Source of the DNA: Candidatus Firestonebacteria bacterium RIFOXYD2_FULL_39_29
GTDB taxonomy: Bacteria; Oederibacteriota; D2-FULL-39-29
Assembly (NCBI GenBank): GCA_001778375.1
Contig: MFGV01000086.1
Span: forward strand, 1 to 63,311
DNA: 63,311 bases
Direction: 5' to 3'
The notes under the pieces are model-generated. The model saw nothing but the letters and a program-made list of their open reading frames with translations. It did no database searches and was not told the DNA's origin. Both the position numbers and the translations under genes were made by a program. Shown one piece after another: positions 1 through 63,311 of this stretch. The first letter of the stretch is position 1; every line of letters begins with the position of its first letter.

Positions 1-162
1 CGGGTCACAAAAGAATAAAATCCTTGATTTTTCAGTGCAAAAGTTATGGCTTAATTTGCTTGTTGCGGAATCGCTGTCTGTGAATCGAATCAGTGGAATC
101 ATCTTCGAAAATATGCTAAAATACCTTAACACCTGATATATAATTGAATTTATGGAGGAAAT
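1..162 (+). other. Upstream region of rsfS, no gene seen
   Basis: No convincing coding frame is visible. A TATAAT hexamer lies at 139-144 without a good -35 partner and would start transcription just before the GGAGG ribosome site at 154-158. The phrase around 85-105 (aatcagtggaatc) recurs near 56935-56975, so part of this gap may be one of the dispersed intergenic repeats. Confidence 0.4.
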
Positions 163-663
163 ATGGCATTAGAAGGACAGAAATTAGCGGAAGAGATAGC
201 GGAGCTGGCGGCAGAGAAGAAGGCTTCGAATATTATGATTTTAGACCTTCGAAAACTGGATTATTGCGCGGACTTTTTTGTTATTGCGAGCGCGGATTCT
301 TATGTTCAGGTGGGGGCGATAGCTGGTAATATTGAGGAAGATTTGAGAGCGCGAGGGGTATATCCTTACCATACCGAGTCTGATAGAAATAGCAACTGGA
401 TGCTGCTTGATTATTCGGATGTAGTTGTGCATATCTTTGAAGAGGGAACACGTAAGTTTTACTCACTGGAAAGGTTGTGGGGCGATGCGAAAGTTATAGA
501 ATTTGGAAAATCAGAAAAACCTGCAGAAGTTGTGAAAATGAAAGTTGTCAAAACAAAAAAGGCTGTGGCAAAGAAAGCAAAACCTGTGAAAGGGAAGAAA
601 AAAAATGCTGGAGCAAGTAAAGCAAAACCTAAGGGAAGAGTTAAAAAAAGCTCTAAAAAATAG
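163..663 (+). CDS. rsfS: Ribosomal silencing factor RsfS with lysine-rich tail
   Basis: RsfS (Iojap/YbeB) binds ribosomal protein uL14 on the large subunit and blocks subunit joining, reducing translation when nutrients are short. Residues 1 to about 114 match the family: an N-terminal helix, the LRKLDYCADFFVIASADS strand region and the NSNWMLLDYSDVVVHIF core. The family is usually 105-130 residues; here a tail of about 50 residues very rich in Lys and Ala follows. GGAGG at 154-158 supports the start. The last 59 nt overlap the argS coding region in another frame, so the end of the basic tail and the ArgRS N-terminus share DNA. Confidence 0.9.
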   Translation: MALEGQKLAEEIAELAAEKKASNIMILDLRKLDYCADFFVIASADSYVQVGAIAGNIEEDLRARGVYPYHTESDRNSNWMLLDYSDVVVHIFEEGTRKFYSLERLWGDAKVIEFGKSEKPAEVVKMKVVKTKKAVAKKAKPVKGKKKNAGASKAKPKGRVKKSSKK

Positions 664-2287
664 CGGAGTTAATGAATCTGATATTCCCGAAATAGGGTTT
701 GAATCCCCGAAGCATATTAAATTTGGTGACCTTTCCACTAATGTTGCCCTTGGTATCTCTAAGAAACTAAAGAAGAACCCCCGAGAAACTGCGCAAGAAT
801 TACTCGGTAAATTGAATTTTGATAAATCTGTGATAAGCAAGGCTGAACTCGCAGGGCCGGGCTTTATTAATTTCTTCCTTTCCGATGCTTATTTGGGTGA
901 CCTCATTAAAAAAGCGGCAAAAGGTGAGAATTTTTACTCTTCCGATGCCGGAAAAAGTAAAAAAGTAAATCTTGAATTTGTTTCCGCGAACCCTGTCGGG
1001 CCTTTGAATGTCGTAAATGCCCGGGCGGCGGCAGTGGGGAATGTTATTGCCAATCTTTTAAATAACTCCGGCTTTAAAACCACTAAAGAGTTTTATGTTA
1101 ATAATGTCGGGAATCAAACGAACACCTTTGGCAAATCTATCAGCCTGCGTTATCAGGAAGCTCTCGGGAAAAAGATAGAGTTTCCGGAGGATGGCTACGG
1201 CGGGGAATATGTTAAAGATGTTGCGAAAGCTATTATAGATAAAGAAGGCGATAAATACCTGGAAAAGTCAGAGGAAGAACGGATAGCCGTTTTTAAACCC
1301 ATCGGATTATCGCTTATGATAGAATGGCAAAAGAAGAGTTTGAAAGATTACGGAGTGGAGTTTGATGTCTGGTTTTTTGAGAACGTGCTCCATGAAAAAA
1401 AAGAACTCGATAAAGCGTTCAATATACTTAAAGAAAAGGGCATGATAAAGGAAGAGGAAGGCGCAAAGTGGTTCACCTCTTCGACTGTTTTGGATAAAGA
1501 AGGGAAACCTCTGGATGACAAGGATAGAGTGCTTATTAAAAGTGACGGTGTGCCTACTTACCTGCTTCCTGATATCGCGTATCATTTTAGTAAGATAAGC
1601 AGGGGTTTTGAGTTTATAGTGGATATTCTGGGTCCGGATCATCACGGATATATTGGTAGGATCTCTGCCGCAGTAAAAGTAGGAGGGCTCCCTCTTGAAA
1701 ATTTCAGAGTACTTATTGCCCAGCAGGTTAACCTGATTAAAGACGGAAAGCCGTTTAAGATGAGCAAGAGACAGGGTAATTTTATCTCTATGGATGAACT
1801 TGTAGAGGAAGTCGGGGCGGATGCGGCAAAATACTTTTTTCTCAGGCGAAGTTTGGATTCCCACCTGGATTTTGATATTGACCTTGCGAAGAAACAGACG
1901 GATGAGAATCCTGTGTTTTATGTCCAGTATGCACATGCCAGAATTTGTAATGTTATAGAATATGCAAAGACCTCCGGATTTCCTGAGCCGGATTTTGCTT
2001 CAGTCAATTATAATCTTTTGACCGCGCCGGAAGAGGCAGAGCTTCTCAGGAAGGTAGCTTCCTTCGGTGATACTTTGAATCATTCTGCTTTAAATTATGC
2101 GCCGCATCTGGTGCCAAAGTATCTGGAAGAGCTTGCGGGTTTGTATCATTCGTTTTACGCAAAATGCCGTGTGGTATCAGACGACAAAGAACTGACCACC
2201 GCGCGTCTTGTTCTGTGTTTTGGAGCAAGGAATATATTACGGCATGGTCTTGGTATTTTAGGAGTTAGCGCTCCTTCGCATATGTAA
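605..2287 (+). CDS. argS: Arginyl-tRNA synthetase
   Basis: Class I synthetase that charges tRNA-Arg with arginine. The N-terminal additional domain (about 1-110, ending in GPGFINFFLS), a Rossmann catalytic domain and the C-terminal DALR anticodon domain are recognisable; 560 residues is normal. The KMSKS loop reads FKMSKRQGNF near residue 386. The HIGH motif is unusual: the stretch SANPVGPLNVVNARAAAVG (128-146) has Asn135-Val-Val-Asn138 where the family normally has HxGH. The start lies inside rsfS, 59 nt before its stop, with GGGAAG at 592-597 as ribosome site. The first residues align with other ArgRS N-termini, so the overlap is probably real. Confidence 0.93.
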   Translation: MLEQVKQNLREELKKALKNSGVNESDIPEIGFESPKHIKFGDLSTNVALGISKKLKKNPRETAQELLGKLNFDKSVISKAELAGPGFINFFLSDAYLGDLIKKAAKGENFYSSDAGKSKKVNLEFVSANPVGPLNVVNARAAAVGNVIANLLNNSGFKTTKEFYVNNVGNQTNTFGKSISLRYQEALGKKIEFPEDGYGGEYVKDVAKAIIDKEGDKYLEKSEEERIAVFKPIGLSLMIEWQKKSLKDYGVEFDVWFFENVLHEKKELDKAFNILKEKGMIKEEEGAKWFTSSTVLDKEGKPLDDKDRVLIKSDGVPTYLLPDIAYHFSKISRGFEFIVDILGPDHHGYIGRISAAVKVGGLPLENFRVLIAQQVNLIKDGKPFKMSKRQGNFISMDELVEEVGADAAKYFFLRRSLDSHLDFDIDLAKKQTDENPVFYVQYAHARICNVIEYAKTSGFPEPDFASVNYNLLTAPEEAELLRKVASFGDTLNHSALNYAPHLVPKYLEELAGLYHSFYAKCRVVSDDKELTTARLVLCFGARNILRHGLGILGVSAPSHM

Positions 2288-2318
2288 CGAACACTGAAAG
2301 CATAAAGTTTAAACGAGT

Positions 2319-2567
2319 AATTACTAAGATTAAAGTACTAAGCACTAAAAAGGAAGATATTTAATATAGGTTCGATGATTTTGTTTAGAATTTATGACGT
2401 TATGCCAAAGAAAACCCCGAGCGTGAGCTCGTGGGATGAATTTGGCATGAATAATTTAAAATCTCCTATCGTCGAAACTCCGTGCGTAAGCTCGGAGAGG
2501 TTCATAATTTTGCTCTTACTTGGTTTTAAGTTTGTTTAGTGCTTGGAATTTTAGTCTTAGTGATTTA
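2319..2567. repeat. Inverted-repeat element, 'gcactaa' family, copy A
   Basis: The left arm (actaagattaaagtactaag, then cactaaa) is matched in reverse complement by the right arm at 2535-2567 (tttagtgcttggaatttt, then agtcttagtgatttaa). The interior phrase atgattttgtttagaattta recurs inside copy D (33293-33314). Copy A carries an additional structured element between the arms. Confidence 0.75.
2392..2507 (+). repeat. Two-hairpin structured element, copy 1
   Basis: The closing stem is TTATGA (2392-2397) with TCATAA (2502-2507). Hairpin 1 has stem ATGCCAAA (2402-2409) with TTTGGCAT (2441-2448). Inside it lies GAAAA, then CCC-CGAGC, a GTGA loop, GCTCG-T-GGG, then ATGAA. Hairpin 2 has CTCCG-T-GC, a GTAA loop and GC-T-CGGAG (2478-2497), followed by AGGTTCAT. 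Both loops are GNRA tetraloops. Other copies keep the stems by changing both strands. Hairpins with this kind of flank also resemble the ends of IS200/IS605 elements. Confidence 0.7.
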
Positions 2568-2645
2568 AGTTATGCTCATATATCTGTCCATCTACTGTGA
2601 AGTCTCTCTGTAAGCGGAGAATCTTTTTAAAAAGGAATAGGGATA

Positions 2646-3881
2646 ATGGAAGTATTCATATATCTTTTGATAATATTTGCGATAATACTGGTGTTGCTGC
2701 GCCTTAAGGTAGACCTCGGGCTTACGCTGATTATTGCTTCTTTGGCGATTGGGACCTTCTTTTTTGTAAATCCCTATAAAATCGTTTTTGCGTTTGGAAA
2801 TTCTATAATAGAAAAAGATAAAAGCGGTTCTTTTGTTACTCTTGAGCTTATTGCAATACTTTTCCTTATCAGTCTTCTTGAGATAGTTATGAGAAAAAGC
2901 GGAGCTTTTGACAGGCTTCTCGGGTCTATTGGTTTTCTGATTAAAGACAGGAGAAAGGTCACGGCGTTTTTCCCTGTATTTCTTGGAACACTTCCTTCAG
3001 CCGGGGGCGCCAGATTCTCGGCTCCTCTTACAGAGAAGGCAGCGGAAGGTCTTAAGCTATCTGCGGAGAAGAAAAGTTTTATTAATTACTGGTTCAGACA
3101 TATTTGGGAGCCGGTTTTTCCTCTTTATCCCGGAGTAATATTTGCAGCAACACTCGCGCATGTTACTCTTGGAGATTTAAACAAATATCAGTCCGTATAT
3201 TTTTTTGTTATGCTGCTGCTTGGCTGGTTGATTGCTTTTCATGGTGTTCCAAAACTTTTAAGATATGCTGATGCGGATAAAAACTCCGGTCAGCATATCT
3301 TGTCTCTTTCTGAAGGTATCTTTCCTGTAATATTTATTATTGCAGCCGTATTGTTTTTTCAACAGCCGCTCTTATTCTCTCTTTTTGTTGTGGTCGTTGC
3401 CCAGCTTTTTATTTATCAAATAAACGGAAAGAATCTTATGAAGTATCTTAAAGAAGCTTTTAGCATTAATATTGTTATGATGATTATCGGGGTAATGTTC
3501 TTTAAAAATATGCTCCAGGTTAGCGGAGCAATAGAAGGAATCGTAGAATTTTTTACAGTTGTAAAACTTCCTCTGACTATTTTACTTTTTGTGATGCCTT
3601 TTACCGTCGGTTTGCTGACCGGAGTAGTGCAAGCCTTTGTAGCTATTACCTTTCCTTTGCTTATTCCGCTTATAACCACCGGAGGAACCGTTTCTTTACC
3701 AATGCTGTCTTTTGCTTTTATGTCAGGGTATTTTGGGGTCTTGCTTTCCCCTGTCCATTTATGTTATCTTTTGACCTGCGAGTATTTTAAAACTGATATA
3801 AACCGTATCTACAAGTATATGCTGCCTGCAATACCCATAATGCTTGTAATAGGGCTGTTGATACTGAAAATGAAATGGTAA
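2646..3881 (+). CDS. DUF401 (COG1906) integral membrane protein
   Basis: A 411-residue polytopic inner-membrane protein with about 10-12 hydrophobic segments. It matches DUF401, a relative of citrate/H+ and other carboxylate permeases. The clearest signature is LGTLPSAGGARFSAPLTEKA near residues 114-133, where re-entrant loop residues usually sit in this transporter group. A second conserved region is FMSGYFGVLLSPVHLCYLL near residue 358. The substrate is unknown. It stands alone between two repeat-filled gaps, so the context gives no clue to its cargo. Confidence 0.8.
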   Translation: MEVFIYLLIIFAIILVLLRLKVDLGLTLIIASLAIGTFFFVNPYKIVFAFGNSIIEKDKSGSFVTLELIAILFLISLLEIVMRKSGAFDRLLGSIGFLIKDRRKVTAFFPVFLGTLPSAGGARFSAPLTEKAAEGLKLSAEKKSFINYWFRHIWEPVFPLYPGVIFAATLAHVTLGDLNKYQSVYFFVMLLLGWLIAFHGVPKLLRYADADKNSGQHILSLSEGIFPVIFIIAAVLFFQQPLLFSLFVVVVAQLFIYQINGKNLMKYLKEAFSINIVMMIIGVMFFKNMLQVSGAIEGIVEFFTVVKLPLTILLFVMPFTVGLLTGVVQAFVAITFPLLIPLITTGGTVSLPMLSFAFMSGYFGVLLSPVHLCYLLTCEYFKTDINRIYKYMLPAIPIMLVIGLLILKMKW

Positions 3882-3889
3882 ACAAAAGA

Positions 3890-3944
3890 AATTTACGATT
3901 GACAATTGACGATTTAAAGTAGGCAGTAAAAACTCTGCCAAATA
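3890..3944 (+). repeat. Intergenic repeat with GGCAG/CTGCC hairpin, copy H1
   Basis: The words atttacgattgacaattgac and gatttaaagta precede the hairpin GGCAG-taaaaa-CTGCC. The same order of words and hairpin occurs at 7826-7875 and, with GGCGGA/TCCGCC instead, at 39035-39075. Next to it, 3964-4010 contains the repeated phrase gacgttacggac...tatggacattatggac, which is also found near 33937-33985. Confidence 0.65.
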
Positions 3945-4051
3945 CAATAAGAACATACTAGTGAAAGACGTTACGGACCTTTATGGACATTATGGACTTT
4001 TAGACGTATTGTAGTCAAGTATCATTAGAAATTATTTTAGGAGGAATGAGA

Positions 4052-5155
4052 ATGGAGAAGATCAAGGTTGGTGTCATCGGTTGTGGTAACATAAGTTCAA
4101 TATACCTGAAGAACCTGCAACTCTTTAAATCTGTGGATCTTGTTGCGGTATCGGACATTGATTTGAAAAGAGCAGAGGCAAAAGCCGGGGAGTTTAATAT
4201 TTCAAAATTTCTTTCCCCGGAAAAGCTATTAAAGGATAAAGACATACGAATAATTGTTAACCTTACAATTCCAAAAGCTCATAAGGATGTTGCAATGGCG
4301 GCAATTCGAGCAGGGAAGAGTGTTTACAATGAAAAACCTCTGGCAATTACCCGGGAAGACGGGCAAAAAATTATCTCTGCAGCTAAGAAGAAAGGTGTTT
4401 TGGTTGGCTGTGCTCCGGATACTTTTATGGGTGCAGGGATTCAGACGGTCAGAAAGATAATTGATTCAGGGGAAATAGGAAGACCCGTAGCAGCAACTGC
4501 ATTTATGATGGGCTCCGGACCTGAAGGCTGGCATCCTAATCCCGAGTTTTTCTATCAAAAAGGCGGCGGCCCTCTCTTTGATATGGGTCCTTATTATATA
4601 ACTGCACTTGTTAATTTAATCGGACCGGTTAAAAGGGTTACAAGTTCCGCACAAATATCCTTTAAAGAAAGAATAAAGGGATCCGAACCGAGAAAAGGCA
4701 AAAAAATAAAGGTGGAAGTCCCTACTCACGTATCGGGTGTTCTAGATTTTAAGTCAGGCGCTGTTGCAACAATAATTATGTCTTTTGATGTGAAAGCAGC
4801 GGGGTTACCCTGTATAGAAGTTTACTGTGAAAAAGGAACAATAGCTGTTCCGGATCCGAATACATTTAACGGACCTGTTAAGGTTAAAAGAAGTAACAAA
4901 AGCGGATGGGAAGATATTGCTCTTACTTACGGTTATTCCGATAATTCGCGGGGTCTGGGTGTCGCTGATATGGCATGTGCCTTAATTAGCGGGAGAAAGT
5001 ACAGAGCGAGTGGAGAACTTGCCTTTCATGTTCTGGATGTTATGCAGTCTTTACATGAAGCCTCTGAAAAAGGAAAACATATTATGCTTGCGACGACCTG
5101 TACAAAACCGGAAGCGATGGTGAAAGGGCTTAAGGCTTTCGAGTTGGAAAGATAA
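4052..5155 (+). CDS. Gfo/Idh/MocA family oxidoreductase
   Basis: NAD(P)-dependent dehydrogenase of the glucose-fructose oxidoreductase/inositol dehydrogenase family, cytoplasmic. A Rossmann fold opens with VGVIGCGNISSIYLKN, and the catalytic EKP motif is visible in NEKPLAITREDG. The C-terminal alpha/beta domain carries GGGPLFDMGPYYITALVNLIGPV. Two in-frame ATGs compete: AGGAGG at 4039-4044 is 7 nt from the second (4052) but only 1 nt from the first (4046), so 4052 is preferred, giving 367 residues. The substrate, probably a cyclitol or sugar, cannot be told. It is flanked by repeat elements and probably monocistronic. Confidence 0.88.
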   Translation: MEKIKVGVIGCGNISSIYLKNLQLFKSVDLVAVSDIDLKRAEAKAGEFNISKFLSPEKLLKDKDIRIIVNLTIPKAHKDVAMAAIRAGKSVYNEKPLAITREDGQKIISAAKKKGVLVGCAPDTFMGAGIQTVRKIIDSGEIGRPVAATAFMMGSGPEGWHPNPEFFYQKGGGPLFDMGPYYITALVNLIGPVKRVTSSAQISFKERIKGSEPRKGKKIKVEVPTHVSGVLDFKSGAVATIIMSFDVKAAGLPCIEVYCEKGTIAVPDPNTFNGPVKVKRSNKSGWEDIALTYGYSDNSRGLGVADMACALISGRKYRASGELAFHVLDVMQSLHEASEKGKHIMLATTCTKPEAMVKGLKAFELER

Positions 5156-5159
5156 AAAG

Positions 5160-5418
5160 AAATGACTAAGTACTGGTGACTATTGACTATTTAAGGAAGG
5201 CGGGAGAAGCTCCGCCGATATTTATATGAATATTGAAGTTTTGTTATTGTTTGCTTATTTGGAGAAAATTTGAATAATAAAACGAGGAAAGATGTGATTC
5301 TGTCAGCTTTTCTTTGTGTGGTTTTTGTCTTTGGTTGCAGTCGTTCTGATTTGACTCCTGAATAGAGGAATAAATATCCTCCATAAATAGTCAGTAGTCA
5401 TTAGTACTTAGTCATTTG
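5160..5418. repeat. Inverted-repeat element, 'tgactaagta' family, copy B
   Basis: The left arm (5160-5192: aaatgactaagtactggtga, then ctattgactattt) is the reverse complement, with few mismatches, of the right arm (5385-5418). Just inside the left arm is the hairpin GGCGGgAG-aag-CTCCGCC (5199-5216). Between the arms sits a tiny lipoprotein-like frame. Copy E at 47653-47796 has the same architecture. Confidence 0.75.
5270..5365 (+). CDS. Tiny predicted lipoprotein (31 aa)
   Basis: A TTG start preceded by GGAG (5261-5264, 5-nt spacing) opens a 31-codon frame. It has a basic N-terminus (NNKTRK), a hydrophobic stretch (VILSAFLCVVFVF) and a lipobox-like FGC-S at residues 22-24, followed by only eight residues. 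This is the layout of an entericidin-like or lysis-type mini lipoprotein, or the surviving front end of a decayed lipoprotein gene. It lies wholly inside the copy B inverted repeat. No family recognised. Confidence 0.4.
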   Translation: MNNKTRKDVILSAFLCVVFVFGCSRSDLTPE

Positions 5419-5440
5419 TTTTTTTTCTTGGAGGTGAAAG

Positions 5441-5965
5441 ATGTCTAACTTAGCCGGTAAGCGTATTGTCATCCTTGTTGCCGAACAATTCCAGGATATG
5501 GAGGTAATGTATCCTTATTACCGGTTCAAAGAAGAAGGCGCGGAAATTATTGTCGCAGGAACGGGGTCGGCAGACATTTACAACGGTAAGTATGGGTATC
5601 CTATAAAGATTACAACTACTGCGGATAAAATTAAGGCTTCTGACGTTGATGCTGTTATAATCCCGGGGGGCTGGGCTCCGGATTTTCTTCGCAGATATGA
5701 TTTTGTCAATAAGTTTGTCCGTGATGCTTTTGAAAAAGGAAAAATAATTGCAGCTATCTGTCATGGCGGGTCTGTACTCGTTTCAGCGCGGATTTTAGAG
5801 GGAAAAACTGCAACTGCTTTTAAAGCGATTAAAGACGATATGATTTACGCCGGCTGTAACTTTGTGGATAAAGAAGTTGTGGTAGACTGCAATCTTGTTA
5901 CTTCTCGCACTCCGGATGACCTGCCTGCTTTCTGTAAAACAATAATAAAGGAGCTGACAAAATGA
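5441..5965 (+). CDS. DJ-1/PfpI family protein
   Basis: A 174-residue class I glutamine-amidotransferase-like fold of the DJ-1/PfpI family, which includes glyoxalase III/deglycase-like enzymes and intracellular proteases. The nucleophile elbow is AAICHGGSVLVSA with Cys107-His108, and the conserved acidic residue of the family is Glu15 (LVAEQFQDME). The RTPDDLPAF region near the C-terminus is also typical. GGAGG is well placed before the ATG. The stop overlaps the next start as ATGA, so it is probably translated together with the PLP enzyme downstream. A detoxification or metabolite-repair role is inference. Confidence 0.88.
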   Translation: MSNLAGKRIVILVAEQFQDMEVMYPYYRFKEEGAEIIVAGTGSADIYNGKYGYPIKITTTADKIKASDVDAVIIPGGWAPDFLRRYDFVNKFVRDAFEKGKIIAAICHGGSVLVSARILEGKTATAFKAIKDDMIYAGCNFVDKEVVVDCNLVTSRTPDDLPAFCKTIIKELTK

Positions 5966-7014
5966 AGATACTTTATTCCTTAAATACTCCCTGTCTGGTT
6001 GTTGACTATCGCCTGCTCTTGAAAAATATTAAAACTATGGCTTCTTTTGTAAAAAAGAGCGGAGTAAATATACGGCCGCATTTTAAAACCCACAAGTGCG
6101 TGGAGATAGCAAAACTCCAGATTAAGTACGGAGCCATCGGAATAACTTGCGCTACTATTGATGAAGCAGAAGCGCTTGCTAAAGGCGGAATAAAAAGTAT
6201 TCTTATTGCAAATCAACTTACGGATGAACATAAGATAAAGCGTTTGCTGAAACTTCAGAAAAATAATAATCAAGTAATAGTCGGTGTTGAAGACGAAACA
6301 AATCTTGCGCTATTGAATGATCTGGCGGGAAGACAAAAGAAGAAAATAAATGTTCTTATTGAAGTAGATACCGGTATGGGCCGGCTTGGAAGAGTGCCGG
6401 GAGCTGATACGCTTTGTTTTGCCGGTTTAGTCACGAAGATGAAAAATATCAATCTTCTTGGTCTTACTGGTTATGAAGGTCATGCAGTGTTTATCCGGAA
6501 TAAGAAAGAGAGAAAGGAAAAAGCCCGAAAAGCTATGAAACTCTTGACAGAAAGTGCAAAGCTTCTCGTAAAGTACGGAGTACCTGTCGGGATAGTCAGC
6601 GCGGGAGGTACAGGTACTTACGATATAACGGGAAAAATCTCCGGAGTTACAGAACTGCAGGCAGGCTCTTATGTTTTCATGGATGAAAAATACAGATCTC
6701 TGATCAAAAGTTTTGAAGAATCTCTTTTTGTGCTGTCTTCAATTTGCGGGGTCAGATATGATGGCTCATATATTATTGATGCAGGCCGTAAATCCTTATC
6801 CTCTGAGTTCGGGGATCCTCAGGTTGGAAAAAAACCGATATTAAAAATGAGCGAGGAACACTCAAATGTTCAAGGCTCAAAAGTCTTTGCCGGACAAAGG
6901 GTATTGGTGACACCTACTCATTGCTGTACTACAGTGAATCTTCATGAAAAACTCAATGTAATAAATAAAAATGGCTCTGTCAAGGTCTGGAAAATTCATA
7001 GAGCTCGTTTGTAA
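5962..7014 (+). CDS. D-threonine aldolase/D-serine dehydratase-like PLP enzyme
   Basis: Fold type III PLP enzyme of the alanine-racemase N-domain superfamily. TPCLVVDY opens the barrel and RPHFKTHKC (about 38-46) holds the PLP lysine region of D-threonine aldolases. A C-terminal domain carries PTHCCTTVNLHEKL, whose His and Cys match the metal site of D-serine dehydratase (DSD1) and related aldolases. The enzyme probably cleaves or deaminates a D-hydroxy amino acid. It overlaps the DJ-1 gene by 4 nt; pairing a D-amino-acid lyase with a carbonyl-damage protein suggests handling of the aldehyde product (inference). Confidence 0.85.
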   Translation: MKILYSLNTPCLVVDYRLLLKNIKTMASFVKKSGVNIRPHFKTHKCVEIAKLQIKYGAIGITCATIDEAEALAKGGIKSILIANQLTDEHKIKRLLKLQKNNNQVIVGVEDETNLALLNDLAGRQKKKINVLIEVDTGMGRLGRVPGADTLCFAGLVTKMKNINLLGLTGYEGHAVFIRNKKERKEKARKAMKLLTESAKLLVKYGVPVGIVSAGGTGTYDITGKISGVTELQAGSYVFMDEKYRSLIKSFEESLFVLSSICGVRYDGSYIIDAGRKSLSSEFGDPQVGKKPILKMSEEHSNVQGSKVFAGQRVLVTPTHCCTTVNLHEKLNVINKNGSVKVWKIHRARL

Positions 7015-7108
7015 GTAAATTCACTAAAAATAGCTACACAAAAACAACTTCTTTTGATATAATTCAATAACATTAATCTTTTACTGTCTATAGGAGGAAA
7101 AGCAACGG

Positions 7109-7819
7109 ATGTTTATCTTTATTCGTCTTCTGGCGGCGCATTTGATTGCAGATTTTCTGCTCCAGACTGACAGGGTGTTTAAAATAAAGGTTAAATACAA
7201 ATGGGGAGTGCTTTTGCACGGAGGCATCGTTGCTTTTACAACTGCTGTTTTTCTTCTTCCCTATCTTTCAAATACGATAATTATGTGTCTTTTCATTTTG
7301 GGTGCACTGGTTCATATCTTCCAGGATAAAGCAAAAATAACTTATAATTTGCAGATAGAAAAGAATAATCTCTGGACTTTCTTGCTCGATCAGTTTGGTC
7401 ATATTTCGGTACTGGTAATTATCAGCTACGGTGCTTTAAATCTTGACCGTCCCGTTTATCCCGGACCTGCGTGGCTTGACATGATATACAAAAACGACCA
7501 GATAATGTATTTCGCTATCTGGTTTGTCTTGATTACCTATACTACTGCAATAATGCAGGAGTACATAAAAAAAATTATTACCGGCGATACGAAAGAAAAA
7601 ATAATCTGGCCCACGCCCGGGCAGAAATATTTAGAGATTCTTGAGCGGGCGTTGATTTCTCTTTGTATATTTTTGGGAAGCTTTTGGTATGCCGGCGCAA
7701 TCGCAGCTGCCATTGCGGGCTACTTGTTAGTCAGAGCAAAAAAATCACCTGTACTCAATTACCAAGTAGGTACAATTCTTGCAGTAATAATCGGTTTTCT
7801 GATGAAGCTTACCGTCTAA
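7109..7819 (+). CDS. DUF3307 membrane protein
   Basis: A 236-residue inner-membrane protein with about six hydrophobic segments. The N-terminus RLLAAHLIADFLLQTDRV and the following WGVLLHGGIVAFTT match DUF3307, a family with a conserved His/Asp-containing start and unknown function. AGGAGG at 7092-7097 is 11 nt before the ATG, slightly long. Family members often sit beside SatD-like or HTH proteins; here the neighbours are a PLP enzyme and aminopeptidases, which does not help. Confidence 0.8.
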   Translation: MFIFIRLLAAHLIADFLLQTDRVFKIKVKYKWGVLLHGGIVAFTTAVFLLPYLSNTIIMCLFILGALVHIFQDKAKITYNLQIEKNNLWTFLLDQFGHISVLVIISYGALNLDRPVYPGPAWLDMIYKNDQIMYFAIWFVLITYTTAIMQEYIKKIITGDTKEKIIWPTPGQKYLEILERALISLCIFLGSFWYAGAIAAAIAGYLLVRAKKSPVLNYQVGTILAVIIGFLMKLTV

Positions 7820-7825
7820 AAGAAA

Positions 7826-7875
7826 AATTTACAATTGACGATTTAAGGTGGGCAGAAAAAACACTCTGCCAAATA
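7826..7875 (+). repeat. Intergenic repeat with GGCAG/CTGCC hairpin, copy H2
   Basis: The words aatttacaattgacgattta and aggtg are followed by the hairpin GGCAG-aaaaaacact-CTGCC and then aaata. It is nearly the same as the copy at 3890-3944 and lies, as that one does, just after the stop of a membrane-protein gene. Confidence 0.65.
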
Positions 7876-7976
7876 TTATAATAATGCCTTAATGTAAACC
7901 GTTAATAATGTTCTATCTTGTAACCTTTTAACACTTCCTATATGTCTCCGCCGAATAAATTCTTAAAGGAGTTGCA

Positions 7977-9059
7977 ATGAGTAAAGAAAGTATCTTGTTG
8001 ATTAAAGAACTGACAGATGCACGCGGTATTTCCGGTTATGAAAAAGAAGTAAGTGTAATAATGGAAAGACACTTGGAATCCTTGACAAATATAACAAGGG
8101 ATCGTCTTGGTTCTGTTATTTTTGAAAAGAAAAGCGGAGCCGGAAATAATACGCCAAAAATAATGATTCCCGGGCACATGGATGAGATTGGCTTTATGGT
8201 TAGATTTGTTACAGAAGAGGGATTTATAAAATTTATTCCGATTGGCGGCTGGTATGATCAGGTAATACTTTCACAGAGAGTCATAATAAGAACAAGTAAA
8301 GGGGACATTCTTGGAGTAGTCGGAAGCAAGCCTCCGCATATTATGACAAAAGAAGAACGTTCTAAAGTTCTTGAGAAAAAAGATATGTTTATTGATGTCG
8401 GTGCTTCTTCGAAAAAAGAGGCAGAGGAGGAGTTTGGAATAATGCCGGGGGATCCAATTATTCCGGACTGTCCATTTACTCCGATGAAGAATAAAAAATT
8501 ATTCATGGCTAAAGCACTTGATAACAGGGTCGGCTGTGCTTTGGTTGTGGATATTATTAAAGCACTTGTAAAAGTTAAGCATCCAAATATAGTATACGGT
8601 GTCGGGACGGTACAGGAAGAGATTGGAAGTCGAGGTGCCAAAACCTCGGCTTTTTCAATAAATCCGGATGTGTGTCTGGTTGCCGAAATAGGAGTTGCAA
8701 ACGATGTCCCGGGTACGGCGTCTGATCAAATCATAGGCAAGCTGGGAAAGGGACCGAGTATTTCTATTATTGACGGCGGAATGATTCCAAATATAAAACT
8801 CAGGGATTTGTCAGTTTCAATAGCCAAAAAAAATAAAATCCCGATGCAATTCACTACCTTAACCGGAGGGGGTACGGATGGCGGATCTGTGCATTTGAAC
8901 GCGACAGGGGTTCCCAGTCTCTATATTGCGGTACCTATAAGATATATTCACACTCATGTCGGAATAATCAATATTGATGACTACGAAAATACTTTAAAAC
9001 TTATGCTGGCTCTCATCAAGGTACTTGATACCAAAACGGTAAAAGGTTTGACGGCGTGA
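7977..9059 (+). CDS. M42 family metallo-aminopeptidase, first of tandem pair
   Basis: Dinuclear metal aminopeptidase of family M42 (TET/glutamyl-aminopeptidase type), cytoplasmic, trimming oligopeptides from proteasome-like proteases. Metal ligands are visible: His67 in IPGHMDEIGF, Asp in KALDNRVGC, Glu-Glu in VQEEIGSRGA, Glu in VAEIGVANDVPG and the C-terminal His in IHTHVGIINIDDYE. 360 residues is family-normal. AGGAG precedes the ATG. It overlaps its paralog downstream by 4 nt. Confidence 0.92.
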   Translation: MSKESILLIKELTDARGISGYEKEVSVIMERHLESLTNITRDRLGSVIFEKKSGAGNNTPKIMIPGHMDEIGFMVRFVTEEGFIKFIPIGGWYDQVILSQRVIIRTSKGDILGVVGSKPPHIMTKEERSKVLEKKDMFIDVGASSKKEAEEEFGIMPGDPIIPDCPFTPMKNKKLFMAKALDNRVGCALVVDIIKALVKVKHPNIVYGVGTVQEEIGSRGAKTSAFSINPDVCLVAEIGVANDVPGTASDQIIGKLGKGPSISIIDGGMIPNIKLRDLSVSIAKKNKIPMQFTTLTGGGTDGGSVHLNATGVPSLYIAVPIRYIHTHVGIINIDDYENTLKLMLALIKVLDTKTVKGLTA

Positions 9060-10129
9060 CAATTACTTCCGTTGAGCTTCTAAAGAAATTATCTGAAGCC
9101 GATGGTCCTTCAGGTTATGAAAAAGAAGTAAAAGACCTTCTCTTTGAATACATGAAAAACAACGGGGAAGTTTCTAATGATAAACTCGGGAGTTTGATCT
9201 GTAAAAAAAAAGGAACTCAATCTAAACCAGCCGTAATGCTTACCGCACATATGGATGAAATTGGTTTTATGGTTAAGCATATTGCCGAAAACGGTTTTAT
9301 TAATTTCTTGCCTCTGGGTGGATGGGCCGCTCAAGTTTTACCTGCGAAAAGAGTCAAGATAAAGACGGTCAAAGGGGATGTCATAGGAATTATCGGAAGC
9401 AAACCTCCTCATCTTATGACAGCGGAGGAAGAAAATAAACCATTAATGTTAGAAAGTCTTTTTATTGATATAGGCGCTTCGACAAAAGCAGAGGCTCTTG
9501 AATTTGGAGTAAAAATCGGAGATCCTGTGGTGCCGGTGACTGAGTTTTTTCAGATGCAAAATAAAAATATTCTTCTCGGAAAAGCGTTTGATGACCGTGT
9601 CGGCTGTGCGGTGATGGTAAAAGTTATGAATAATCTGAAAAATGAAAAGCATTATAACTGCGTCTATGGGGTTGCTGCTGTACAGGAGGAAGTGGGGCAT
9701 AGAGGAGGCACGACCAGTACCTTTATGGTAGATCCCGATGTTGCTATTGTCCTTGAATGCCGCATTGCCAATGATTTTCCGGGCGTTGAAAAAAACGATC
9801 TATACAGCTCCCTGGGAAAAGGCGCTTTAATTACTTTTTATGATCCGGGAATGATCCCAAATTTAAAATTAAGGAACCTGGTGGTTGAAACGGCCAGGGA
9901 AGAAAAGATACCTTATCAGGCCTATACCGTAAATACCGGCAATACGGATGCTGCGGTAATTCATAAGAACAGAAGCGGTGTTCCAACAATCGTAATAGGA
10001 GTCCCAACAAGATACTTTCACAGCCACGCAGCAATAATCAATCTTGACGATTTTGAAGCAGCCGTAAAATTAGTAACAGCCGTCATTATAAAGATGGATG
10101 CTAAGACAGTGAACGGTTTTACGGAGTAA
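9056..10129 (+). CDS. M42 family metallo-aminopeptidase, second of tandem pair
   Basis: A paralog of the upstream gene with the same layout: His65 in LTAHMDEIGF, KAFDDRVGC, VQEEVGHRGG, VLECRIANDFPG and a C-terminal FHSHAAIINLDDFE. It starts with GTG overlapping the previous stop (GTGA). Both copies keep all ligands, so both are probably active. M42 enzymes assemble as dodecamers, and co-expressed paralogs can form mixed complexes with different specificities, as known for archaeal TET proteins; that this applies here is inference. Confidence 0.92.
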   Translation: MTITSVELLKKLSEADGPSGYEKEVKDLLFEYMKNNGEVSNDKLGSLICKKKGTQSKPAVMLTAHMDEIGFMVKHIAENGFINFLPLGGWAAQVLPAKRVKIKTVKGDVIGIIGSKPPHLMTAEEENKPLMLESLFIDIGASTKAEALEFGVKIGDPVVPVTEFFQMQNKNILLGKAFDDRVGCAVMVKVMNNLKNEKHYNCVYGVAAVQEEVGHRGGTTSTFMVDPDVAIVLECRIANDFPGVEKNDLYSSLGKGALITFYDPGMIPNLKLRNLVVETAREEKIPYQAYTVNTGNTDAAVIHKNRSGVPTIVIGVPTRYFHSHAAIINLDDFEAAVKLVTAVIIKMDAKTVNGFTE

Positions 10130-10138
10130 AAACGAAAG

Positions 10139-10292
10139 GTTGCACGTTCCACGTTTACACGTTACTCACGTTCTTTTTAAGGGTGTTATTATATATAAAA
10201 AAAGCGAAAACAACGGTTTTATTAGTGTTTTATTTAATAATAACACATTAATGTTGAACGTTAGTAACGTGAGCAACGTGTAACGTTCTAAC
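10139..10292. repeat. Inverted-repeat element, 'acgtta' family, copy C
   Basis: The left arm 10139-10194 (runs of cgttccacgtttacacgtta, then ctcacgtt, then TGTTATTA) pairs with the right arm 10235-10292 (TAATAACA, then acgttagtaacgtgagcaac, then gtgtaacgttctaac). About 40 nt of AT-rich DNA separates the arms. The right half recurs alone at 38857-38912 with only a few substitutions. Confidence 0.75.
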
Positions 10293-10312
10293 AATTTTAA
10301 AGTGCTCTTTAA

Positions 10313-10341
10313 TTGCAAGTTTGGATCTTTTATGTTAATAT
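10313..10341 (+). promoter_or_regulatory. Promoter TTGCAA-17-TAATAT, leaderless start
   Basis: TTGCAA (10313-10318) and TAATAT (10336-10341) are 17 nt apart. Transcription would start close to the ATG at 10348, 6 nt after the -10 box, giving little or no 5' leader. Confidence 0.5.
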
Positions 10342-10347
10342 AGCTTT

Positions 10348-11796
10348 ATGATAAAAGGATTTATGAAAAAAGCCTTAGTTTTATTGTTTTTAATGCCGAT
10401 TTTCCTGTATTCTGCTCTAAATACAGGATCTTCCGCTGCTTCTTTCCTTAAAATTAATGTCGGTGCCAGGAGTTCTGCTATGGGCGGAGCTTTTACAGGT
10501 ATTGCGGGAGACAATGAAGCAGTACTTCTTAATCCCGCCGGTCTGGCTCTAGTTAGCGTTCCAGAAATTTTAGGCGGGCACATAATTTGGTTCTCCGATA
10601 TGTCTATTGAGCATGCTCAGTTTGCCCTTCCTCTCAATAAAACCGTTGTTCTCGGTCTTGGTTTTATATATATGAATAATGGTGTCTTTGATGCGTATAC
10701 TTCCGGTGCGGTGGCCGCGGGTACTTTCACCGCTTATGATCTCTCTGCCGGAATATCGCTTGGAGTTAAAATTACAGATTTTATTTTTACCGGTATTTCA
10801 ATTAAATATATAGCGGATAGTATAGAAACCGCTTCTTCATCAAGTTACGCTGCTGATGTTGGTTTTATTTTTCATGAACTGGTGCCCGGGATTTCTTTGG
10901 GTGTTTCGTTTTTAAATTTTGGAACTCCCGTGATGCTGGGTTCAATTGCAGAACGGCTGCCAAGGTGTGTCCGTGCGGGTTTTGCGTTTTCGCCTTCACC
11001 TGAAGCGGTGATTACTGTTGACGGGGTTTCTTACCCCTGGGAGGGAGATCTCAACATTGGGGTAGGTATGGAACTTTATATTCATGAAAAGATTGTATGT
11101 TTAAGAGCCGGTTACATTTATCCCCTTAATACAAAAGTAACTGATTATATTTCAGGTCTTAGCGCCGGTATCGGAGTTAATATTGCACCTCTGACTTTTA
11201 ACTATGCGCTGGTCCCAAACAGTGAGATGGGGTATTTGCATCGTATTTCTGTAGCTTATGCTTTTGGTGCAAAAAAGAATGCGAAAGCCCCGGCAGAACA
11301 AAATAAACCGAAAATTTCTGTACCTGCTCCGGTTTTAGTGGTGGCGCCTCCTGCTTCTGTTCCAACTCTGCCCATTGAACCGCCTGCCCCTATTGTTCTT
11401 CCCTCTAGAACACAAAAATCCGGACAGAAGGTTGCTGTTCTTAGGCAGTTTACCTCTAAAACTATAAATGACTCACAGCGTCGTTCGATGTTTGAAATCA
11501 TTAAAGCAGGGCTTCTTAATTCTAAAGCGATAAAGACTTTACTTGTAGATACTGCCGATTTACTTCCTGAAGAGCTTAATTCCATTGCTGTTATCACCGG
11601 GAGTATAGAAAAGAAAAATGATTTAATTTCAGTGAAAGCAGTACTTTATGAACCCTTGGGCAATAAAGAATTGACTGCTTTTACTTCAGAAGCCAAGTCA
11701 CTTATAGATATTCATTTGAAAGCAAATGAGCTTGCCAAAAAGATAGAACAATATCTGGTTCAAATGGTAAACGAAAAACAAACTCCTGAAAAATGA
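10348..11796 (+). CDS. PorV/PorQ-like outer-membrane protein with C-terminal periplasmic domain
   Basis: A secreted protein of the PorV/UPF0164 beta-barrel group. A signal peptide ends near SALN. Then SFLKINVGARSSAMGGAFTG and NEAVLLNPAGLA, both hallmark N-terminal motifs, begin a barrel to about residue 310. A Pro/Ala-rich linker (about 320-370) leads to an alpha/beta domain starting GQKVAVLRQF that resembles FlgO/CsgG-type periplasmic domains. An alternative ATG at 10363 would give a shorter signal peptide; the promoter spacing favours 10348. It overlaps the next gene by 4 nt. Confidence 0.8.
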   Translation: MIKGFMKKALVLLFLMPIFLYSALNTGSSAASFLKINVGARSSAMGGAFTGIAGDNEAVLLNPAGLALVSVPEILGGHIIWFSDMSIEHAQFALPLNKTVVLGLGFIYMNNGVFDAYTSGAVAAGTFTAYDLSAGISLGVKITDFIFTGISIKYIADSIETASSSSYAADVGFIFHELVPGISLGVSFLNFGTPVMLGSIAERLPRCVRAGFAFSPSPEAVITVDGVSYPWEGDLNIGVGMELYIHEKIVCLRAGYIYPLNTKVTDYISGLSAGIGVNIAPLTFNYALVPNSEMGYLHRISVAYAFGAKKNAKAPAEQNKPKISVPAPVLVVAPPASVPTLPIEPPAPIVLPSRTQKSGQKVAVLRQFTSKTINDSQRRSMFEIIKAGLLNSKAIKTLLVDTADLLPEELNSIAVITGSIEKKNDLISVKAVLYEPLGNKELTAFTSEAKSLIDIHLKANELAKKIEQYLVQMVNEKQTPEK

Positions 11797-13556
11797 AAAA
11801 ATGCAAAGTAATATTTCAACCTGAAGGGAAAAAAGTTCAGACCGTATCCGGTGTTACAATAGCAGCGCTTGCGGCAGAATGCGGAGTTCGCCTTGAAGTT
11901 CCGTGTGGAGCCGTCGGAAAGTGCGGTAAATGCAGGGTGGAAGTGTCAAAGGGAGAGGGTGTTTCTGCTCCTGATGGCGAAGAAACTGCTTTACTTTCAA
12001 AGGAAGAATTAGAAAAAGGGATAAGACTTGCCTGCAGGACCAAAATAACAGGAAACACTGTTATTTCTATACCCCGTTCCAGCCGTCTTCAAACCCAGAA
12101 AATATTGGATGTTGGGATACAGACCGAAGTAAAATTAGTGCCTGCTGTAAAGAAAATATTTTACAAAGAATCTCCGGGGGAAAGCGATTTGCCGGTGAAA
12201 TTTTCCGGAAATATTGGTGAACTTGCAAACAGTACTATGGTTTTTTCTACGGCGGATAGCGAACTCCTGACCATTGAACATGGGGACACCACTGCAATAC
12301 TCTATGGAATGGCTTTTGATGTCGGAACAACTACGGTTGTCGGAACTCTGGTGGATTTAAAGACCGGAACGGTAAAAGCGACCGCGGCGGATATGAATCC
12401 TCAGGTGGTTTACGGGGATGATGTTATTTCCCGGCTTAATTTTTGTCTGGAAAATAAGAACGGACTTGCAGAGTTAAACAAAAAGGTTGTAGATGTTATT
12501 AATAAACTTATAAAAGAAGCCTGCAAAGAAGCTAAAACAACCCCGGATAATATTTATGACATAATTCTATGCGGCAACACGACGATGGAACACCTGCTTT
12601 TGAAAACCGATCCCAAACCTTTGGCTACGTATCCTTTTATTTCAACCCTCACGCAGAGTATGAACAAAAGAAAAGCCTCCGAAATAGGCGTAAATATCAA
12701 TAAAAAATCCTATGTCAGGATTTTTCCCGTTATTGGCGGGTGGGTCGGGGGAGATACTCTTGGAGTTATCCTTGCAACCAATCTTTACAAGACAACGCAT
12801 ATGAAACTTGCAATAGATATAGGAACAAACGGGGAAGTGGTTCTCGGAAATAAAGACCGTCTTGTTGCGGCTTCCTGTGCCGCAGGGCCTGCATTTGAAG
12901 GAGCGCACATTCGTTCAGGCATGCGCGCCAGTAAAGGGGCCATTGAGAAGATAGATCTTTTAGACGGCAGGATTATTTGTCAAACTATAGGGGATGCGGC
13001 TCCTGTAGGATTTTGCGGGAGCGGACTTATTGATGCGATGGCACTTCTAGTGGAAAACGGGATAGTGGAAGATACCGGAAGGATAAAAGATAAAAGCGAA
13101 CTGCCGGCAGAGCTTCCCGCAGAGATAAAAGAAAAGCTTGTAGAGCATGAAAATGGAAATGAATTTATGTTTACAGGTTCTATAAGCTTAAATCAAAAAG
13201 ACGTGCGTGAAATCCAGCTGGCAAAAGGCGCAATGCTTGCCGGTATTAAGATATTAATGAATGAATTGGGGATCAAAGCGGACGACATTGTGGAAATTCT
13301 TCTTGCCGGAGCCTTTGGTAATTACATCCGAGCAGAAAAAGCCCTTGCCATTGGACTTATTCCTCAAGTAGCGCTTAAAAAAATAATTTTCTGCGGTAAC
13401 GCCGCCGAGGAAGGCGCAAGAAAAGCACTACTTTCAATAGACCTGAGAAAAGATGTGGAAGAAATCGCAAAAGCAGTAAAATATGTAGACCTGTCGGCTA
13501 GTCCGTTGTTTCAGGACATATTTGCGGAGTCAATGATGTTCCATAGGAACATCTGA
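11793..13556 (+). CDS. ASKHA-domain ferredoxin (DUF4445, RACo-like corrinoid activator)
   Basis: A 587-residue cytoplasmic protein. The N-terminal plant-type [2Fe-2S] domain has Cys38, Cys44, Cys47 and Cys81 (CGAVGKCGKC, then LACRTK). After a linker comes an actin-like ATPase region with FDVGTTTVVGTLVDL, IDIGTNGEVVLG and LLAGAFGNYIRAEKAL. This is the build of RACo, the activator that reduces Co(II) corrinoid proteins using ATP. It overlaps the PorV-like gene (ATGA), an odd partner. A cobalamin-type riboswitch at the window end also points to corrinoid use in this genome. Confidence 0.88.
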   Translation: MKKCKVIFQPEGKKVQTVSGVTIAALAAECGVRLEVPCGAVGKCGKCRVEVSKGEGVSAPDGEETALLSKEELEKGIRLACRTKITGNTVISIPRSSRLQTQKILDVGIQTEVKLVPAVKKIFYKESPGESDLPVKFSGNIGELANSTMVFSTADSELLTIEHGDTTAILYGMAFDVGTTTVVGTLVDLKTGTVKATAADMNPQVVYGDDVISRLNFCLENKNGLAELNKKVVDVINKLIKEACKEAKTTPDNIYDIILCGNTTMEHLLLKTDPKPLATYPFISTLTQSMNKRKASEIGVNINKKSYVRIFPVIGGWVGGDTLGVILATNLYKTTHMKLAIDIGTNGEVVLGNKDRLVAASCAAGPAFEGAHIRSGMRASKGAIEKIDLLDGRIICQTIGDAAPVGFCGSGLIDAMALLVENGIVEDTGRIKDKSELPAELPAEIKEKLVEHENGNEFMFTGSISLNQKDVREIQLAKGAMLAGIKILMNELGIKADDIVEILLAGAFGNYIRAEKALAIGLIPQVALKKIIFCGNAAEEGARKALLSIDLRKDVEEIAKAVKYVDLSASPLFQDIFAESMMFHRNI

Positions 13557-13562
13557 TATCAC

Positions 13563-13590
13563 ATCCGCCAGTCAAATAAGGCGGATCTTT
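13563..13590 (+). terminator. Possible terminator after the RACo-like gene
   Basis: A perfect 7-bp stem ATCCGCC (13563-13569)/GGCGGAT (13580-13586) is followed by CTTTT. The same GGCGG/CCGCC core occurs in several intergenic repeats, so this may be a repeat acting as a terminator. Confidence 0.5.
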
Positions 13591-13671
13591 TGAAGAGATT
13601 TTAAGTGAGATGGCACAGATAGTAAAATAAGAATAAAAAATTTAAGTTTTAAAATGCATTTTAAAAATATT

Positions 13672-13727
13672 GGCGGAGCTTTTTCCGCCTTCATTAAATT
13701 GTCAGTCGTCATTTGTCAATAGTCAAT
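13672..13727 (+). repeat. GGCGGA/TCCGCC hairpin plus 'gtcaatagtcaat' words
   Basis: GGCGGA-gctttt-TCCGCC (13672-13689) is followed by ttgtcagtcgtcatttgtca and atagtcaatg. It has the same two parts as elements B and E (a GGCGG hairpin next to 'tagtca' words) but only one arm is visible. Confidence 0.5.
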
Positions 13728-13745
13728 GTATTAAAGGGGAGTTTT

Positions 13746-15083
13746 ATGAAAAAGCTTATAATTACAGCTCTGATAGCGGCATTCGCCTTCGCCGGTTGTT
13801 CTACGCAAAAGGCCGAGACTAAACGTTACACACAGGAACGGGAAGAGGTGGTACGGAAGGCGACGCTTAACGACGGGGTGTCTTTGATAACAAAAGAGAT
13901 TGGGAACGGTGTGACATCTTTTTCTGTCTGGTTTAAGACCGGCTCCAGGAATGAATCGGACGCGGACAGCGGTATTTCACATTTTATAGAGCATCTTATT
14001 TTCAAGGGGAGTAAGACAGGTAAAGTTAATGACCTCTCAAAGACTATAGAGGGTCTGGGCGGTCATCTTAATGGCGCAACTTCCCATGATTTTACTTACT
14101 ATTACTTTACCATAGCCTCAAAGTTTGCAGATACTGCCATGGATGGGATGATGGATTGCCTTATTAATCCCGCTTTTGATGCCGGAGAGATTGGAAAAGA
14201 ACGCAAGGTTGTTATCGAAGAGATTGTGAGGAAACAGGATAATCCTTACGGTTATTTATTCGAAAAAATATCGGAAGTTTCTTATGCTTCTCATCCTTAT
14301 AGACGCCCGGTTATCGGTACTAAGGAAATAATTGCGAATGTCAGCCGGGATACGCTTGTAAAATATTACAGCGATCATTACACTCCGGAAAATATGGTGA
14401 TAGTCGCAGTCGGGGATTTTGATACTAAAGAACTTACCGGAGAGATAATGAAATATTTTAGGGGCGGAGAAAAAAATACAAGCACGGCTCTCGGACATAT
14501 CAAGGGTGATTTTAAAAACGGAAAAATAGAAGAAGAGTCGCATTTTAAGCAGACTTATCAGGCTTACTCCTGGCTTGCTCCGAATGTAGAAAGTCCGGAT
14601 ACTTACGCAATGGATGTTTTATCCATAGCTCTAGGGCAGGGAATGAGCAGCCGGCTTTATCGTCAGGTTAAAGAAAATAAACAGCTTTGCCACAGCATAA
14701 GCGCAAACTACTCCACAATGAAAGATGAAGGCCTTTTTATAGTTTTGGGTGAACTTGAATATGATAATAAGGGAAAATTTAGATCAGCAATTATGGAAGA
14801 GATAGAAAAAGTCAAGAAAGAGGGAATCCCCCAGGCTGAACTGGATAAAGTCATCACTGTCATTGAAAACGGCTATATTTTTGAACATGAAACAAACGAA
14901 GCCGTGGGCCATTCCCTGGGCTATTACGAAGTCATCTCGAGCTACAAGCAGGAACTGACCTATGTGGACAATATTAGAGCCGTAAAAACAGAAGACGTAA
15001 AGCGTGTAGCCGAAAAATATTTGGCAGGAGACCCTGCGGAAGCGGGGCTGAGGCAGAGTGAGAAAAGTGGAAAAAGTGAGTAA
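13746..15083 (+). CDS. M16 family zinc protease, predicted lipoprotein (catalytic subunit)
   Basis: Peptidase of the pitrilysin/mitochondrial-processing family. The start at 13746 is chosen because GGGGAG (13737-13742) precedes it and it opens a lipoprotein signal ending in AFAGC-S. The inverted zinc motif HxxEH is present as HFIEHLIFKGS (about 78-87), with the downstream acidic ligand region near EERKVVIEEI. A C-terminal M16 lobe (LGQGMSSRLYRQVKE) follows; 445 residues is one M16 unit. It likely pairs with the gene at 15887-17185, which lacks the zinc motif. The Cys anchor places it in the envelope. Confidence 0.9.
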   Translation: MKKLIITALIAAFAFAGCSTQKAETKRYTQEREEVVRKATLNDGVSLITKEIGNGVTSFSVWFKTGSRNESDADSGISHFIEHLIFKGSKTGKVNDLSKTIEGLGGHLNGATSHDFTYYYFTIASKFADTAMDGMMDCLINPAFDAGEIGKERKVVIEEIVRKQDNPYGYLFEKISEVSYASHPYRRPVIGTKEIIANVSRDTLVKYYSDHYTPENMVIVAVGDFDTKELTGEIMKYFRGGEKNTSTALGHIKGDFKNGKIEEESHFKQTYQAYSWLAPNVESPDTYAMDVLSIALGQGMSSRLYRQVKENKQLCHSISANYSTMKDEGLFIVLGELEYDNKGKFRSAIMEEIEKVKKEGIPQAELDKVITVIENGYIFEHETNEAVGHSLGYYEVISSYKQELTYVDNIRAVKTEDVKRVAEKYLAGDPAEAGLRQSEKSGKSE

Positions 15084-15089
15084 AGTTTT

Positions 15090-15605
15090 TCAAAAGTAGT
15101 ATTTTACTCCTAGGGCGAAGACGGAGATGTTTATCTGATTTAAGGTTGTTGTTTGGGTGGGGGTTTCGGTTACAACATAAGAAAGATCTACGCCGCCTCC
15201 TATGGAAAAGCTTATGTTCTTAAAGGCGTCTACGGGGAACAGCTCTAAAAGCAACCAGAGTCCGGGGGAATAAGTGATTGTGAGATTAGGATTTTGTGTC
15301 GGATCCCGTCTGTAAAAAAACTCCGGAGTAAGCTCCAGCAAGGCATTATCCTGTCTTGTTATAACTATGGGTAATTTTATTTTTCCCGCATAACCCCTGA
15401 AAGAATAATCATGGATAGCCGTAGTGTCAAAATTCAAAGTAACTTCCGTTCCAATGGAGTCGCTAAACCAGTAAATAGCCCCCAGCCCTTTTCTTTCATA
15501 ATCCTCATACCAGATAGAAACCCCCGCCTTCCCTGAAACGGAAACCTTCTCCGCCCCTAACACTGCAGTACAAAGAATAACTGAAACAAGCAATAGTTTT
15601 TTCAT
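15090..15605 (-). CDS. Small predicted outer-membrane beta-barrel protein
   Basis: A signal peptide (MKKLLLVSVILCTAVLGA) precedes about 150 residues of alternating hydrophobic/polar strands, and the protein ends in KYYF, a C-terminal aromatic typical of BAM-inserted barrels. No family is recognised. At 171 residues it could form an 8-strand barrel. It converges on the M16 gene with 6 nt between stops. A TGTTATAAT box ends 6 nt upstream of its ATG, suggesting a leaderless message. Confidence 0.6.
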   Translation of the reverse strand: MKKLLLVSVILCTAVLGAEKVSVSGKAGVSIWYEDYERKGLGAIYWFSDSIGTEVTLNFDTTAIHDYSFRGYAGKIKLPIVITRQDNALLELTPEFFYRRDPTQNPNLTITYSPGLWLLLELFPVDAFKNISFSIGGGVDLSYVVTETPTQTTTLNQINISVFALGVKYYF

Positions 15606-15611
15606 ATTTTA

Positions 15612-15620
15612 ATTATAACA
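15612..15620 (-). promoter_or_regulatory. Extended -10 promoter of the beta-barrel gene
   Basis: On the minus strand TGTTATAAT is followed by 6 nt and then the ATG at 15605-15603. There is no clear -35 box, but the TGn extension supports promoter activity. The spacing predicts a leaderless transcript. Confidence 0.55.
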
Positions 15621-15822
15621 CAAAAAAAGAAGAAAGACATCCCTGATAACTCCTGTAAATACTGAGAATTTTATTACTCTTGCTTTAGCCCGTAGATGAT
15701 GTTGATTCTATACAGATGCTTTTTTACCCTAAGAAAACCAGGAAATTTCTGTGAAAAAATGAAAAATTCTTCAAAAGACCTTCAGAAATCAATAAAATAT
15801 TCAAAATTGGGGTATAAAAGGG

Positions 15823-15852
15823 TTGAAATAACCATGTATGGAGTTATATAAT
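15823..15852 (+). promoter_or_regulatory. Promoter TTGAAA-18-TATAAT ahead of the PTS/rpoN operon
   Basis: TTGAAA (15823-15828) and TATAAT (15847-15852) are 18 nt apart. The expected start near 15859 leaves a leader of about 28 nt before the first gene of a run of closely packed genes that continues to 29738. Confidence 0.55.
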
Positions 15853-15886
15853 ATGGTTAGTATTTATTTATGACTTACAGATTTAA

Positions 15887-17185
15887 ATGAGGTGCAATAT
15901 TAACCAAACACTTTGTGTTATTGGTGCTTTTTTGATTTTTTGTACTCCTCTTTTTGGGACACCGGAAAAAACGGTTCTTAAAAATGGGATTACTATTATT
16001 TTGAATAAAGATACTTCTGCGCCTATTATTGCAGTTACGCTCTTTGTGAAAAATGGGTCATCCTATGAAACTAAGGAAAACAATGGTGTGACTAATCTTG
16101 CTTTTGAGCTTTTAATGAAAGGTACAGTGACGAAGGATGCGGAGAAGTTTGCGGAAGAAGTGGAATCTCTCGGTGCTTCACTTGATTCATCTGCAAACGA
16201 CGACTATTCCACTGTTTCTCTTGTTTCGGTTCAAAAGTATTTTCCTAAAGCGCTCGACCTTATGGCGGAAGCGGTTTTAACTCCGGTGTTTAATAAAGAC
16301 GAATTTGAAAAAGTACGGAAGGAAACTCTGGCGGCTATTAAATCCCGCGAGGACCGCAATTTTGAGTTCACTTACCGTAACTTTAAAGAAGTATTCTATG
16401 AAGGACATTTCTACCGGCTGGATAAACTGGGGACAAAGGAATCACTTTCTAAGATCTCCCCGGAGGATGTGAGCAAAGCTTATTTGTCCGGCCTTTCGGC
16501 TTCCCGTATCGTTATCGCGGTATCAGGGGATTATTTTCCGGATATTATGGAAATGCTGGAAAAAAGATTTGGAAATATTAAAAGTAAAGATGAAGGTTCT
16601 TTGAAACAAGGAAGCACGGATTTTAAACTGGAAAAAAACGGAGAAACCAGGGTCGTAAGTGAAAAAGCGCAGTCCATGCTCCTCATAGGGTATCCTGCTC
16701 CTTCGATTGATAGTGCTGATTTTCCGGAGATCAAAGTTTTAAGTTCTGCAATAGGCGGCGGGATGAGTTCAAAGCTCTTTAATGACCTAAGAGAAAAACA
16801 GGGTCTGGCTTATGAGATAGGTTCTTTTTATCCGACAAAATTATACAGCAGTCATTTTGTTTTTTACGCGGGCACACGGAAGGAAAATATTGAAAAACTA
16901 AAAGCGGGGATATTTGAGCAGGTGGAGAAAATTAAAACAGGGGATGCTTTAAATGATGCTGATATCACCGCGGCGAAAAATTATATAGTGGGTAATTTTT
17001 ACCTGGACAAACAAACAAATGCCAGAAAAGCCTGGTATCTTGGCTGGTACGAGATAATGGGAAAAGGTTTTGCGTATATTGACGGTTACGCCGAGGATAT
17101 TTCAAAAGTAACGAAAGCCGATGTTAATAGGGCGGCCGGGAAATATTTTAATAACTATGTATTAGCCGTAATGGAAAGCAAATAA
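15887..17185 (+). CDS. M16 family protein lacking the zinc motif (non-catalytic subunit)
   Basis: A 432-residue secreted M16 relative with a signal peptide (hydrophobic stretch, then LFGTPEKT). The segment that should hold HxxEH reads NGVTNLAFELLMKG, with no His, so it cannot bind zinc normally. The C-terminal lobe is well kept (GGGMSSKLFNDLREKQGLAYEIG). In two-gene M16 systems one subunit carries zinc and the other supplies substrate-binding residues; with the lipoprotein at 13746 this makes a plausible heterodimer. The stop abuts the rpoN start directly (TAAATG). No clear ribosome site is seen before the ATG. Confidence 0.85.
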   Translation: MRCNINQTLCVIGAFLIFCTPLFGTPEKTVLKNGITIILNKDTSAPIIAVTLFVKNGSSYETKENNGVTNLAFELLMKGTVTKDAEKFAEEVESLGASLDSSANDDYSTVSLVSVQKYFPKALDLMAEAVLTPVFNKDEFEKVRKETLAAIKSREDRNFEFTYRNFKEVFYEGHFYRLDKLGTKESLSKISPEDVSKAYLSGLSASRIVIAVSGDYFPDIMEMLEKRFGNIKSKDEGSLKQGSTDFKLEKNGETRVVSEKAQSMLLIGYPAPSIDSADFPEIKVLSSAIGGGMSSKLFNDLREKQGLAYEIGSFYPTKLYSSHFVFYAGTRKENIEKLKAGIFEQVEKIKTGDALNDADITAAKNYIVGNFYLDKQTNARKAWYLGWYEIMGKGFAYIDGYAEDISKVTKADVNRAAGKYFNNYVLAVMESK

Positions 17186-18601
17186 ATGGGTGAGGATCAG
17201 AGATTAGAGTTAAGACAGGGCCAGCGGTTGATCCTTAGTCCGCTTTTACAGCAGTCGCTTAAGATACTGCAGCTTCCTGCTATAGAATTAAAAGAATATA
17301 TAGATGAAGAACTGGAAAAAAATCCGGTTCTGGAAACTGCCGAAAGGGAGCCTGAGCTTCCGGCGGCGGAAAAAGATGACGGGTCTTTGGACATAGAAAA
17401 GCTTGCGGAACACTTTGCAAAAGAAGGTTCAGGGCCGGATACTTATGAAGAAAGAGAACGCGGCAAAAAACCTGATATTGATTATGAAAATTTGGCCCAT
17501 ACCAGGTATTCGCTTGAAGAGCATCTTTTGTTCCAGTTGCATATGTCGGATATTCCGGAAGATGAACTGAAAGTCGCTGAATATTTGATAGGAAATATCA
17601 ATGAAGACGGGTATCTTCTTGTAAGCGTTGAAGAAGCTGCAGAAAAAGCCGGTGTTCCCGTAGAAACAGGGGTAAAAGCGCTGGCGGTGATTCAGGGTTT
17701 TGATCCGACGGGAGTAGGTGCAATAAACCTCAGAGAATGCCTTAAAATTCAGCTTAAAGCAAAGGGTCTGGAGGCGACACTTTCGTATAAGCTGGTGGAG
17801 TTATACTGGGAAGAGTTTGAAAAAGGACATCTTGAGGTTATAGCGGAAAAAGAGAAAATAGATATTAAGAATGTTTATAAAGCTATTGAGGTTATCTCAA
17901 AACTTGAACCAAAACCCGGGTTAGAGGTTAATGATTCTGAAGTGCGGTATATTGTGCCGGATATTCTGGTGGAAAAAGATGAGAACGGGAGTTTCAGAAT
18001 CAGTTTAAATAACGAAGGCGTTCCATTTTTAAAGATAAGCAAATTTTACAGGGAGATGAGTCAAAAAGCAAATATTACTCTCGAAGAAAAGAAGTTTTTG
18101 AAAGACAAATTCAGCTCTGCAGTCTGGTTGATCAATGCGATAGGCCAGAGAAAAAAGACACTTTTAAAAGTTACAGCGGCGATAATTGAAGCGCAGAAGG
18201 ATTTTCTGGAAAACGGAACTGACTATTTGAAACCGCTGGCTTTAAAAGAGATAAGCGAGAAAATAGGGATGCATCAATCTACGGTCTCAAGGGTCACGGC
18301 GGGAAAGTATGTGCAGACTCCGAAGGGTATTTTCCCCTTCAGGTTTTTCTTTAATGTAAAAATTGCAACAGGCGAAGGGGGGCCGTGTGTGGCTTCCAGA
18401 GCCGTAAAAGATGCTATAAAAAATATAATAGAGGAGGATAAAAACGGGAACATGAGCGACAGCAAGATCCAAATTGTATTGGGTGAGCTGGGTTTTAAAG
18501 TTTCCAGACGTACTGTAGCAAAATACCGGGAAGGAATGAAAATACTTCCGGCGATAAAAAGAAAAATTCTTGGTAAAATGAAAGGGGGAAGTCTTCAATG
18601 A
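17186..18601 (+). CDS. rpoN: RNA polymerase sigma-54 factor
   Basis: Directs RNA polymerase to -24/-12 promoters that need AAA+ enhancer-binding proteins. Region I is seen in QGQRLILSPLLQQSLKILQL and ELEKNPVLE. The core-binding domain includes DPTGVGAINLRECL, and the HTH is around MHQSTVSRVTAGKYVQTP. The RpoN box is SRRTVAKYRE at about 440-449 with one change from the usual ARRTVTKYRE. 471 residues is normal. It begins directly after the M16 stop and overlaps the EIIA gene by 4 nt, the classic rpoN-ptsN linkage of proteobacteria. No enhancer-binding protein is in the window. Confidence 0.96.
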   Translation: MGEDQRLELRQGQRLILSPLLQQSLKILQLPAIELKEYIDEELEKNPVLETAEREPELPAAEKDDGSLDIEKLAEHFAKEGSGPDTYEERERGKKPDIDYENLAHTRYSLEEHLLFQLHMSDIPEDELKVAEYLIGNINEDGYLLVSVEEAAEKAGVPVETGVKALAVIQGFDPTGVGAINLRECLKIQLKAKGLEATLSYKLVELYWEEFEKGHLEVIAEKEKIDIKNVYKAIEVISKLEPKPGLEVNDSEVRYIVPDILVEKDENGSFRISLNNEGVPFLKISKFYREMSQKANITLEEKKFLKDKFSSAVWLINAIGQRKKTLLKVTAAIIEAQKDFLENGTDYLKPLALKEISEKIGMHQSTVSRVTAGKYVQTPKGIFPFRFFFNVKIATGEGGPCVASRAVKDAIKNIIEEDKNGNMSDSKIQIVLGELGFKVSRRTVAKYREGMKILPAIKRKILGKMKGGSLQ

Positions 18602-19062
18602 AGATTGCCGATTTTTTGTCGAAAGATTGTATTAAGATAGGACTAACGTCCAAAAGTAAAAAGGATGTACTTGAGGAAATGGTGGACGTACTGGCTGCGG
18701 CAGGTAAGATAAAGGATAAAAAGAAAGTGCTGGAGGCTCTTATGGAAAGAGAAGAGCTTGGTTCTACCGGTATCGGACAGGGTGTAGCCATTCCGCACGG
18801 CAAGACCGATGAAGTGGGTGAGATTGTGGCAGCTTTTGGGCTTTCAAAAGACGGAGTAGGTTTTGATACTCTGGACGGAGATCCTGTGAATATATTTTTC
18901 CTCTTGCTAGCTCCTCATAATGCGAGTGGTATACATTTGAAATCTCTGGCAAAAATTTCAGGCTTACTAAAAGATAAATATTTCAGAAAGGCATTGTCAG
19001 GATGTCATAAAGCAGAAGATGTATTGGGAGTAATTTCCAGCGAAGAAAAGCTTAAGACTTGA
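18598..19062 (+). CDS. PTS EIIA, fructose/nitrogen-regulatory type
   Basis: A 154-residue phosphocarrier of the EIIA-Fru/Ntr family. The phosphorylated residue is His67 in GVAIPHGKTDEV; the TGIGQG loop before it and LLAPHNASGIHLKSLAKIS after it are typical. There is no attached EIIB or membrane domain, so a regulatory PtsN-like role is likely rather than sugar transport. The position between rpoN and hprK supports that. Whether it is fed by the EI/HPr pair encoded 7 kb downstream in the same gene run is inference, but no EI-Ntr is present here. Confidence 0.93.
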   Translation: MKIADFLSKDCIKIGLTSKSKKDVLEEMVDVLAAAGKIKDKKKVLEALMEREELGSTGIGQGVAIPHGKTDEVGEIVAAFGLSKDGVGFDTLDGDPVNIFFLLLAPHNASGIHLKSLAKISGLLKDKYFRKALSGCHKAEDVLGVISSEEKLKT

Positions 19063-19071
19063 AATATTAAA

Positions 19072-20013
19072 ATGAGCATATCCGTTGGAGAACTGTTTAA
19101 AGACAGAAAGACTGACCTTGACCTGGAATTAGTTGCCGGAGAAGCCGGACTGGGAAAAGAATTGTGCGTGGCCGATGTTAACAGATGCGGGCTTGCGCTT
19201 ACCGGGTATTTTGATTATTTTGCTTCGGAAAGAATACAGGTTATTGGTAATGCGGAGGTCGAGTATTTGAAAAAACTTGACCAGGAAATAAAAAAAGAAG
19301 TTCTGGAGAAAATCTTTTCTCACCGTATTCCCATGCTTGTTATCTGTCGGAGTCTTCCGGCTGCGAAGGAAATAATACGGGTTGCCAATCTTCATGAGGT
19401 GCCGGTATTTAAAACCCCGGTGTTTACTACCAAGTTTATAAGTGAAATAACTAATTATCTTGAAGAGAAGTTTGCTCCAAAAACCAGGATACACGGAGTG
19501 ATGGTCGATGTTTATGGCGTAGGTGTCCTAATTACCGGAAAAAGCGGTGTGGGAAAGAGCGAATGCGCTCTTGATCTTGTCAAAAGAGGTCACCGGCTTG
19601 TTGCTGACGATTTAGTGGAAGTGATTAGAACTTCAGATAAAGGTCTTTTTGGCTTTCCCCAGAAACTTCTCAGGTTTTATCTGGAAGTAAGAGGTCTCGG
19701 AATAGTCAATATTAAAGAACTTTTTGGGGTGGGAGCTACAAGAGACAGAAAAAGAGTTGAGCTGGTCGTACAGATGGAAGAGTGGGACGAGAAAAAAAAT
19801 TATGAACGGGTCGGACAGCAGGAACAGTATCATGATATTCTGGAAGTAAGGGTGCCAAAAATTACGATACCGGTAAAGCCGGGAAGAAATATTGCAATAA
19901 TAGTCGAAGTAGCTGCGATGCAGGGTCGGCTTAAAAAAATGGGTTATTCCTCTGTTGATGAACTTGAAAAGAATGTTTTATCGGAAATGGAGAAAGGGAA
20001 GCATAAAAATTGA
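19072..20013 (+). CDS. hprK: HPr kinase/phosphorylase
   Basis: Bifunctional enzyme that phosphorylates HPr on Ser46 with ATP or PPi and removes the phosphate again. The N-terminal domain (1-130) is followed by His141 in IHGVMVDVYG, the Walker A GKSGVGKS (156-163), HRLVADDLVEV and the HprK signature LEVRGLGIVNI. 313 residues is normal. It overlaps the yvcK-like gene (TTGA). The partner HPr in this operon has Ser46 in the usual context. In Firmicutes HPr-Ser-P acts through CcpA; no CcpA-like gene is visible here. Confidence 0.97.
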   Translation: MSISVGELFKDRKTDLDLELVAGEAGLGKELCVADVNRCGLALTGYFDYFASERIQVIGNAEVEYLKKLDQEIKKEVLEKIFSHRIPMLVICRSLPAAKEIIRVANLHEVPVFKTPVFTTKFISEITNYLEEKFAPKTRIHGVMVDVYGVGVLITGKSGVGKSECALDLVKRGHRLVADDLVEVIRTSDKGLFGFPQKLLRFYLEVRGLGIVNIKELFGVGATRDRKRVELVVQMEEWDEKKNYERVGQQEQYHDILEVRVPKITIPVKPGRNIAIIVEVAAMQGRLKKMGYSSVDELEKNVLSEMEKGKHKN

Positions 20014-21260
20014 AAGAAAATGGAATTTCAAAATGGTACAATTCCAAAGCCGTGATAAGGATCTGGGTTTTTCTGATACTGGTCTCGGTAGTGGTATTTT
20101 TTGTAGGTTTTCAGGGTGTACTCGGAAGTGTAGTTCCTGAATGGGATTTTTTAAAGTTTATCTCAGCTAAAAAGACCTCGGCTTTTGTAAGGAATATGAT
20201 ATTTAGGTCGTCAAAATACGTAACTATTGATCTGATATTTATAGGTCTGGGAATCTGGGGTATGTATTTTGCGGTTAAAAGAGGGTTGTATTCAATTCTA
20301 ACTGTACTTAAACCGTCTAACAAAAATGATTTTGTTGGGAGTGTTTATGAGCGGTTGAAATTAACCAGAGGTCCGAAAGTTACTGTAATAGGCGGGGCCA
20401 GCGGGATTATGCCTGTGCTCCATGGTCTCAAAAAGTATACAAACAATATACATGCCGTTATACTTCCGACGGAGAAAAACATAAGAAGTACCCTGGTTGC
20501 TCTTTCAGATACAAAAACATTAAATAAGCTTTTAAGTTACAGGTTTGAATCAGCAAAGCTTAAAGAGTTTAACTTTGGTGATCTTTTTGTAAAGGCAATG
20601 AAAGATGTTTCAGGGGATACTGTGAATGCTTTGAACGAATCGGCAAATGTTTTTTCGCTCTCAGGCCGGATATACCCGTTGACCAAGGATCCGGTTATTG
20701 TGGAATTCAAAGTAAAGGACGGAAAAAAAGTCACAGAGGAAGAATATTTAATAAAAAATAATTTAAAAGTAATATCGGTCAGGATCCAAACAGAAGATTA
20801 CAGAGTGAATGAGCAGGCGCTTGAAATAATAAAAAGCTCGGATGCCGTAATAATTGGCCCCGGGAGTTTGTATGCCACTATTTTACCTTCTCTGCTTGTG
20901 AAAGGTGTTCCGGAAGCTCTTTTTGGCTCACGGGGCATTAAGATATTTGTGCTTAATTTAATGACACAAAAATATGAGGGCGGAAATCATACTGCAAGCG
21001 AACAAATTAAAACGATACTGGACTATGCAGGAGAACCGGTGATAGATGTTGCCGTAATCAATAAAAATGCTGTTCCTGAAGAAGCACTTTTGAAATACCG
21101 GCGTTTCCGGGCCGGCAGCATCCTTGTGGATGAGGCTAATTTGAAAGAATTTGGGATCGCAGTATCAAAAAGAAGTATGCTCAAAATTACAGAGGACGGA
21201 CTTATCCGGCATGATTCACAGGCTCTTGGAAGGGCTCTTATTAAACTAATATCTATATGA
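20010..21260 (+). CDS. Membrane-anchored YvcK/CofD-like protein
   Basis: Relative of the gluconeogenesis factor YvcK, which binds UDP-sugars and controls carbon use and cell shape. The first about 100 residues add two hydrophobic segments (IWVFLILVSVVVFFVGF and YVTIDLIFIGLGIWGMYF) that soluble YvcK lacks. The YvcK domain starts KVTVIGGASGIMPVLHGLKKY and keeps IIGPGSLYATILPSLLVKGV. The highly conserved DDGGSSGRLR stretch is replaced by LPTEKNIRSTL, so ligand binding may differ. It starts at TTG overlapping the hprK stop. YvcK/HPr/HprK linkage is also known in Firmicutes. Confidence 0.8.
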   Translation: MKENGISKWYNSKAVIRIWVFLILVSVVVFFVGFQGVLGSVVPEWDFLKFISAKKTSAFVRNMIFRSSKYVTIDLIFIGLGIWGMYFAVKRGLYSILTVLKPSNKNDFVGSVYERLKLTRGPKVTVIGGASGIMPVLHGLKKYTNNIHAVILPTEKNIRSTLVALSDTKTLNKLLSYRFESAKLKEFNFGDLFVKAMKDVSGDTVNALNESANVFSLSGRIYPLTKDPVIVEFKVKDGKKVTEEEYLIKNNLKVISVRIQTEDYRVNEQALEIIKSSDAVIIGPGSLYATILPSLLVKGVPEALFGSRGIKIFVLNLMTQKYEGGNHTASEQIKTILDYAGEPVIDVAVINKNAVPEEALLKYRRFRAGSILVDEANLKEFGIAVSKRSMLKITEDGLIRHDSQALGRALIKLISI

Positions 21261-21279
21261 CAAATAAGGAAGGTTAAGT

Positions 21280-21687
21280 ATGATAGGAATAGTAATTGTT
21301 TCGCATGGTAATCTTTGTGAATCACTGGTGTATACTTCTCAGATGATCCTTGGAAAACAGGATAAAATTATCCCGGTTCCGTTAACGCCTTCGGAGGGAC
21401 TGGACGATTTAAAAGAAAAAATGCACAAAGCAGTCGAAGAATTAAATTCTCCCGAAGGAGTACTTATTCTTTCTGATATGTTCGGAGGAAGCGCCGCCAA
21501 TGTAAGTGCTGCTTTTCTGAGTACTCATAAAGTTGGAGTTGTTACAGGTGTAAGCCTTCCCATGCTTTTAGAATCAATGCTTTCCCGTACTTCTTATACA
21601 GATGTAAAACAGCTCGCGAAGCACATTACAGAAAAAAGCAGAGGTTCAATAATAAATATGGGGGATATACACAAAACATGCCGGTAG
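21280..21687 (+). CDS. PTS mannose-family EIIA
   Basis: A 135-residue EIIA of the mannose/fructose/sorbose PTS family, receiving phosphate from HPr on His9 (IVIVSHGNLCESL). LSDMFGGSAANVSAA and VVTGVSLPMLLE are family hallmarks. It is a separate protein rather than an IIAB fusion. AAGG precedes the ATG, and it overlaps the EIIB gene by 10 nt. Confidence 0.95.
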   Translation: MIGIVIVSHGNLCESLVYTSQMILGKQDKIIPVPLTPSEGLDDLKEKMHKAVEELNSPEGVLILSDMFGGSAANVSAAFLSTHKVGVVTGVSLPMLLESMLSRTSYTDVKQLAKHITEKSRGSIINMGDIHKTCR

Positions 21688-22181
21688 TACTCTTTAGAAT
21701 TGATGATAGATTAATCCATGGTCAGGTTGTAGTCGGATGGGTTAATGCTTTAAAAGCCGATTATATTATTGTAATAAATGATGCAGTAGCGAGAAATGAG
21801 CTGCAAAAGTGCCTTTTAAAGATGGCTGTTCCGCCGGAGATCAAGGTTGATATTTTTACCGTTGGTGAATTTAATCTTAAAAATGACAGTAAGGAACTTC
21901 TGGAAAAACGTGTTATTATTCTTACTTCAAACCCCGAGGACTGCTTACGGCTCTATGAAAAAGGTTTTAAAATGGAAGAGATTAATCTTGGAGGGATGAG
22001 ACACTCTGAAAACAGAAAACAATTTACTAATTGCATATATCTGAACAATAATGATATTGCGGTATTTAAAAAACTGAGTGAAAAGGGAGTAAGAGTGGAA
22101 GTTAAAATGCTTCCTGTAGATAAAGGAACCGATCTTTATCAGTGTTTGTTGAAGGGGGGCTGTCACCTTGAAAAAGATTAA
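21678..22181 (+). CDS. PTS mannose-family EIIB
   Basis: A 167-residue EIIB with the phosphorylated His14 in the signature RIDDRLIHGQVVVGWV; later NLGGMRHS and MLPVDKGTDL also fit. It takes phosphate from EIIA and passes it to the sugar bound by IIC/IID. The reading frame overlaps the glucanotransferase gene by 14 nt, so the hydrolase is likely translationally coupled to the transporter subunits. Confidence 0.95.
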   Translation: MPVVLFRIDDRLIHGQVVVGWVNALKADYIIVINDAVARNELQKCLLKMAVPPEIKVDIFTVGEFNLKNDSKELLEKRVIILTSNPEDCLRLYEKGFKMEEINLGGMRHSENRKQFTNCIYLNNNDIAVFKKLSEKGVRVEVKMLPVDKGTDLYQCLLKGGCHLEKD

Positions 22182-24288
22182 TTTCATCTTTGGTGTCCAC
22201 AATCATCAGCCTGTGGGTAACTTTGATTTTGTGTTTGAGATGGCGATGAAAAAGTCCTACTTGCCTTTTTTAGAGGTTTTTGAGAAATTTAAAAATTTAA
22301 AAGTAGCTATTCATAACAGCGGTTCACTTCTCGAATGGATAGAAAAGAATTCTCCGGAATATATGGATAGGGTGAAAAAACTGGTGACAGCCGGACGTGC
22401 TGAAATTATTTCCGGAGGGTTTTACGAGCCGATATTTCCCCTTATTCCGGATAAAGACAGACATGGACAGATAAAGATGATGAACGGGTATATAAATCGT
22501 AAATTTGGCTGCAATCCTGGGGGGGGCTGGCTTACGGAACGGGTCTGGGAACCGTATCTGGCAAAGACTTTTGCAGAAGCGGGGCTAAAATACACTATTG
22601 TTGACGATACTCACTTTAAAAGTTCCGGTTTGAAAGAAAAAGAAATGCTTGGCTATTTTGTTACAGAAGAAGAAGGATTTAGACTCAATGTCTTTCCTAT
22701 AAACGCCAAGATGAGATATTTTGTTCCTTTTAGACAGCCTGAAGAGAGCATTGATTACCTTAGATCTCTGGCTACCGAAGAAGGCAATAATCTGGTCGTG
22801 TTGGCTGATGATGGCGAGAAGTTTGGAGTCTGGCCTGAAACCTATGAATGGGTTTATGGACAAAAGTGGCTGGAAAGATTCTTTACTGAACTTGAAAAAA
22901 ATCATGAGTGGATAAATGTAACTACTTTCTCGGAATATATGACTGCGCATAAACCAATATCTCGAATGTACATACCCACTACCTCTTATGATGAGATGTT
23001 GGAGTGGTGCATGCCGGCAGATACAATAAGTGAATATGATGATTTTGTCGGTTACTTGAAGGACCATAATATGTACGAAAGCGCAAGCAGATTTGTGAAA
23101 GGAGGGTATTTTAAGAATTTTTTAAACAAATATCCGGAGAGTAACAGTATGCAGAAAAAAATGGCGTATGTTTCCTCAAAAGTCAATAAGATTTGCGGGG
23201 TTGATGCGTCAGAAAGAGAGCCTCTTCGTCTTCTTTATTCGGGTCAATGTAATTGCGCCTACTGGCACGGAGTCTTCGGAGGCTTGTATCTTAATCATCT
23301 GAGATTTGCTAATTATACAAATTTGAATAAAGCTGAAAGGTTGGCTGATGAAATAAAATATAAAGGCAACCCCTGGTTGGAACATGAAATTATCGATATA
23401 GATAAGGACGGTAATAATGAAATCCTGATAAATAGTAATTACTATAACGTTTATCTTTCGCCTTCAAAAGGCGGGCATATTTTCGAATTGGATTACAAGT
23501 CGAGGGATTTTAATCTGTTGGATACTCTCTCCAGAAGGAAGGAAGCGTATCATACCGATTTGTTTAAAGCAAGAGAAGAGGATAACGGAAAACACCGGTC
23601 AATTCATGAGATTGCAAGGCAGTTTGATGCCAATATTAAAAAAGATCTGATATATGATTCGTACAGGCGTCTTTCGCTTATTGATCACTTTCTTGGAAAT
23701 GATACCTTTCTGGAAGAGTTTAGAAGAAATAAATATACAGAAGGCGGTGATTTTATAGAAAAGGAGTATGCCAGTTCGTTGGAAGTGACTGAAGACCGGA
23801 TTGCGGTTAAGCTCGAAAGAACTGCGGAAGTATTTTTTGCAAAGTTTAATGTGGTGAAAACTGTTACGGTTAAAAAGAACAACCCTGTTATAGATATAGA
23901 ATACAAAATAACCAATCTCTCGGGAAGTCAGCTGGACACCAGATTTGGTGTAGAATTTAATTTTGGAATGCTTGGGGGGGATTCTCCGGATAGATTCTAT
24001 TATTCTCCGGGCAGGGATTTAAAAGACACACGGATGATCAGTGTGGGTGAAGAAAAAGGCGTGAAAATATTCGGGATTATCGATAAATGGCTGAAAGTGG
24101 ATATCAATCTGGAATCGGAAGAGGAATTTGATTTTTGGCGTTTTCCGATAGAAACTGTTTCTCAGGCTATAGGCAGGCTTGAAAAGGTTTATCAAAGTTC
24201 AGCAACTCTTTTAAGCTGGAAACTTTCTTTCAAACCAAAAGAATCAAAAGTAATTAAAATAAAAAAGAAGGTGTTAGATGTTCGTTGA
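22168..24288 (+). CDS. GH57 4-alpha-glucanotransferase/alpha-amylase-like enzyme
   Basis: A 706-residue retaining glycoside hydrolase family 57 enzyme with the C-terminal DUF1925/DUF1926 domains typical of 4-alpha-glucanotransferases. The start GVHNHQPVGNF is the first GH57 conserved region. Nucleophile Glu124 lies in GWLTERVWEP and acid/base Asp214 in VLADDGEKFGVWP, matching the spacing of the Thermococcus litoralis enzyme. The TTG start is 8 nt after GGGGGG (22154-22159). There is no signal peptide, so it acts on cytoplasmic glucan. Its place between EIIB and EIIC suggests that the PTS substrate is linked to maltodextrin or glycogen metabolism (inference). Confidence 0.92.
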   Translation: MKKINFIFGVHNHQPVGNFDFVFEMAMKKSYLPFLEVFEKFKNLKVAIHNSGSLLEWIEKNSPEYMDRVKKLVTAGRAEIISGGFYEPIFPLIPDKDRHGQIKMMNGYINRKFGCNPGGGWLTERVWEPYLAKTFAEAGLKYTIVDDTHFKSSGLKEKEMLGYFVTEEEGFRLNVFPINAKMRYFVPFRQPEESIDYLRSLATEEGNNLVVLADDGEKFGVWPETYEWVYGQKWLERFFTELEKNHEWINVTTFSEYMTAHKPISRMYIPTTSYDEMLEWCMPADTISEYDDFVGYLKDHNMYESASRFVKGGYFKNFLNKYPESNSMQKKMAYVSSKVNKICGVDASEREPLRLLYSGQCNCAYWHGVFGGLYLNHLRFANYTNLNKAERLADEIKYKGNPWLEHEIIDIDKDGNNEILINSNYYNVYLSPSKGGHIFELDYKSRDFNLLDTLSRRKEAYHTDLFKAREEDNGKHRSIHEIARQFDANIKKDLIYDSYRRLSLIDHFLGNDTFLEEFRRNKYTEGGDFIEKEYASSLEVTEDRIAVKLERTAEVFFAKFNVVKTVTVKKNNPVIDIEYKITNLSGSQLDTRFGVEFNFGMLGGDSPDRFYYSPGRDLKDTRMISVGEEKGVKIFGIIDKWLKVDINLESEEEFDFWRFPIETVSQAIGRLEKVYQSSATLLSWKLSFKPKESKVIKIKKKVLDVR

Positions 24289-24979
24289 TATATTATTAAT
24301 AAGTATAATCGCAGGAATAATCGCCATAGACGTGAGGACGATAGGCGGAACCATGTTGTCTCGCCCCTTGGTTGTAGGACCTCTTGTCGGACTGATGCTT
24401 GGTGATGTTAGTATCGGCTTTTATGTGGCAATACTGGTAGAACTTTTGTGGATAGGGCTGCTTCCTATAGGCGCGTATCTTCCGGTGGAGACTTTGCCCA
24501 TTACTACAGTTACAGTAAGTCTGACTATTCTGCTTAAAGAAGTCGTAGCAATCCCTGTCCCCGCTCTTTTGATATTTGCTTTGATGGCTTCAATACCATT
24601 GGGGTATATCGGTAGATGGGCGGAAGTGCATATCAGGAATCTTAATTCGGCGATGTCCGCTTCTCTTGTCAAGGAGGCGGAAAAAGGGGATTTCTCTCGC
24701 ATCTCCCTGATTCAGGGCGTTAATATATTTATCACCTTTCTGAAAAATTTTATACTTTGCTTTGTCCCTGTTTTTTTTGGATTGGAATTGTTTCAAAATA
24801 TAGTTAATTCCATGCCTTTGCAGTTTAAAGAAGGAGTACTTTATGCAAATTGGCTGATCCCGGCTCTTGGCTTTGCCGTAGTCATGGAGATATTCTTAGT
24901 TGCTAAGCATGTAAAAGGTTTCTTTTTGAGCTATTTTATTTCAATTGCACTTTTTTACGCAATGAAAGTTATTAAGTGA
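24278..24979 (+). CDS. PTS mannose-family EIIC
   Basis: A 233-residue membrane subunit that forms, with IID, the sugar channel of a mannose-type PTS. DVRTIGGTMLSRPLVVGPLVGL, interrupted at LMLGD, and VELLWIGLLPIGAYLPVE are characteristic. About six to seven hydrophobic segments are present. The start overlaps the end of the GH57 gene by 11 nt. Sequence alone does not reveal the sugar. Confidence 0.93.
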   Translation: MFVDILLISIIAGIIAIDVRTIGGTMLSRPLVVGPLVGLMLGDVSIGFYVAILVELLWIGLLPIGAYLPVETLPITTVTVSLTILLKEVVAIPVPALLIFALMASIPLGYIGRWAEVHIRNLNSAMSASLVKEAEKGDFSRISLIQGVNIFITFLKNFILCFVPVFFGLELFQNIVNSMPLQFKEGVLYANWLIPALGFAVVMEIFLVAKHVKGFFLSYFISIALFYAMKVIK

Positions 24980-24988
24980 CCGGAGGTT

Positions 24989-25780
24989 ATGAAAAAATTG
25001 TATAAACTTGTAAAAAAAACAGATCTCTTGAAAGTTTATTTTCGCTCCTTTTTGATAGAAGCGTCGTGGAATTTTGAATCCATGCAGAATATCGGGTTTA
25101 CTTATGGGATATTACCGGTAGGAAGGAGGCTTTGCAAAACAAAAGAAGAACGTGCTCTTTTCTCAAAGAGACATCTGAAATTTTTTAATACACATCCTTC
25201 GATGGCTCCTGCTATTATGGGGGTCGTTATAAATCTGGAAGAAAGACATAAGCTGGGTGAAGAGGGGGTGCTTGAACAAATAGAAGGTGTAAAATCCAGT
25301 ATGATGGGTCCTCTTGCTGCCATCGGGGATAATGTGTTTTGGGAGTATCTCAGACCTTTTTCTGCGATTGTCGGAGTTTCTATTGTTTTGCTTTTTAAGG
25401 ATTCAAGACATCCTGCTTTAGCTTTCCTTGGGCCGTTGATTGCAATACTTATTTATAATTTGGTGAATGCATACATCAGATACAAAGGCTTGATTCAAGG
25501 CTATGAACGGGGAATGGAGATTGTTTCTGTGATCCAAAGCTTCAATTTGACGGGGTTGATAGATAAACTAAAATTTTCAGCTGCGCTTATTCTGGGTATT
25601 ACCGTTGCGCTGATTTTTCCGGCATTAAATATAAAGTATTTTGCTACGGCTTTTTTTAATAGCCTGCTGTTCCTTGGCGTTACATGGGCGTTTCTCGGAA
25701 TGTTAAAAATTAAAATTTACCCGACAGTTATCTTTTATTCGATAATTGCCGCAGCTATATTGGTAAAATATATATTCTAG
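24989..25780 (+). CDS. PTS mannose-family EIID
   Basis: A 263-residue partner of EIIC. Early motifs FLIEASWNFESMQNIGFTYG and FFNTHPSMAPAIMGVVINLEE are typical, as is MMGPLAAIGDNVFW, a conserved IID signature. The C-terminal third has hydrophobic segments. CGGAGG stands 4 nt before the ATG. With the IIA, IIB and IIC genes it completes one transporter. Confidence 0.95.
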   Translation: MKKLYKLVKKTDLLKVYFRSFLIEASWNFESMQNIGFTYGILPVGRRLCKTKEERALFSKRHLKFFNTHPSMAPAIMGVVINLEERHKLGEEGVLEQIEGVKSSMMGPLAAIGDNVFWEYLRPFSAIVGVSIVLLFKDSRHPALAFLGPLIAILIYNLVNAYIRYKGLIQGYERGMEIVSVIQSFNLTGLIDKLKFSAALILGITVALIFPALNIKYFATAFFNSLLFLGVTWAFLGMLKIKIYPTVIFYSIIAAAILVKYIF

Positions 25781-25792
25781 GCGGGGTGTGCT

Positions 25793-26062
25793 ATGGCAGA
25801 GATAGAAGTAGAAATAAAAAATAGACTGGGTTTGCATTTGCGGGCAGCAGCAACACTGGTAAAGATAACAGCCTTGTTTAAGTCTGATATCTTTTTAAAG
25901 AAAGACGAAGACGAAGTAAACGGCAAAAGTATTATGGGTATTATGACTCTTGCTGCAGCCCAGGGTACAAAGATTATAATAAAGGCCGTTGGTGTTGATG
26001 AAAAAGAGGCGTTGGAAAAGATTAAGGAAATAGTTGATAATAAGTTTGGGGAAGGCCAATGA
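25793..26062 (+). CDS. ptsH: Phosphocarrier protein HPr
   Basis: An 89-residue PTS carrier. The active-site His15 lies in LGLHLRAAATLV; most HPr proteins have HARPA, so residues 16 and 18 are changed (Leu, Ala). The regulatory Ser46 is kept in NGKSIMGIM, the target of the HprK encoded in the same gene run. LAAAQGTKIIIKA gives the third strand. The stop overlaps the EI start (ATGA), so the two general PTS proteins are made together. Confidence 0.96.
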   Translation: MAEIEVEIKNRLGLHLRAAATLVKITALFKSDIFLKKDEDEVNGKSIMGIMTLAAAQGTKIIIKAVGVDEKEALEKIKEIVDNKFGEGQ

Positions 26063-27801
26063 GAAAAGTTTACAAGGGTATAGCTGTCTCTTCAGGCGTG
26101 GTAATAGGAAGAGCCCTGGTATTGCCGGATCAGGAGATGCTTGTCATCAAAAAGGTTGTTTCTGAAGACAAAATAACCGAAGAGGTGATTCGCTTTAATG
26201 CTGCTCTGGAAAAGACCAGAGTTGAGATAAAAGCAATGCATTCCAAAGTTAAAAAAGAGATTGGCGGAAAACATTCTAATATTTTCGAGGCTCATCTCAT
26301 GATATTAGGCGATCCGATGCTTACTACTGATGTAGAAAAACACATTAAGAGTGAGAAACTCAGTGCGGAATCGGTATTTTCAAGATCTGTAAATAATTTG
26401 GTGGAAAGTTTCGAAAAAATAGAAGATGAATATCTTAAGGAACGTGCTAATGATGTAAGAGATATAGGACGCAGAGTGTTTAAGAATCTTACCGGCAGTA
26501 CCCGAGAGACTCTTGCCGATATTAAGGAAGAAGTTATTCTTTTCGCCAGGGACCTTTCGCCGTCTGATACAGTTACCATGAAGAGGGAGAAAGTAAAAGG
26601 ATTTTGCACGGATTTGGGGGGCAAAACTTCGCATACTGCAATCATCGCGAGGGCGCTGGAGATACCTGCGGTGGTAGGTGTCCAAAATATTTCGCAAAAT
26701 GTTTCTGACGGTGATTTGGTTGTTGTAGACGGTTCACTCGGTGTAATCATAGTTAATCCTAATGAAGAAGATCTTAAGCATTATAATAGAAAACGTGAAG
26801 ATTTGATAAAGCAGAACGCAAAACTCTCCAAGCTGCGTGAGCTGCCGGCGGAAACACTGGATGGCTACAAGATAGAATTAAGCGCAAATATCGAAATTGA
26901 GGATGAAGCAAAGCTGGTGGTAAAACACGGGGCGATCGGGGTAGGTTTATTTAGAACTGAATTCTTGTTTTTAAACCGGCTGGATTTGCCGAATGAAGAA
27001 GAACAATTTGCCTCTTACTTCAGGGCTGCGGAGTTTCTTTATCCCAATTCGGTGATAATAAGAACTCTGGATCTTGGAGGGGATAAATTTTTGTCGCATC
27101 TCGGGCTTTCGAAAGAAGAAAATCCTTTTTTAGGTCTCAGAGCTATACGTCTTTGTCTTGCTCGTCCTGAATTGTTTAAGCCTCAACTTCGCGCAATACT
27201 TCGGGCTTCTGAGTTGAAAAATGTGAAGATAATGTTTCCTATGATTTCAGGTATAGAGGAGTTTTTAAAGGCAAAAGAAATGTTGGAACAGGCTAAGAAT
27301 GATTTAAGAAAGGAAAAAAAATCATTTGATAATGAGATTGATCTTGGCGTAATGATTGAGATTCCTTCAGCTTCTTTAACTGCGGATATTCTTGCCAAAG
27401 AGGTTGACTTTTTTTCTATAGGAAGCAATGATCTTATTCAATATACGCTTGCTATAGACAGGGTTAACACTAATATGGCTCATATGTATAATCCCCTGCA
27501 TCCTTCAATATTACGGCAGCTTAAAAGGATTGTAACTTCTGCTCATAAAGAGGGTAAATGGGTCGGTATGTGCGGGGAGATGGCAAGTGATACTGCTTTC
27601 TCTGCGCTCTTAATCGGGCTGGGTATTGATGAACTTTCAACGGCGCCGGTGGCTGTTCCTGAAGTTAAAAAAGTCCTTAGATCCATCACAATGTCCGAGG
27701 CAAAGAAAATTGCGGCAGAGGCTCTCTCTTTTAGAACTCTTGATGAAGTGAAATTATATATGAATACTGTAAATAAAGGTTCTTGCAAATATTGTAAGTA
27801 A
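26059..27801 (+). CDS. ptsI: PTS enzyme I (PEP-protein phosphotransferase)
   Basis: A 580-residue enzyme I that takes phosphate from PEP and passes it to HPr His15. The phospho-histidine is His192 in GGKTSHTAIIARA. The C-terminal PEP-binding barrel has GVGLFRTEFLFL, ILRTLDLGGDK (read as IIRTLDLGGDK), FSIGSNDLIQYTLAIDR and the catalytic Cys loop VGMCGEMASD. No N-terminal GAF domain is attached, so this is the sugar-PTS form rather than EI-Ntr. Confidence 0.97.
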   Translation: MRKVYKGIAVSSGVVIGRALVLPDQEMLVIKKVVSEDKITEEVIRFNAALEKTRVEIKAMHSKVKKEIGGKHSNIFEAHLMILGDPMLTTDVEKHIKSEKLSAESVFSRSVNNLVESFEKIEDEYLKERANDVRDIGRRVFKNLTGSTRETLADIKEEVILFARDLSPSDTVTMKREKVKGFCTDLGGKTSHTAIIARALEIPAVVGVQNISQNVSDGDLVVVDGSLGVIIVNPNEEDLKHYNRKREDLIKQNAKLSKLRELPAETLDGYKIELSANIEIEDEAKLVVKHGAIGVGLFRTEFLFLNRLDLPNEEEQFASYFRAAEFLYPNSVIIRTLDLGGDKFLSHLGLSKEENPFLGLRAIRLCLARPELFKPQLRAILRASELKNVKIMFPMISGIEEFLKAKEMLEQAKNDLRKEKKSFDNEIDLGVMIEIPSASLTADILAKEVDFFSIGSNDLIQYTLAIDRVNTNMAHMYNPLHPSILRQLKRIVTSAHKEGKWVGMCGEMASDTAFSALLIGLGIDELSTAPVAVPEVKKVLRSITMSEAKKIAAEALSFRTLDEVKLYMNTVNKGSCKYCK

Positions 27802-27831
27802 TGTCGAAAAGTCAAAAGAATCCCGAAAACT

Positions 27832-28488
27832 ATGAAGATTAAAGAATTTCTCATGTTAAACATAATGCCGTTTGTTTTTACGGCCGCACTTCGCTTTATC
27901 GGTTTAACTCTCAGATTGTCCGAAACGGGCAATATTGCCCTAAGTCCAAAGCAAAAAAAGGCTCCTGCTTTATTCGCTTTCTGGCATAGTAGAATTCTCA
28001 CTTCAGTGTATTACTATAGAAATAGAAATATTCATACTCTGGTAAGTCTGAACCGTGACGGCGAATTTATTGACCGAATTATGCGGAAATTTGGGTATAG
28101 AAATATCCGCGGCTCAACCTCGAAAGACGGTTTTCGCGCTTTGCTTGGGCTAAAGCAGGTGTTAAAGGATGGAAATTACGTGGCAATAACACCTGATGGT
28201 CCAAGAGGTCCAAAGCAAAAGGCGCAGCTTGGAGCGATAACTCTTTCAAAAATAAGCGGAGTGCCTATAACGGCTTTTGCTTTTGATGCAAAACATAAAT
28301 GGATTTTAAAGAGTTGGGATAATTTCATAATACCAAAACCTTTTACTAAAGGTGTTTTTGTATTAGGTAAAGAGATATTTGTACCTGCCGGTGCTGATGA
28401 AATAGTTCTTGAAGAAAAAAGACAGGAACTCGAAGATGAGTTAAACCGCTTACAGGAAGAAGCCGGGAGATTATGCCAATCCAGATAA
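27832..28488 (+). CDS. DUF374 acyltransferase-like protein
   Basis: A 218-residue membrane-associated protein of the DUF374 family, related to lysophospholipid/lipid A acyltransferases. The His-containing block FAFWHSRILTSVYYYR, the strand LVSLNRDGEFI and ITPDGPRGPKQKAQ are the family motifs. It overlaps waaA by 16 nt, and DUF374 next to kdtA is a common arrangement, supporting a role in lipid A or inner-core assembly at the cytoplasmic face of the inner membrane. Confidence 0.85.
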   Translation: MKIKEFLMLNIMPFVFTAALRFIGLTLRLSETGNIALSPKQKKAPALFAFWHSRILTSVYYYRNRNIHTLVSLNRDGEFIDRIMRKFGYRNIRGSTSKDGFRALLGLKQVLKDGNYVAITPDGPRGPKQKAQLGAITLSKISGVPITAFAFDAKHKWILKSWDNFIIPKPFTKGVFVLGKEIFVPAGADEIVLEEKRQELEDELNRLQEEAGRLCQSR

Positions 28489-29738
28489 TAATATACAATG
28501 TATTCTCAGCATTAATAGTTTTAATTATTTTCCCTTTTCTCTTGATTTCTGCGGTATTTTTTGAGAAATATAGGTCGGGTTTATTAAACCGGCTTGGACT
28601 AATTCCTTTTGCATTTAAAAGAAAGGTTGAGGGCTTTGAAAATATCTGGATACATGCGGCCTCAGCGGGGGAGATAAAATGTGTTCTATCTCTGGCAGAA
28701 GAACTTAAAAAGAAATACCCTTCTGCAAATATTGTTTTTACTACCACCGGCATCAACGGGCAGAGAATGCTTAAAAAAGTATTGAAAGATACCCCTGCTT
28801 GCTATCTTCCTCTGGATCTTTACTTTTTTATTAAACCGTTAGTTAATATTATTAAGCCCAAAATATTGATTATTGCTGAGACGGAATACTGGCCGAATTT
28901 ATTTTATCTTGTTAAGAAAAAAGGAGCAAAAATAGTTGTTGTAAACGGAAGATTTTCTGCAAAAGCAGTCAGGCGTTATAGGTACGTTAATCCGATAATA
29001 AATAAAGTATTTGCTCTAACTGACGTATTTTCAATGAGAAGTCAGGAGGATTATGAAACGTTGTTAGCGCTTGGGGTTGACAGAAAGAAAATATATATTT
29101 CAGGAGATTTGAAATATGAAAAACCGCTAATTGATGAGGGGAAAAAAAAGACGCTGGAAACTGCTCTGAGACCTGTCTTAAGAGAAAAAGTAATGGTGTT
29201 TGGCAGTGTTCATTATAAAGAAGCAGGGGATATACTGGGAGCTTTCAAGCTGATTAAAACCGAAACACCCGATTTTACCCTGATTTTAGCTCCCAGATTT
29301 ATGGAAGAAATACCTGCCTTTGTTGATTTCATTGAAGCGGAGGGTTTTTCTTGCATAAAGAGGAGCAGCCCCGGGAAAGAGAAGGTGGATATTATTATTC
29401 TGGATACCTTTGGAGAGCTTTCTTATGCCTATGGGCTTTGTTTGGCAGCTTTTGTAGGAGGGTCCCTGGCTGACAAAATAGGCGGACACAATCTGTTAGA
29501 GCCTGTATATCTGGGAAAACCCGTACTTTTTGGTCCTTATGCGTTTAACTTCAAAGAAATGGAAGAAGAAATAAAAATTAATCTGGTAGGTTTTTTAGTG
29601 AAAGATGCAGAGTCTTTAGCCGAAAGAATGAATGATCTGTTAAATAACCCGGGCATGCTTTTAAATATTGAGAAAGCGGCAGCTGTATTGCTGGAAAAAC
29701 GCAAAGGCAGTTTACTTAAAACAGTGGAATTGATTTAA
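28473..29738 (+). CDS. waaA: 3-deoxy-D-manno-octulosonic acid transferase
   Basis: Glycosyltransferase (GT30) that adds Kdo to lipid A precursor at the inner membrane. An N-terminal membrane anchor is followed by WIHAASAGEIKCVLSLAEEL, TTTGINGQRM, LIIAETEYWPNLF (catalytic Glu region) and the second Rossmann domain with GGSLADKIGGHNLLEP. 421 residues is normal. It shows that the organism makes LPS of the Kdo type. It is the last of a set of closely spaced genes that begins at 15887. Confidence 0.95.
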   Translation: MPIQIIIYNVFSALIVLIIFPFLLISAVFFEKYRSGLLNRLGLIPFAFKRKVEGFENIWIHAASAGEIKCVLSLAEELKKKYPSANIVFTTTGINGQRMLKKVLKDTPACYLPLDLYFFIKPLVNIIKPKILIIAETEYWPNLFYLVKKKGAKIVVVNGRFSAKAVRRYRYVNPIINKVFALTDVFSMRSQEDYETLLALGVDRKKIYISGDLKYEKPLIDEGKKKTLETALRPVLREKVMVFGSVHYKEAGDILGAFKLIKTETPDFTLILAPRFMEEIPAFVDFIEAEGFSCIKRSSPGKEKVDIIILDTFGELSYAYGLCLAAFVGGSLADKIGGHNLLEPVYLGKPVLFGPYAFNFKEMEEEIKINLVGFLVKDAESLAERMNDLLNNPGMLLNIEKAAAVLLEKRKGSLLKTVELI

Positions 29739-29789
29739 AAAGAGGCGCTAGGTTCTAGGTCCTAGGGGCTGGGTTATATTAGGGAGTCT

Positions 29790-32069
29790 ATGCTGAGAAA
29801 AGTACTGCTCGTAATAATACTGATTTGTACCGTCTTTATGAAGGCGGACTTATATGAGAAAAATACTTCTTTTAAGAGTTCTGACGGGTTTTGCCAGTTT
29901 CGTACGGAATCTGCGGTAAGATTTCACTATGCAAAGCTTGTTTCAGAGGGAAAGAGAATCCCTGCTGTGGACGAAAAAGCTCAGTTTCCGGAAGGGCTTA
30001 AGGTTAAAGAGAGGATAAAACTTACCAATGAGTATTTTTCCGGAATCCTCTATAATTTTGTCTCTCATGAAACGCCTTTTCATGTTTATCTTGCGTATTT
30101 AATGTTTATTATCTCCGGTATTACTATATTTGCTGTTTATAGTGTATCAAATAAAATCTCCGGTCTAAAGTGGGCGGCTTTTATTCCTGTGCTATTTTTA
30201 GTTACCTCTTTTTCCTGGTATTCCAGGACGGTTGCCGGCGGATTTGTAGAAGAAGATTTTGCCCTTCCATTTATATTTTTAAGCTTTCTCTTTTACTTTT
30301 TAAAACATAAGGATCCGGCAAAAAAATATCTTTATCCATTGCTTTCAGGGCTCTTTCTTTTTGTTCCTTTGACTTCATGGCATATGACTCAATTCTTTTA
30401 TACTGTTTTTCTTGCGTTTATTGCTTTTGAATATTTTCTAAGGTACGAAGAGAGGGATGATACTGTTTTTCCGCTTCTGTTTATCGCAGGTTTTAACTTG
30501 TTGGGAGGTGTCCTGATTCCGACACTTAGAGCTGAGGGGTTTCTCTTTTCTTACTCCATGCTTGCTACTTATGCTCTGATTGGCTCCTGGTTGCTGGACA
30601 AAAAGATTAAGCTTAGTCTGTTTTCTTCATTAGGAATATTTATTCTACTGTCAGGGGTGCTGATATCCGGTTTTTCTTTCCTGGCAGGAAGACATAGCGG
30701 TGAGTATAATCATGTCTATCAACTGTTATATTATAAAATAAGATATTTTGGTACCAAACCTGATGATCCGTCCGGAATGCCCTTTGATGCAAAGGTTTTC
30801 TGGCAGGCGGGATTTGTAAGCCCGGTTTTTTCGAATATACTTATTCACTTTGGCGGTCTGTTTGTGGGAGCGGCCTTTGGAATAGGACTTATTATCTCAA
30901 AGTTTATTAAACGACAAACCTCAAAGATGGAAGAAGGACTGTTATTTTTCCTTATGGCGTTTATTCCTCTATATTTGCTTTTTGAAAGATTATATGTGTT
31001 TCTGGTGTTTTTCATGGTGCCGTTTTCTGTGCTGCTTTTGACCGTAAAACCTTTTAAAAATAATAGGGTGAAAAAAATATCAATTGCTGTTATTATTATT
31101 TTTGCTCTCGGTTGTCAATCATACCTGGGTTTTACAAAGGATATAAAACAAAATGACGCAGGGGTGCATCGCGATATGGTCAGCTGGCTTAAAAATAATG
31201 CTAAAGAAGAAGGCGCCATACTTTCAAATTTTGGTATTGCGGGACAGATATTTGCCTATGCTGATAAGCCTGTGGTGCTGCATCCCATGTTTGAATCCGC
31301 AGATATAAGAGCAAAGACAAAAGAATGCTATGAAGCTGTTTATAAAAGCGAAGAAGAGTTCTATGCCTTATGCCGTAAATATAAAGTAAGGTACTTTGTT
31401 TATGAATGGCAGTTTATTTTTGATAAGACAAAAAACTCGGTGCGTTATCAGATAAACCAGAATGCGGTGAATAATAAATCAGCCGCCTATAATTTCCATT
31501 TTTACCCGGAAAAGCTTAGCAAGTTCTCGTTAATGTTTCAGAATACATATTATAGAATTTATAAAGTTAATGAACCGGGTGAAAAAGTAACAATCCCTGC
31601 GCGGCTGGAATACTATCCGTTCTTTAATCCTCTGATATTTGCCAAAAAAGATAACAGCGGCAATATTAACGACACATATATTCATGAATTGATGAATATT
31701 GTCTGGCAGTTCCCTCAGATGCAGGCAAAAGCTTTAGTGCTTAGAAAACAGGGTAAAAACGATCTGGCAGAGTCGGAGTATAAAAAAATAACAGGAGCTG
31801 ATCCATATTTTCCTCAAGCAAGGGTTTCCCTTGCGGAATATTATATTTCAATAAATAAACCTCAGGAGGCTGCAAATCAAGCTGCCTCAGCTATTCAGCT
31901 TGATAAATACTATGTCGATGCATATTATTACCTGAGTCAGGCGTATTTTGTTGCCGGGCAGATTGACAATGCAATAGAAGTACTAAAAGAAACAGAAAAG
32001 TTCGCCCCCGAACATGAAGGCATAAAAAGAACGCTACAAATGTATCAGGATGCAAAAAAGAAAAAATAA
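29790..32069 (+). CDS. GT-C (STT3/PMT-like) membrane glycosyltransferase with C-terminal TPRs
   Basis: A 759-residue membrane protein. After the first hydrophobic segment an extracytoplasmic loop carries GFCQFRTESAVRFHYAKL, with the acidic/aromatic pattern of the first STT3 loop. About ten further membrane segments follow to residue 430. The soluble part includes ALCRKYKVRYFVYEWQF, and the last about 120 residues form two or three TPR units (ALVLRKQGKNDLAESEYKKI, then AYYYLSQAYFVAGQIDNAIE). It may glycosylate proteins or lipids on the outer face of the inner membrane. STT3 family membership is an inference from layout. Confidence 0.65.
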   Translation: MLRKVLLVIILICTVFMKADLYEKNTSFKSSDGFCQFRTESAVRFHYAKLVSEGKRIPAVDEKAQFPEGLKVKERIKLTNEYFSGILYNFVSHETPFHVYLAYLMFIISGITIFAVYSVSNKISGLKWAAFIPVLFLVTSFSWYSRTVAGGFVEEDFALPFIFLSFLFYFLKHKDPAKKYLYPLLSGLFLFVPLTSWHMTQFFYTVFLAFIAFEYFLRYEERDDTVFPLLFIAGFNLLGGVLIPTLRAEGFLFSYSMLATYALIGSWLLDKKIKLSLFSSLGIFILLSGVLISGFSFLAGRHSGEYNHVYQLLYYKIRYFGTKPDDPSGMPFDAKVFWQAGFVSPVFSNILIHFGGLFVGAAFGIGLIISKFIKRQTSKMEEGLLFFLMAFIPLYLLFERLYVFLVFFMVPFSVLLLTVKPFKNNRVKKISIAVIIIFALGCQSYLGFTKDIKQNDAGVHRDMVSWLKNNAKEEGAILSNFGIAGQIFAYADKPVVLHPMFESADIRAKTKECYEAVYKSEEEFYALCRKYKVRYFVYEWQFIFDKTKNSVRYQINQNAVNNKSAAYNFHFYPEKLSKFSLMFQNTYYRIYKVNEPGEKVTIPARLEYYPFFNPLIFAKKDNSGNINDTYIHELMNIVWQFPQMQAKALVLRKQGKNDLAESEYKKITGADPYFPQARVSLAEYYISINKPQEAANQAASAIQLDKYYVDAYYYLSQAYFVAGQIDNAIEVLKETEKFAPEHEGIKRTLQMYQDAKKKK

Positions 32070-32298
32070 TTTGAATTAGTCATATAAAACAAGAACAAAT
32101 ATCATGGTTGCTGTTATTGTAAAAGAATTTCATAAATGCTACAATTAACATGAAAAAGTAAAGATCTTTAAACAACTTTTAAGTATATTAAAAGACACTG
32201 GATCCCGTATTCCTCCACAAAGCGTTGGCGGACAGGCTGAGTACGGGATGACAACTATGTTGTCACTTTTATGGACATTGACAAACGGAGGATTATTT
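32070..32298. other. 229-nt gap with a palindromic repeat
   Basis: No gene is visible. The gap holds the palindrome at 32202-32249, described separately, and ends with the ribosome site CGGAGGA for the thymidylate-synthase-like gene. Confidence 0.6.
32200..32249 (-). repeat. Palindromic repeat with 'cctgtccgcca' module
   Basis: The outer stem ATCCCGTA (32202-32209) pairs perfectly with TACGGGAT (32242-32249). The minus strand of the loop reads cagcctgtccgccaacgctt then tgtggagg. This is the same module found in the loop of structured element copy 3 (37597-37624), showing that one palindromic module has entered different contexts. Confidence 0.65.
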
Positions 32299-33123
32299 AT
32301 GGATGGAAATATACCGGCAATAAGAGTGGAAGGCGAGACGCTCCCTGAAGCCTGGGAAAAGGCTGTTATTGCTACATGGGAACAAGGTGTGCCGATAAAA
32401 ACCGAGTATGACAAGCCGGGAGATCCGGCCAGCAGGGATTGTACTATGATGATGGTTGTTAATGACCCATTTAAAGAGCCGCGTATTCACAGGGCTTTTC
32501 CCGGAGGGTTAGAGGATCTTGAAGTCTACAGGCAGGAAGTGGTTGACGGTATTCATGATCATTGGATAAAACCTGAAGAGGGCAAGTGGACCTATACTTA
32601 TCATGAGAGGCTTTTTGATTACAAAATGGAAGGTAAGTCTATTAACCAGATAAATTATATTATTGATAAACTGTCGGAAAGCTTTTACTCCAGAAGGGCT
32701 CAGGCTATTACCTGGAATCCTTTAAAAGACCCGCCTTCTTATGACCCTCCTTGCCTTCAGATGTTTTGGGCAAGAGTGCAGGAGACTGCGGATGGTAAAA
32801 ATTACCTTAACGTAAACACAATCTGGCGTAGTAATGATGCATACAAGGCTGCTTTTATGAACATTTTTGCGCTTACCGAGCTTCAAAGAATGATAGCCGA
32901 GAAAATAAGCGAAAAGAGCGGGAAAAAAGTAATCCCGGGACGATATGTGCATTATGCGAACAGCTTCCATATATATGGTTCTTACTTTAAAGATTTTAAA
33001 AATTTCTTAGAGACCGTTAAAAACAGGAAATGGGAAGACCGTGTCTGGAATACAGAATTTGCCGAACCTTTTTTTGAAATAGGAAAAGAAAAAATTAGAG
33101 TTGAGCAAAGTCAAAATATATGA
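32299..33123 (+). CDS. Thymidylate synthase-like protein
   Basis: A 274-residue member of the thymidylate synthase/dCMP hydroxymethylase fold. The start is chosen by CGGAGGA (32286-32292). Catalytic Cys is in PPCLQMFWARV. The phosphate/nucleotide loop RSNDAYKAAFMN keeps the Arg, Ser, Asp and distal Asn at the same spacing as R166-N177 of E. coli ThyA, and FHIYGSYFKDF keeps His and Tyr of the HxY motif. The N-terminal half is divergent. It may make dTMP or modify another pyrimidine; no folate partner gene (folA) is adjacent. Confidence 0.75.
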   Translation: MDGNIPAIRVEGETLPEAWEKAVIATWEQGVPIKTEYDKPGDPASRDCTMMMVVNDPFKEPRIHRAFPGGLEDLEVYRQEVVDGIHDHWIKPEEGKWTYTYHERLFDYKMEGKSINQINYIIDKLSESFYSRRAQAITWNPLKDPPSYDPPCLQMFWARVQETADGKNYLNVNTIWRSNDAYKAAFMNIFALTELQRMIAEKISEKSGKKVIPGRYVHYANSFHIYGSYFKDFKNFLETVKNRKWEDRVWNTEFAEPFFEIGKEKIRVEQSQNI

Positions 33124-33444
33124 CCATAACTCTTTGCGAAATCCGCCTAGGCGGAAGGAAAAAAAGAAAGGTATTTGAAAAACAGGTGCGAAGTATTTTA
33201 GATAGCAATTACTAAGGTTAAAGCACTAAGCACTAAACAATAACTAAATAAGATAAAATAACTAATAACTAAACAAAAATAATATATATAACAATGATTT
33301 TGTTTGTAATTTAAGTATTAAGATATTAAAATTTGTTTAGTGCTTAGAATTTAATTCTTAGTTATTTGAGGTATGTTCGTAAAAGGAACCACCTGCGTTA
33401 ATATCTTACTAAAAGCGTAGAATCTTTTTTTAAAGGAGTAATAT
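33124..33444. other. 321-nt gap with hairpin and inverted-repeat copy D
   Basis: No coding frame is seen. It holds a perfect TCCGCC-ta-GGCGGA hairpin at 33142-33155 and, from 33208 to 33369, an inverted-repeat element of the 'gcactaa' family. The ribosome site AAAGGAG for ybaB lies at its right end. Confidence 0.65.
33208..33369. repeat. Inverted-repeat element, 'gcactaa' family, copy D
   Basis: The left arm (ttactaaggttaaagcacta, then agcactaaacaataac) mirrors the right arm at 33331-33369 (tttgtttagtgcttagaatt, then taattcttagttatttg). The interior shares atgattttgttt with copy A at 2319-2567 but lacks the two-hairpin insert, so copy D looks like the basic form. Confidence 0.75.
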
Positions 33445-33744
33445 ATGTTTGACAAAATGAAACAGATGTATGATTTACAAAAGAAAGCGAGAGAGATAAA
33501 GAAAGAATTAGAGGCGACAATAGTTAATGTGGAAGAAGCGGGCGGAAAGATAAAAATAGCGATGAACGGTGAGTTTAAACTTGTAAGTATCTCTATTGAT
33601 CCGTATTTTCTGGCTCCTGAAAGAAAGATAGATCTTGAAAATGCCATAAAGAGGGTAATTTCCAACGGAGTTGGACAGTCCCAGGCCGCAAGTGCGGGGA
33701 AGATGAAAGAGTTGACGAAAGGTATGGGGTTACCGAACTTCTAA
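33445..33744 (+). CDS. YbaB/EbfC nucleoid-associated protein
   Basis: A 99-residue member of the YbaB/EbfC family, dimeric DNA-binding proteins that also associate with recombination genes. MFDKMKQMYDLQKKAREIKKEL is the N-terminal helix and VNVEEAGGKIKIAMNGEFKLVSISIDP the central sheet. AAAGGAG is in good position. It usually sits between dnaX and recR; neither neighbour is present here, so the classic context is broken. Confidence 0.92.
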   Translation: MFDKMKQMYDLQKKAREIKKELEATIVNVEEAGGKIKIAMNGEFKLVSISIDPYFLAPERKIDLENAIKRVISNGVGQSQAASAGKMKELTKGMGLPNF

Positions 33745-34052
33745 ATAACAAGTATATAGTACAAGGGACGAAGTACAAAGTTTACATAATTGAGTTTTTA
33801 TGGCGAGTATGCCGCAGAAAGTCACGGAGGTAACTCCGTGGATGAATGCGGCATGAATAATAAATTGAATTCCATTCGCCGAAACTTCGGACGTAAGTCC
33901 GCAGAGGTTCATTAAATAAAAAGCCACATTAATCTAAGACGTTATGGACATTTACGGACTTTATAGACTTTTATAGACACTCTTCAGTCAGTATTAGCTT
34001 GCAAATTAGAGGTTCTAAGTGAAAAGTAAGAAGTAGTAAAAGGAGAACTGGT
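33745..34052. other. 308-nt gap with structured element copy 2 and 'gacgttatggac' words
   Basis: No gene is seen. The structured element occupies 33795-33921. From 33937 to 33985 comes a run of degenerate repeats (gacgttatggacatttacgg, then actttatagac) also found at 3964-4010 and, inverted, near 56779-56830. AAAGGAG precedes the next ATG. Confidence 0.65.
33795..33921 (+). repeat. Two-hairpin structured element, copy 2
   Basis: Hairpin 1 has stem ATGCCGCA (33809-33816) with TGCGGCAT (33847-33854), inner GAAA, CACGGAG-GTAA-CTCCGTG, then GATGAA. Hairpin 2 has CTTCGGAC-GTAA-GTCCGCAG (33885-33904) with AGGTTCAT after it. A closing stem TTTTTAT/ATAAAAA (33795-33801 with 33915-33921) is possible. 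The stems differ in sequence from copy 1 but all stay paired, and the GNRA loops and the GAAA, GATGAA and AGGTTCAT flanks are constant. Confidence 0.7.
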
Positions 34053-35183
34053 ATGAACGGTAGAGAAAGATTTAATGCGGTAACACACTTTAAATCATTT
34101 GACAGGGTGTTTAATAGGGAGTTTGGCTGGTGGGATGAAGTTTTTCCCGAGTGGCACGAAAATGGCCTTCCTAAAGAAGTTAATAATGATTACAAAGGAG
34201 ATCTGTTTTTTAAGTTTGATAAGTATGAAGAATCCGGTATAAGCCGCGGTTTAGTACCTTCTTTTGAGTGGAAAGTAATAGAAGAAGACAAAGATTATAA
34301 AATAATTATTGACGGGGAAGGTGTAACTAAGAAAATGTTCCAAAGCGGGGCCTCAAGTATTCCTCATTTTCTGGATTATTCCCTAAAAGATCGGGAATCA
34401 TGGAAGGAATTCAAAAGAAGGCTGGCACCGGGAATGCACAGGTATCCGAAAGATTGGAAAGAACGTGTAAAGAAGTGGAATGATCCCAAAAGAGATTATC
34501 CTGTAGGTATAAATGGGGGTTCCATAATCGGAGATCCCAGGGACTGGATAGGTTTTGAAAATACCGCATTAATGTTTTATGATGATCCGGTTCTTATGGA
34601 AGAGATTATTACAACCATGGCAGATTTGATAGTGGGTACTATTGAACCGGCGCTCAAAGAAGTAAAATTTGATTACGCTTACATGTGGGAGGATATTGCT
34701 TTCAAGAACGGACCTATGATATCTCCGGAAATGTTCAAAAAATTCTGTGTTCCCCAGTATAAAAGAATTACCTCTCTACTTCGTAAGTATGGCGTGGATG
34801 TTATATGGCTGGATTGTGACGGAGATATTAATTCTATCGTGCATTTGTTTTTGGAAGGAGGAGTTAACGGGATGTTTCCTCTTGAAGTTGCCTGCAAAAC
34901 AGACCCGGTTGAATTAAGAAAGAAATTTGGAAAAGAGGTCCTTCTCTTTGGCGGTGTTAATAAAAGAGAACTGGCTAAGGACAAAAAAGCAATTGACGCA
35001 GAAATTGAAAAGCTCCGGCCCATTGTGGAAGGAGGAGGGTATATTCCTCATGTGGATCACAGATGTCCTCCGGATGTCTCCTATGAAAATTATCTGTATT
35101 ATTTGAAAAGAAAAAAAGAAGTTTTTAATATAAAAGACTGGGATCTGGAGCCGGTAATAAAGACCTTTCAAAATAGAGTTTAG
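34053..35183 (+). CDS. Uroporphyrinogen decarboxylase (URO-D) family protein
   Basis: A 376-residue TIM-barrel protein of the URO-D superfamily, which includes HemE and corrinoid methyltransferases such as MtaA and CmuA. The N-terminus MNGRERFNAVTHFKSFDRV, MISPEMFKKFCVPQYKRI and the C-terminal GGYIPHVDHRCPPDVSYENY are characteristic of the broad non-HemE group. It is too divergent for HemE, whose N-terminal tetrapyrrole motif is absent. A methyl transfer role would fit the RACo-like activator at 11793, but is unproven. AAAGGAG precedes the ATG; queF follows after 12 nt. Confidence 0.8.
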   Translation: MNGRERFNAVTHFKSFDRVFNREFGWWDEVFPEWHENGLPKEVNNDYKGDLFFKFDKYEESGISRGLVPSFEWKVIEEDKDYKIIIDGEGVTKKMFQSGASSIPHFLDYSLKDRESWKEFKRRLAPGMHRYPKDWKERVKKWNDPKRDYPVGINGGSIIGDPRDWIGFENTALMFYDDPVLMEEIITTMADLIVGTIEPALKEVKFDYAYMWEDIAFKNGPMISPEMFKKFCVPQYKRITSLLRKYGVDVIWLDCDGDINSIVHLFLEGGVNGMFPLEVACKTDPVELRKKFGKEVLLFGGVNKRELAKDKKAIDAEIEKLRPIVEGGGYIPHVDHRCPPDVSYENYLYYLKRKKEVFNIKDWDLEPVIKTFQNRV

Positions 35184-35195
35184 ACGGAGTATTAA

Positions 35196-35588
35196 ATGAA
35201 AAGACAATATACGGATAAACATGCGATTGCCGGTATTAATACAGTAATGCCGGAACTTGAGACTTTTCCGAATCAATATAAGAATTATATTATTACAATA
35301 GATATTCCGGAGTATTCTTCCATTTGTCCTAAATCGGGACTTCCGGATTGCGGCAAACTGGTTATCAGGTATATTCCTGATAAAAAATGCATGGAACTTA
35401 AATCTCTTAAGTATTATATTCTTGCTTTCAGAAATCTTGGAATATTTTATGAGAATGCGACAAATAAGATATTTTCTGATTTTATTAAAGCCGTAAAACC
35501 AAAAGGTGCATATATAAAAGGCGATTTTACTCCGCGCGGCGGGATTTCCACGAGCGTCGAGGTATTTTATGGAAAGCCGGTTAAATAA
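35196..35588 (+). CDS. queF: NADPH-dependent preQ0 reductase
   Basis: Reduces 7-cyano-7-deazaguanine (preQ0) to preQ1 in queuosine biosynthesis. This is the short, single-domain form (130 residues). The active-site block EYSSICPKSGLPDCG holds the catalytic Cys and Asp, CMELKSLKYYILAFRN is the QueF signature, and PRGGISTSVEV closes the fold. The queC, queD and queE genes are not in the window. Confidence 0.93.
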   Translation: MKRQYTDKHAIAGINTVMPELETFPNQYKNYIITIDIPEYSSICPKSGLPDCGKLVIRYIPDKKCMELKSLKYYILAFRNLGIFYENATNKIFSDFIKAVKPKGAYIKGDFTPRGGISTSVEVFYGKPVK

Positions 35589-35647
35589 GCCTAAAGTAAT
35601 ATTTGTCAATTCAAAGCCTGCTATTTTTCTGTTTTAAGGAGAGTTGC

Positions 35648-36664
35648 ATGAAGCCCGGAAGAATGAGTTTTAATGAAAATCCTTATGATATCCCTTTAGT
35701 AGTTAAAAACAAGATTATTGGTGAGTTCAAAAAGATACCATTCAACAGGTATCCGTCCCAGGATGTAAAAAATAGATTAATTGAAGTAATAGCTGGAAAC
35801 AATAAAGTAAAACCCGAAAATATAGTTTTGGGGAATGGTTCGGATGATTTAATATTAAATATAACGTTAATGTTCGTGAAAAACAAGCGGCCTGTAATGT
35901 GGTTCCCGCCTTCTTTCTATATTTATCCGAGTTTGGCGGATGCAGCAGGCGTTAAATCAATAGATGTACCTTTAAATCCTGATGATTTTGAGATTGATCT
36001 GGAGAAAACCCTGGTATTGATCAAGAAAAGAAGACCGTCTGTCATTTACATCAGTAACCCCAATAATCCTACTGCAAATTGTTTTAAAAAAAGCACAATA
36101 CTTTCTATTTTAAAGAACAGTAAAAATTCTATTGTTGTAATAGACGAAGCTTACTATGAATTTAGTAAAGTCACCTTCCTGCCTTATATTAAGAAGTACA
36201 AGAACCTGGTGATCATAAGGACTTTTTCCAAGGGAATGTCAATGGCTGGATTAAGACTGGGATATATATTGGGGGATAAGGCATTAATAGAATATATTGC
36301 AAATAGAAAACTCCCGTTCAATGTTGATTCTTTGACTTTAACTGCAGGTTTGATTGTTGCTAAAAATATAAATATCTTTAATAAAATCCGGAAACAAATA
36401 GTTGCGGAAAGAAATAAATTAATTAAAGAACTAAAGAAGATTAAAGGCGTTAAAGTATTCAGATCAGATGCTAATTTTATCCTGTTTAAGACATCTTTAG
36501 AAGGTAAAGAAGTATATGATTATTTATATCAAAAAGGAATTAATGCAAGAAGGTTTAACGGAGATATAGGGTTGGAAAATGCTATTCGACTTACGGTCGG
36601 CAAACCGTTTGAAAATGTATTATTTCTAAAGGTTTTGAAAGAAAAATTCCCGGATAGGGAATAA
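35648..36664 (+). CDS. hisC: Histidinol-phosphate aminotransferase-like enzyme
   Basis: Fold type I PLP aminotransferase of the HisC/CobD group, 338 residues. AAGGAGAG (35635-35642) marks this ATG rather than an upstream in-frame one. Motifs: MSFNENPYDIP, VLGNGSDDLI, SNPNNPTAN, VIDEAYYEF and the PLP lysine in RTFSKGMSMAGLRLGY. It could serve histidine synthesis or, as in CobD relatives, decarboxylate threonine phosphate for cobalamin; no other his or cob gene is adjacent, so the assignment rests on similarity only. Confidence 0.8.
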   Translation: MKPGRMSFNENPYDIPLVVKNKIIGEFKKIPFNRYPSQDVKNRLIEVIAGNNKVKPENIVLGNGSDDLILNITLMFVKNKRPVMWFPPSFYIYPSLADAAGVKSIDVPLNPDDFEIDLEKTLVLIKKRRPSVIYISNPNNPTANCFKKSTILSILKNSKNSIVVIDEAYYEFSKVTFLPYIKKYKNLVIIRTFSKGMSMAGLRLGYILGDKALIEYIANRKLPFNVDSLTLTAGLIVAKNINIFNKIRKQIVAERNKLIKELKKIKGVKVFRSDANFILFKTSLEGKEVYDYLYQKGINARRFNGDIGLENAIRLTVGKPFENVLFLKVLKEKFPDRE

Positions 36665-36680
36665 AAAGGAGGAAACGGAA

Positions 36681-37493
36681 ATGAGAAAACTGGTAATAGT
36701 ATTTTGTTTTATTTTTGCAGCAAGTTTGCATGCAAAAGTAATGCTGCACAGTACATTTGACAGTGCTGCTGCAATAAATAAACCCGCAGCAGCTTCCTGC
36801 AAGAATGCTTTGTCTGTGTGGACGGCGGGTGAAGGTAAGATCGCTTTTGAGGACGGAATGTTCGGAAAAGCAGCAAGATTACACGGTAAGGATAAAAATA
36901 TTGAAATCCTTAAAATTAATTCTATGGCCGTTGATTTTACCAACAGCGGTAGAATAGATTTTTGGTTAAAATTCAATGAGGATCCGCATAAAATAAAAGA
37001 TGGCAGTTACTTTTATATTCTTTGTGATATCTCAGAATCCCGGAATTTTAAGATGGGAGTTTCCGGGTTGGGGGATGATCAAGCTCAATTAACTTTATGG
37101 CTCGGGGCAAGCGAAAGAGGTTCTGATAAACAGCTGTATAATATAGCATCAGATGTTAAGGAGCCGCGTGTATTTTTAAAGATAAAACCCGGAGAATGGC
37201 ACAGGTATACAATAATATGGATAAAAAATGCGGAGAAAGATGATGAATTAAAAACTTACATTGACGGAGAAACAGTTGAGGGCAGCTCAAGAGGCGCGAG
37301 GTTAACGGATGTTACGGGAAAATTGCCAAGCGGGATTGCGGAAGAAAAATGGTCGGATATTCATATAGGCGGCAATAAAGAAGGCAGCGATACGGGTGAT
37401 TTTTCAATTGATGAGTTATGGATATTTAACGATCCGAATGATTCCCCGGAAAAAAACGGATTAGCCGTACCGGAAAACATGAAAATTAAATAG
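36681..37493 (+). CDS. Secreted LamG/concanavalin-like jelly-roll protein
   Basis: A 270-residue protein with a signal peptide (KLVIVFCFIFAASLHA). The mature part resembles a LamG-type beta-sandwich: MLHSTFDSAAA at the start, FGKAARLHGKDK, RIDFWLKFNED, PGEWHRYTIIW, LKTYIDGETV and FSIDELWIFND, the last being the usual final strand. Such domains bind sugars or cell-surface ligands. No catalytic or anchoring part is seen, so it may be periplasmic or released. AGGAGG precedes the ATG, and a terminator follows the gene. Confidence 0.75.
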   Translation: MRKLVIVFCFIFAASLHAKVMLHSTFDSAAAINKPAAASCKNALSVWTAGEGKIAFEDGMFGKAARLHGKDKNIEILKINSMAVDFTNSGRIDFWLKFNEDPHKIKDGSYFYILCDISESRNFKMGVSGLGDDQAQLTLWLGASERGSDKQLYNIASDVKEPRVFLKIKPGEWHRYTIIWIKNAEKDDELKTYIDGETVEGSSRGARLTDVTGKLPSGIAEEKWSDIHIGGNKEGSDTGDFSIDELWIFNDPNDSPEKNGLAVPENMKIK

Positions 37494-37530
37494 AATGTAA
37501 CATAACAAAAACCGGCAGAAAAACCTAAAG

Positions 37531-37569
37531 AAGCCCCATGTCGCCAAAATGGCAGCATGGGGCTTTATT
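37531..37569 (+). terminator. Strong hairpin terminator after the LamG-like gene
   Basis: AAGCCCCATG (37531-37540) pairs with CATGGGGCTT (37556-37565), with an inner GCCA/TGGC stem, followed by TATTG. The stem is long; the U-tract is short. Confidence 0.7.
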
Positions 37570-37575
37570 GTGCAG

Positions 37576-37647
37576 GCGGTTTTGAAAACCACTGGCAGCC
37601 TGTCCGCCAATTGTTTAGGAGGATAAGCCCGTGGATGAAAAAACCGC
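37576..37647 (+). repeat. Structured element, hairpin 1 only, copy 3
   Basis: GCGGTTTT (37576-37583) pairs perfectly with AAAACCGC (37640-37647). Inside are GAAAA-CCAC and GTGG-ATGAA, as in copies 1 and 2. The tetraloop is replaced by a 38-nt module (cagcctgtccgccaattgtt, then taggaggataa) that recurs inverted at 32211-32238. No clear second hairpin follows. Confidence 0.65.
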
Positions 37648-37725
37648 GTATAATAAATAGGCTCCGCTCACAAGAGGATTCCAAAGGAGGATACTCCTTT
37701 TCTAAACAAAACACAAATTGAAAGA

Positions 37726-38262
37726 TTATATTTCTGACGGGGAGAGCGTTATATTCAGGTTTTGTTTTCCTTCCACTTTTGACAGCTCATCTTTAAGTTT
37801 GCTTATGGGTAAACTCGCAGGTACTGTCATTTTGATATACATATGAAATACAGGGGTGCCGGAGACAGGAGCATTTCCCACACCGGTTTCCATACTTTCT
37901 ACGTTAATCCTGTTTTTGTGCAAGACTCCTGTGATTTCATTTACAATTCCGGGATGATCCATCCCGAAGGCTTCAAGTTTATACGGGATTGAGGCTTCTT
38001 TACGGTGTACCGTTGGAGCTTTGGTGTCTTTTAAAAGTGTAGTAAGACCGACTGAACTTTCCAGACTCTTAATATCGGCTTTTACTTTTTCTATGGAGTT
38101 GAGTGCTCCGGAAAAAAGCATGACGAGCGCGAAATCCTCGCCCAAAACGGACATTTTGCTGTCTTCTAAATTACAGCCCCGCTCGGTAAGAAAAGCCGAG
38201 ACCGTATTTACAATGCCCGGCTTATCCGGACCTATCGCGAGAAGCACCTTGTAAAATATCAT
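37726..38262 (-). CDS. Double-ACT-domain protein (GcvR-like)
   Basis: 178 residues forming two ACT domains: LLAIGPDKPGIVNTVSAFLTE (split at KPG) and LEAFGMDHPGIVNEITGVLHK. This is the layout of GcvR, a regulator of glycine cleavage, and of related amino-acid-binding regulators. It has no DNA-binding domain and probably acts through a partner. The ATG at 38262 is 7 nt from a TATAAT box with a perfect TTGACA 17 nt further up, so the message is predicted to be leaderless and this start is favoured over upstream ones. Confidence 0.85.
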   Translation of the reverse strand: MIFYKVLLAIGPDKPGIVNTVSAFLTERGCNLEDSKMSVLGEDFALVMLFSGALNSIEKVKADIKSLESSVGLTTLLKDTKAPTVHRKEASIPYKLEAFGMDHPGIVNEITGVLHKNRINVESMETGVGNAPVSGTPVFHMYIKMTVPASLPISKLKDELSKVEGKQNLNITLSPSEI

Positions 38263-38269
38263 TAAATAG

Positions 38270-38298
38270 ATTATATTATATATGTTAATCCGTGTCAA
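38270..38298 (-). promoter_or_regulatory. Consensus promoter TTGACA-17-TATAAT, leaderless start
   Basis: On the minus strand TTGACA (38298-38293) and TATAAT (38275-38270) are 17 nt apart, and the ATG begins 7 nt after the -10 box. This is the cleanest case of a leaderless promoter in the window. Confidence 0.75.
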
Positions 38299-38317
38299 AC
38301 TAAAATATGGAGGAAGC

Positions 38318-38707
38318 ATGAATATAAAAAGCTTAAGAACAAGTATGATAGTTGCCTTATTCTTGGTATCGCTCGGGGGATTTTTGCTCCATCTCAGGAT
38401 ACATCATTTGGATAATCCGGCGAATTTTATTCCGTTTTTATGCGGACTTATCAGCATGACAGTGGTTATTGTAATGTTTATGTATAAAAAAACCGCAGCT
38501 TATGCTTATTTGATAAACGGGATTATTGTAGTTCTTGGCACAATTACAATGGCTCATTTCTCCTATGTTCATTTTACAGCCCCATTTTTTATCGGAAAAA
38601 TATTTCTCAACACCTTGTTTGCCGATATTGCCATTCTAATCGGAAAATTCTTCCTTTCAAAAGCTATTTACGAAAGCTACTTCATTAAAGAGCCGGAGGT
38701 AATATGA
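38318..38707 (+). CDS. Small four-helix membrane protein of unknown function
   Basis: 129 residues, four predicted membrane segments (IVALFLVSLGGFLLHL, FIPFLCGLISMTVVIVMFM, YLINGIIVVLGTITMAHFSY and FADIAILIGKFFLS). GGAGGA (38309-38314) selects this ATG. His residues cluster in LLHLRIHHLDNP and AHFSYVHF, which might bind heme or metal. I do not recognise the family. The stop overlaps the start of a 35-residue membrane protein, so both are probably made together. Confidence 0.65.
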   Translation: MNIKSLRTSMIVALFLVSLGGFLLHLRIHHLDNPANFIPFLCGLISMTVVIVMFMYKKTAAYAYLINGIIVVLGTITMAHFSYVHFTAPFFIGKIFLNTLFADIAILIGKFFLSKAIYESYFIKEPEVI

Positions 38708-38811
38708 AGATACCTGCAAATTTTAAATATCTAACTCTGGGCTGGTGGCTGGTTCACCTTCTCGGCATGTCCGCTGCATATGTGCTAGGCGCAATACTGT
38801 GGAAAAAATAA
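38704..38811 (+). CDS. 35-aa membrane protein with GWWxxH motif, paralog 1
   Basis: A frame overlapping the previous stop (ATGA), with GGAGGT at 38695-38700. The product has a short polar start (MKIPANFKY), then LGWWLVHLLGMSAAYVLGAILW and ends KK: one membrane helix, topology likely N-out by charge. It shares GWW-(I/L)-H and overall size with the second tiny protein at 38934. No family recognised; its His in the membrane face could be a cofactor ligand. Confidence 0.6.
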   Translation: MKIPANFKYLTLGWWLVHLLGMSAAYVLGAILWKK

Positions 38812-38856
38812 AAACAGGTTCTAGGCGCTGGGTTTGCATTTGGAGCTATTGAATTA

Positions 38857-38912
38857 AATAATACCACATTAATGCAAAACGTTAGTAACGTGATAACGTG
38901 TAACGTTTTAAC
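38857..38912 (+). repeat. 'acgtta' family half-element, copy G
   Basis: This 56-nt stretch (aataataccacattaatgca, then aaacgttagtaacgtgataa, then cgtgtaacgttttaac) matches the right arm of copy C at 10235-10292 with few changes. No left arm is visible. It lies between the two tiny membrane-protein genes. Confidence 0.65.
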
Positions 38913-38933
38913 GGTATATAATAAGGAGAGTTT

Positions 38934-39029
38934 ATGTTTAGATTTTTCTTTCCAAAGACAGGCTGGTGGATACTTCACGTAATAGCAATAGTTTTCATGT
39001 TCTGGCTCGGACATGCGGTTAAATTCTAA
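38934..39029 (+). CDS. 31-aa membrane protein with GWWxxH motif, paralog 2
   Basis: AAGGAGAG (38923-38930) stands 3 nt before the ATG. The product is MFRFFFPKTGWWILHVIAIV, continuing FMFWLGHAVKF: a single hydrophobic helix with the GWW(I/L)xH motif shared with the neighbour at 38704 and a second His near the other end of the helix. The strong ribosome site and paralogy support a real gene despite its size. Confidence 0.6.
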   Translation: MFRFFFPKTGWWILHVIAIVFMFWLGHAVKF

Positions 39030-39034
39030 AAGAC

Positions 39035-39075
39035 ATTTACGATTTAATGTGGGCGGATGAAGGACTCCGCCGGTA
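39035..39075 (+). repeat. Intergenic repeat with GGCGGA/TCCGCC hairpin, copy H3
   Basis: The words atttacgatttaatgtg are followed by GGCGGA-tgaaggac-TCCGCC. Copies H1 and H2 have GGCAG/CTGCC at this place, so the stem has changed on both sides and stays paired. Confidence 0.6.
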
Positions 39076-39098
39076 ATTGTTAAGTGAGGAAAAATAAT

Positions 39099-39662
39099 AT
39101 GTTAAAGAATATTCTACTTGCAACAGTTTGTGTTTTTATATTTTCCGGGTGCTATTATACTATTGAACCGATATATACGGCGAAAGACATAATCAGTGAT
39201 GATGCTATACTGGGTAAATGGGGTGATCCAAAAACTAAGGTAAGATGGACATTCACTAAGGACGAAAAAAACAAATATAATGCTCAATATCTTGGTAATG
39301 ATGGAATTGAAAGTGCTTTTGAAATCACACTTGTTAAGTTAGGAAAATTTAAATACTTGGATATGTTTGTGGATAATAAAAAACCAGAGAATAAAAATGG
39401 GGAATATAAGGCGTTACTTCTTGGATGTCATTTTTATATTAGATACACCGTGGACAATGACCGGTTTACGTTTGTTAATTATGCTCTTGGTTGGATTGAA
39501 AAGAAATTAAAGGATAAGGAATTAGACCTTCATTATTTTAAAAGAGACGCAGGGTATTATTTTTCAGATTCAACCGAAAGCCTTCAAAAAGTGATTATTT
39601 CTCTGGAAGACACCAAAGAAGCGTTTGCGAAAGATCCTCAAGTTCTGGAAAAAATAAAGTAG
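39099..39662 (+). CDS. Predicted lipoprotein of unknown function
   Basis: 187 residues. The start is set by GAGG at 39085-39088; an upstream GTG would overlap it. The lipoprotein signal is LLATVCVFIFSGC-YY. The mature part begins with DDAILGKWGDPKTKVRWTFTK, resembling lipocalin-like or META-type small beta domains that open with 'GxW', but I cannot name the family. It is followed after 29 nt by another envelope gene with the same low GC, and the pair may be one transcript. Confidence 0.65.
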   Translation: MLKNILLATVCVFIFSGCYYTIEPIYTAKDIISDDAILGKWGDPKTKVRWTFTKDEKNKYNAQYLGNDGIESAFEITLVKLGKFKYLDMFVDNKKPENKNGEYKALLLGCHFYIRYTVDNDRFTFVNYALGWIEKKLKDKELDLHYFKRDAGYYFSDSTESLQKVIISLEDTKEAFAKDPQVLEKIK

Positions 39663-39691
39663 ATTGTGAAACTATAGTAAAGGGAAAGACA

Positions 39692-40744
39692 ATGAAAAAG
39701 CTGATTAAAATATCAAAGACTGCGAGTATATTGATTCGTGTTGTCTATTGTTTTGTAGTTGTCGGTTTAATTATTATTTTTATTTGGTCTGATACCAATT
39801 CGGTGACTATAAAAATAAGAAGCAACATCAATAGTACTTTAAATAACATGTTGTATTCTTTATTTAATAATCCGTATGTCAAAGTGTATTATGGTAAAGG
39901 GACAGAGAAAAAAATAAATATAATTAAAACGACTTGGAATATTGATAAAAAGATAAGACTATGTAAAGAGGTATATGAGAATAAAGAAAAAGAAAATTGG
40001 TGTGAAGGTATGGCTCCGGTAAAGGGATCGGAAATAATAGATATGTTGATTAAGCTAAATATTGAAAAAAATATAAATATTTCTTTGGACAAATTGATTA
40101 AAAAAATAAGTTTTAATGATGTAGTAGATAAAAGTATAAATAATGCTGAGATAAAAAAAGAAGTAGATTTGGATGGCGATGGAAAAAATGAAATATTTTA
40201 TATGCTCGGAAATGAAAATAATATTGTTTTAACAGAGCAGAAAGGGAAAGTATATTATCTTAATTTTGGTACTTTCATTTGTACCAAATTTATAGACGTT
40301 CTTAAAATTAAAGATACAAAAAGGAGCGTTGCGTTAATACTTTCTACAGGGACAAATGGTTTGAACAGTGAGTTAATGTATTTGATTGGGCTGAAAAATG
40401 GAAAACCCGAAATAACTTTTTGTACTGCTGAAAGTTATAAATGCGAATTAATAGATCTTGATAAAGATGGCGTTAATGAAATATTATGCAGCAGTAAACA
40501 GATAATATATGGTTCTTCATGGCCTATAATATATAAATGGAATGGAGAAACATTTATCGATTCTTCACTTAATTTTCCGGAAATACTTAAAGATTCCTAT
40601 AGCGGTTGGCTTGGTAACAAAGCAATCAATAACTTAAACAAGTATTTAGTTTTGCAATCTAAAGAATATAGACTGTTCTGGGAGCAAAATCTATTACCCT
40701 TATATAAGAAATATAACAAATCAGAAAGTAAAAACATTAAATAG
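39692..40744 (+). CDS. Membrane-anchored protein with DxDxDG repeats
   Basis: 350 residues, very AT-rich compared with the operons around it. One N-terminal membrane segment (ILIRVVYCFVVVGLIIIFIW) is followed by an extracytoplasmic part. Two calcium-loop-like motifs, VDLDGDGKNEIFY and IDLDKDGVNEILC, resemble FG-GAP/VCBS propeller repeats. No overall family is recognised. Base composition suggests a recently acquired or fast-evolving gene. Confidence 0.6.
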   Translation: MKKLIKISKTASILIRVVYCFVVVGLIIIFIWSDTNSVTIKIRSNINSTLNNMLYSLFNNPYVKVYYGKGTEKKINIIKTTWNIDKKIRLCKEVYENKEKENWCEGMAPVKGSEIIDMLIKLNIEKNINISLDKLIKKISFNDVVDKSINNAEIKKEVDLDGDGKNEIFYMLGNENNIVLTEQKGKVYYLNFGTFICTKFIDVLKIKDTKRSVALILSTGTNGLNSELMYLIGLKNGKPEITFCTAESYKCELIDLDKDGVNEILCSSKQIIYGSSWPIIYKWNGETFIDSSLNFPEILKDSYSGWLGNKAINNLNKYLVLQSKEYRLFWEQNLLPLYKKYNKSESKNIK

Positions 40745-40865
40745 TTGATATTTAACTAAAATGCTCTAATCTGTGTCATCTTACTTTCAATCCGTGTCAT
40801 CAGGCTTAAAATCTTAATACATCATATTCTATCTGACTTATTAGGATTTAAGCCAGATATTCATA

Positions 40866-40894
40866 TTGTTTTTTCAGTCAAAGTAATATATAAT
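40866..40894 (+). promoter_or_regulatory. Promoter TTGTTT-17-TATAAT, leaderless nrdR
   Basis: TTGTTT (40866-40871) and TATAAT (40889-40894) are 17 nt apart, with the ATG of nrdR 6 nt after the -10 box and no ribosome site, predicting a leaderless message. Confidence 0.6.
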
Positions 40895-40900
40895 ATTAAC

Positions 40901-41350
40901 ATGAAATGTCCTTTTTGTAATTTTAGAAATGATAAAGTTCTTGATTCGCGTGAGAGTAAGGACGGCAAGTCGGTTAGACGGCGCCGTGAGTGCCTTAAAT
41001 GCTCAAAGCGTTTCACCACTTATGAACAAGTAGAACAAATAATGCCTGTGGTTGTCAAAAAAGACGGCAGGCGTGAGACTTTTGACAGGTTCAAAATATT
41101 AAATGGTATAAAAAAGGCTTGTGAAAAACGGCCTGTTTCTATGGCTGCAATGGAAAATGTTGTTCAGGAAATAGAAAAAGAAGTGCATAATCGCATGGAC
41201 AAAGAGATTAACGGTAAAGATTTGGGTGATCTGGTTATGGTTCAGCTAAAAAAACTCGATCATGTCGCTTATGTCCGTTTTGCTTCGGTCTATCGGCAGT
41301 TTAAAGATATTGGCGAGTTTGTTGACGAAATAAAGAAATTACTGGGGTAA
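40901..41350 (+). CDS. nrdR: Transcriptional repressor NrdR
   Basis: 149-residue repressor of ribonucleotide reductase genes. The N-terminal zinc ribbon has CPFC (3-6) and CLKC with VRRRRECLKCSKRFTTYE. An ATP-cone follows (VVVKKDGRRETFDRFKILNGI) and senses ATP/dATP. The C-terminus RQFKDIGEFVDEI is typical. It heads a run leading into the pilus motor genes with a 13-nt gap. No ribonucleotide reductase gene or NrdR boxes are in the window. Confidence 0.97.
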   Translation: MKCPFCNFRNDKVLDSRESKDGKSVRRRRECLKCSKRFTTYEQVEQIMPVVVKKDGRRETFDRFKILNGIKKACEKRPVSMAAMENVVQEIEKEVHNRMDKEINGKDLGDLVMVQLKKLDHVAYVRFASVYRQFKDIGEFVDEIKKLLG

Positions 41351-41363
41351 AGGGGGTTGACTT

Positions 41364-43076
41364 ATGACGGTTTCAATGAAAAAGAAACTGGCTCAGATGC
41401 TTGTTGATGAGGAAATCATAACGGATGCCCAGCTTCAAGAGTCTCTTAAAGAGTCCAAAGCTCAGAATATTCGATTAGAACAGGCAATAGTAAAACTGGG
41501 ATACATTACCGATGACGTTATTATGGCGTTCATGGGTACGCAGATGGGAATACCTACCGTAAACTTGAGTGATCAGGGTGATATTGACCCCAATATTGTT
41601 AAGCTCATTCCTGAAAATGTTTGTCAGAGGCAAATCCTCGTAGCGATTGCTAAAAAAGGCAATAATCTTACGGTTGCCATGTCCGATCCTTTAAATGTTT
41701 CCGCAATTGATGATATTCGCTTAATGACCGGTTTTGAAGTGACTCCGGTGCTCGCCAGTGAAAATGAAATTAAGGCGATGATTCAGAAGATGTTCAGTAA
41801 TACCTCTGCGGAAATGGAAGAAGCGATGAAGGACCTTGAGAATGTGGAAGATGTAGAGGTTGTCGCAGCTGAAGATGAAATAGATGCCGCCAAGCTGGCA
41901 GCGGCTTCCGAAGATGCGCCTATTGTAAAACTTGTTAATGCGATGTTAAGCCGGGCTATTGAAGAAAAGGCGTCTGATATTCACCTTGAAATTTACGAAA
42001 AAATCACCAGAATGCGGTACCGAATTGACGGAGTGCTTCATGAAAGACCTGCGCCGCCCCGGAAAATATATGCAGCTTTGGTTTCCCGTATAAAAATTAT
42101 TTCTGAACTTGATATTGCGGAAAGAAGAAAACCGCAAGACGGTCGTTGTAAAATAAAGGTCTCCGGTAAAGAAGTGGATATGCGTGTTTCCGTTCTCCCA
42201 ACCGGCTTTGGGGAGAAGGTGGTTATCCGTGTTCTTGATACGACCAACTTGCAGCTGGATCTTGCGCAGCTTGGTTTTGAACCGGATATTTTGCAGCTTT
42301 ATAAAAAGAATGTTGATGCCCCTTATGGCATGATACTGGTAACGGGACCTACCGGTTCAGGTAAATCCGTAACACTTTTCTCTACGCTGGCGCTACTCAA
42401 CTATCCAGATGTAAATATAGTGACTATAGAAGATCCTATAGAGTTTGTTACGCAGGGCGTTAATCAGGTCATGGTAAATAATAAAGCCGGTCTTAATTTT
42501 GCAAGCGGTCTGAAATCTTTCCTCCGTCAGGATCCGGATATTATTCTGGTCGGTGAAATCAGAGACTCTGAAACTGCTCTTATCGCTATTAATGCAGCGC
42601 TTACCGGTCACCTGGTTCTCTCAACTTTACATACCAATGATGCGCCTCAAGCCACTACCCGGCTAAACAATATGGGTGTTGAGCCGTTCCTTATTACTTC
42701 TTCGCTTATAATGGTTATTGCCCAGCGTCTTGTCAGAAAAATATGTCCAAAGTGTAAAGAAGCCTATGAGGTTTCCCCTGAGGTTCTGGAGGATTTAAAT
42801 ATCAGACCTGCGGATGGTGAGAAGGTTGTCTTTTACCGGGGTTTAGGTTGTCCCAATTGCGCAAATACAGGATACAAAGGCAGGGCGGCTATTTATGAAG
42901 TTATGGTAATGAATGATGAGATAAGAAAACTTATTCTAAAACGTGCTTCAGGTACGGATATTAAAAAAATTGCTATTGAAACAGGTATGATTACTCTTAG
43001 AGAAGCGGGAATCAGAAAAGTAAGAGCCGGAGGTACCAGCATTGAAGAGTTACTCCGGACGACTTCAGCAGATTAA
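41364..43076 (+). CDS. pilB: Type IV pilus assembly ATPase PilB/GspE
   Basis: A 570-residue secretion ATPase that powers pilus extension. The N-terminal MshEN domain (about 1-150) includes LGYITDDVIMAFMGTQMGIP. The catalytic half has Walker A GPTGSGKS near 328, the Asp box ITIEDPIEF (VTIEDPIEF here), the Walker B/His box and a zinc-binding CPKC...CPNC pair (near 457 and 491). It is followed by pilT and pilC with gaps of 9 and 8 nt. Confidence 0.95.
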   Translation: MTVSMKKKLAQMLVDEEIITDAQLQESLKESKAQNIRLEQAIVKLGYITDDVIMAFMGTQMGIPTVNLSDQGDIDPNIVKLIPENVCQRQILVAIAKKGNNLTVAMSDPLNVSAIDDIRLMTGFEVTPVLASENEIKAMIQKMFSNTSAEMEEAMKDLENVEDVEVVAAEDEIDAAKLAAASEDAPIVKLVNAMLSRAIEEKASDIHLEIYEKITRMRYRIDGVLHERPAPPRKIYAALVSRIKIISELDIAERRKPQDGRCKIKVSGKEVDMRVSVLPTGFGEKVVIRVLDTTNLQLDLAQLGFEPDILQLYKKNVDAPYGMILVTGPTGSGKSVTLFSTLALLNYPDVNIVTIEDPIEFVTQGVNQVMVNNKAGLNFASGLKSFLRQDPDIILVGEIRDSETALIAINAALTGHLVLSTLHTNDAPQATTRLNNMGVEPFLITSSLIMVIAQRLVRKICPKCKEAYEVSPEVLEDLNIRPADGEKVVFYRGLGCPNCANTGYKGRAAIYEVMVMNDEIRKLILKRASGTDIKKIAIETGMITLREAGIRKVRAGGTSIEELLRTTSAD

Positions 43077-43085
43077 GGGGGCATA

Positions 43086-44156
43086 ATGGCATCAGCAACG
43101 ATTAATGACTTACTGAGATTGTTATTCGAAAAAAATGCATCGGATTTGCACCTTACTTCAGGTTCTCCACCGGTACTCAGGATTGACGGTGATATTATAC
43201 CTACCGAATTAGATAAACTTACTCCGGAGAGCTGTCAGGAATTGATATATGGCGTGCTTACGGACGATCAAAAGGAAAAATTTGAGAAGGAAAACGAACT
43301 TGATCTGGCCTTTGGTGTAAAAGGACTGGGTCGGGTCAGAATGAATGTTTTCAGACAAAGAGGTGCGGTTGCGACTGTGCTTCGTAACATTCCTTCCAGG
43401 ATACCGACTTTTGAGGAGCTGGGTTTGCCGGAAGTCGTTACTAATACTGTGGTAAAACTTCCCAAAGGTCTGGTTTTAGTCACCGGTCCTACCGGTTCCG
43501 GAAAATCCACTACTATTGCTTCTATTATTGATTTTATTAACGGGGATAGAAAAGGGCATATCATTACTATTGAAGATCCTATAGAATATGTTTATCATCA
43601 CAAAAATTGTATCGTTAATCAGAGAGAGATTGGGGTTGATACTCCGAATTTTACGTCAGCGCTAAGACATATATTAAGGCAGGATCCTGACGTTATAGTA
43701 ATAGGAGAAATGAGAGATTTGGAAACTATTCAAGCGGCTCTGACTATAGGGGAAACCGGTCACCTGGTTTTTGGTACGCTTCATACTACGGATGCTGTTC
43801 AGTCTATAAACCGTATCATAGATGTATTTCCGCCGCATCAACAGCAGCAAATAAGGACCCAGATTTCTTTTGTGCTCCAGGCGGTGCTTTCCCAGTCCCT
43901 GCTTCCAAAAGCGTATTCCGGCGGACGTGTGGCAGCCATAGAAGTTATGATGCCCAACTCAGCAATTCGTAACTTAATTCGCGAGGATAAAGTACACCAG
44001 GTCTATTCTACCATGCAGACTTCCGGTGAATCCGGTATGCAGACTTTAAATCAGGCGTTATTTAATCTTTATCAAAAGCAAATGGTAACGTATAATGAAA
44101 TAATGCTTGCTTCTACGGATATAAAAGATCTGCAGAGAATGGTCAAAGGTGTATAG
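43086..44156 (+). CDS. pilT: Twitching motility ATPase PilT
   Basis: A 356-residue retraction ATPase for type IV pili. The N-terminal block MASATINDLLRLLFEKNASD begins the PAS-like domain; Walker A is GPTGSGKST, with ITIEDPIEYVY, REIGVDTPNFTSALRHILRQDPDVI and GHLVFGTLHTTDA as further PilT signatures. The AIRNLIREDK motif, required for retraction in known PilT proteins, is intact. Confidence 0.96.
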   Translation: MASATINDLLRLLFEKNASDLHLTSGSPPVLRIDGDIIPTELDKLTPESCQELIYGVLTDDQKEKFEKENELDLAFGVKGLGRVRMNVFRQRGAVATVLRNIPSRIPTFEELGLPEVVTNTVVKLPKGLVLVTGPTGSGKSTTIASIIDFINGDRKGHIITIEDPIEYVYHHKNCIVNQREIGVDTPNFTSALRHILRQDPDVIVIGEMRDLETIQAALTIGETGHLVFGTLHTTDAVQSINRIIDVFPPHQQQQIRTQISFVLQAVLSQSLLPKAYSGGRVAAIEVMMPNSAIRNLIREDKVHQVYSTMQTSGESGMQTLNQALFNLYQKQMVTYNEIMLASTDIKDLQRMVKGV

Positions 44157-44164
44157 GAGAAACG

Positions 44165-45379
44165 ATGGCGGTATTTAACTATAGGGCAAAAAGTGCAACC
44201 GGCGCGCAGGTTACCGGTGTAATGGACGCCGATAACGAAAAGGTACTTGCGGCCAAATTAAAAGCTCAAAAGCTTACTTTACTTTCAGCTACTCCGGAAA
44301 AGAAAAAAAAGCTTGCAGGAAGAGGCGGTAAGGTAACGGTAAAAGACTTGAGTGTTTTTGCCAGACAATTTGCCACTATGATTTCTGCCGGTGTTCCGGT
44401 GTTGCAGTCTTTGAACATTATATATGATCAGGTTGAGAGCCGGAAATTAAAAGAGTGCATAGGTAAAATAAGGGATGATATCGGACAGGGGCAGACTCTT
44501 TCAGATTCTCTCGGAAAACATCCTGATATCTTTTCCAGTCTTTTTGTAAATATGGTAAAAGCAGGTGAAACCGGAGGTATTCTGGACGGAATACTTCAGA
44601 GGCTTTCTACTTACCTTGAAAAAGCAGATAACTTGAAGAGAAAAGTAAAATCAGCCATGACGTATCCTGTAATGGTGCTTGCTGTGGCTATTGGTGTTAC
44701 CGTCTTTCTTATGGTTGCGGTTATTCCGAGCTTTAAGTCTACCTTTGACAGCTTTGGTAAGCAATTACCGGCCCCGACTCTGGCGGTTATCGCAATCTCT
44801 GATTTTTTACAGGCTTTTTTTAAACCTCCGCAGGTATTTATTGAAGCTGTGATCATCGGCGTGGGTGTCTATTTTCTAAGAAGGTATTTAAAGACAAGAG
44901 CCGGTATGTTAATGTGGCACGGCATACAATTAAAGGCTCCCATGTTTGGTATCCTCGTGAAGAAAGTCGCAGTTGCAAAATTCGCGCGGACTCTCGGTAC
45001 GCTTATTAAATCCGGTGTTGCTATCCTTGAAGCTCTGGAAATAACAGCCAAGACCTCCGGCAATCTTGTAGTGGAAGAGGCCATCTTCAAGGCCAGGGCG
45101 GCTATACGGGAAGGTGAAAACATAACAGGACCTTTAAAGGACGCGGGGATCTTTCCTCCTATGATTATACAGATGGTTTCCGTCGGTGAAGAGACAGGTA
45201 CTATTGATGACATGCTGATAAGATGTGCTGATTTCTATGATGACGAAGTTGATACTGCTGTAGGTGGTTTAACTTCTATGCTGGAACCTCTGATCATGGC
45301 GTTTCTAGGAATTGTAATCGGAGGTATTGTTGTTGCCATGTTTATGCCCATGTTCTCCATGAGTGACGCTGTAGGTTGA
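44165..45379 (+). CDS. pilC: Type IV pilus inner-membrane platform protein PilC
   Basis: A 404-residue polytopic platform protein (T2SSF domain twice). KDLSVFARQFATMISAGVPVLQSL and, in the second half, VAKFARTLGTLIKSGVAILEALE are the paired cytoplasmic domains. Three membrane segments are seen. It interacts with PilB and PilT. No pilin, pilM-Q or prepilin peptidase gene is in the window, so the rest of the machine lies elsewhere. Confidence 0.95.
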   Translation: MAVFNYRAKSATGAQVTGVMDADNEKVLAAKLKAQKLTLLSATPEKKKKLAGRGGKVTVKDLSVFARQFATMISAGVPVLQSLNIIYDQVESRKLKECIGKIRDDIGQGQTLSDSLGKHPDIFSSLFVNMVKAGETGGILDGILQRLSTYLEKADNLKRKVKSAMTYPVMVLAVAIGVTVFLMVAVIPSFKSTFDSFGKQLPAPTLAVIAISDFLQAFFKPPQVFIEAVIIGVGVYFLRRYLKTRAGMLMWHGIQLKAPMFGILVKKVAVAKFARTLGTLIKSGVAILEALEITAKTSGNLVVEEAIFKARAAIREGENITGPLKDAGIFPPMIIQMVSVGEETGTIDDMLIRCADFYDDEVDTAVGGLTSMLEPLIMAFLGIVIGGIVVAMFMPMFSMSDAVG

Positions 45380-45398
45380 AAAAAAAGAAAGGTATTAT

Positions 45399-46400
45399 AT
45401 GAATTCGAGTTCGAAAATTATTAAACAAGACCTTGATTTGATAAATGAGAAACTGCTTTCTATTGCTCTTAGTGTGGAAAAGTTTGTCCCTGGAATAAAA
45501 CGGCAACTATTCAGCGGAGGGAAAAAACTTCGTCCTTCTCTGCTTATGATGGCCTATAGAGTTGTTAATTCCAAAGATAAAATGAAATATTTAAAACAAG
45601 CTCTTGATTTTGCCGCAGTCATAGAAATGCTGCATAATGCTTCCCTTTTACATGACGATGTGATAGAAAGTGCCCCCTTGCGAAGAGGAAAAGAGACTCT
45701 TAACTCCCTTTATGGCAATAAAAAAGCTGTGCTTGCGGGAGATCTTCTGACTGCGTTTTCAGTTTCCCTGCTCTATGGTTTGGAAAATTCAAAAATTGTG
45801 GAAAAGTCCCTGAAAATTTACGGTGATGCCGCAAAAAAACTGGTTGAAGGCGAAATCGAAGAGGTTACCGGACTTTTTAAAACTTCTATTACTGAGAAAG
45901 AATACTTTAGGGTCATAACAGGAAAGACGGCGGTACTTTTTATGGCAGCGTGTGAAACGGGAGCCGTCCTGGCCGGAGCAAACAAAGAACAGGCTAAAGC
46001 CATGAGAACATATGGAAGTAACCTGGGGATTGCATTTCAGATAATGGATGATATTTTAGATTATACAGCAAAGGAAGAGGTGCTTGGAAAACCGGTGGCC
46101 TCGGATTTACTGGAAGGTAAACTTACTTTGCCTGTAATATACGTCTTAAAAAGCGCGAATAAAATCGAACGGCTGAAAATAATAAGTATAATTGCAAAAA
46201 TCAGAAAAGGCAAGAAAGAAAAAGCAGATATTACTTATGTTTCAGGGCTGCTAAAAAAATACTCTTCTCTTGAAAAATCCTACTTGAAAGCTAAAATATT
46301 TGTAAAAAAAGCAACGTTTTCTTTGGAGAAACTGCCGCAAAATGAATTCAAAGAAGCCCTTATTAAAATGGCGGAGTTCTCAATAGAGCGGAATTATTAG
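45399..46400 (+). CDS. Polyprenyl diphosphate synthase
   Basis: A 333-residue trans-isoprenyl diphosphate synthase (IspA/IspB type) making a linear C15-C50 prenyl diphosphate for quinones or lipid carriers. The substrate motif SGGKKLRPSLL and the second Asp-rich motif MDDILDYTA are standard. The first Asp-rich motif reads HDDVIESAPLRRG: DDxxE instead of DDxxD. Chain length cannot be read with confidence. Confidence 0.9.
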   Translation: MNSSSKIIKQDLDLINEKLLSIALSVEKFVPGIKRQLFSGGKKLRPSLLMMAYRVVNSKDKMKYLKQALDFAAVIEMLHNASLLHDDVIESAPLRRGKETLNSLYGNKKAVLAGDLLTAFSVSLLYGLENSKIVEKSLKIYGDAAKKLVEGEIEEVTGLFKTSITEKEYFRVITGKTAVLFMAACETGAVLAGANKEQAKAMRTYGSNLGIAFQIMDDILDYTAKEEVLGKPVASDLLEGKLTLPVIYVLKSANKIERLKIISIIAKIRKGKKEKADITYVSGLLKKYSSLEKSYLKAKIFVKKATFSLEKLPQNEFKEALIKMAEFSIERNY

Positions 46401-46479
46401 AGAAGAATAAATTACCCCCAACCGGTACCTTCCCCCTATGAAAATCAGGGGGAAGAGAGTTAATGTAAGGAGAAAGAAG

Positions 46480-47649
46480 ATGGATATTAAAGCAAAGCTT
46501 AACCTGAATGTGATAAATGCGCCTATGTCCGGAATTAGAAAAATATCGGATATGGTAATGCAGATGAAAGATGTAGTAAGGATGGATCTTGGAGAACCGG
46601 ATTTTGATGTTCCTGAGCATATTAAAGAAGCAGCGATCAAGGCTATAAAGGATGGTTTTTCACATTATACGCCCGGTCCGGGAATTATGGAACTTAGAAA
46701 AGCGGCGGCGGTCAAATTTAAATCTGAAAATGGACTGGATTATGATCCTGAAACCGAGATTACCGTAACACAGGGTGGTATCGGAGCGATATTTTCCGCG
46801 CTGCAGACAATGGTTAATCCGGGCGATGAAGTAATTGTTTCTGATCCTGTGTGGCCTGTGTATCTGGGGGTCCTTGGTATTTTGGAGGCCAAACCGGTTT
46901 TTGTTACCATTAAAGAAAAAAACGGTTTTAATATGATGCCGGATGAAGTAAAAGCGAAGATAACCTCTAAGACCAAAGTGATAGTGATAAACAGCCCGAA
47001 TAATCCGACCGGCGGAGTGATGACGGAATCCAATCTGAAAGCCATCGCCAAGCTTGCGGCGGAAAGAGGCATATTTGTTTTGTCCGATGAGTCCTATGAA
47101 AAACTTATCTTGGGAAAAACGAAGCATCTTTCTATCGGTTCTCTCCCGGGGATGCGTGACCTGACCGTTACGCAGTTCACCCTATCCAAGACGTATGCTA
47201 TGACCGGTTGGAGGATAGGTTTTGCCGTAGCCCCCAAGGAAATTTCCGCAGGCCTTCGCAAGGTATCGCTCTACACTATTACGCATGCCAACTCCGTAGC
47301 GCAGAAAGCCGCGGTCGCCGCGCTTACCGGCCCGCAGGATTGCGTTGCGAAGATGGTGGAAGCGTTCAGGGGCAGAGCAAAAATAATATCGGAAGGTCTT
47401 AATGCCACCGATAAGATCTCCTGCATACAGCCGGAAGGTGCTTTTTACGCATTTGCTAACATCTCAAAATTAAATATGAAATCCGAGGACTTTGTTTTAA
47501 AGATGATAAAAGAAGCCCGTGTTTCTGCCGTTAACGGTTCATCCTTCGGCGAGAGTGGCGAGGGTTTCGTCCGTTTCTGCTTTGCCAATTCAGATGAAAA
47601 TATTAAAGAAGCCGTTAAGAGAATCAGTGCTTTTGTGAAAACATTGTAA
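46480..47649 (+). CDS. Class I aminotransferase (aspartate aminotransferase-like)
   Basis: A 389-residue fold type I PLP enzyme of subgroup I-gamma. AAGGAGA (46467-46473) selects this ATG over an in-frame upstream one. Motifs: MDLGEPDFDVPEHIKEAA, HYTPGPGIMELRKAAA, INSPNNPTGGV, LSDESYEKLI, the PLP lysine in FTLSKTYAMTGWRIGF and a C-terminal VRFCFANSDENI. The subgroup covers aspartate, prephenate and other transaminases; the exact substrate is not clear. A stretch near 47200-47400 is richer in GC than its surroundings. Confidence 0.9.
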   Translation: MDIKAKLNLNVINAPMSGIRKISDMVMQMKDVVRMDLGEPDFDVPEHIKEAAIKAIKDGFSHYTPGPGIMELRKAAAVKFKSENGLDYDPETEITVTQGGIGAIFSALQTMVNPGDEVIVSDPVWPVYLGVLGILEAKPVFVTIKEKNGFNMMPDEVKAKITSKTKVIVINSPNNPTGGVMTESNLKAIAKLAAERGIFVLSDESYEKLILGKTKHLSIGSLPGMRDLTVTQFTLSKTYAMTGWRIGFAVAPKEISAGLRKVSLYTITHANSVAQKAAVAALTGPQDCVAKMVEAFRGRAKIISEGLNATDKISCIQPEGAFYAFANISKLNMKSEDFVLKMIKEARVSAVNGSSFGESGEGFVRFCFANSDENIKEAVKRISAFVKTL

Positions 47650-47652
47650 ACT

Positions 47653-47796
47653 AAGTACAAATGACTAATGACTAGTGACTATATAAGGAAGCGGAAAAAT
47701 GCGCCGCGAGATTATTAAAAAAGAAATAAATTATGAGGCGGGAGATGTTTTCCGCCAACGATAAATAGTCCTTAGTCACTAGTACTTAGTCATTTT
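47653..47796. repeat. Inverted-repeat element, 'tgactaagta' family, copy E
   Basis: The left arm 47653-47688 (aagtacaaatgactaatgac, then tagtgactatataagg) mirrors the right arm 47764-47796 (aaatagtccttagtcactag, then tacttagtcattt). The hairpin GGCGG-gagatgttttCCGCC is at 47737-47756. The right arm abuts the tatA ribosome site, as copy B abuts that of the DJ-1 gene. Confidence 0.75.
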
Positions 47797-47812
47797 CTTA
47801 AGGAGGAATTTT

Positions 47813-47983
47813 ATGAATATAGGTTTACCGGAGTTAATACTAATACTTGTTATTGCTCTTTTGATCTTTGGCGCGGGAAAACTTCCGGAGGTTGGAAGGT
47901 CTCTCGGCAAGTCAATAAAAGAGTTTAAGAGCGGAATGAAAGATGAAGATACCGGTTCTAAAGAAAAAAAAGGCAAAAAATAG
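47813..47983 (+). CDS. tatA: Sec-independent translocase subunit TatA
   Basis: A 56-residue TatA/E-type protein: short N-terminal membrane helix ([19 protein letters not shown]), the hinge [20 protein letters not shown], which begins the amphipathic helix, and a charged tail. AAGGAGGA at 47800-47807 is well placed. It would form the pore of the twin-arginine pathway; no tatC is in the window. Confidence 0.95.
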
Positions 47984-48038
47984 ACTCGATCTCCGTTTTT
48001 GACGGGAATATATTGGGCTTTAAGTTGATGGTGAATTC

Positions 48039-48047
48039 TGGTACAAT
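48039..48047 (+). promoter_or_regulatory. Extended -10 promoter of the transaldolase gene
   Basis: TGGTACAAT (TGn plus TACAAT at 48042-48047) lies 33 nt before the ATG; a weak TTTAAG at 48020-48025 is 16 nt upstream. Confidence 0.4.
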
Positions 48048-48080
48048 GGATATCTGTAAAATATTGAGCGGAGGACGAGT

Positions 48081-48725
48081 ATGCAAATATACCTTGACAC
48101 AGCAAATGTTAGCGAAATAAAGGAATATGTCGAACTCGGGCTTTGCGACGGGGTTACGACCAACCCTTCCATATTAGCAAAAGAAGGTAAAGATATAGTA
48201 ACGGCGATCAGTGCAATCGCGAAGGTTGTTTCAGGACCTATTAATGTTGAACCAATAGCGACTGATTTTGACGGTATAATAAAAGAGGCTGAAGAATACT
48301 CGAAGATAGGAAATAACATCGTTATAAAACTACCGATGATAAAAGAAGGTTTAAAAGCTGCAGGTGTTCTAAAAAAGAAGAAGATCATGACAAGCATTAC
48401 TCTTGTTTTTTCTCCTTCACAGGCTTTGATTGCAGCGAAGGCAGGCGCAGACTTTGTAATACCCTTTGTGGGACGGGTTGATGACGGAGGGGCTTGCGGC
48501 ACTGATATGGTGGCTCAAATCGCCCGGATATATTCCAACTATGATATTAAGACAAAGATTCTTGCGGCAAGTATTAGAGTGCCAATGCATGTTATTGATC
48601 TGGCACTTGCCGGAGTTGATATTGTAAGTGTTCCGAAGTCAGTGCTTGAAGTTATGATAAAACATCCTTATACTGATGCCGGAATAAAAAAGTTCCTTGA
48701 AGATTGGAATAAAAAGAAGACCTGA
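48081..48725 (+). CDS. tal: Transaldolase (TalC/fructose-6-phosphate aldolase type)
   Basis: A 214-residue single-domain class I aldolase of the pentose phosphate pathway. Short transaldolases begin MQIYLDTANVSEI, as here. CDGVTTNPSIL and the Schiff-base Lys83 in NIVIKLPMI are present, and VIPFVGRVDDGG follows. Short-form enzymes include both transaldolase and fructose-6-phosphate aldolase; the two are hard to separate by sequence reading alone. GGAGGA precedes the ATG. Confidence 0.92.
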   Translation: MQIYLDTANVSEIKEYVELGLCDGVTTNPSILAKEGKDIVTAISAIAKVVSGPINVEPIATDFDGIIKEAEEYSKIGNNIVIKLPMIKEGLKAAGVLKKKKIMTSITLVFSPSQALIAAKAGADFVIPFVGRVDDGGACGTDMVAQIARIYSNYDIKTKILAASIRVPMHVIDLALAGVDIVSVPKSVLEVMIKHPYTDAGIKKFLEDWNKKKT

Positions 48726-48740
48726 TTGAACGGGGGTTTA

Positions 48741-49445
48741 ATGCTTAAAAATGATCTGGAAATATTACTTAGGGTTCAAGATTTAGATACAAAGATAGAT
48801 GATATAGAGGCAAGCAAAGCTGATATACCAAAGCAGCTTGGGGGGCAACAGGCTGCCCTAGCTGCGGCGCAATCGGCGCTTGCGGCGGTGAAGAGAAGCA
48901 GTGATGATCTTTTAAAGGGAAGGAAACTACAAGAACTTGAACTTGCGGCTAAAAATGCAGAGATTAAAAAGCTTCAGGAACAGCAGTATGCAGTGAAAGA
49001 TAATAATTCTTATGCTGCGATCAAGCATGAGATCCAGACCAGAACGGAAGAAGCCGGAAAATTAGAAGAAAATATTATCACGGCAATGGTTGCTGATGAT
49101 GACTACAAGAAAAAGGTGCTTGAAAGTGCTGATGCTGTAAAAGATGAAGAAACGAAATTAAAACAACTTGAAGCAAAATGTGTGGAAGACGGAATAAAAC
49201 TGGACGCAGATATCGAAATTGTGAAAAAGCAGAGAAATGAAGAAGCTGCTAAAGTGGAAAATTCCGGATTACTCAAAAAATATGAAGAAGTAAGAGCTAA
49301 TGTCGGAGGAAAAGGCATTGCGAAGGTAGAAGGCAGCAGTTGTCAAGGTTGTTATATGAACCTCCGACCCCAGGAAGCAATAGAAGTAAAGAAATTTGAA
49401 AAAGTAATACTCTGCGAAACTTGCGGAAGAATTTTACACGGTTAA
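48741..49445 (+). CDS. Coiled-coil protein with C-terminal zinc ribbon (C4-type, zf-RING_7)
   Basis: A 234-residue protein of the family often annotated as 'C4-type zinc ribbon domain'. About 170 residues of heptad-rich coiled coil (EILLRVQDLDTKIDDIEASK at the start) are followed by CQGCYMNLRPQEAIEV and ILCETCGRILHG, giving four zinc-binding Cys. Structures of relatives suggest nucleic-acid binding. GGGGG at 48732-48736 supports the ATG at 48741 over an upstream TTG. It directly precedes rnpB. Confidence 0.85.
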   Translation: MLKNDLEILLRVQDLDTKIDDIEASKADIPKQLGGQQAALAAAQSALAAVKRSSDDLLKGRKLQELELAAKNAEIKKLQEQQYAVKDNNSYAAIKHEIQTRTEEAGKLEENIITAMVADDDYKKKVLESADAVKDEETKLKQLEAKCVEDGIKLDADIEIVKKQRNEEAAKVENSGLLKKYEEVRANVGGKGIAKVEGSSCQGCYMNLRPQEAIEVKKFEKVILCETCGRILHG

Positions 49446-49454
49446 AAAATTAGA

Positions 49455-49868
49455 TTGGTACCGGCGCGAATAGCCGCTTTTGCTTTTGCAGAAGAGGAAA
49501 GTCCGAACTCCAGAAGGCCAAGATGCCGCGTAACTCGCGGGACCTGTGCCGTAACGGGACAGGGACGGAAAGTGCCACAGAAAACAGACTTCCTGAATCA
49601 TGGGTTAGGGTGTGGTCTTGCCCTGTACCCGAATCCGCTTTGGCGGATGAGTGGTTCAGGGGATGGTGAAAAGGCGGGGTAAGAGCCCACCGGCCGCCGG
49701 GTAACCGGCGAGTGCATGGCAAACCCCATCCGGAGCAAGGCCAAATAGGGGGAAGTCAATAAAGTGGTGCCGCTTGTTTCCCCGGGTAGGCCGCAAGAGG
49801 TATTGGGTAACCAATATCCTTAGAGAAATGGCTATAAGAACAGAATTCGGCTTATGGCCCGGTTCCAA
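49455..49868 (+). ncRNA. rnpB: RNase P RNA, class A
   Basis: The catalytic RNA of RNase P. The universal block GAGGAAAGTCCG lies at 49493-49504, with GGTGAAAAGGCGGGGTAAGAG and, near the 3' side, GCATGGCAAACCCC, then CCGGAGCAAGGCCAAATAGG. The 5' and 3' ends pair as stem P1 (49455-49464 with about 49859-49868). A hairpin ATCCGC-tttg-GCGGAT at 49632-49647 sits in the P7-P10 region and looks like an added arm. Frames read across this region are not genes. It ends in a strong terminator. Confidence 0.95.
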
Positions 49869-49872
49869 ATAT

Positions 49873-49911
49873 GACCCCGCTTGGGTAAACCCAATGCGGG
49901 GTCTTTTTTTT
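49873..49911 (+). terminator. Rho-independent terminator of rnpB
   Basis: GACCCCGC (49873-49880) pairs with GCGGGGTC (49896-49903), with an inner TTGGG/CCCAA stem, followed by eight T. It lies between convergent rnpB and bipA and could stop transcripts from both sides, though the T-tract favours the + strand. Confidence 0.92.
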
Positions 49912-49914
49912 GTT

Positions 49915-51771
49915 CTACTTCTCTTTTCTTTGTATTCTTTTTCTTTCCGTAGAAGAGAGGATTTGCTTTCTGATGCGGATGTTTTTTGGAGTCACATCTA
50001 CAAGTTCATCCGGGCCTACGTATTCTACTGCGAAATCGAGTGTCACATCGACCGGAGGGGGAAGTACCACCGGGTCGCTGCTGCCTACCGCTCTTTGATT
50101 GCTTTTATGTTTGATTTTACAGGCGTTTACTTCAAGATCAGTTTCCAGACTGTGTTTACCGACAACCATTCCTTCATAAACTTCCACTCCGGGATTGATA
50201 AATAAAACTCCCCTTTCCTGGGCATTGTCCAGTCCGTATGGATTGGATATTCCTGATTCAAAGGCAATTAAAGAGCCGTGTTCGTTATCACGAAGGTCAA
50301 TATCGTGCACAGGCTTATAGGAATCAAAAAGATTGTTTATTACAACTGTTCCTCTGGTTCTGGTCATAAGAAGGTTCTTTAGCCCGAGAAGCCCCCGGGT
50401 GGGAATCAAATATTCGGCATGGACGTCAGTGCTTAAAGTTGAATCCATATGCTGCATCTCGCCGCCGCGTTTTCCAAGTTCCTGAATTACAATACCCTGG
50501 TGTTCGTGCGGTACATCTATATATACAGTTTCATAAGGCTCAAGTGTTACGCCGTTTTCTTCAATGTAAATGACCTGGGGTTGTCCGACTTGAAGACAAA
50601 AACCTTCTCTTCTCATGGTTTCGATAAGGACACAAAGATGAAGTTCGCCCCTTCCTGAAACCAGAAAAGTATCAGTACCCTGGTCTAACCCTTCGACTTT
50701 TAACGCTACATTAGTTTCAAGTTCTTTTTCCAGACGGTCTCTTATATTTCTTGACGTACAAAATTTGCCTTCTTTTCCTGAACCCGGAGCAGAATTGACG
50801 CCAAAGGTCATCTTGATGGTCGGCGGTTCTATCATTACCGGGGGCATAGTCTTTGGATTTACAGGATCAGTTACAATGTCGCCTATGTGAATTTCTTCGA
50901 AACCGCCGATTGCTACAATATCACCGGCTTCGGCTTCATCTACATCCACCTGTTTGAGCCCGTCATACATTTGCAGGCTCGTAACCTGCGCGGTTGTTTT
51001 CGAGCCGTCAGCCTTAACAAGCAGCATCTGCTGGCCATTCTTAACTTTGCCAAATTTTACTTTACCAATTCCGATTCTGCCTTTGTAATTATTATAAGCC
51101 AGAGCCAAAACCTGCATCGTAAAGGAATCTTCCAGATCAACTTCCGGCGCGGGTATATTGTTAACAATGCTTTCAAATAAGGGCGCAATGTCCGGAGATG
51201 TGTTCACATCGGCAAGTTTGACTGCCAATTCTTCCGGTGTAGCGGTAGCTAATCCGCGCAAACCGGAGGCATAAATTATGGGAAAGTCCAGCTGTTCATG
51301 TGTTGCGTTTAGTTTTACAAAAAGGTCAAAAGTTTTATTTACCGCTTCGTCAACATTTGCGTAAGGTTTGTCAATTTTATTAATCACAACGATGGCGCGC
51401 AGACCCAGTTCCATCGCTTTTTTGAGGACGAACTTCGTTTGAGGCATAGGGCCTTCTTTCGCATCCACCAGCAGCAAGACTCCGTCAGCCATTCTTAGAG
51501 TTCGTTCCACTTCACCGCCAAAATCGGCATGGCCAGGAGTATCAACGATATTTATTTTTATGCCTTTATAGACAAGGGAAGCATTTTTAGCTTTGATGGT
51601 GATGCCTCTCTCCCGCTCGAGATCCATGCTGTCCATGATGAGATCGGTTGTCTCTACATTGATTTTAACAGCATGGGTCTGTTTCAGCATAGCGTCAACA
51701 AGCGTAGTTTTCCCATGGTCAACATGCGCAATTATTGCAATATTTCTTATACTTTCTCTCTTTGTCATCAC
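49915..51771 (-). CDS. bipA: Ribosome-binding GTPase BipA/TypA
   Basis: A 618-residue translational GTPase of the EF-G/LepA group, involved in large-subunit assembly at low temperature and stress. G1 is AHVDHGKTT (15-23); [14 protein letters not shown] (G3) and INKIDKP (G4) follow. Domains III, V and the BipA-specific C-terminal domain ([22 protein letters not shown], split at GLL) are present. It is transcribed toward rnpB, ending just past the terminator. The upstream leader may be about 195 nt and structured. Confidence 0.96.
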
Positions 51772-51972
51772 TGCTTTTTCTTCCTTTCATTCTTAATAGA
51801 ATGTCTAATTTGAATATCCTGCCCAACCGGAGAAAACTGCTGATAAAGCATGCATTATAGATGCCTTGTAAAGCTAACGTACCTTCCGGTACAGCTGCTT
51901 TCTCTACTAGGGTTTACTTCCTCTTAGGAAGGTTAATAAAATCAGTTAAAGGTAAAACAATACTAAAAAAGT

Positions 51973-51981
51973 ATTATAGCA
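51973..51981 (-). promoter_or_regulatory. Extended -10 promoter for bipA
   Basis: On the minus strand TGCTATAAT (51981-51973) is a perfect extended -10 box. Start of transcription near 51966 gives a leader of about 195 nt before the ATG at 51771. Confidence 0.55.
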
Positions 51982-52067
51982 TTTTTTAAGCAGTTCGTGT
52001 TAATATTTTACTGTAAACGGCAGAAATTATTAAACAGCAAGTAAACAGCGAATTTCATGTGAGAACG

Positions 52068-52096
52068 TTGACAATGAGGGAAGAGTATTATATAAT
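52068..52096 (+). promoter_or_regulatory. Perfect consensus promoter TTGACA-17-TATAAT
   Basis: TTGACA (52068-52073) and TATAAT (52091-52096) are exactly 17 nt apart. It would drive the KaiC/binding-protein/AraC fusion gene from a start near 52103. Confidence 0.8.
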
Positions 52097-52199
52097 TCAG
52101 AAGGTTCTTGAAAATTCACAGATATCGTAAATAATATTCAACTGCGGCTTACAGGTCTTAAAAGAAAGTGTTAAAATATTTGAAATTCAGGATAAAATT

Positions 52200-54404
52200 A
52201 TGAGGCGGCCCTACATAGAAGAAAATAAACTAAAGCGTATTAAATCAGGGATCTCCGGTCTTGACGATATGTTTAATGGCGGAATAATAAAAGGAAGCCG
52301 TACTTTATTTTCCGGCCAATCGGGAACCGGAAAAACCATACTTTCATTACAGTTTATAAAAGAAGGACTAAAGCTAAATGAAAAGTGTGTTTATATCTCC
52401 TTGCTGGAAGATCCCAAAAGCTCACTCCAGTATTACAATATTGTAAATGTTGATTGGAATTATCATCTAAAAAATAAAGATCTTTTTTTGGTGTATATAA
52501 ATCCTTCGGGAATAAAAAAACTGGAAGAACGGCTCCTGACTATTATGAATACCTCTGAGATTCAAAGGATCGTGATCGACGGATTTTCAGGAATGGTAAA
52601 AGAAAGAGCCTATGAAGATATATACAAAGTTCTGATGTTTATACAAAAAAAGGGGATATCTTGCATAGTAACCACTTCGGATTTTGAAAGAAGAAATACC
52701 GGGGGGAATACCTCGCCTTTGCCGGAGCTTGTTGATAATGTAGTTATATTAAAACAATTGGAGAGCGAAGGAGATACAGCAAGGACGATTAATATTCTAA
52801 AAGCCAAAGGAACTTTTTATGATACAAAAACGAGACAAGTCATAATAGGGAAAAACGGTATTGCAATAAATAAGATACCTTTAGTTGATAATAGCTCGGG
52901 CAAAAAAGTTATAAGTGATACGGAAATAAAATACCATCTATGGAGCTGGTTCCTGAAAGACGAAATGTTAAAAGATTTTAAAAATGCTAATCCCAATATT
53001 GTAATCAATAAAATGGAGGAAATCGGGTCAAGACATGAAATACAAAATTCCCTTGCGGTTCAAAATACTCCGCTTGGAGTTATAGGTTTATCATTTCAAG
53101 AACTCTGCAAGCCTGCCTTAGATAATCAATTGATGAGTTTGGATGACAGTATTACTAAAGATATGTATTTTAAAGGTGCTTTGGAAGCTTGCACTATTAA
53201 CGGGCAAGTCTACGGAATTCCCGATGATGTGGATTCAAGACATTTATTTTACAGAAAAGACTTGCTGAATAAATATGGAATAACTCCTCCTGAAACCTGG
53301 CAGGAATTGATCGATGCAGCAAAGTATATTGTTAAAGGGGAAAAAGATCCAAAGTTAAACGGTTTGTTGGCTTATTGGAGTCATGAAGCGATCTTGACTG
53401 GAATGTTATTTGAAACAATATGGGGTAATAACGGGGATATCTATGATAGCGAGGGCATTTCTATTGTAAATAGTAAGAGAGCAGAAGAGGCCCTGCAGTT
53501 AATGAAGGACTTAATTTATATTCATAAAATAATGCCAAAAGAGATAATACATTCTTTTTCAACTCCTACAGTCGCGGATATGTTCAGGAATTGCGAAAGT
53601 GTTTTTAATATTACGAAGTGTGAATTTATGTTCTCGCAATACAAGAAGGATGATTTTTATAAAGAAAAAGTTGGAATTGCTCCTTTGCCGAAAATGCAAA
53701 AGGACGCGGCGCATTATAATATTATCCGGGGCAACGCGCTTTGCGTTCCAAAAAATACAAGATATCCGAAATCTGCAAATGCATTTTTAAAGTATATAAC
53801 CAGTATGAAAGTCAGCCGGCAGTTTGAAATTGACGGAGGATGGCCTTTTCCCGCAAAAACAGCTTTTTGGGAAGATAAAGAAATATTGAAAGCAAAACCT
53901 TTTTACGCCGGCGCAAAATTTCTCTTAAAAAACTATAAAAACCCGTATGCGGATATAAATAACTTCGATATAATATTTAATCTGGCAAAAAATAATATAA
54001 CCAAAGTAATGAGAGAAGAAAAGGAACCGGCAGAGATGCTTGAACATCTGTCAAAAGAAATATCTTTGTTATCAAAACACCATAAGACTTATAGTAAGGT
54101 TGTTGAAAATATTATGAGTTGTATAAAGGAAAATTACGATAAAGTAATGTCCCTTGAAAATATAGCTAAAGAAGTGCGTCTAAGCCCTTCACATGTCGGG
54201 AAGGTGTTTAAAATGGAAACAGGCAGTACTATATTTGATTATGTGGTAAAAGTAAAGATGGATAAAGCCAAAGAATTTTTATCGGATATAAGATATAACA
54301 TTGGAGAAGTAGCTGCGAAAACCGGATATACGGATACAAAGTATTTTGCAAAGTTGTTTAAAAAACAAACAGGACACACCCCTTCCGAGTACAGGCTTAT
54401 GTAA
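52200..54404 (+). CDS. KaiC-like ATPase / solute-binding / AraC-type triple fusion
   Basis: A 734-residue protein with no signal peptide. Residues 1-230: RecA/KaiC-like ATPase with Walker A GQSGTGKT (39-46), Glu70 in ISLLEDP, Walker B-type IVIDGFSGM (124-132) and ILKAKGTFYDTKTRQ. Residues about 242-625: a fold like family 1 extracellular solute-binding proteins (INGQVYGIPDDVDSRHLFYR, KYGITPPETWQELIDAAKYI, PLPKMQKDAAH, GGWPFPAKT). Residues about 640-734: AraC/XylS double HTH (LENIAKEVRLSPSHVGKVFK; VAAKTGYTDTKYFAKLFKKQ). The likely role is a cytoplasmic sugar-sensing transcription regulator with an ATP-dependent or oligomerising module. I know of no named family with this order. It stands alone behind a consensus promoter. 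Confidence 0.9.
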   Translation: MRRPYIEENKLKRIKSGISGLDDMFNGGIIKGSRTLFSGQSGTGKTILSLQFIKEGLKLNEKCVYISLLEDPKSSLQYYNIVNVDWNYHLKNKDLFLVYINPSGIKKLEERLLTIMNTSEIQRIVIDGFSGMVKERAYEDIYKVLMFIQKKGISCIVTTSDFERRNTGGNTSPLPELVDNVVILKQLESEGDTARTINILKAKGTFYDTKTRQVIIGKNGIAINKIPLVDNSSGKKVISDTEIKYHLWSWFLKDEMLKDFKNANPNIVINKMEEIGSRHEIQNSLAVQNTPLGVIGLSFQELCKPALDNQLMSLDDSITKDMYFKGALEACTINGQVYGIPDDVDSRHLFYRKDLLNKYGITPPETWQELIDAAKYIVKGEKDPKLNGLLAYWSHEAILTGMLFETIWGNNGDIYDSEGISIVNSKRAEEALQLMKDLIYIHKIMPKEIIHSFSTPTVADMFRNCESVFNITKCEFMFSQYKKDDFYKEKVGIAPLPKMQKDAAHYNIIRGNALCVPKNTRYPKSANAFLKYITSMKVSRQFEIDGGWPFPAKTAFWEDKEILKAKPFYAGAKFLLKNYKNPYADINNFDIIFNLAKNNITKVMREEKEPAEMLEHLSKEISLLSKHHKTYSKVVENIMSCIKENYDKVMSLENIAKEVRLSPSHVGKVFKMETGSTIFDYVVKVKMDKAKEFLSDIRYNIGEVAAKTGYTDTKYFAKLFKKQTGHTPSEYRLM

Positions 54405-54696
54405 GTATTGTTTTTTGAAAAGCGCTGTATCTATAGATGCTTTTGCAGGCATGGTCAGCAGTTAAGGATGTGAAATTTTATGACGGTCTGCCAAAGAAAA
54501 CCCCGAGCTGCCTGTCCGTCAGAGTTTCTGCCGAGATCTCGCTCTTAGCGGATCCGCCAATCTTTTAGGCGGATAAACTCGGAGAGGTTCATAATTTTTT
54601 GCCTACCACGTAAAGTTCTGACCTTCCCCAGTAAGGACCAATGAGGGCATTTCTAAAAGCATCCCTGATTTTCCAGAGCAGCTTTGGATAGTCATA
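54405..54696. other. 292-nt gap with structured element copy 4
   Basis: No gene is seen. The structured repeat lies at 54478-54594. The remaining about 100 nt before the methyltransferase remnant show nothing I can name. Confidence 0.55.
54478..54594 (+). repeat. Structured element with replaced core, copy 4
   Basis: It shares the closing stem TTATGA/TCATAA (54478-54483 with 54589-54594), the left block tgccaaagaaaaccccgagc and the right block ctcggagaggttcataattt with copy 1. The middle is different: tgcctgtccgtcagagtttc, then other sequence, then the hairpin TCCGCC-aatctttta-GGCGGA (54553-54573). It looks like copy 1 with a second palindrome inserted and part of hairpin 1 lost. Confidence 0.65.
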
Positions 54697-55170
54697 TTAT
54701 TTTTCAGCCAGTTTTTCCACCTTGAAACCGGCGGCAGTAAAGAATTTATTTAGTACATTGAGGGGGTACATTCTTACATGCGTGGGGTCTTCCCAAAAAT
54801 CTCCGAAAACATCCTTGATGTTCTTGGGATCAGGAACCGCTACAAGTATTATTCCTCCTGACTTGAGAGAATTGAAACTTTTTTCTAAAAGTTCCATAAA
54901 CTGATTTGGCTGAAGATGCTCGACGAGATTACTGATAATGATCCCGTCATATATTGTGGTTTTATCTTTAAAAAATAAAAAAATATCCTAGCAAATAACC
55001 TGTAAACCTTTTTTTGCGCATCTTTCAGCTACGCCCTTATCAATATCCACTCCAAGGGAAGTAATTCCTTTTCTTTTCTTAATCTCCAGGAATACTCCTT
55101 CCCCGCATCCGATATCCAAAACATTTTTACAATTTGCAAAATACAGCGAAAAATACTCAAGTCGTTCCAT
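54697..55170 (-). pseudogene. Class I SAM-dependent methyltransferase, broken by an in-frame TAG
   Basis: The first half reads FANCKNVLDIGCGEGVFLEI (SAM-binding motif I) and GVDIDKGVAERC. A TAG codon at 54990-54988 interrupts, and the same frame continues IYDGIISNLVEHLQPNQF, SGGIILVAVPDPKNI and FFTAAGFKVEKLAEK, matching the second half of this family (acceptor loop, final strands). One nonsense change thus separates two otherwise good halves. Other genes here use TAG as a normal stop, so recoding is unlikely. It is probably a recently inactivated methyltransferase; a sequencing error is possible. Confidence 0.8.
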
Positions 55171-55285
55171 TTTCAGCTCCCGAGATCTATTATTGGTTTT
55201 AACTTCAGCTCATTTATACCTGTTTTGAGCGGGCTTTTCAAGAAGTTGTTACTGTGTGAAAAAGCGGTTAGCGAATTGCACAGGA

Positions 55286-55314
55286 TTGACAGTATGAATA
55301 ATTTATGTTATACT
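55286..55314 (+). promoter_or_regulatory. Promoter TTGACA-17-TATACT of the AbiE-type pair
   Basis: TTGACA (55286-55291) and TATACT (55309-55314) are 17 nt apart, with an extended TGT just before the -10. Start near 55321. Confidence 0.8.
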
Positions 55315-55325
55315 GTTTCTATAAG

Positions 55326-55341
55326 TAATCATATATGATTA
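55326..55341. promoter_or_regulatory. 16-bp perfect palindrome, likely AbiEi operator
   Basis: TAATCATATATGATTA is its own reverse complement and lies just after the predicted transcription start. AbiEi antitoxins are known to repress their own operons through inverted repeats at the promoter, so this is a good operator candidate. Confidence 0.65.
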
Positions 55342-55363
55342 TTAATGGAAATGGAGATAAATT

Positions 55364-55978
55364 GTGACTTATATGGAATTGAGAGACAAAGTGTCAGGAA
55401 TGCCTCTTTTTAGCTGGCAGGTCCTAAAGATGTTTGGCGGAGGCAGTCAGGAATTAAAGAATCAGCTTTCCCGCTGGAAACAGAGCGGGAAACTCCTTGC
55501 ATTAAGAAGAGGCCTTTATATTTTAAATGAGAAAGACAGAAAACTCTCGCCTTCGAGGTTATTTATCGCTTCAGAAATGTATAAGCCGTCTTATGTCAGT
55601 CTGGAATATGCGCTTTCGTTTTACGGGATTATTCCGGAGAGGGCGGCATCACTGACTTGTATTACCACCAAGAAAACTGAAGTGTTTGAGAATTCATTCG
55701 GAACTTTTTCGTACAGGCATCTCAAACCGGAATGTTTTACCGGGTTTACAGCAAAGAAGGATGAGGGCGGACTTACATATCTTTTTGCCGAACCGGAGAA
55801 GGCGGTGGTGGATTTTATTTATTTAAATCTTAGTAAGTTGAAAGGGGACGGTGTCGAAGTACTGAGGGAGTCGTACCGTTTTAACCTTTCCGTGCGGCTT
55901 AGCCGTGCAAAGCTTCTGATGCTCGCGAAGCTGTTTAATAATGAAAGGTTGCTGGAAATTGTAAAAGGGGTGAAATAA
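55364..55978 (+). CDS. AbiEi-type antitoxin/regulator
   Basis: 204 residues with an N-terminal winged helix (PLFSWQVLKMFGGGSQELKN, LSRWKQSGKLLALRRGLYIL) and an antitoxin domain (PSYVSLEYALSFYGIIPE, FAEPEKAVVDFIYL), the pattern of AbiEi and related 'transcriptional regulator of abortive infection' proteins. GGAG (55353-55356) favours the GTG start. The cognate toxin gene begins 2 nt after the stop. It probably represses its own promoter through the palindrome at 55326-55341. Confidence 0.88.
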   Translation: MTYMELRDKVSGMPLFSWQVLKMFGGGSQELKNQLSRWKQSGKLLALRRGLYILNEKDRKLSPSRLFIASEMYKPSYVSLEYALSFYGIIPERAASLTCITTKKTEVFENSFGTFSYRHLKPECFTGFTAKKDEGGLTYLFAEPEKAVVDFIYLNLSKLKGDGVEVLRESYRFNLSVRLSRAKLLMLAKLFNNERLLEIVKGVK

Positions 55979-55979
55979 A

Positions 55980-56771
55980 ATGATCGAAGTCATCAAGCAA
56001 AGCATCAAAGAAAGTAAAAGCGGTGAAGAGAGGGTAAACAGGACCCGTGAGTTTCTACAGATCCTCATGCTAAAGATCCTTTTTGATCGCGGGTATTTTG
56101 AAAACATCGCTTTTGTAGGCGGAACGGCGCTTCGTATTCTGTATAACCTGCGAAGATACAGCGAGGACTTGGATTTTTCACTGGTAAAAAAAGAAAAATA
56201 TGATTTTAACAAGATTGCGGACTCTCTGCTCTTTGAGCTGGGTAAGAACGGTTTTAAAGTTGAGGAAAAAAGAAGAACAGTTCAGACAGTAAACAGTGTT
56301 CTTCTCAGGTTCAGCGGCTTGTACGATAAGATTGATCTTCCGGGTCAGTCTACTGAGAAGTTCCTGGTAAAACTTGAAATTGATTCCAATCCCCCTAAAG
56401 GCGGTAAAAGCGTTATCGTCCCCGTGACCGACAGGTTCGTTTTTGCCGTAAACACTTTTGACCTGCCCTCGCTTTTTGCCGGAAAACTTCACGCCTGTTT
56501 TTTTAGAAAATACACCAAAGGCAGGGACTTTTATGATCTTGTCTGGTATTTAGGAAAAAGGATCATTCCCAATCTGAAACTTCTTAATAATGCCGTTATC
56601 CAAACAGAAAAAAAAGACCTGAAGCTCACAGAATTGACTTATAAAGAATTTCTTGCCGAAAAACTCAAAAAGGTGGATTTCGCCGCCGTAAGAAAAGACG
56701 TAGAAGTCTTCCTTGAAGACAAAAACGAGTTAAAACTACTGGATAGAGAGCTGATTTTGAAGATGCTCTAA
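55980..56771 (+). CDS. AbiEii-type nucleotidyltransferase toxin
   Basis: 263 residues of the AbiEii/AbiGii family, toxins of type IV toxin-antitoxin and abortive-infection systems that act as nucleotidyltransferases. FVGGTALRILYNLRRYSEDL, then DFSL, carries the polymerase-beta-like GG..S/T..R motif and the EDLDFS metal ligands. LFAGKLHACFFRKYTKGRDFY, then DL, is the second family signature. All key residues look intact, so the system is probably functional. Confidence 0.9.
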   Translation: MIEVIKQSIKESKSGEERVNRTREFLQILMLKILFDRGYFENIAFVGGTALRILYNLRRYSEDLDFSLVKKEKYDFNKIADSLLFELGKNGFKVEEKRRTVQTVNSVLLRFSGLYDKIDLPGQSTEKFLVKLEIDSNPPKGGKSVIVPVTDRFVFAVNTFDLPSLFAGKLHACFFRKYTKGRDFYDLVWYLGKRIIPNLKLLNNAVIQTEKKDLKLTELTYKEFLAEKLKKVDFAAVRKDVEVFLEDKNELKLLDRELILKML

Positions 56772-57033
56772 AAGAAAGTCTATAACGTCTGAAAAGTCCA
56801 TAAGGTCTATAAGGTAAAATCTTGAAAGTCCAAAAGCGTTCTGTCGCTTGTCACCACTTTGTCCAAGTATAGGAAAGTATAGAAATAAAGATGGAGGGAT
56901 TTTCAGATTCTAGTTCATTGACACCATATCTTGTATCAGTGGAATCCGATAGTCTTGTAATCAGTGAAATCGCTTTTCCCGCTTGACAAAAGCATAATAG
57001 CATTATATAATTATATCATATCAAGGAGGCGTT
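56772..57033. other. 262-nt gap with repeat words and a toxin-operon promoter
   Basis: From 56779 to 56830 the phrase aacgtctgaaaagtccataa, then ggtctataagg is the inverted version of the 'gacgttatggac' words at 3964-4010 and 33937-33985. From 56935 to 56975 comes atcagtggaatccgatagtc, then ttgtaatcagtgaaatc, similar to 80-105. The rest is promoter. Confidence 0.5.
56983..57011 (+). promoter_or_regulatory. Perfect consensus promoter TTGACA-17-TATAAT of the RHH/PIN pair
   Basis: TTGACA (56983-56988) and TATAAT (57006-57011) are 17 nt apart. The -10 overlaps the palindrome ATATAATTATAT (57005-57016), a candidate operator for the ribbon-helix-helix antitoxin. Confidence 0.75.
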
Positions 57034-57276
57034 ATGAAAACTGTACAAGCTATAACGGTTACCATCCCAAATGAACTTGCTGCGGAATTAAACCGGATGC
57101 AGAAAACGGAGATGAAAAATTGCAGCAGTATAGTGGCGGACGCGCTGAAAGAATATATAGAATGGCGGCAGTTCAAAGGCCTTCAGAAAGAAGCAGCTGC
57201 TGTGGCAAGAGCGATTGGTGTTTACGATGAATCTGATGTTGAAAGACTCGTGCATGAGTACAGGGCGGGAAAGTGA
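57034..57276 (+). CDS. Ribbon-helix-helix (CopG-like) antitoxin
   Basis: 80 residues. VQAITVTIPNELAAELNRMQ, then KTEMKNCSSIVADALKEYIEW, forms the beta strand plus two helices of a ribbon-helix-helix DNA-binding domain. The C-terminal about 30 residues (AAAVARAIGVYDESDVERLV) would wrap and block the toxin. AAGGAGG is 6 nt before the ATG. It overlaps the PIN gene by 4 nt (GTGA). Confidence 0.88.
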   Translation: MKTVQAITVTIPNELAAELNRMQKTEMKNCSSIVADALKEYIEWRQFKGLQKEAAAVARAIGVYDESDVERLVHEYRAGK

Positions 57277-57773
57277 AAAAGCCCAGGGTTGTTTTTGATA
57301 CGAATGTTTATATTTCTGCTACTGTCTTTCCCGGTGGAGTACCTGAAGAGCTGTTAAAACTTGCCTTTACCGGCGATATTCTGCTTGGTGTTTCAAAAGA
57401 GATATTGGAAGAGCTTTCAAAAGTTTATCTCAGAAAGTTCCATTTAAACAACTTAGCCGTTAACGAACAAATCAAAAGAATACTGAACAACGCCGAATTG
57501 GTCGAACCCGTCGAAAAACTGACTGTAATAAAATCCGATAAGAGCGACAATAAGGTCCTGGAATGTGCCGTTGCCTATAAAGCAGAGATAATAGTTTCCG
57601 GAGATTCTCATCTTCTGGAAGTAAAAAAATATAAGGGAATTTCAATCCTTAAACCCGCCGATTTCTTACGAATGAATGGATCAGAATCGATAAATGACGA
57701 GAGCTTTGCAGGGGAAAAGCATGCAAAATACTTGGTACATAAGCCAGGAAAAATAAAGCAACGCAAGCTTTAA
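57273..57773 (+). CDS. PIN-domain toxin (putative RNase)
   Basis: A 166-residue VapC-like ribonuclease of the PIN_3 type. The acidic residues are in RVVFDTNVYISA, ILEELSKVYL, SDNKVLECAVAY and SGDSHLLEV. The core ends near residue 137 (GISILKPADFLRMNG). A polar tail of about 29 residues (SESINDESFAGEKHAKYLVH, then KPGKIKQRKL) is not part of the usual domain. It starts at GTG overlapping the antitoxin stop. Confidence 0.88.
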   Translation: MKKPRVVFDTNVYISATVFPGGVPEELLKLAFTGDILLGVSKEILEELSKVYLRKFHLNNLAVNEQIKRILNNAELVEPVEKLTVIKSDKSDNKVLECAVAYKAEIIVSGDSHLLEVKKYKGISILKPADFLRMNGSESINDESFAGEKHAKYLVHKPGKIKQRKL

Positions 57774-57900
57774 AAAACATTTTATAGAGTCGTCCTCCCC
57801 ATATGGTAACATCGGTGACTCTAGTGTGAGGGGAAAAAGGAAAATCCGGTTGTATATTTTCATATAAGAATTTGATAAAATACCATTGTGGGGGTTTAAA

Positions 57901-59070
57901 ATGAAAAGGGTTGGACATACACCTAAAAGAAAAAGCAAACCTAGGAAACTCAAGCCTAAAACAGTAAACCATTCACTTTCGATTGGTGATGATAGGGGTC
58001 GTCTTGGTCGGAAAAAAGAAGAGGTTGTATTTCCTGTTGCACCGTCGTTATCAAAAATGCCTAAAAGCTATGGTTTATTCTTTTTGGAGATTAAAAAAAG
58101 AGTTCAGACCGAACGCTTGCGCGTTGTTCTTGCAAGTAACGCTGCCCTTGTTTTAATGTATTGGGATATTGGAAAAGGAATACTTGAAAAACAGAAAGAA
58201 GAGGGGTGGGGCTCTAAAGTTATAGACCGCCTTTCGTCCGATTTAGCAAAAGAATTTCCGGATATGAAAGGTTTTTCTCCTCGGAACCTCAAATATATGC
58301 GTGCTTTTGCAGAAGCCTGGCCGGATAACTCAATTGTGCAAGGGGCACTTGCACAAATAACTTGGTATAATAATATCACTCTATTAGACAAGCTTAAAGA
58401 GTCAAAAACACGGCTTTGGTATGCGCGAAAGGCATTAGAGCATGGTTGGTCCCGTCCGGTTTTGGTCCATCAAATAGAGCTTCATCTTTATGACCGTCAG
58501 GGTAAAACGCTGAATAATTTTGAAATCGCTCTTCCGCCTCTTGATTCTGATATGGCAAATCAGGTTTTTAAAGATCCCTATATTTTTGATTTTCTTGGTA
58601 CCGCCCAACCAAGGCGAGAAGCGGAATTGGAACAGAAGCTGATTGATCACGTACAAAAATTCTTACTGGAGCTTGGTGCTGGTTTTGCTTTTGTAGGTAG
58701 GCAGATGCATCTGGAACTAGGGGATAACGATTTTTACGTGGATCTTTTATTTTATCATCTTAAACTTCGTTGCTATGTTGTGATAGAATTAAAAGCAGGC
58801 GATTTTGAGCCGGGGCATATAAGTCAATTAAATATGTACTTGAATGTGGTTGATGATGTATTGAAGCACAAAGAGGATAGACCAACGATCGGGCTCCTGC
58901 TTGTTAAGCAAAAGAATAAGATGATAGCTGAATATTCTTTGCAGGGTTATTCAAAGCCGATGGGTATTGCGGAGTGGGAAACAAAGATTAAAGAAAGTCT
59001 GCCGAAGGAATTAAAATCGAGTCTTCCCTCGATAGAAGAGCTGGAAGCCGAGTTAAGTAGAAAAAAATAA
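57901..59070 (+). CDS. YhcG/DUF1016 family PD-(D/E)XK nuclease
   Basis: 389 residues. A basic, Lys-rich N-terminus (GHTPKRKSKPRKLKPK) is followed by the N-terminal DUF1016 domain (ASNAALVLMYWDIGKGILEK, FPDMKGFSPRNLKYMRAF) and a PD-(D/E)XK domain with VDLLFYHLKLRCYVVIELKA, giving Asp...Glu-x-Lys. SQLNMYLNVVDD follows. The family is widespread in mobile and defence regions; its function is poorly known. GGGGG (57890-57894) selects this ATG over an upstream GTG. Confidence 0.9.
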   Translation: MKRVGHTPKRKSKPRKLKPKTVNHSLSIGDDRGRLGRKKEEVVFPVAPSLSKMPKSYGLFFLEIKKRVQTERLRVVLASNAALVLMYWDIGKGILEKQKEEGWGSKVIDRLSSDLAKEFPDMKGFSPRNLKYMRAFAEAWPDNSIVQGALAQITWYNNITLLDKLKESKTRLWYARKALEHGWSRPVLVHQIELHLYDRQGKTLNNFEIALPPLDSDMANQVFKDPYIFDFLGTAQPRREAELEQKLIDHVQKFLLELGAGFAFVGRQMHLELGDNDFYVDLLFYHLKLRCYVVIELKAGDFEPGHISQLNMYLNVVDDVLKHKEDRPTIGLLLVKQKNKMIAEYSLQGYSKPMGIAEWETKIKESLPKELKSSLPSIEELEAELSRKK

Positions 59071-59166
59071 CAAAGTGGTATTGTCTGAAAATATATAGAG
59101 CCAAGCTTGCGGAGTCGCTGGCTCCACAAATAAATGTCCTCAGGTGAAATAGAGAGTGTTATGTAG

Positions 59167-59193
59167 AGGGACATAAATGGTAAATATGTCCCT
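59167..59193 (+). promoter_or_regulatory. Inverted repeat hiding a ribosome-binding site
   Basis: AGGGACATA (59167-59175) and TATGTCCCT (59185-59193) are perfect complements, with the ATG at 59177 in the loop and the GAGGG ribosome site in the stem. As RNA it would block initiation; as DNA it could be a repressor site. Confidence 0.55.
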
Positions 59194-59683
59194 GTATGGA
59201 GGGACGCGAAAAAATGAGGGTAGAAAAATTAAAAACAGAACGTTTTATATATTTGAAATTGCAGTACTTGATTGCGATGTAAAAGCAATGAGGAAAATAC
59301 AAATAGAAGCTGAAAAAACTTTGTATAAGTTAGCTGATGCGATAACAAAGGCTTTTGGATTCTTCTTTGATCATCCGTTTGGATTTTATAGTGATTTTGA
59401 AAGAGGAGGAAGTGACTCTAAAATTGGGTTTGAGTTGTTTGCAGATCTGGAGTTGGATGAAGGTCCGTCAAGACCTCATTTTAAAGGCGTTGAAAAAGTT
59501 AAAATAACAGAAGCTTTTAAGACTGTTGGCGACAGAATGTTATTTTTCTTTGATTACGGTGATAACTGGGAATTTTCCATAGAGTTAAAAGAAATAAGAG
59601 ATGGTGAAAATCAGGGTATGAAAACCGCCGTCATAGAAAGCACCGGCACAGCCCCGATACAATATCCACCGTGCGAAAGATAG
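59177..59683 (+). CDS. Plasmid pRiA4b ORF-3-like protein
   Basis: A 168-residue protein of the pRiA4b ORF-3/IS1096 TnpR-like family, often on plasmids and mobile elements. Family blocks: FYIFEIAVLDCD, LYKLADAITKAFGFFFDHPF, then GFY, and MLFFFDYGDNWEFSIELKEI. The end GTAPIQYPPCER matches the conserved GxxPxQYP block and then stops, so the C-terminus is short. Function is unknown. It follows the YhcG gene by about 100 nt and ends the accessory region. Confidence 0.8.
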   Translation: MVNMSLYGGTRKNEGRKIKNRTFYIFEIAVLDCDVKAMRKIQIEAEKTLYKLADAITKAFGFFFDHPFGFYSDFERGGSDSKIGFELFADLELDEGPSRPHFKGVEKVKITEAFKTVGDRMLFFFDYGDNWEFSIELKEIRDGENQGMKTAVIESTGTAPIQYPPCER

Positions 59684-59795
59684 CGGAATAGTTAAATTTC
59701 ACATTCCGGACTCATAACCATGTGAGATATTTATTTAGGGAAAACAAGGGGTCTGTTCCCTGTATTAAAATGCTATATTTAAAAGGAGGGTTTTA

Positions 59796-60851
59796 ATGTT
59801 AAGAAGAAAGTCTAAAATCAATATGAAAGTGTTTTTGTTTGGAGTGTGTGTTTTGTCTAATCTGTGTTTTGGTTTAGATATTTATAAACCGCGAGTAATT
59901 GTTGAATTGGAAGTTGGAGCCGGAGATCATCAGCTAGGAGATGGTGGGGTTGCTGCTGGATGCCTTGTTGCCCCTGGGCTAGTTTATGGGGATAGAAAAG
60001 GAGATCTTTACCTCTTTGATAGCCATAAAAGAAGAATATTGAAATATAATAAAAATGGTAAGTTTCTTCTTGAAATTAAAGGAGCATGTATTGGAATAGG
60101 GATGGATAAAGAAGATAATTTGTATACGCTTGGTGATGGCGCTTTGAAAATATTTAGTCTTATGGTTTTTAATTCAAATGGTCAGAAGGTAAGAGAGCAA
60201 GATTTAACTAATGCTGCAACAGAAAACAGAGCGTTTGTATCCTGGTCTGGGAATGTTTCTATTACTTTGCGCGGGGGAATTTATGATAAAGCTAGTAAAA
60301 TATTTAAATATTATAATAATGGCTATAAGTTTGATTCTAATGGAAAAAATACTGTTAAAATAGAAAATTCTGAAAAAGATATTGCAAAGGAAGATGTAAA
60401 TTTTTATGAAGATGCAAATGGTGACATCTGGGATGCTGTTCTTACTAATAAAGAAAATATAAAGAAAGGGAAAGAAAATGCTAAATTTGGATTACGCAGA
60501 TACAAGAAGGAACATATTGCGAATGGATTAGAAAGAAAGAAATTAGATACAAAAGAAGAAATGAAAGTACCTGTAAAATCAGAGAATATTATAGGTTTTG
60601 ATGGAAAAAATAATGTATATATATACGAAGGCGTTGTAAGAAAATACAGTACAAATGGCGATATTTTAGCAGAAGTTCAGGTACCTAAAAACGTTGACTA
60701 TATTCCCGGATATTATCCAACTATTGATTATTATGGGAATATATATGCTTGTCAGCGGTCAAATGCTGATATAAATGCAGGGGTTGTATATTACAAGTGT
60801 GATCCGTTGAAAACAAAAGTAAAAATTATTTGTTATGAACTACAGAAATAA
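59796..60851 (+). CDS. Secreted protein with propeller-like repeats
   Basis: 351 residues with a signal peptide (MKVFLFGVCVLSNLCFG after a basic start). The mature part has repeated NHL/WD-like blades: DRKGDLYLFDSHKRRILKYN, MDKEDNLYTLGDG, DGKNNVYIYEGVVRKYSTNG and DYYGNIYACQRSNADI. It is AT-rich like the gene at 39692. No catalytic motif is seen; a periplasmic or surface binding role is a guess. AGGAGG precedes the ATG. Confidence 0.7.
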   Translation: MLRRKSKINMKVFLFGVCVLSNLCFGLDIYKPRVIVELEVGAGDHQLGDGGVAAGCLVAPGLVYGDRKGDLYLFDSHKRRILKYNKNGKFLLEIKGACIGIGMDKEDNLYTLGDGALKIFSLMVFNSNGQKVREQDLTNAATENRAFVSWSGNVSITLRGGIYDKASKIFKYYNNGYKFDSNGKNTVKIENSEKDIAKEDVNFYEDANGDIWDAVLTNKENIKKGKENAKFGLRRYKKEHIANGLERKKLDTKEEMKVPVKSENIIGFDGKNNVYIYEGVVRKYSTNGDILAEVQVPKNVDYIPGYYPTIDYYGNIYACQRSNADINAGVVYYKCDPLKTKVKIICYELQK

Positions 60852-60864
60852 GGGAGTATTGAAA

Positions 60865-60909
60865 TGAAGTATTTGTTTAAAAAAATGCTATTTGTATCCT
60901 GTAATTAAT
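60865..60909 (+). pseudogene. Remnant of a lipoprotein signal peptide (14 codons)
   Basis: GGGAG with good spacing precedes MKYLFKKMLFVSCN and a stop: a lipoprotein-like start that ends right after the Cys. It is most likely the front end of a decayed gene downstream of the propeller protein. Confidence 0.35.
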
Positions 60910-60984
60910 AAGAATAAGTGAATTCTATCGAATATCCAGTTTAACATGAAATAAATAGTAATTTTAGAAAAATAGGTATTTTTC

Positions 60985-61455
60985 CTATAAGGTCAACAAC
61001 AACGCAGCTATCGTCTTCGCGTCTATTATTTTCCCTGTTCTTATCATCTTTAAAAGCTCTTTCTTTGTAAAGACTTTTACGGTTATTTCTTCGTCATCGT
61101 CCAGGTTCATGTGGCCGGTTTTCAAGTTTGTGGCTTTGTAAAGGTGCATTTTTTCGTGCAAAAAGCCGGGGGATGAGTAAAACGATAGTATTTTCTTGAT
61201 TTTTCCGGCTTTAAGTCCTGTTTCCTCTTCCAGCTCTCTTTTGGCGCAAATGAAAGGGTTTTCGCCTTTTCCGAGAGTTCCGGCGGGGACTTCCCATGTC
61301 ATCTGATTTATGGCAAATCTTGGCTGTCTTACCATAATAACCTTATCTTTGCTGACAAAAGGGACGATTACGGCGGCACCGGGGTGCTGTACAAAGTCCT
61401 TATTCTGCCATGTGTAGACTTTTATCAATCTCCCAGAAAATCGAAGTTTTTTCAT
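60985..61455 (-). CDS. NUDIX hydrolase (ADP-ribose pyrophosphatase-like)
   Basis: 156 residues. The NUDIX box is complete in GTLGKGENPFICAKRELEEE, then TGL, binding the metals that cleave a nucleoside diphosphate-X bond. WEVPAGTLGKGE and SSPGFLHEKMHLYKA fit ADP-ribose/ADP-sugar pyrophosphatases. The start at 61455 is preferred because a TGGTAAAAT box ends 7 nt before it. It is divergent from mraZ. Confidence 0.88.
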   Translation of the reverse strand: MKKLRFSGRLIKVYTWQNKDFVQHPGAAVIVPFVSKDKVIMVRQPRFAINQMTWEVPAGTLGKGENPFICAKRELEEETGLKAGKIKKILSFYSSPGFLHEKMHLYKATNLKTGHMNLDDDEEITVKVFTKKELLKMIRTGKIIDAKTIAALLLTL

Positions 61456-61462
61456 ACCGGCA

Positions 61463-61491
61463 ATTTTACCAGAAAACCTACAATAAATCAA
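61463..61491 (-). promoter_or_regulatory. Promoter TTGATT-17-TAAAAT, leaderless NUDIX gene
   Basis: On the minus strand TTGATT (61491-61486) and TAAAAT (61468-61463) are 17 nt apart with a TGG extension; the ATG follows after 7 nt. Confidence 0.6.
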
Positions 61492-61498
61492 TAAATAC

Positions 61499-61528
61499 TT
61501 GACAAAATACTGTGGATTACGGTATACT
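61499..61528 (+). promoter_or_regulatory. mraZ promoter TTGACA-18-TATACT
   Basis: TTGACA (61499-61504) and TATACT (61523-61528) are 18 nt apart. Start near 61535 gives a leader of about 33 nt to the mraZ ATG. Confidence 0.7.
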
Positions 61529-61556
61529 TACTGTGGTTGAAAGTGGTTCAAAGTGG
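61512..61556 (+). promoter_or_regulatory. MraZ operator: phased GTGG boxes
   Basis: GTGG occurs at 61512, 61533, 61543 and 61553, so spacings are 21, 10 and 10 nt, placing all boxes on one face of the helix around the promoter. MraZ is known to bind direct TGGGN-type repeats upstream of its own operon; the box here is GTGG followed by TT or AG. Confidence 0.7.
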
Positions 61557-61567
61557 AGGGAAAGCTT

Positions 61568-62020
61568 ATGTTCATGGGAGAATACCAGCATTCGATTGAC
61601 AAAAAGGGCAGAATTATACTGCCTGCCAAGTTTAGGTCTACTTTGGCGGAAAAATACATTGATAAATTCGTAATCACCAGGGGATACGACGACTGTTTGA
61701 GTGTCTTTCCGATTAACGAATGGAAGATTTACGAAACAAATCTGCGTTCACTCTCCCAGAATAATGCTGACACAAGATATTTTCTCAGACTACTCTACGC
61801 TAATGCCACTGAAACCGCGCTCGACAAGCAAGGCAGAATGTTCATACCCTTAGACCTGCGTACAAAAGTCGCAATCGTAAAAGATGTCACCGTCATCGGT
61901 CAGATGAATCTTATGGAGATCTGGTCCAAAGAAAAATGGAATGACTACCTGGCAAAAGGGAAAGACAAACCTTTTGAAAGTGTAGCCCAGAAACTCTTTG
62001 ATCTCGGAATCATGAAATGA
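61568..62020 (+). CDS. mraZ: Transcriptional regulator MraZ
   Basis: A 150-residue SpoVT/AbrB-fold DNA-binding protein with two MraZ repeats: EYQHSIDKKGRIILPAKFRS and TALDKQGRMFIPLDLR. It represses the division and cell-wall (dcw) operon it heads. GGAGGG (61555-61560) supports the ATG at 61568; a GTG at 61553 overlaps that site. It overlaps rsmH by 4 nt. The four GTGG boxes upstream are its likely autoregulatory site. Confidence 0.95.
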   Translation: MFMGEYQHSIDKKGRIILPAKFRSTLAEKYIDKFVITRGYDDCLSVFPINEWKIYETNLRSLSQNNADTRYFLRLLYANATETALDKQGRMFIPLDLRTKVAIVKDVTVIGQMNLMEIWSKEKWNDYLAKGKDKPFESVAQKLFDLGIMK

Positions 62021-62880
62021 AACATGTTTCAGTGCTCCTTGCTGAAACAGTTGAGTTTTTGAAAGTAAGACCGGGCGGCATATATCTGGATGCTACTTTA
62101 GGCGGCGGCGGGCATACGAAAAAGATCCTTGAAACGGAAAAAGACTGCAAGGTAATAGCCCTCGACCGGGACCTGAAGGCAATTGAAATCGCAAAAGAAA
62201 ATCTTAAAGAATTTGAAAACAGAGTATCGTTTTTTAACTTGAATTTTAGAAGGCTCGATGAAGCGCTGGGTGAAACAAAAATTGACGGCGCGCTTTTTGA
62301 CCTCGGGGTTTCCTCTTTTCAACTGGATGACGCCGGGCGCGGGTTTTCCTTCCGCGAAGCAGCGCCTCTTGATATGAGAATGGGAAGTGATGCGAAGTAT
62401 GATGCGGGAGCACTGGTAAATGAACTGCCGCAGGAGGATCTGGAAAAGCTGATCCGGACATTAGGGGAAGAGAACTTTGCGGGAAGGATAGCAAGGGTAA
62501 TAGTAGAAACCAGAAAAGTAAAACGGATTGATACAACGATAGAACTTGCGGAGGCGATAAAAAAAGCGGTGCCTTCGTTTTACCGGCACGGGAAGATTCA
62601 TCCGGCTACAAGGAGTTTTCAGGCGTTAAGAATAACGGTGAATGACGAGCTTGGAGCTTTAAAAGAAGGGCTGGTAAAGGCTTCTGCTTCTTTGACTTCC
62701 GGCGGACGGTTGTGCGTGATCTCCTTTCACTCGATGGAAGACAGGATTGTGAAAGAGTTTGTAAAAGGTGAGTGTACCCTGGAGCCGGTTACTAAAAAGC
62801 CTTTAATACCAAGCGATAGCGAAACGGCGGAAAACAGAAGGAGCCGGAGCGCGAAATTACGGGTGGCCGAGAAAAAATGA
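62017..62880 (+). CDS. rsmH: 16S rRNA (cytosine-1402-N4)-methyltransferase
   Basis: A 287-residue SAM-dependent methyltransferase acting on C1402 in the ribosomal P site. HVSVLLAETVEFL, YLDATLGGGGHTKKIL (SAM motif), FDLGVSSFQLDDAGRGFSF and HPATRSFQALRITVNDEL are family signatures, and the end GGRLCVISFHSMEDRIVKEF is typical. It overlaps mraZ and ftsL by 4 nt each, the standard dcw order. Confidence 0.97.
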   Translation: MKHVSVLLAETVEFLKVRPGGIYLDATLGGGGHTKKILETEKDCKVIALDRDLKAIEIAKENLKEFENRVSFFNLNFRRLDEALGETKIDGALFDLGVSSFQLDDAGRGFSFREAAPLDMRMGSDAKYDAGALVNELPQEDLEKLIRTLGEENFAGRIARVIVETRKVKRIDTTIELAEAIKKAVPSFYRHGKIHPATRSFQALRITVNDELGALKEGLVKASASLTSGGRLCVISFHSMEDRIVKEFVKGECTLEPVTKKPLIPSDSETAENRRSRSAKLRVAEKK

Positions 62881-63182
62881 AGATTATAACGGGCTTACTG
62901 ATAGCAGTTCTTTTCTTTGTCTGGCTAAACCTTGACAATGTTCGCACGGGGTATGAAATAAATAAGCTGGAGAAGAAAAAAGCAGAATTGACGAACTACA
63001 ACAGGATTTTAAACATAGAAATTTCAAAACTAAGGTCCCTTGAGAGAATTGAGAGCGTGGCAAAGAATGAACTTAACCTGACCACGCCGGATAAGTTCGA
63101 AACCCTTGTTCTGGTGCAGAAAGAAGACGAGAAGAAGGGTGTCTTCAATAAGGTGTTTTCTTTTGTGCTGAGCATCTTTTAA
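62877..63182 (+). CDS. ftsL: FtsL-like cell division protein
   Basis: 101 residues: one N-terminal membrane helix (IITGLLIAVLFFVWLNL), then a coiled coil (YEINKLEKKKAELTNYNRIL) and the short periplasmic motif RIESVAKNELNLTTPDKFE, typical of FtsL/DivIC proteins. It would join FtsB and FtsQ at the division site and activate septal wall synthesis. The normal next gene (ftsI) does not follow directly: repeat words and a probable riboswitch come next. Confidence 0.85.
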   Translation: MKIITGLLIAVLFFVWLNLDNVRTGYEINKLEKKKAELTNYNRILNIEISKLRSLERIESVAKNELNLTTPDKFETLVLVQKEDEKKGVFNKVFSFVLSIF

Positions 63183-63185
63183 GGG

Positions 63186-63247
63186 TAAGAAAATTACTAA
63201 GGACTAAGCACTAATAACTAAACAATAACTAAGAATAAAGCACTAAA
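63186..63247. repeat. Inverted-repeat words, 'gcactaa' family, copy F
   Basis: The stretch aattactaaggactaagcac, then taataactaaacaataacta, then agaataaagcactaaattct matches the left arm of copies A and D (2319 and 33208). A mirror arm, if present, is beyond the window. Confidence 0.6.
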
Positions 63248-63250
63248 TTC

Positions 63251-63311
63251 TAGTGTGCCAAGGGAAGCGTATTTGTTTAAGCTGGTGAAAGTCCAGTGCA
63301 GGCAAAGGTAA
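63251..63311 (+). promoter_or_regulatory. Cobalamin riboswitch, 5' part, cut by window end
   Basis: GTGCCAAGGGAAGC followed by GCTGGTGAAAGTCCAGTGCA matches the order and wording of the cobalamin riboswitch core (AGGGAA, then GGTGnAAnTCC, then GC-G). The B12 box and regulated gene lie beyond the window. A spacer of about 14 nt between the two blocks is longer than usual. Confidence 0.55.

Follow-up and report, generated by a model that had tools for sequence, protein, structure and literature searches.

The window analysed here, a stretch of 63,311 nucleotides from Candidatus Firestonebacteria bacterium RIFOXYD2_FULL_39_29 (contig MFGV01000086.1), carries a gene for a transcription factor that uses a periplasmic-type sugar-binding domain intracellularly and links it, in the same chain, to a KaiC-type ATPase. 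This raises the questions of whether the fusion is real, what the ATPase and the sensor contribute to it, and which genes it controls. We consider it fairly probable that the protein is a one-component regulator in which a cytoplasmic domain senses a sugar, ATP-bound KaiC organises the subunits, and the AraC part acts on nearby glycan-linked promoters. The features of the locus are collected in Table 1.

Table 1. Positions of the regulator gene, its domains and motifs, its promoter and the downstream defence-like genes in the window
Feature	Position	Strand	Evidence or remark
Sigma-70 consensus promoter, TTGACA-N17-TATAAT	52068..52096	+	12/12 match; about 100 bases 5' of the start codon
KaiC-SBP-AraC regulator gene, 734 aa	52200..54404	+	ATG start; the sister genome has a 72% identical ortholog beside typA
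KaiC-type RecA-fold ATPase domain, residues 14-225	52239..52874	+	PF06745, E 1.2e-33; solved KaiC chains are the best matches, E 1.7e-37
Walker A, GQSGTGKT, residues 39-46	52314..52337	+	Read from the letters; conserved in most paralogs
L69-E70, site of the KaiC catalytic Glu pair	52404..52409	+	phmmer alignment to KaiC (...vtfEEsp...), alignment A1
Walker B Asp, D127	52578..52580	+	Aligned with KaiC 'vviDs'
K201, position of the KaiC subunit-interface Lys finger (ILK-x-K/R)	52800..52802	+	Alignment to KaiC 'ilKfrG'
Family-1 (CUT1, oligosaccharide-type) solute-binding domain, cytoplasmic, residues about 236-632	52905..54095	+	PF13416/PF01547; solved-structure matches
AraC-type DNA-binding domain, two HTH motifs, residues 655-732	54162..54395	+	PF12833, E 1.8e-18; PF00165
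AbiEii-type nucleotidyltransferase	55980-56771		Follows a 204-aa gene in an AbiEi-like place
PIN_3 protein	57273-57773		Within the defence-like run
DUF1016/YhcG PDDEXK nuclease	57886-59070		Within the defence-like run
PRiA4_ORF3 protein	59177-59683		Within the defence-like run

A genuine fusion with relatives in other phyla

Pfam placed three domains on the protein in the order KaiC, solute-binding and AraC, all above the curated cut-offs and as the initial annotation had read them. Membership of the KaiC family was indicated by the Walker A and B motifs together with the fold signature. The middle part carried the SBP_bac_1/8 fold signature of family 1 (CUT1), with SBP_bac_8 matched at residues 256 to 555 (E = 3.3e-20) and SBP_bac_1 at residues 310 to 537, and the C terminus contained the AraC/XylS-type double HTH of about 100 residues, matched by both HTH_18 and HTH_AraC. 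The Walker A motif ran from G39 through QSGTGK to T46, where it had been located from the letters. No signal peptide or membrane helix was found in the protein (the best 19-residue Kyte-Doolittle mean was 0.96), in agreement with the earlier placement of the binding domain in the cytoplasm, and Pfam gave no match to a STAND NOD ATPase core. An AlphaFold model computed from two input sequences had a mean pLDDT of 32.5 and was set aside.

The initial annotation had named beforehand a frameshift or an assembly join of separate genes as what would undo its reading, and had proposed a search of other genomes for the same domain order. Neither fault was found: direct reading of the frame gave 734 residues with zero internal stops, and the same domain order recurred across the phylum, where six of the 45 genomes searched hold 20 full-order copies between them. 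The window's genome holds eight full-length copies, the other seven being 32 to 41% identical to the window copy. The sister genome, that of the relative Candidatus Firestonebacteria RIFOXYA2_FULL_40_8, holds seven; a scan of genome contigs matched this genome only, and its 72% identical ortholog is collinear with the window protein over 711 residues, the whole stretch that its contig holds. Three more genomes of the same order carry four full-order copies (one, one and two), one of the single copies having an internal stop, and one full-order copy occurs in a more distant family of the phylum (G017). Beyond the phylum, three of the sampled genomes of the same domain matched. Two of them (G172 and G309), both genomes examined of one other phylum, passed the Pfam cut-off for KaiC (E = 4.5e-23 and 3.6e-10); the third (G204) came from a 40-genome phylum in which two further genomes (G409 and G410) matched too, and in these three the N-terminal region was of the right length and in the right place, with KaiC below the cut-off or undetected. 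Related proteins are present in at least two phyla beyond that of the Firestonebacteria. Given the many independent copies, an artefact can be accorded next to no credence and was rejected; the fusion of KaiC, solute-binding and AraC parts is genuine, neither chance nor an assembly join.

No full-order match was found in G002 (same genus, 94% complete) or in G003 and G004, both other genomes of the family, so the KaiC-SBP-AraC family is not universal even among close relatives. One genome, G014, encodes two SBP-AraC proteins without KaiC. In a FastTree phylogeny of 27 members, in which deep branches were weakly supported, the window copy paired with the sister-genome copy C167 as orthologs, and the within-genome sister pairs (C25/C39 in the window's genome, C135/C144 and C54/C68 in the sister genome) indicated recent duplications. 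A ninth copy in the window's genome, on contig C10 (L098, G000:C10:5000-6500), is decayed, an internal deletion having joined the start of KaiC to the end of AraC; this remnant adjoins an NHL-repeat gene and a GH4 gene.

The KaiC-type ATPase and the putative sensor domain

The window protein retained Walker A, D127 and the second catalytic Glu of KaiC (E70), with Leu (L69) in place of the first, such that of the catalytic pair the second alone is kept. The first Glu was replaced in all 15 copies of the genus and the second was lost in four, and the Walker B Asp was conserved in 14 of the 15 (Glu in the sister-genome copy C29). The P-loop was degenerate in C39 of the window's genome (GHFGTDKK) and in C29 of the sister genome (GHAGVDKT). 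Two aligned g3 members, from the neighbouring family f2, kept both Glu residues and had Asn for the Walker B Asp. K201, at the position of the subunit-interface lysine finger of KaiC, was invariant in all 17 aligned core members. Loss of the first Glu makes an active ATPase harder to claim but leaves descent from the KaiC family untouched, and we read the conserved features as pointing to ATP binding and subunit contact rather than hydrolysis. The invariance of K201 makes ATP-dependent oligomerisation, one of the two roles proposed for this module in the initial annotation, plausible. Since KaiC has decayed in G204, G409 and G410 and is absent from G014, the family as a whole does not depend on ATP use.

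The other proposed role, timing, did not find support. Like cyanobacterial KaiC, the KaiC part might be a live ATPase acting as a timer or phosphorylation switch, which would determine how long the regulator remains active; the intact Walker A and B motifs and the second Glu of the window copy are in favour of this, as is one copy of the window's genome, C57, with a CI-CII-like layout of tandem KaiC domains. It is nevertheless very unlikely, because no match to KaiB was obtained at an E value of 0.001 in the window's genome (assembly 96% complete), the first catalytic Glu is replaced in every copy of the genus, the P-loop has decayed in several relatives and two relatives lack KaiC altogether, and most copies, including that of the window, have a single KaiC domain. 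A Kai clock was rejected on the missing KaiB match and the loss of the catalytic Glu. The C57 protein (L034:8148-11018, 956 aa) carries its two KaiC domains ahead of the SBP and AraC parts.

The solved structures nearest to the solute-binding domain were MalE3 (6dtq; E = 1.9e-30), a trehalose/maltose-binding protein (1eu8; E = 4.8e-28) and the sulfoquinovosyl-glycerol binder SmoF (7nbz; E = 1e-27), all sugar binders of CUT1 importers. Neither the secretion signal or lipobox nor the linked permease of such importers accompanies the domain in the window's genome, where permease-family matches lay on contigs C1, C21, C24, C74 and C93 and none on the contigs that bear the regulators; a role as an ABC-importer binding protein was therefore rejected for the copies of this genome. 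When the pocket was mapped by pairwise alignment onto the ligand contacts of 1eu8, the columns near the ligand contacts varied strongly (the D345 column held D, N, Y, S, G, K, L and H). The canonical sugar-stacking Trp in the vicinity of W257 of 1eu8 is replaced in this genus and kept in distant relatives; a ligand other than a classical maltodextrin is thus conceivable. The variation of the pocket would fit different ligands between copies, and also a loss of binding.

A useful contrast to the cytoplasmic domain of the regulator is offered by a genuine sugar SBP elsewhere in the same genome (L096, G000:C1:21500-27500), where an 802-aa protein fuses the solute-binding domain to a membrane-embedded permease and has as its neighbour a permease of 631 aa that carries a long insert. 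Open frames of 698 to 808 aa in G003 and G004 match the SBP part and are akin to the L096 protein.

Neighbouring genes and the proposed mechanism

Neighbours of the copies were tallied by eye. In the window's genome, C20 has a NAT-like gene 15 bp upstream, a PcRGLX-type lyase gene downstream and a GH31 gene three genes off, and three other copies (C81, C34 and C57) are followed on the same strand by an outer-membrane-like gene (about 370 to 390 aa) and then a giant secreted PQQ-propeller/Big_1 gene (L028:10669-18000, L030:1-7612 and L034:3-6465; the giants reach 1800 to 2100+ aa and are all cut by the end of the stretch). In the sister genome, a polysaccharide deacetylase gene lies 8 bp upstream of C144, ceramidase-like and GH42-like/DUF4832 genes lie near C15, and enolase-superfamily and sugar-isomerase-like genes surround C29. 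Copies in G005 and G008 have an FAD-oxidoreductase gene 1 bp upstream and a GH28 gene downstream. Chitinase-type and CBM5/12 genes are near the KaiC-less proteins of G014; GH57, GDE and CBM genes are near the G172 copy; GHL10, GH57 and an ordinary SBP gene are near that of G309; and an SBP gene and a permease gene are near that of G204. In two phyla, one represented by G309 and the other by G204, G409 and G410, type II pseudopilin-like and secreted beta-helix-type genes stand beside the regulator in varying orientation (L091:11129-13276, L092:5690-7887, L093:9965-12328 and L094:1587-3874). A glycosidase is not among the immediate neighbours of C38, C39, C81, C34, C57 or the window copy. Because many copies adjoin genes for secreted or sugar-acting proteins, the family probably switches on such nearby genes in response to particular sugars.

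Two other readings of the sensor bear on this conclusion. If the solute-binding domain were a scaffold or protein-interaction module without a small ligand, the signal would be the ATP level or a partner protein; this would account for the strong variation of the pocket columns, the loss of the stacking Trp in the genus and the fact that the invariant residues are mainly framework (YRKDL). We regard it as doubtful, since every copy, even in the KaiC-less lineages, has the full clamshell of about 390 residues, distant relatives retain the Trp, and divergent ligand specificity would give the same pocket variation among paralogs. It is also conceivable that the ligand belongs to another family-1 class (a polyol, an amino sugar, or a lipid-linked or peptide fragment) and that the targets are surface-protein genes rather than those of sugar catabolism, as the outer-membrane-like and giant-protein pair beside three copies of the window's genome and the pseudopilin-like and beta-helix-type genes beside those of G204, G309, G409 and G410 might suggest. 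However, the nearest solved binders take sugars and glycoside hydrolases recur near other copies, which makes this reading unlikely.

The simplest reading remains the ligand sensing with AraC output that the initial annotation put forward. In the sugar-sensing mechanism that we favour, the cytoplasmic Venus-flytrap clamshell of CUT1 type would bind an imported sugar or oligosaccharide, and its opening and closing would control subunit assembly, as a dimer or a ring, mediated by the ATP-binding KaiC-like domain. Because the first catalytic Glu is missing, hydrolysis should be slow or nil, and ATP would then be a structural or licensing ligand, not a timer. The AraC double HTH would bind repeats at the promoters of neighbouring secreted or glycan-active genes, and the family may have multiplied in the genus so that copies with divergent pockets read different sugars.

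The regulator resembles MalT in logic, SgrR and Btr in sensor use and KaiC in ATPase descent, and belongs to none of these systems. Like MalT of Escherichia coli, it is a single chain with an ATP-binding oligomerisation module, a sugar sensor and an HTH for the control of sugar-use genes, and published work on MalT describes inducer-dependent multimerisation of the ATP-bound form (PMC4381067, PMC10427625). MalT differs in having a STAND NOD rather than a KaiC/RecA fold and a TPR-type sensor rather than an SBP clamshell, so the likeness is an analogy of design, not homology. The HTH of MalT is of the LuxR type, versus the AraC HTH of the regulator. SgrR and Btr are one-component regulators whose sensor is cytoplasmic and of solute-binding type, and Btr also has an AraC HTH; their SBP families differ, being SBP_bac_5-like in SgrR and siderophore-type in Btr. 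They share with the KaiC-SBP-AraC protein the use of an SBP fold as an intracellular sensor within a transcription factor but lack an ATPase domain. SgrR responds to sugar-phosphate stress (PMC4021124). KaiC and the archaeal KaiC-like ATPases belong to the same PF06745 family, and among solved structures KaiC chains match the ATPase part best; archaea have KaiC fusions to signalling domains (KaiC-REC) as well as divergent, possibly inactivated 'iKaiC' copies (PMC5847659). The regulator departs from the KaiC systems in lacking a KaiB match and in that most copies have a single KaiC domain, to which SBP and AraC parts are fused. Homology to the CUT1 binding proteins extends over most of the sensor domain, whereas in the regulator this domain has no signal peptide and no permease partner in its own genome and is fused to cytoplasmic domains.

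Literature searches, with partial coverage of subscription journals, found no work joining KaiC, solute-binding and AraC, and nothing on SBP-AraC regulators or on SgrR with solute-binding. What is new is the combination of known modules, in which a KaiC ATPase is added to one-component regulators with a cytoplasmic SBP sensor. More tentatively, the proteins may represent a class of one-component glycan sensors, licensed by ATP and not described before, that is rooted in at least three bacterial phyla and has grown in Firestonebacteria to a sugar-specific set, with ATP-bound KaiC rings arraying clamshells and double HTHs on promoters. If the favoured mechanism holds, the regulator would be a second, independently built solution to MalT's task of coupling sugar and ATP to transcription and a bacterial role for KaiC outside clocks. 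The glycans to which an uncultivated phylum responds would also become predictable, since the neighbours and pocket of each copy can be read from sequence.

The typA locus

The initial annotation described the window gene as standing alone behind a perfect TTGACA-17-TATAAT promoter, with its targets elsewhere. The promoter is as described and is the sole 12/12 match in the regulator region. The isolation holds for the window copy only: in the sister species the GH123 gene and then the regulator lie behind the same promoter, and many other copies abut genes for glycan-active or secreted proteins. In both genomes typA lies upstream of the regulator (80% identical). In the sister genome a 566-residue secreted protein with matches to the GH123 N-terminal domain is encoded between the two, its gene ending 6 bp ahead of the regulator ortholog, and an exact TTGACA-N17-TATAAT (L027:4096-4124) lies beyond typA and ahead of the GH123-regulator pair; bases that flank it are also common to the window and L027 (GTTGACAATG). 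No GH123 gene, not even a remnant, was present at the window locus, and a search without a positive control gave no match elsewhere in the window's genome. The window regulator thus stands alone because the GH123 partner gene is missing there. Most likely, the window copy was formerly the second gene of a glycosidase operon; alternatively, the sister species gained the GH123 gene, and the shared promoter favours loss in the window lineage over such a gain.

Comparison of the region upstream of the window gene with that of its ortholog revealed, promoter aside, only short chance-level matches and no operator motif. A 38-bp intergenic block was common to G409 and G410 only. Exact TTGACA-N17-TATAAT sequences occurred three times in the 63 kb (at 52068, 56983 and, on the minus strand, 38298) versus a base-composition expectation of about 0.03, which suggests that strong consensus promoters are real in this organism. 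The window regulator is followed downstream, from 55364 to 59683, by a series of genes that resemble those for defence and toxin functions.
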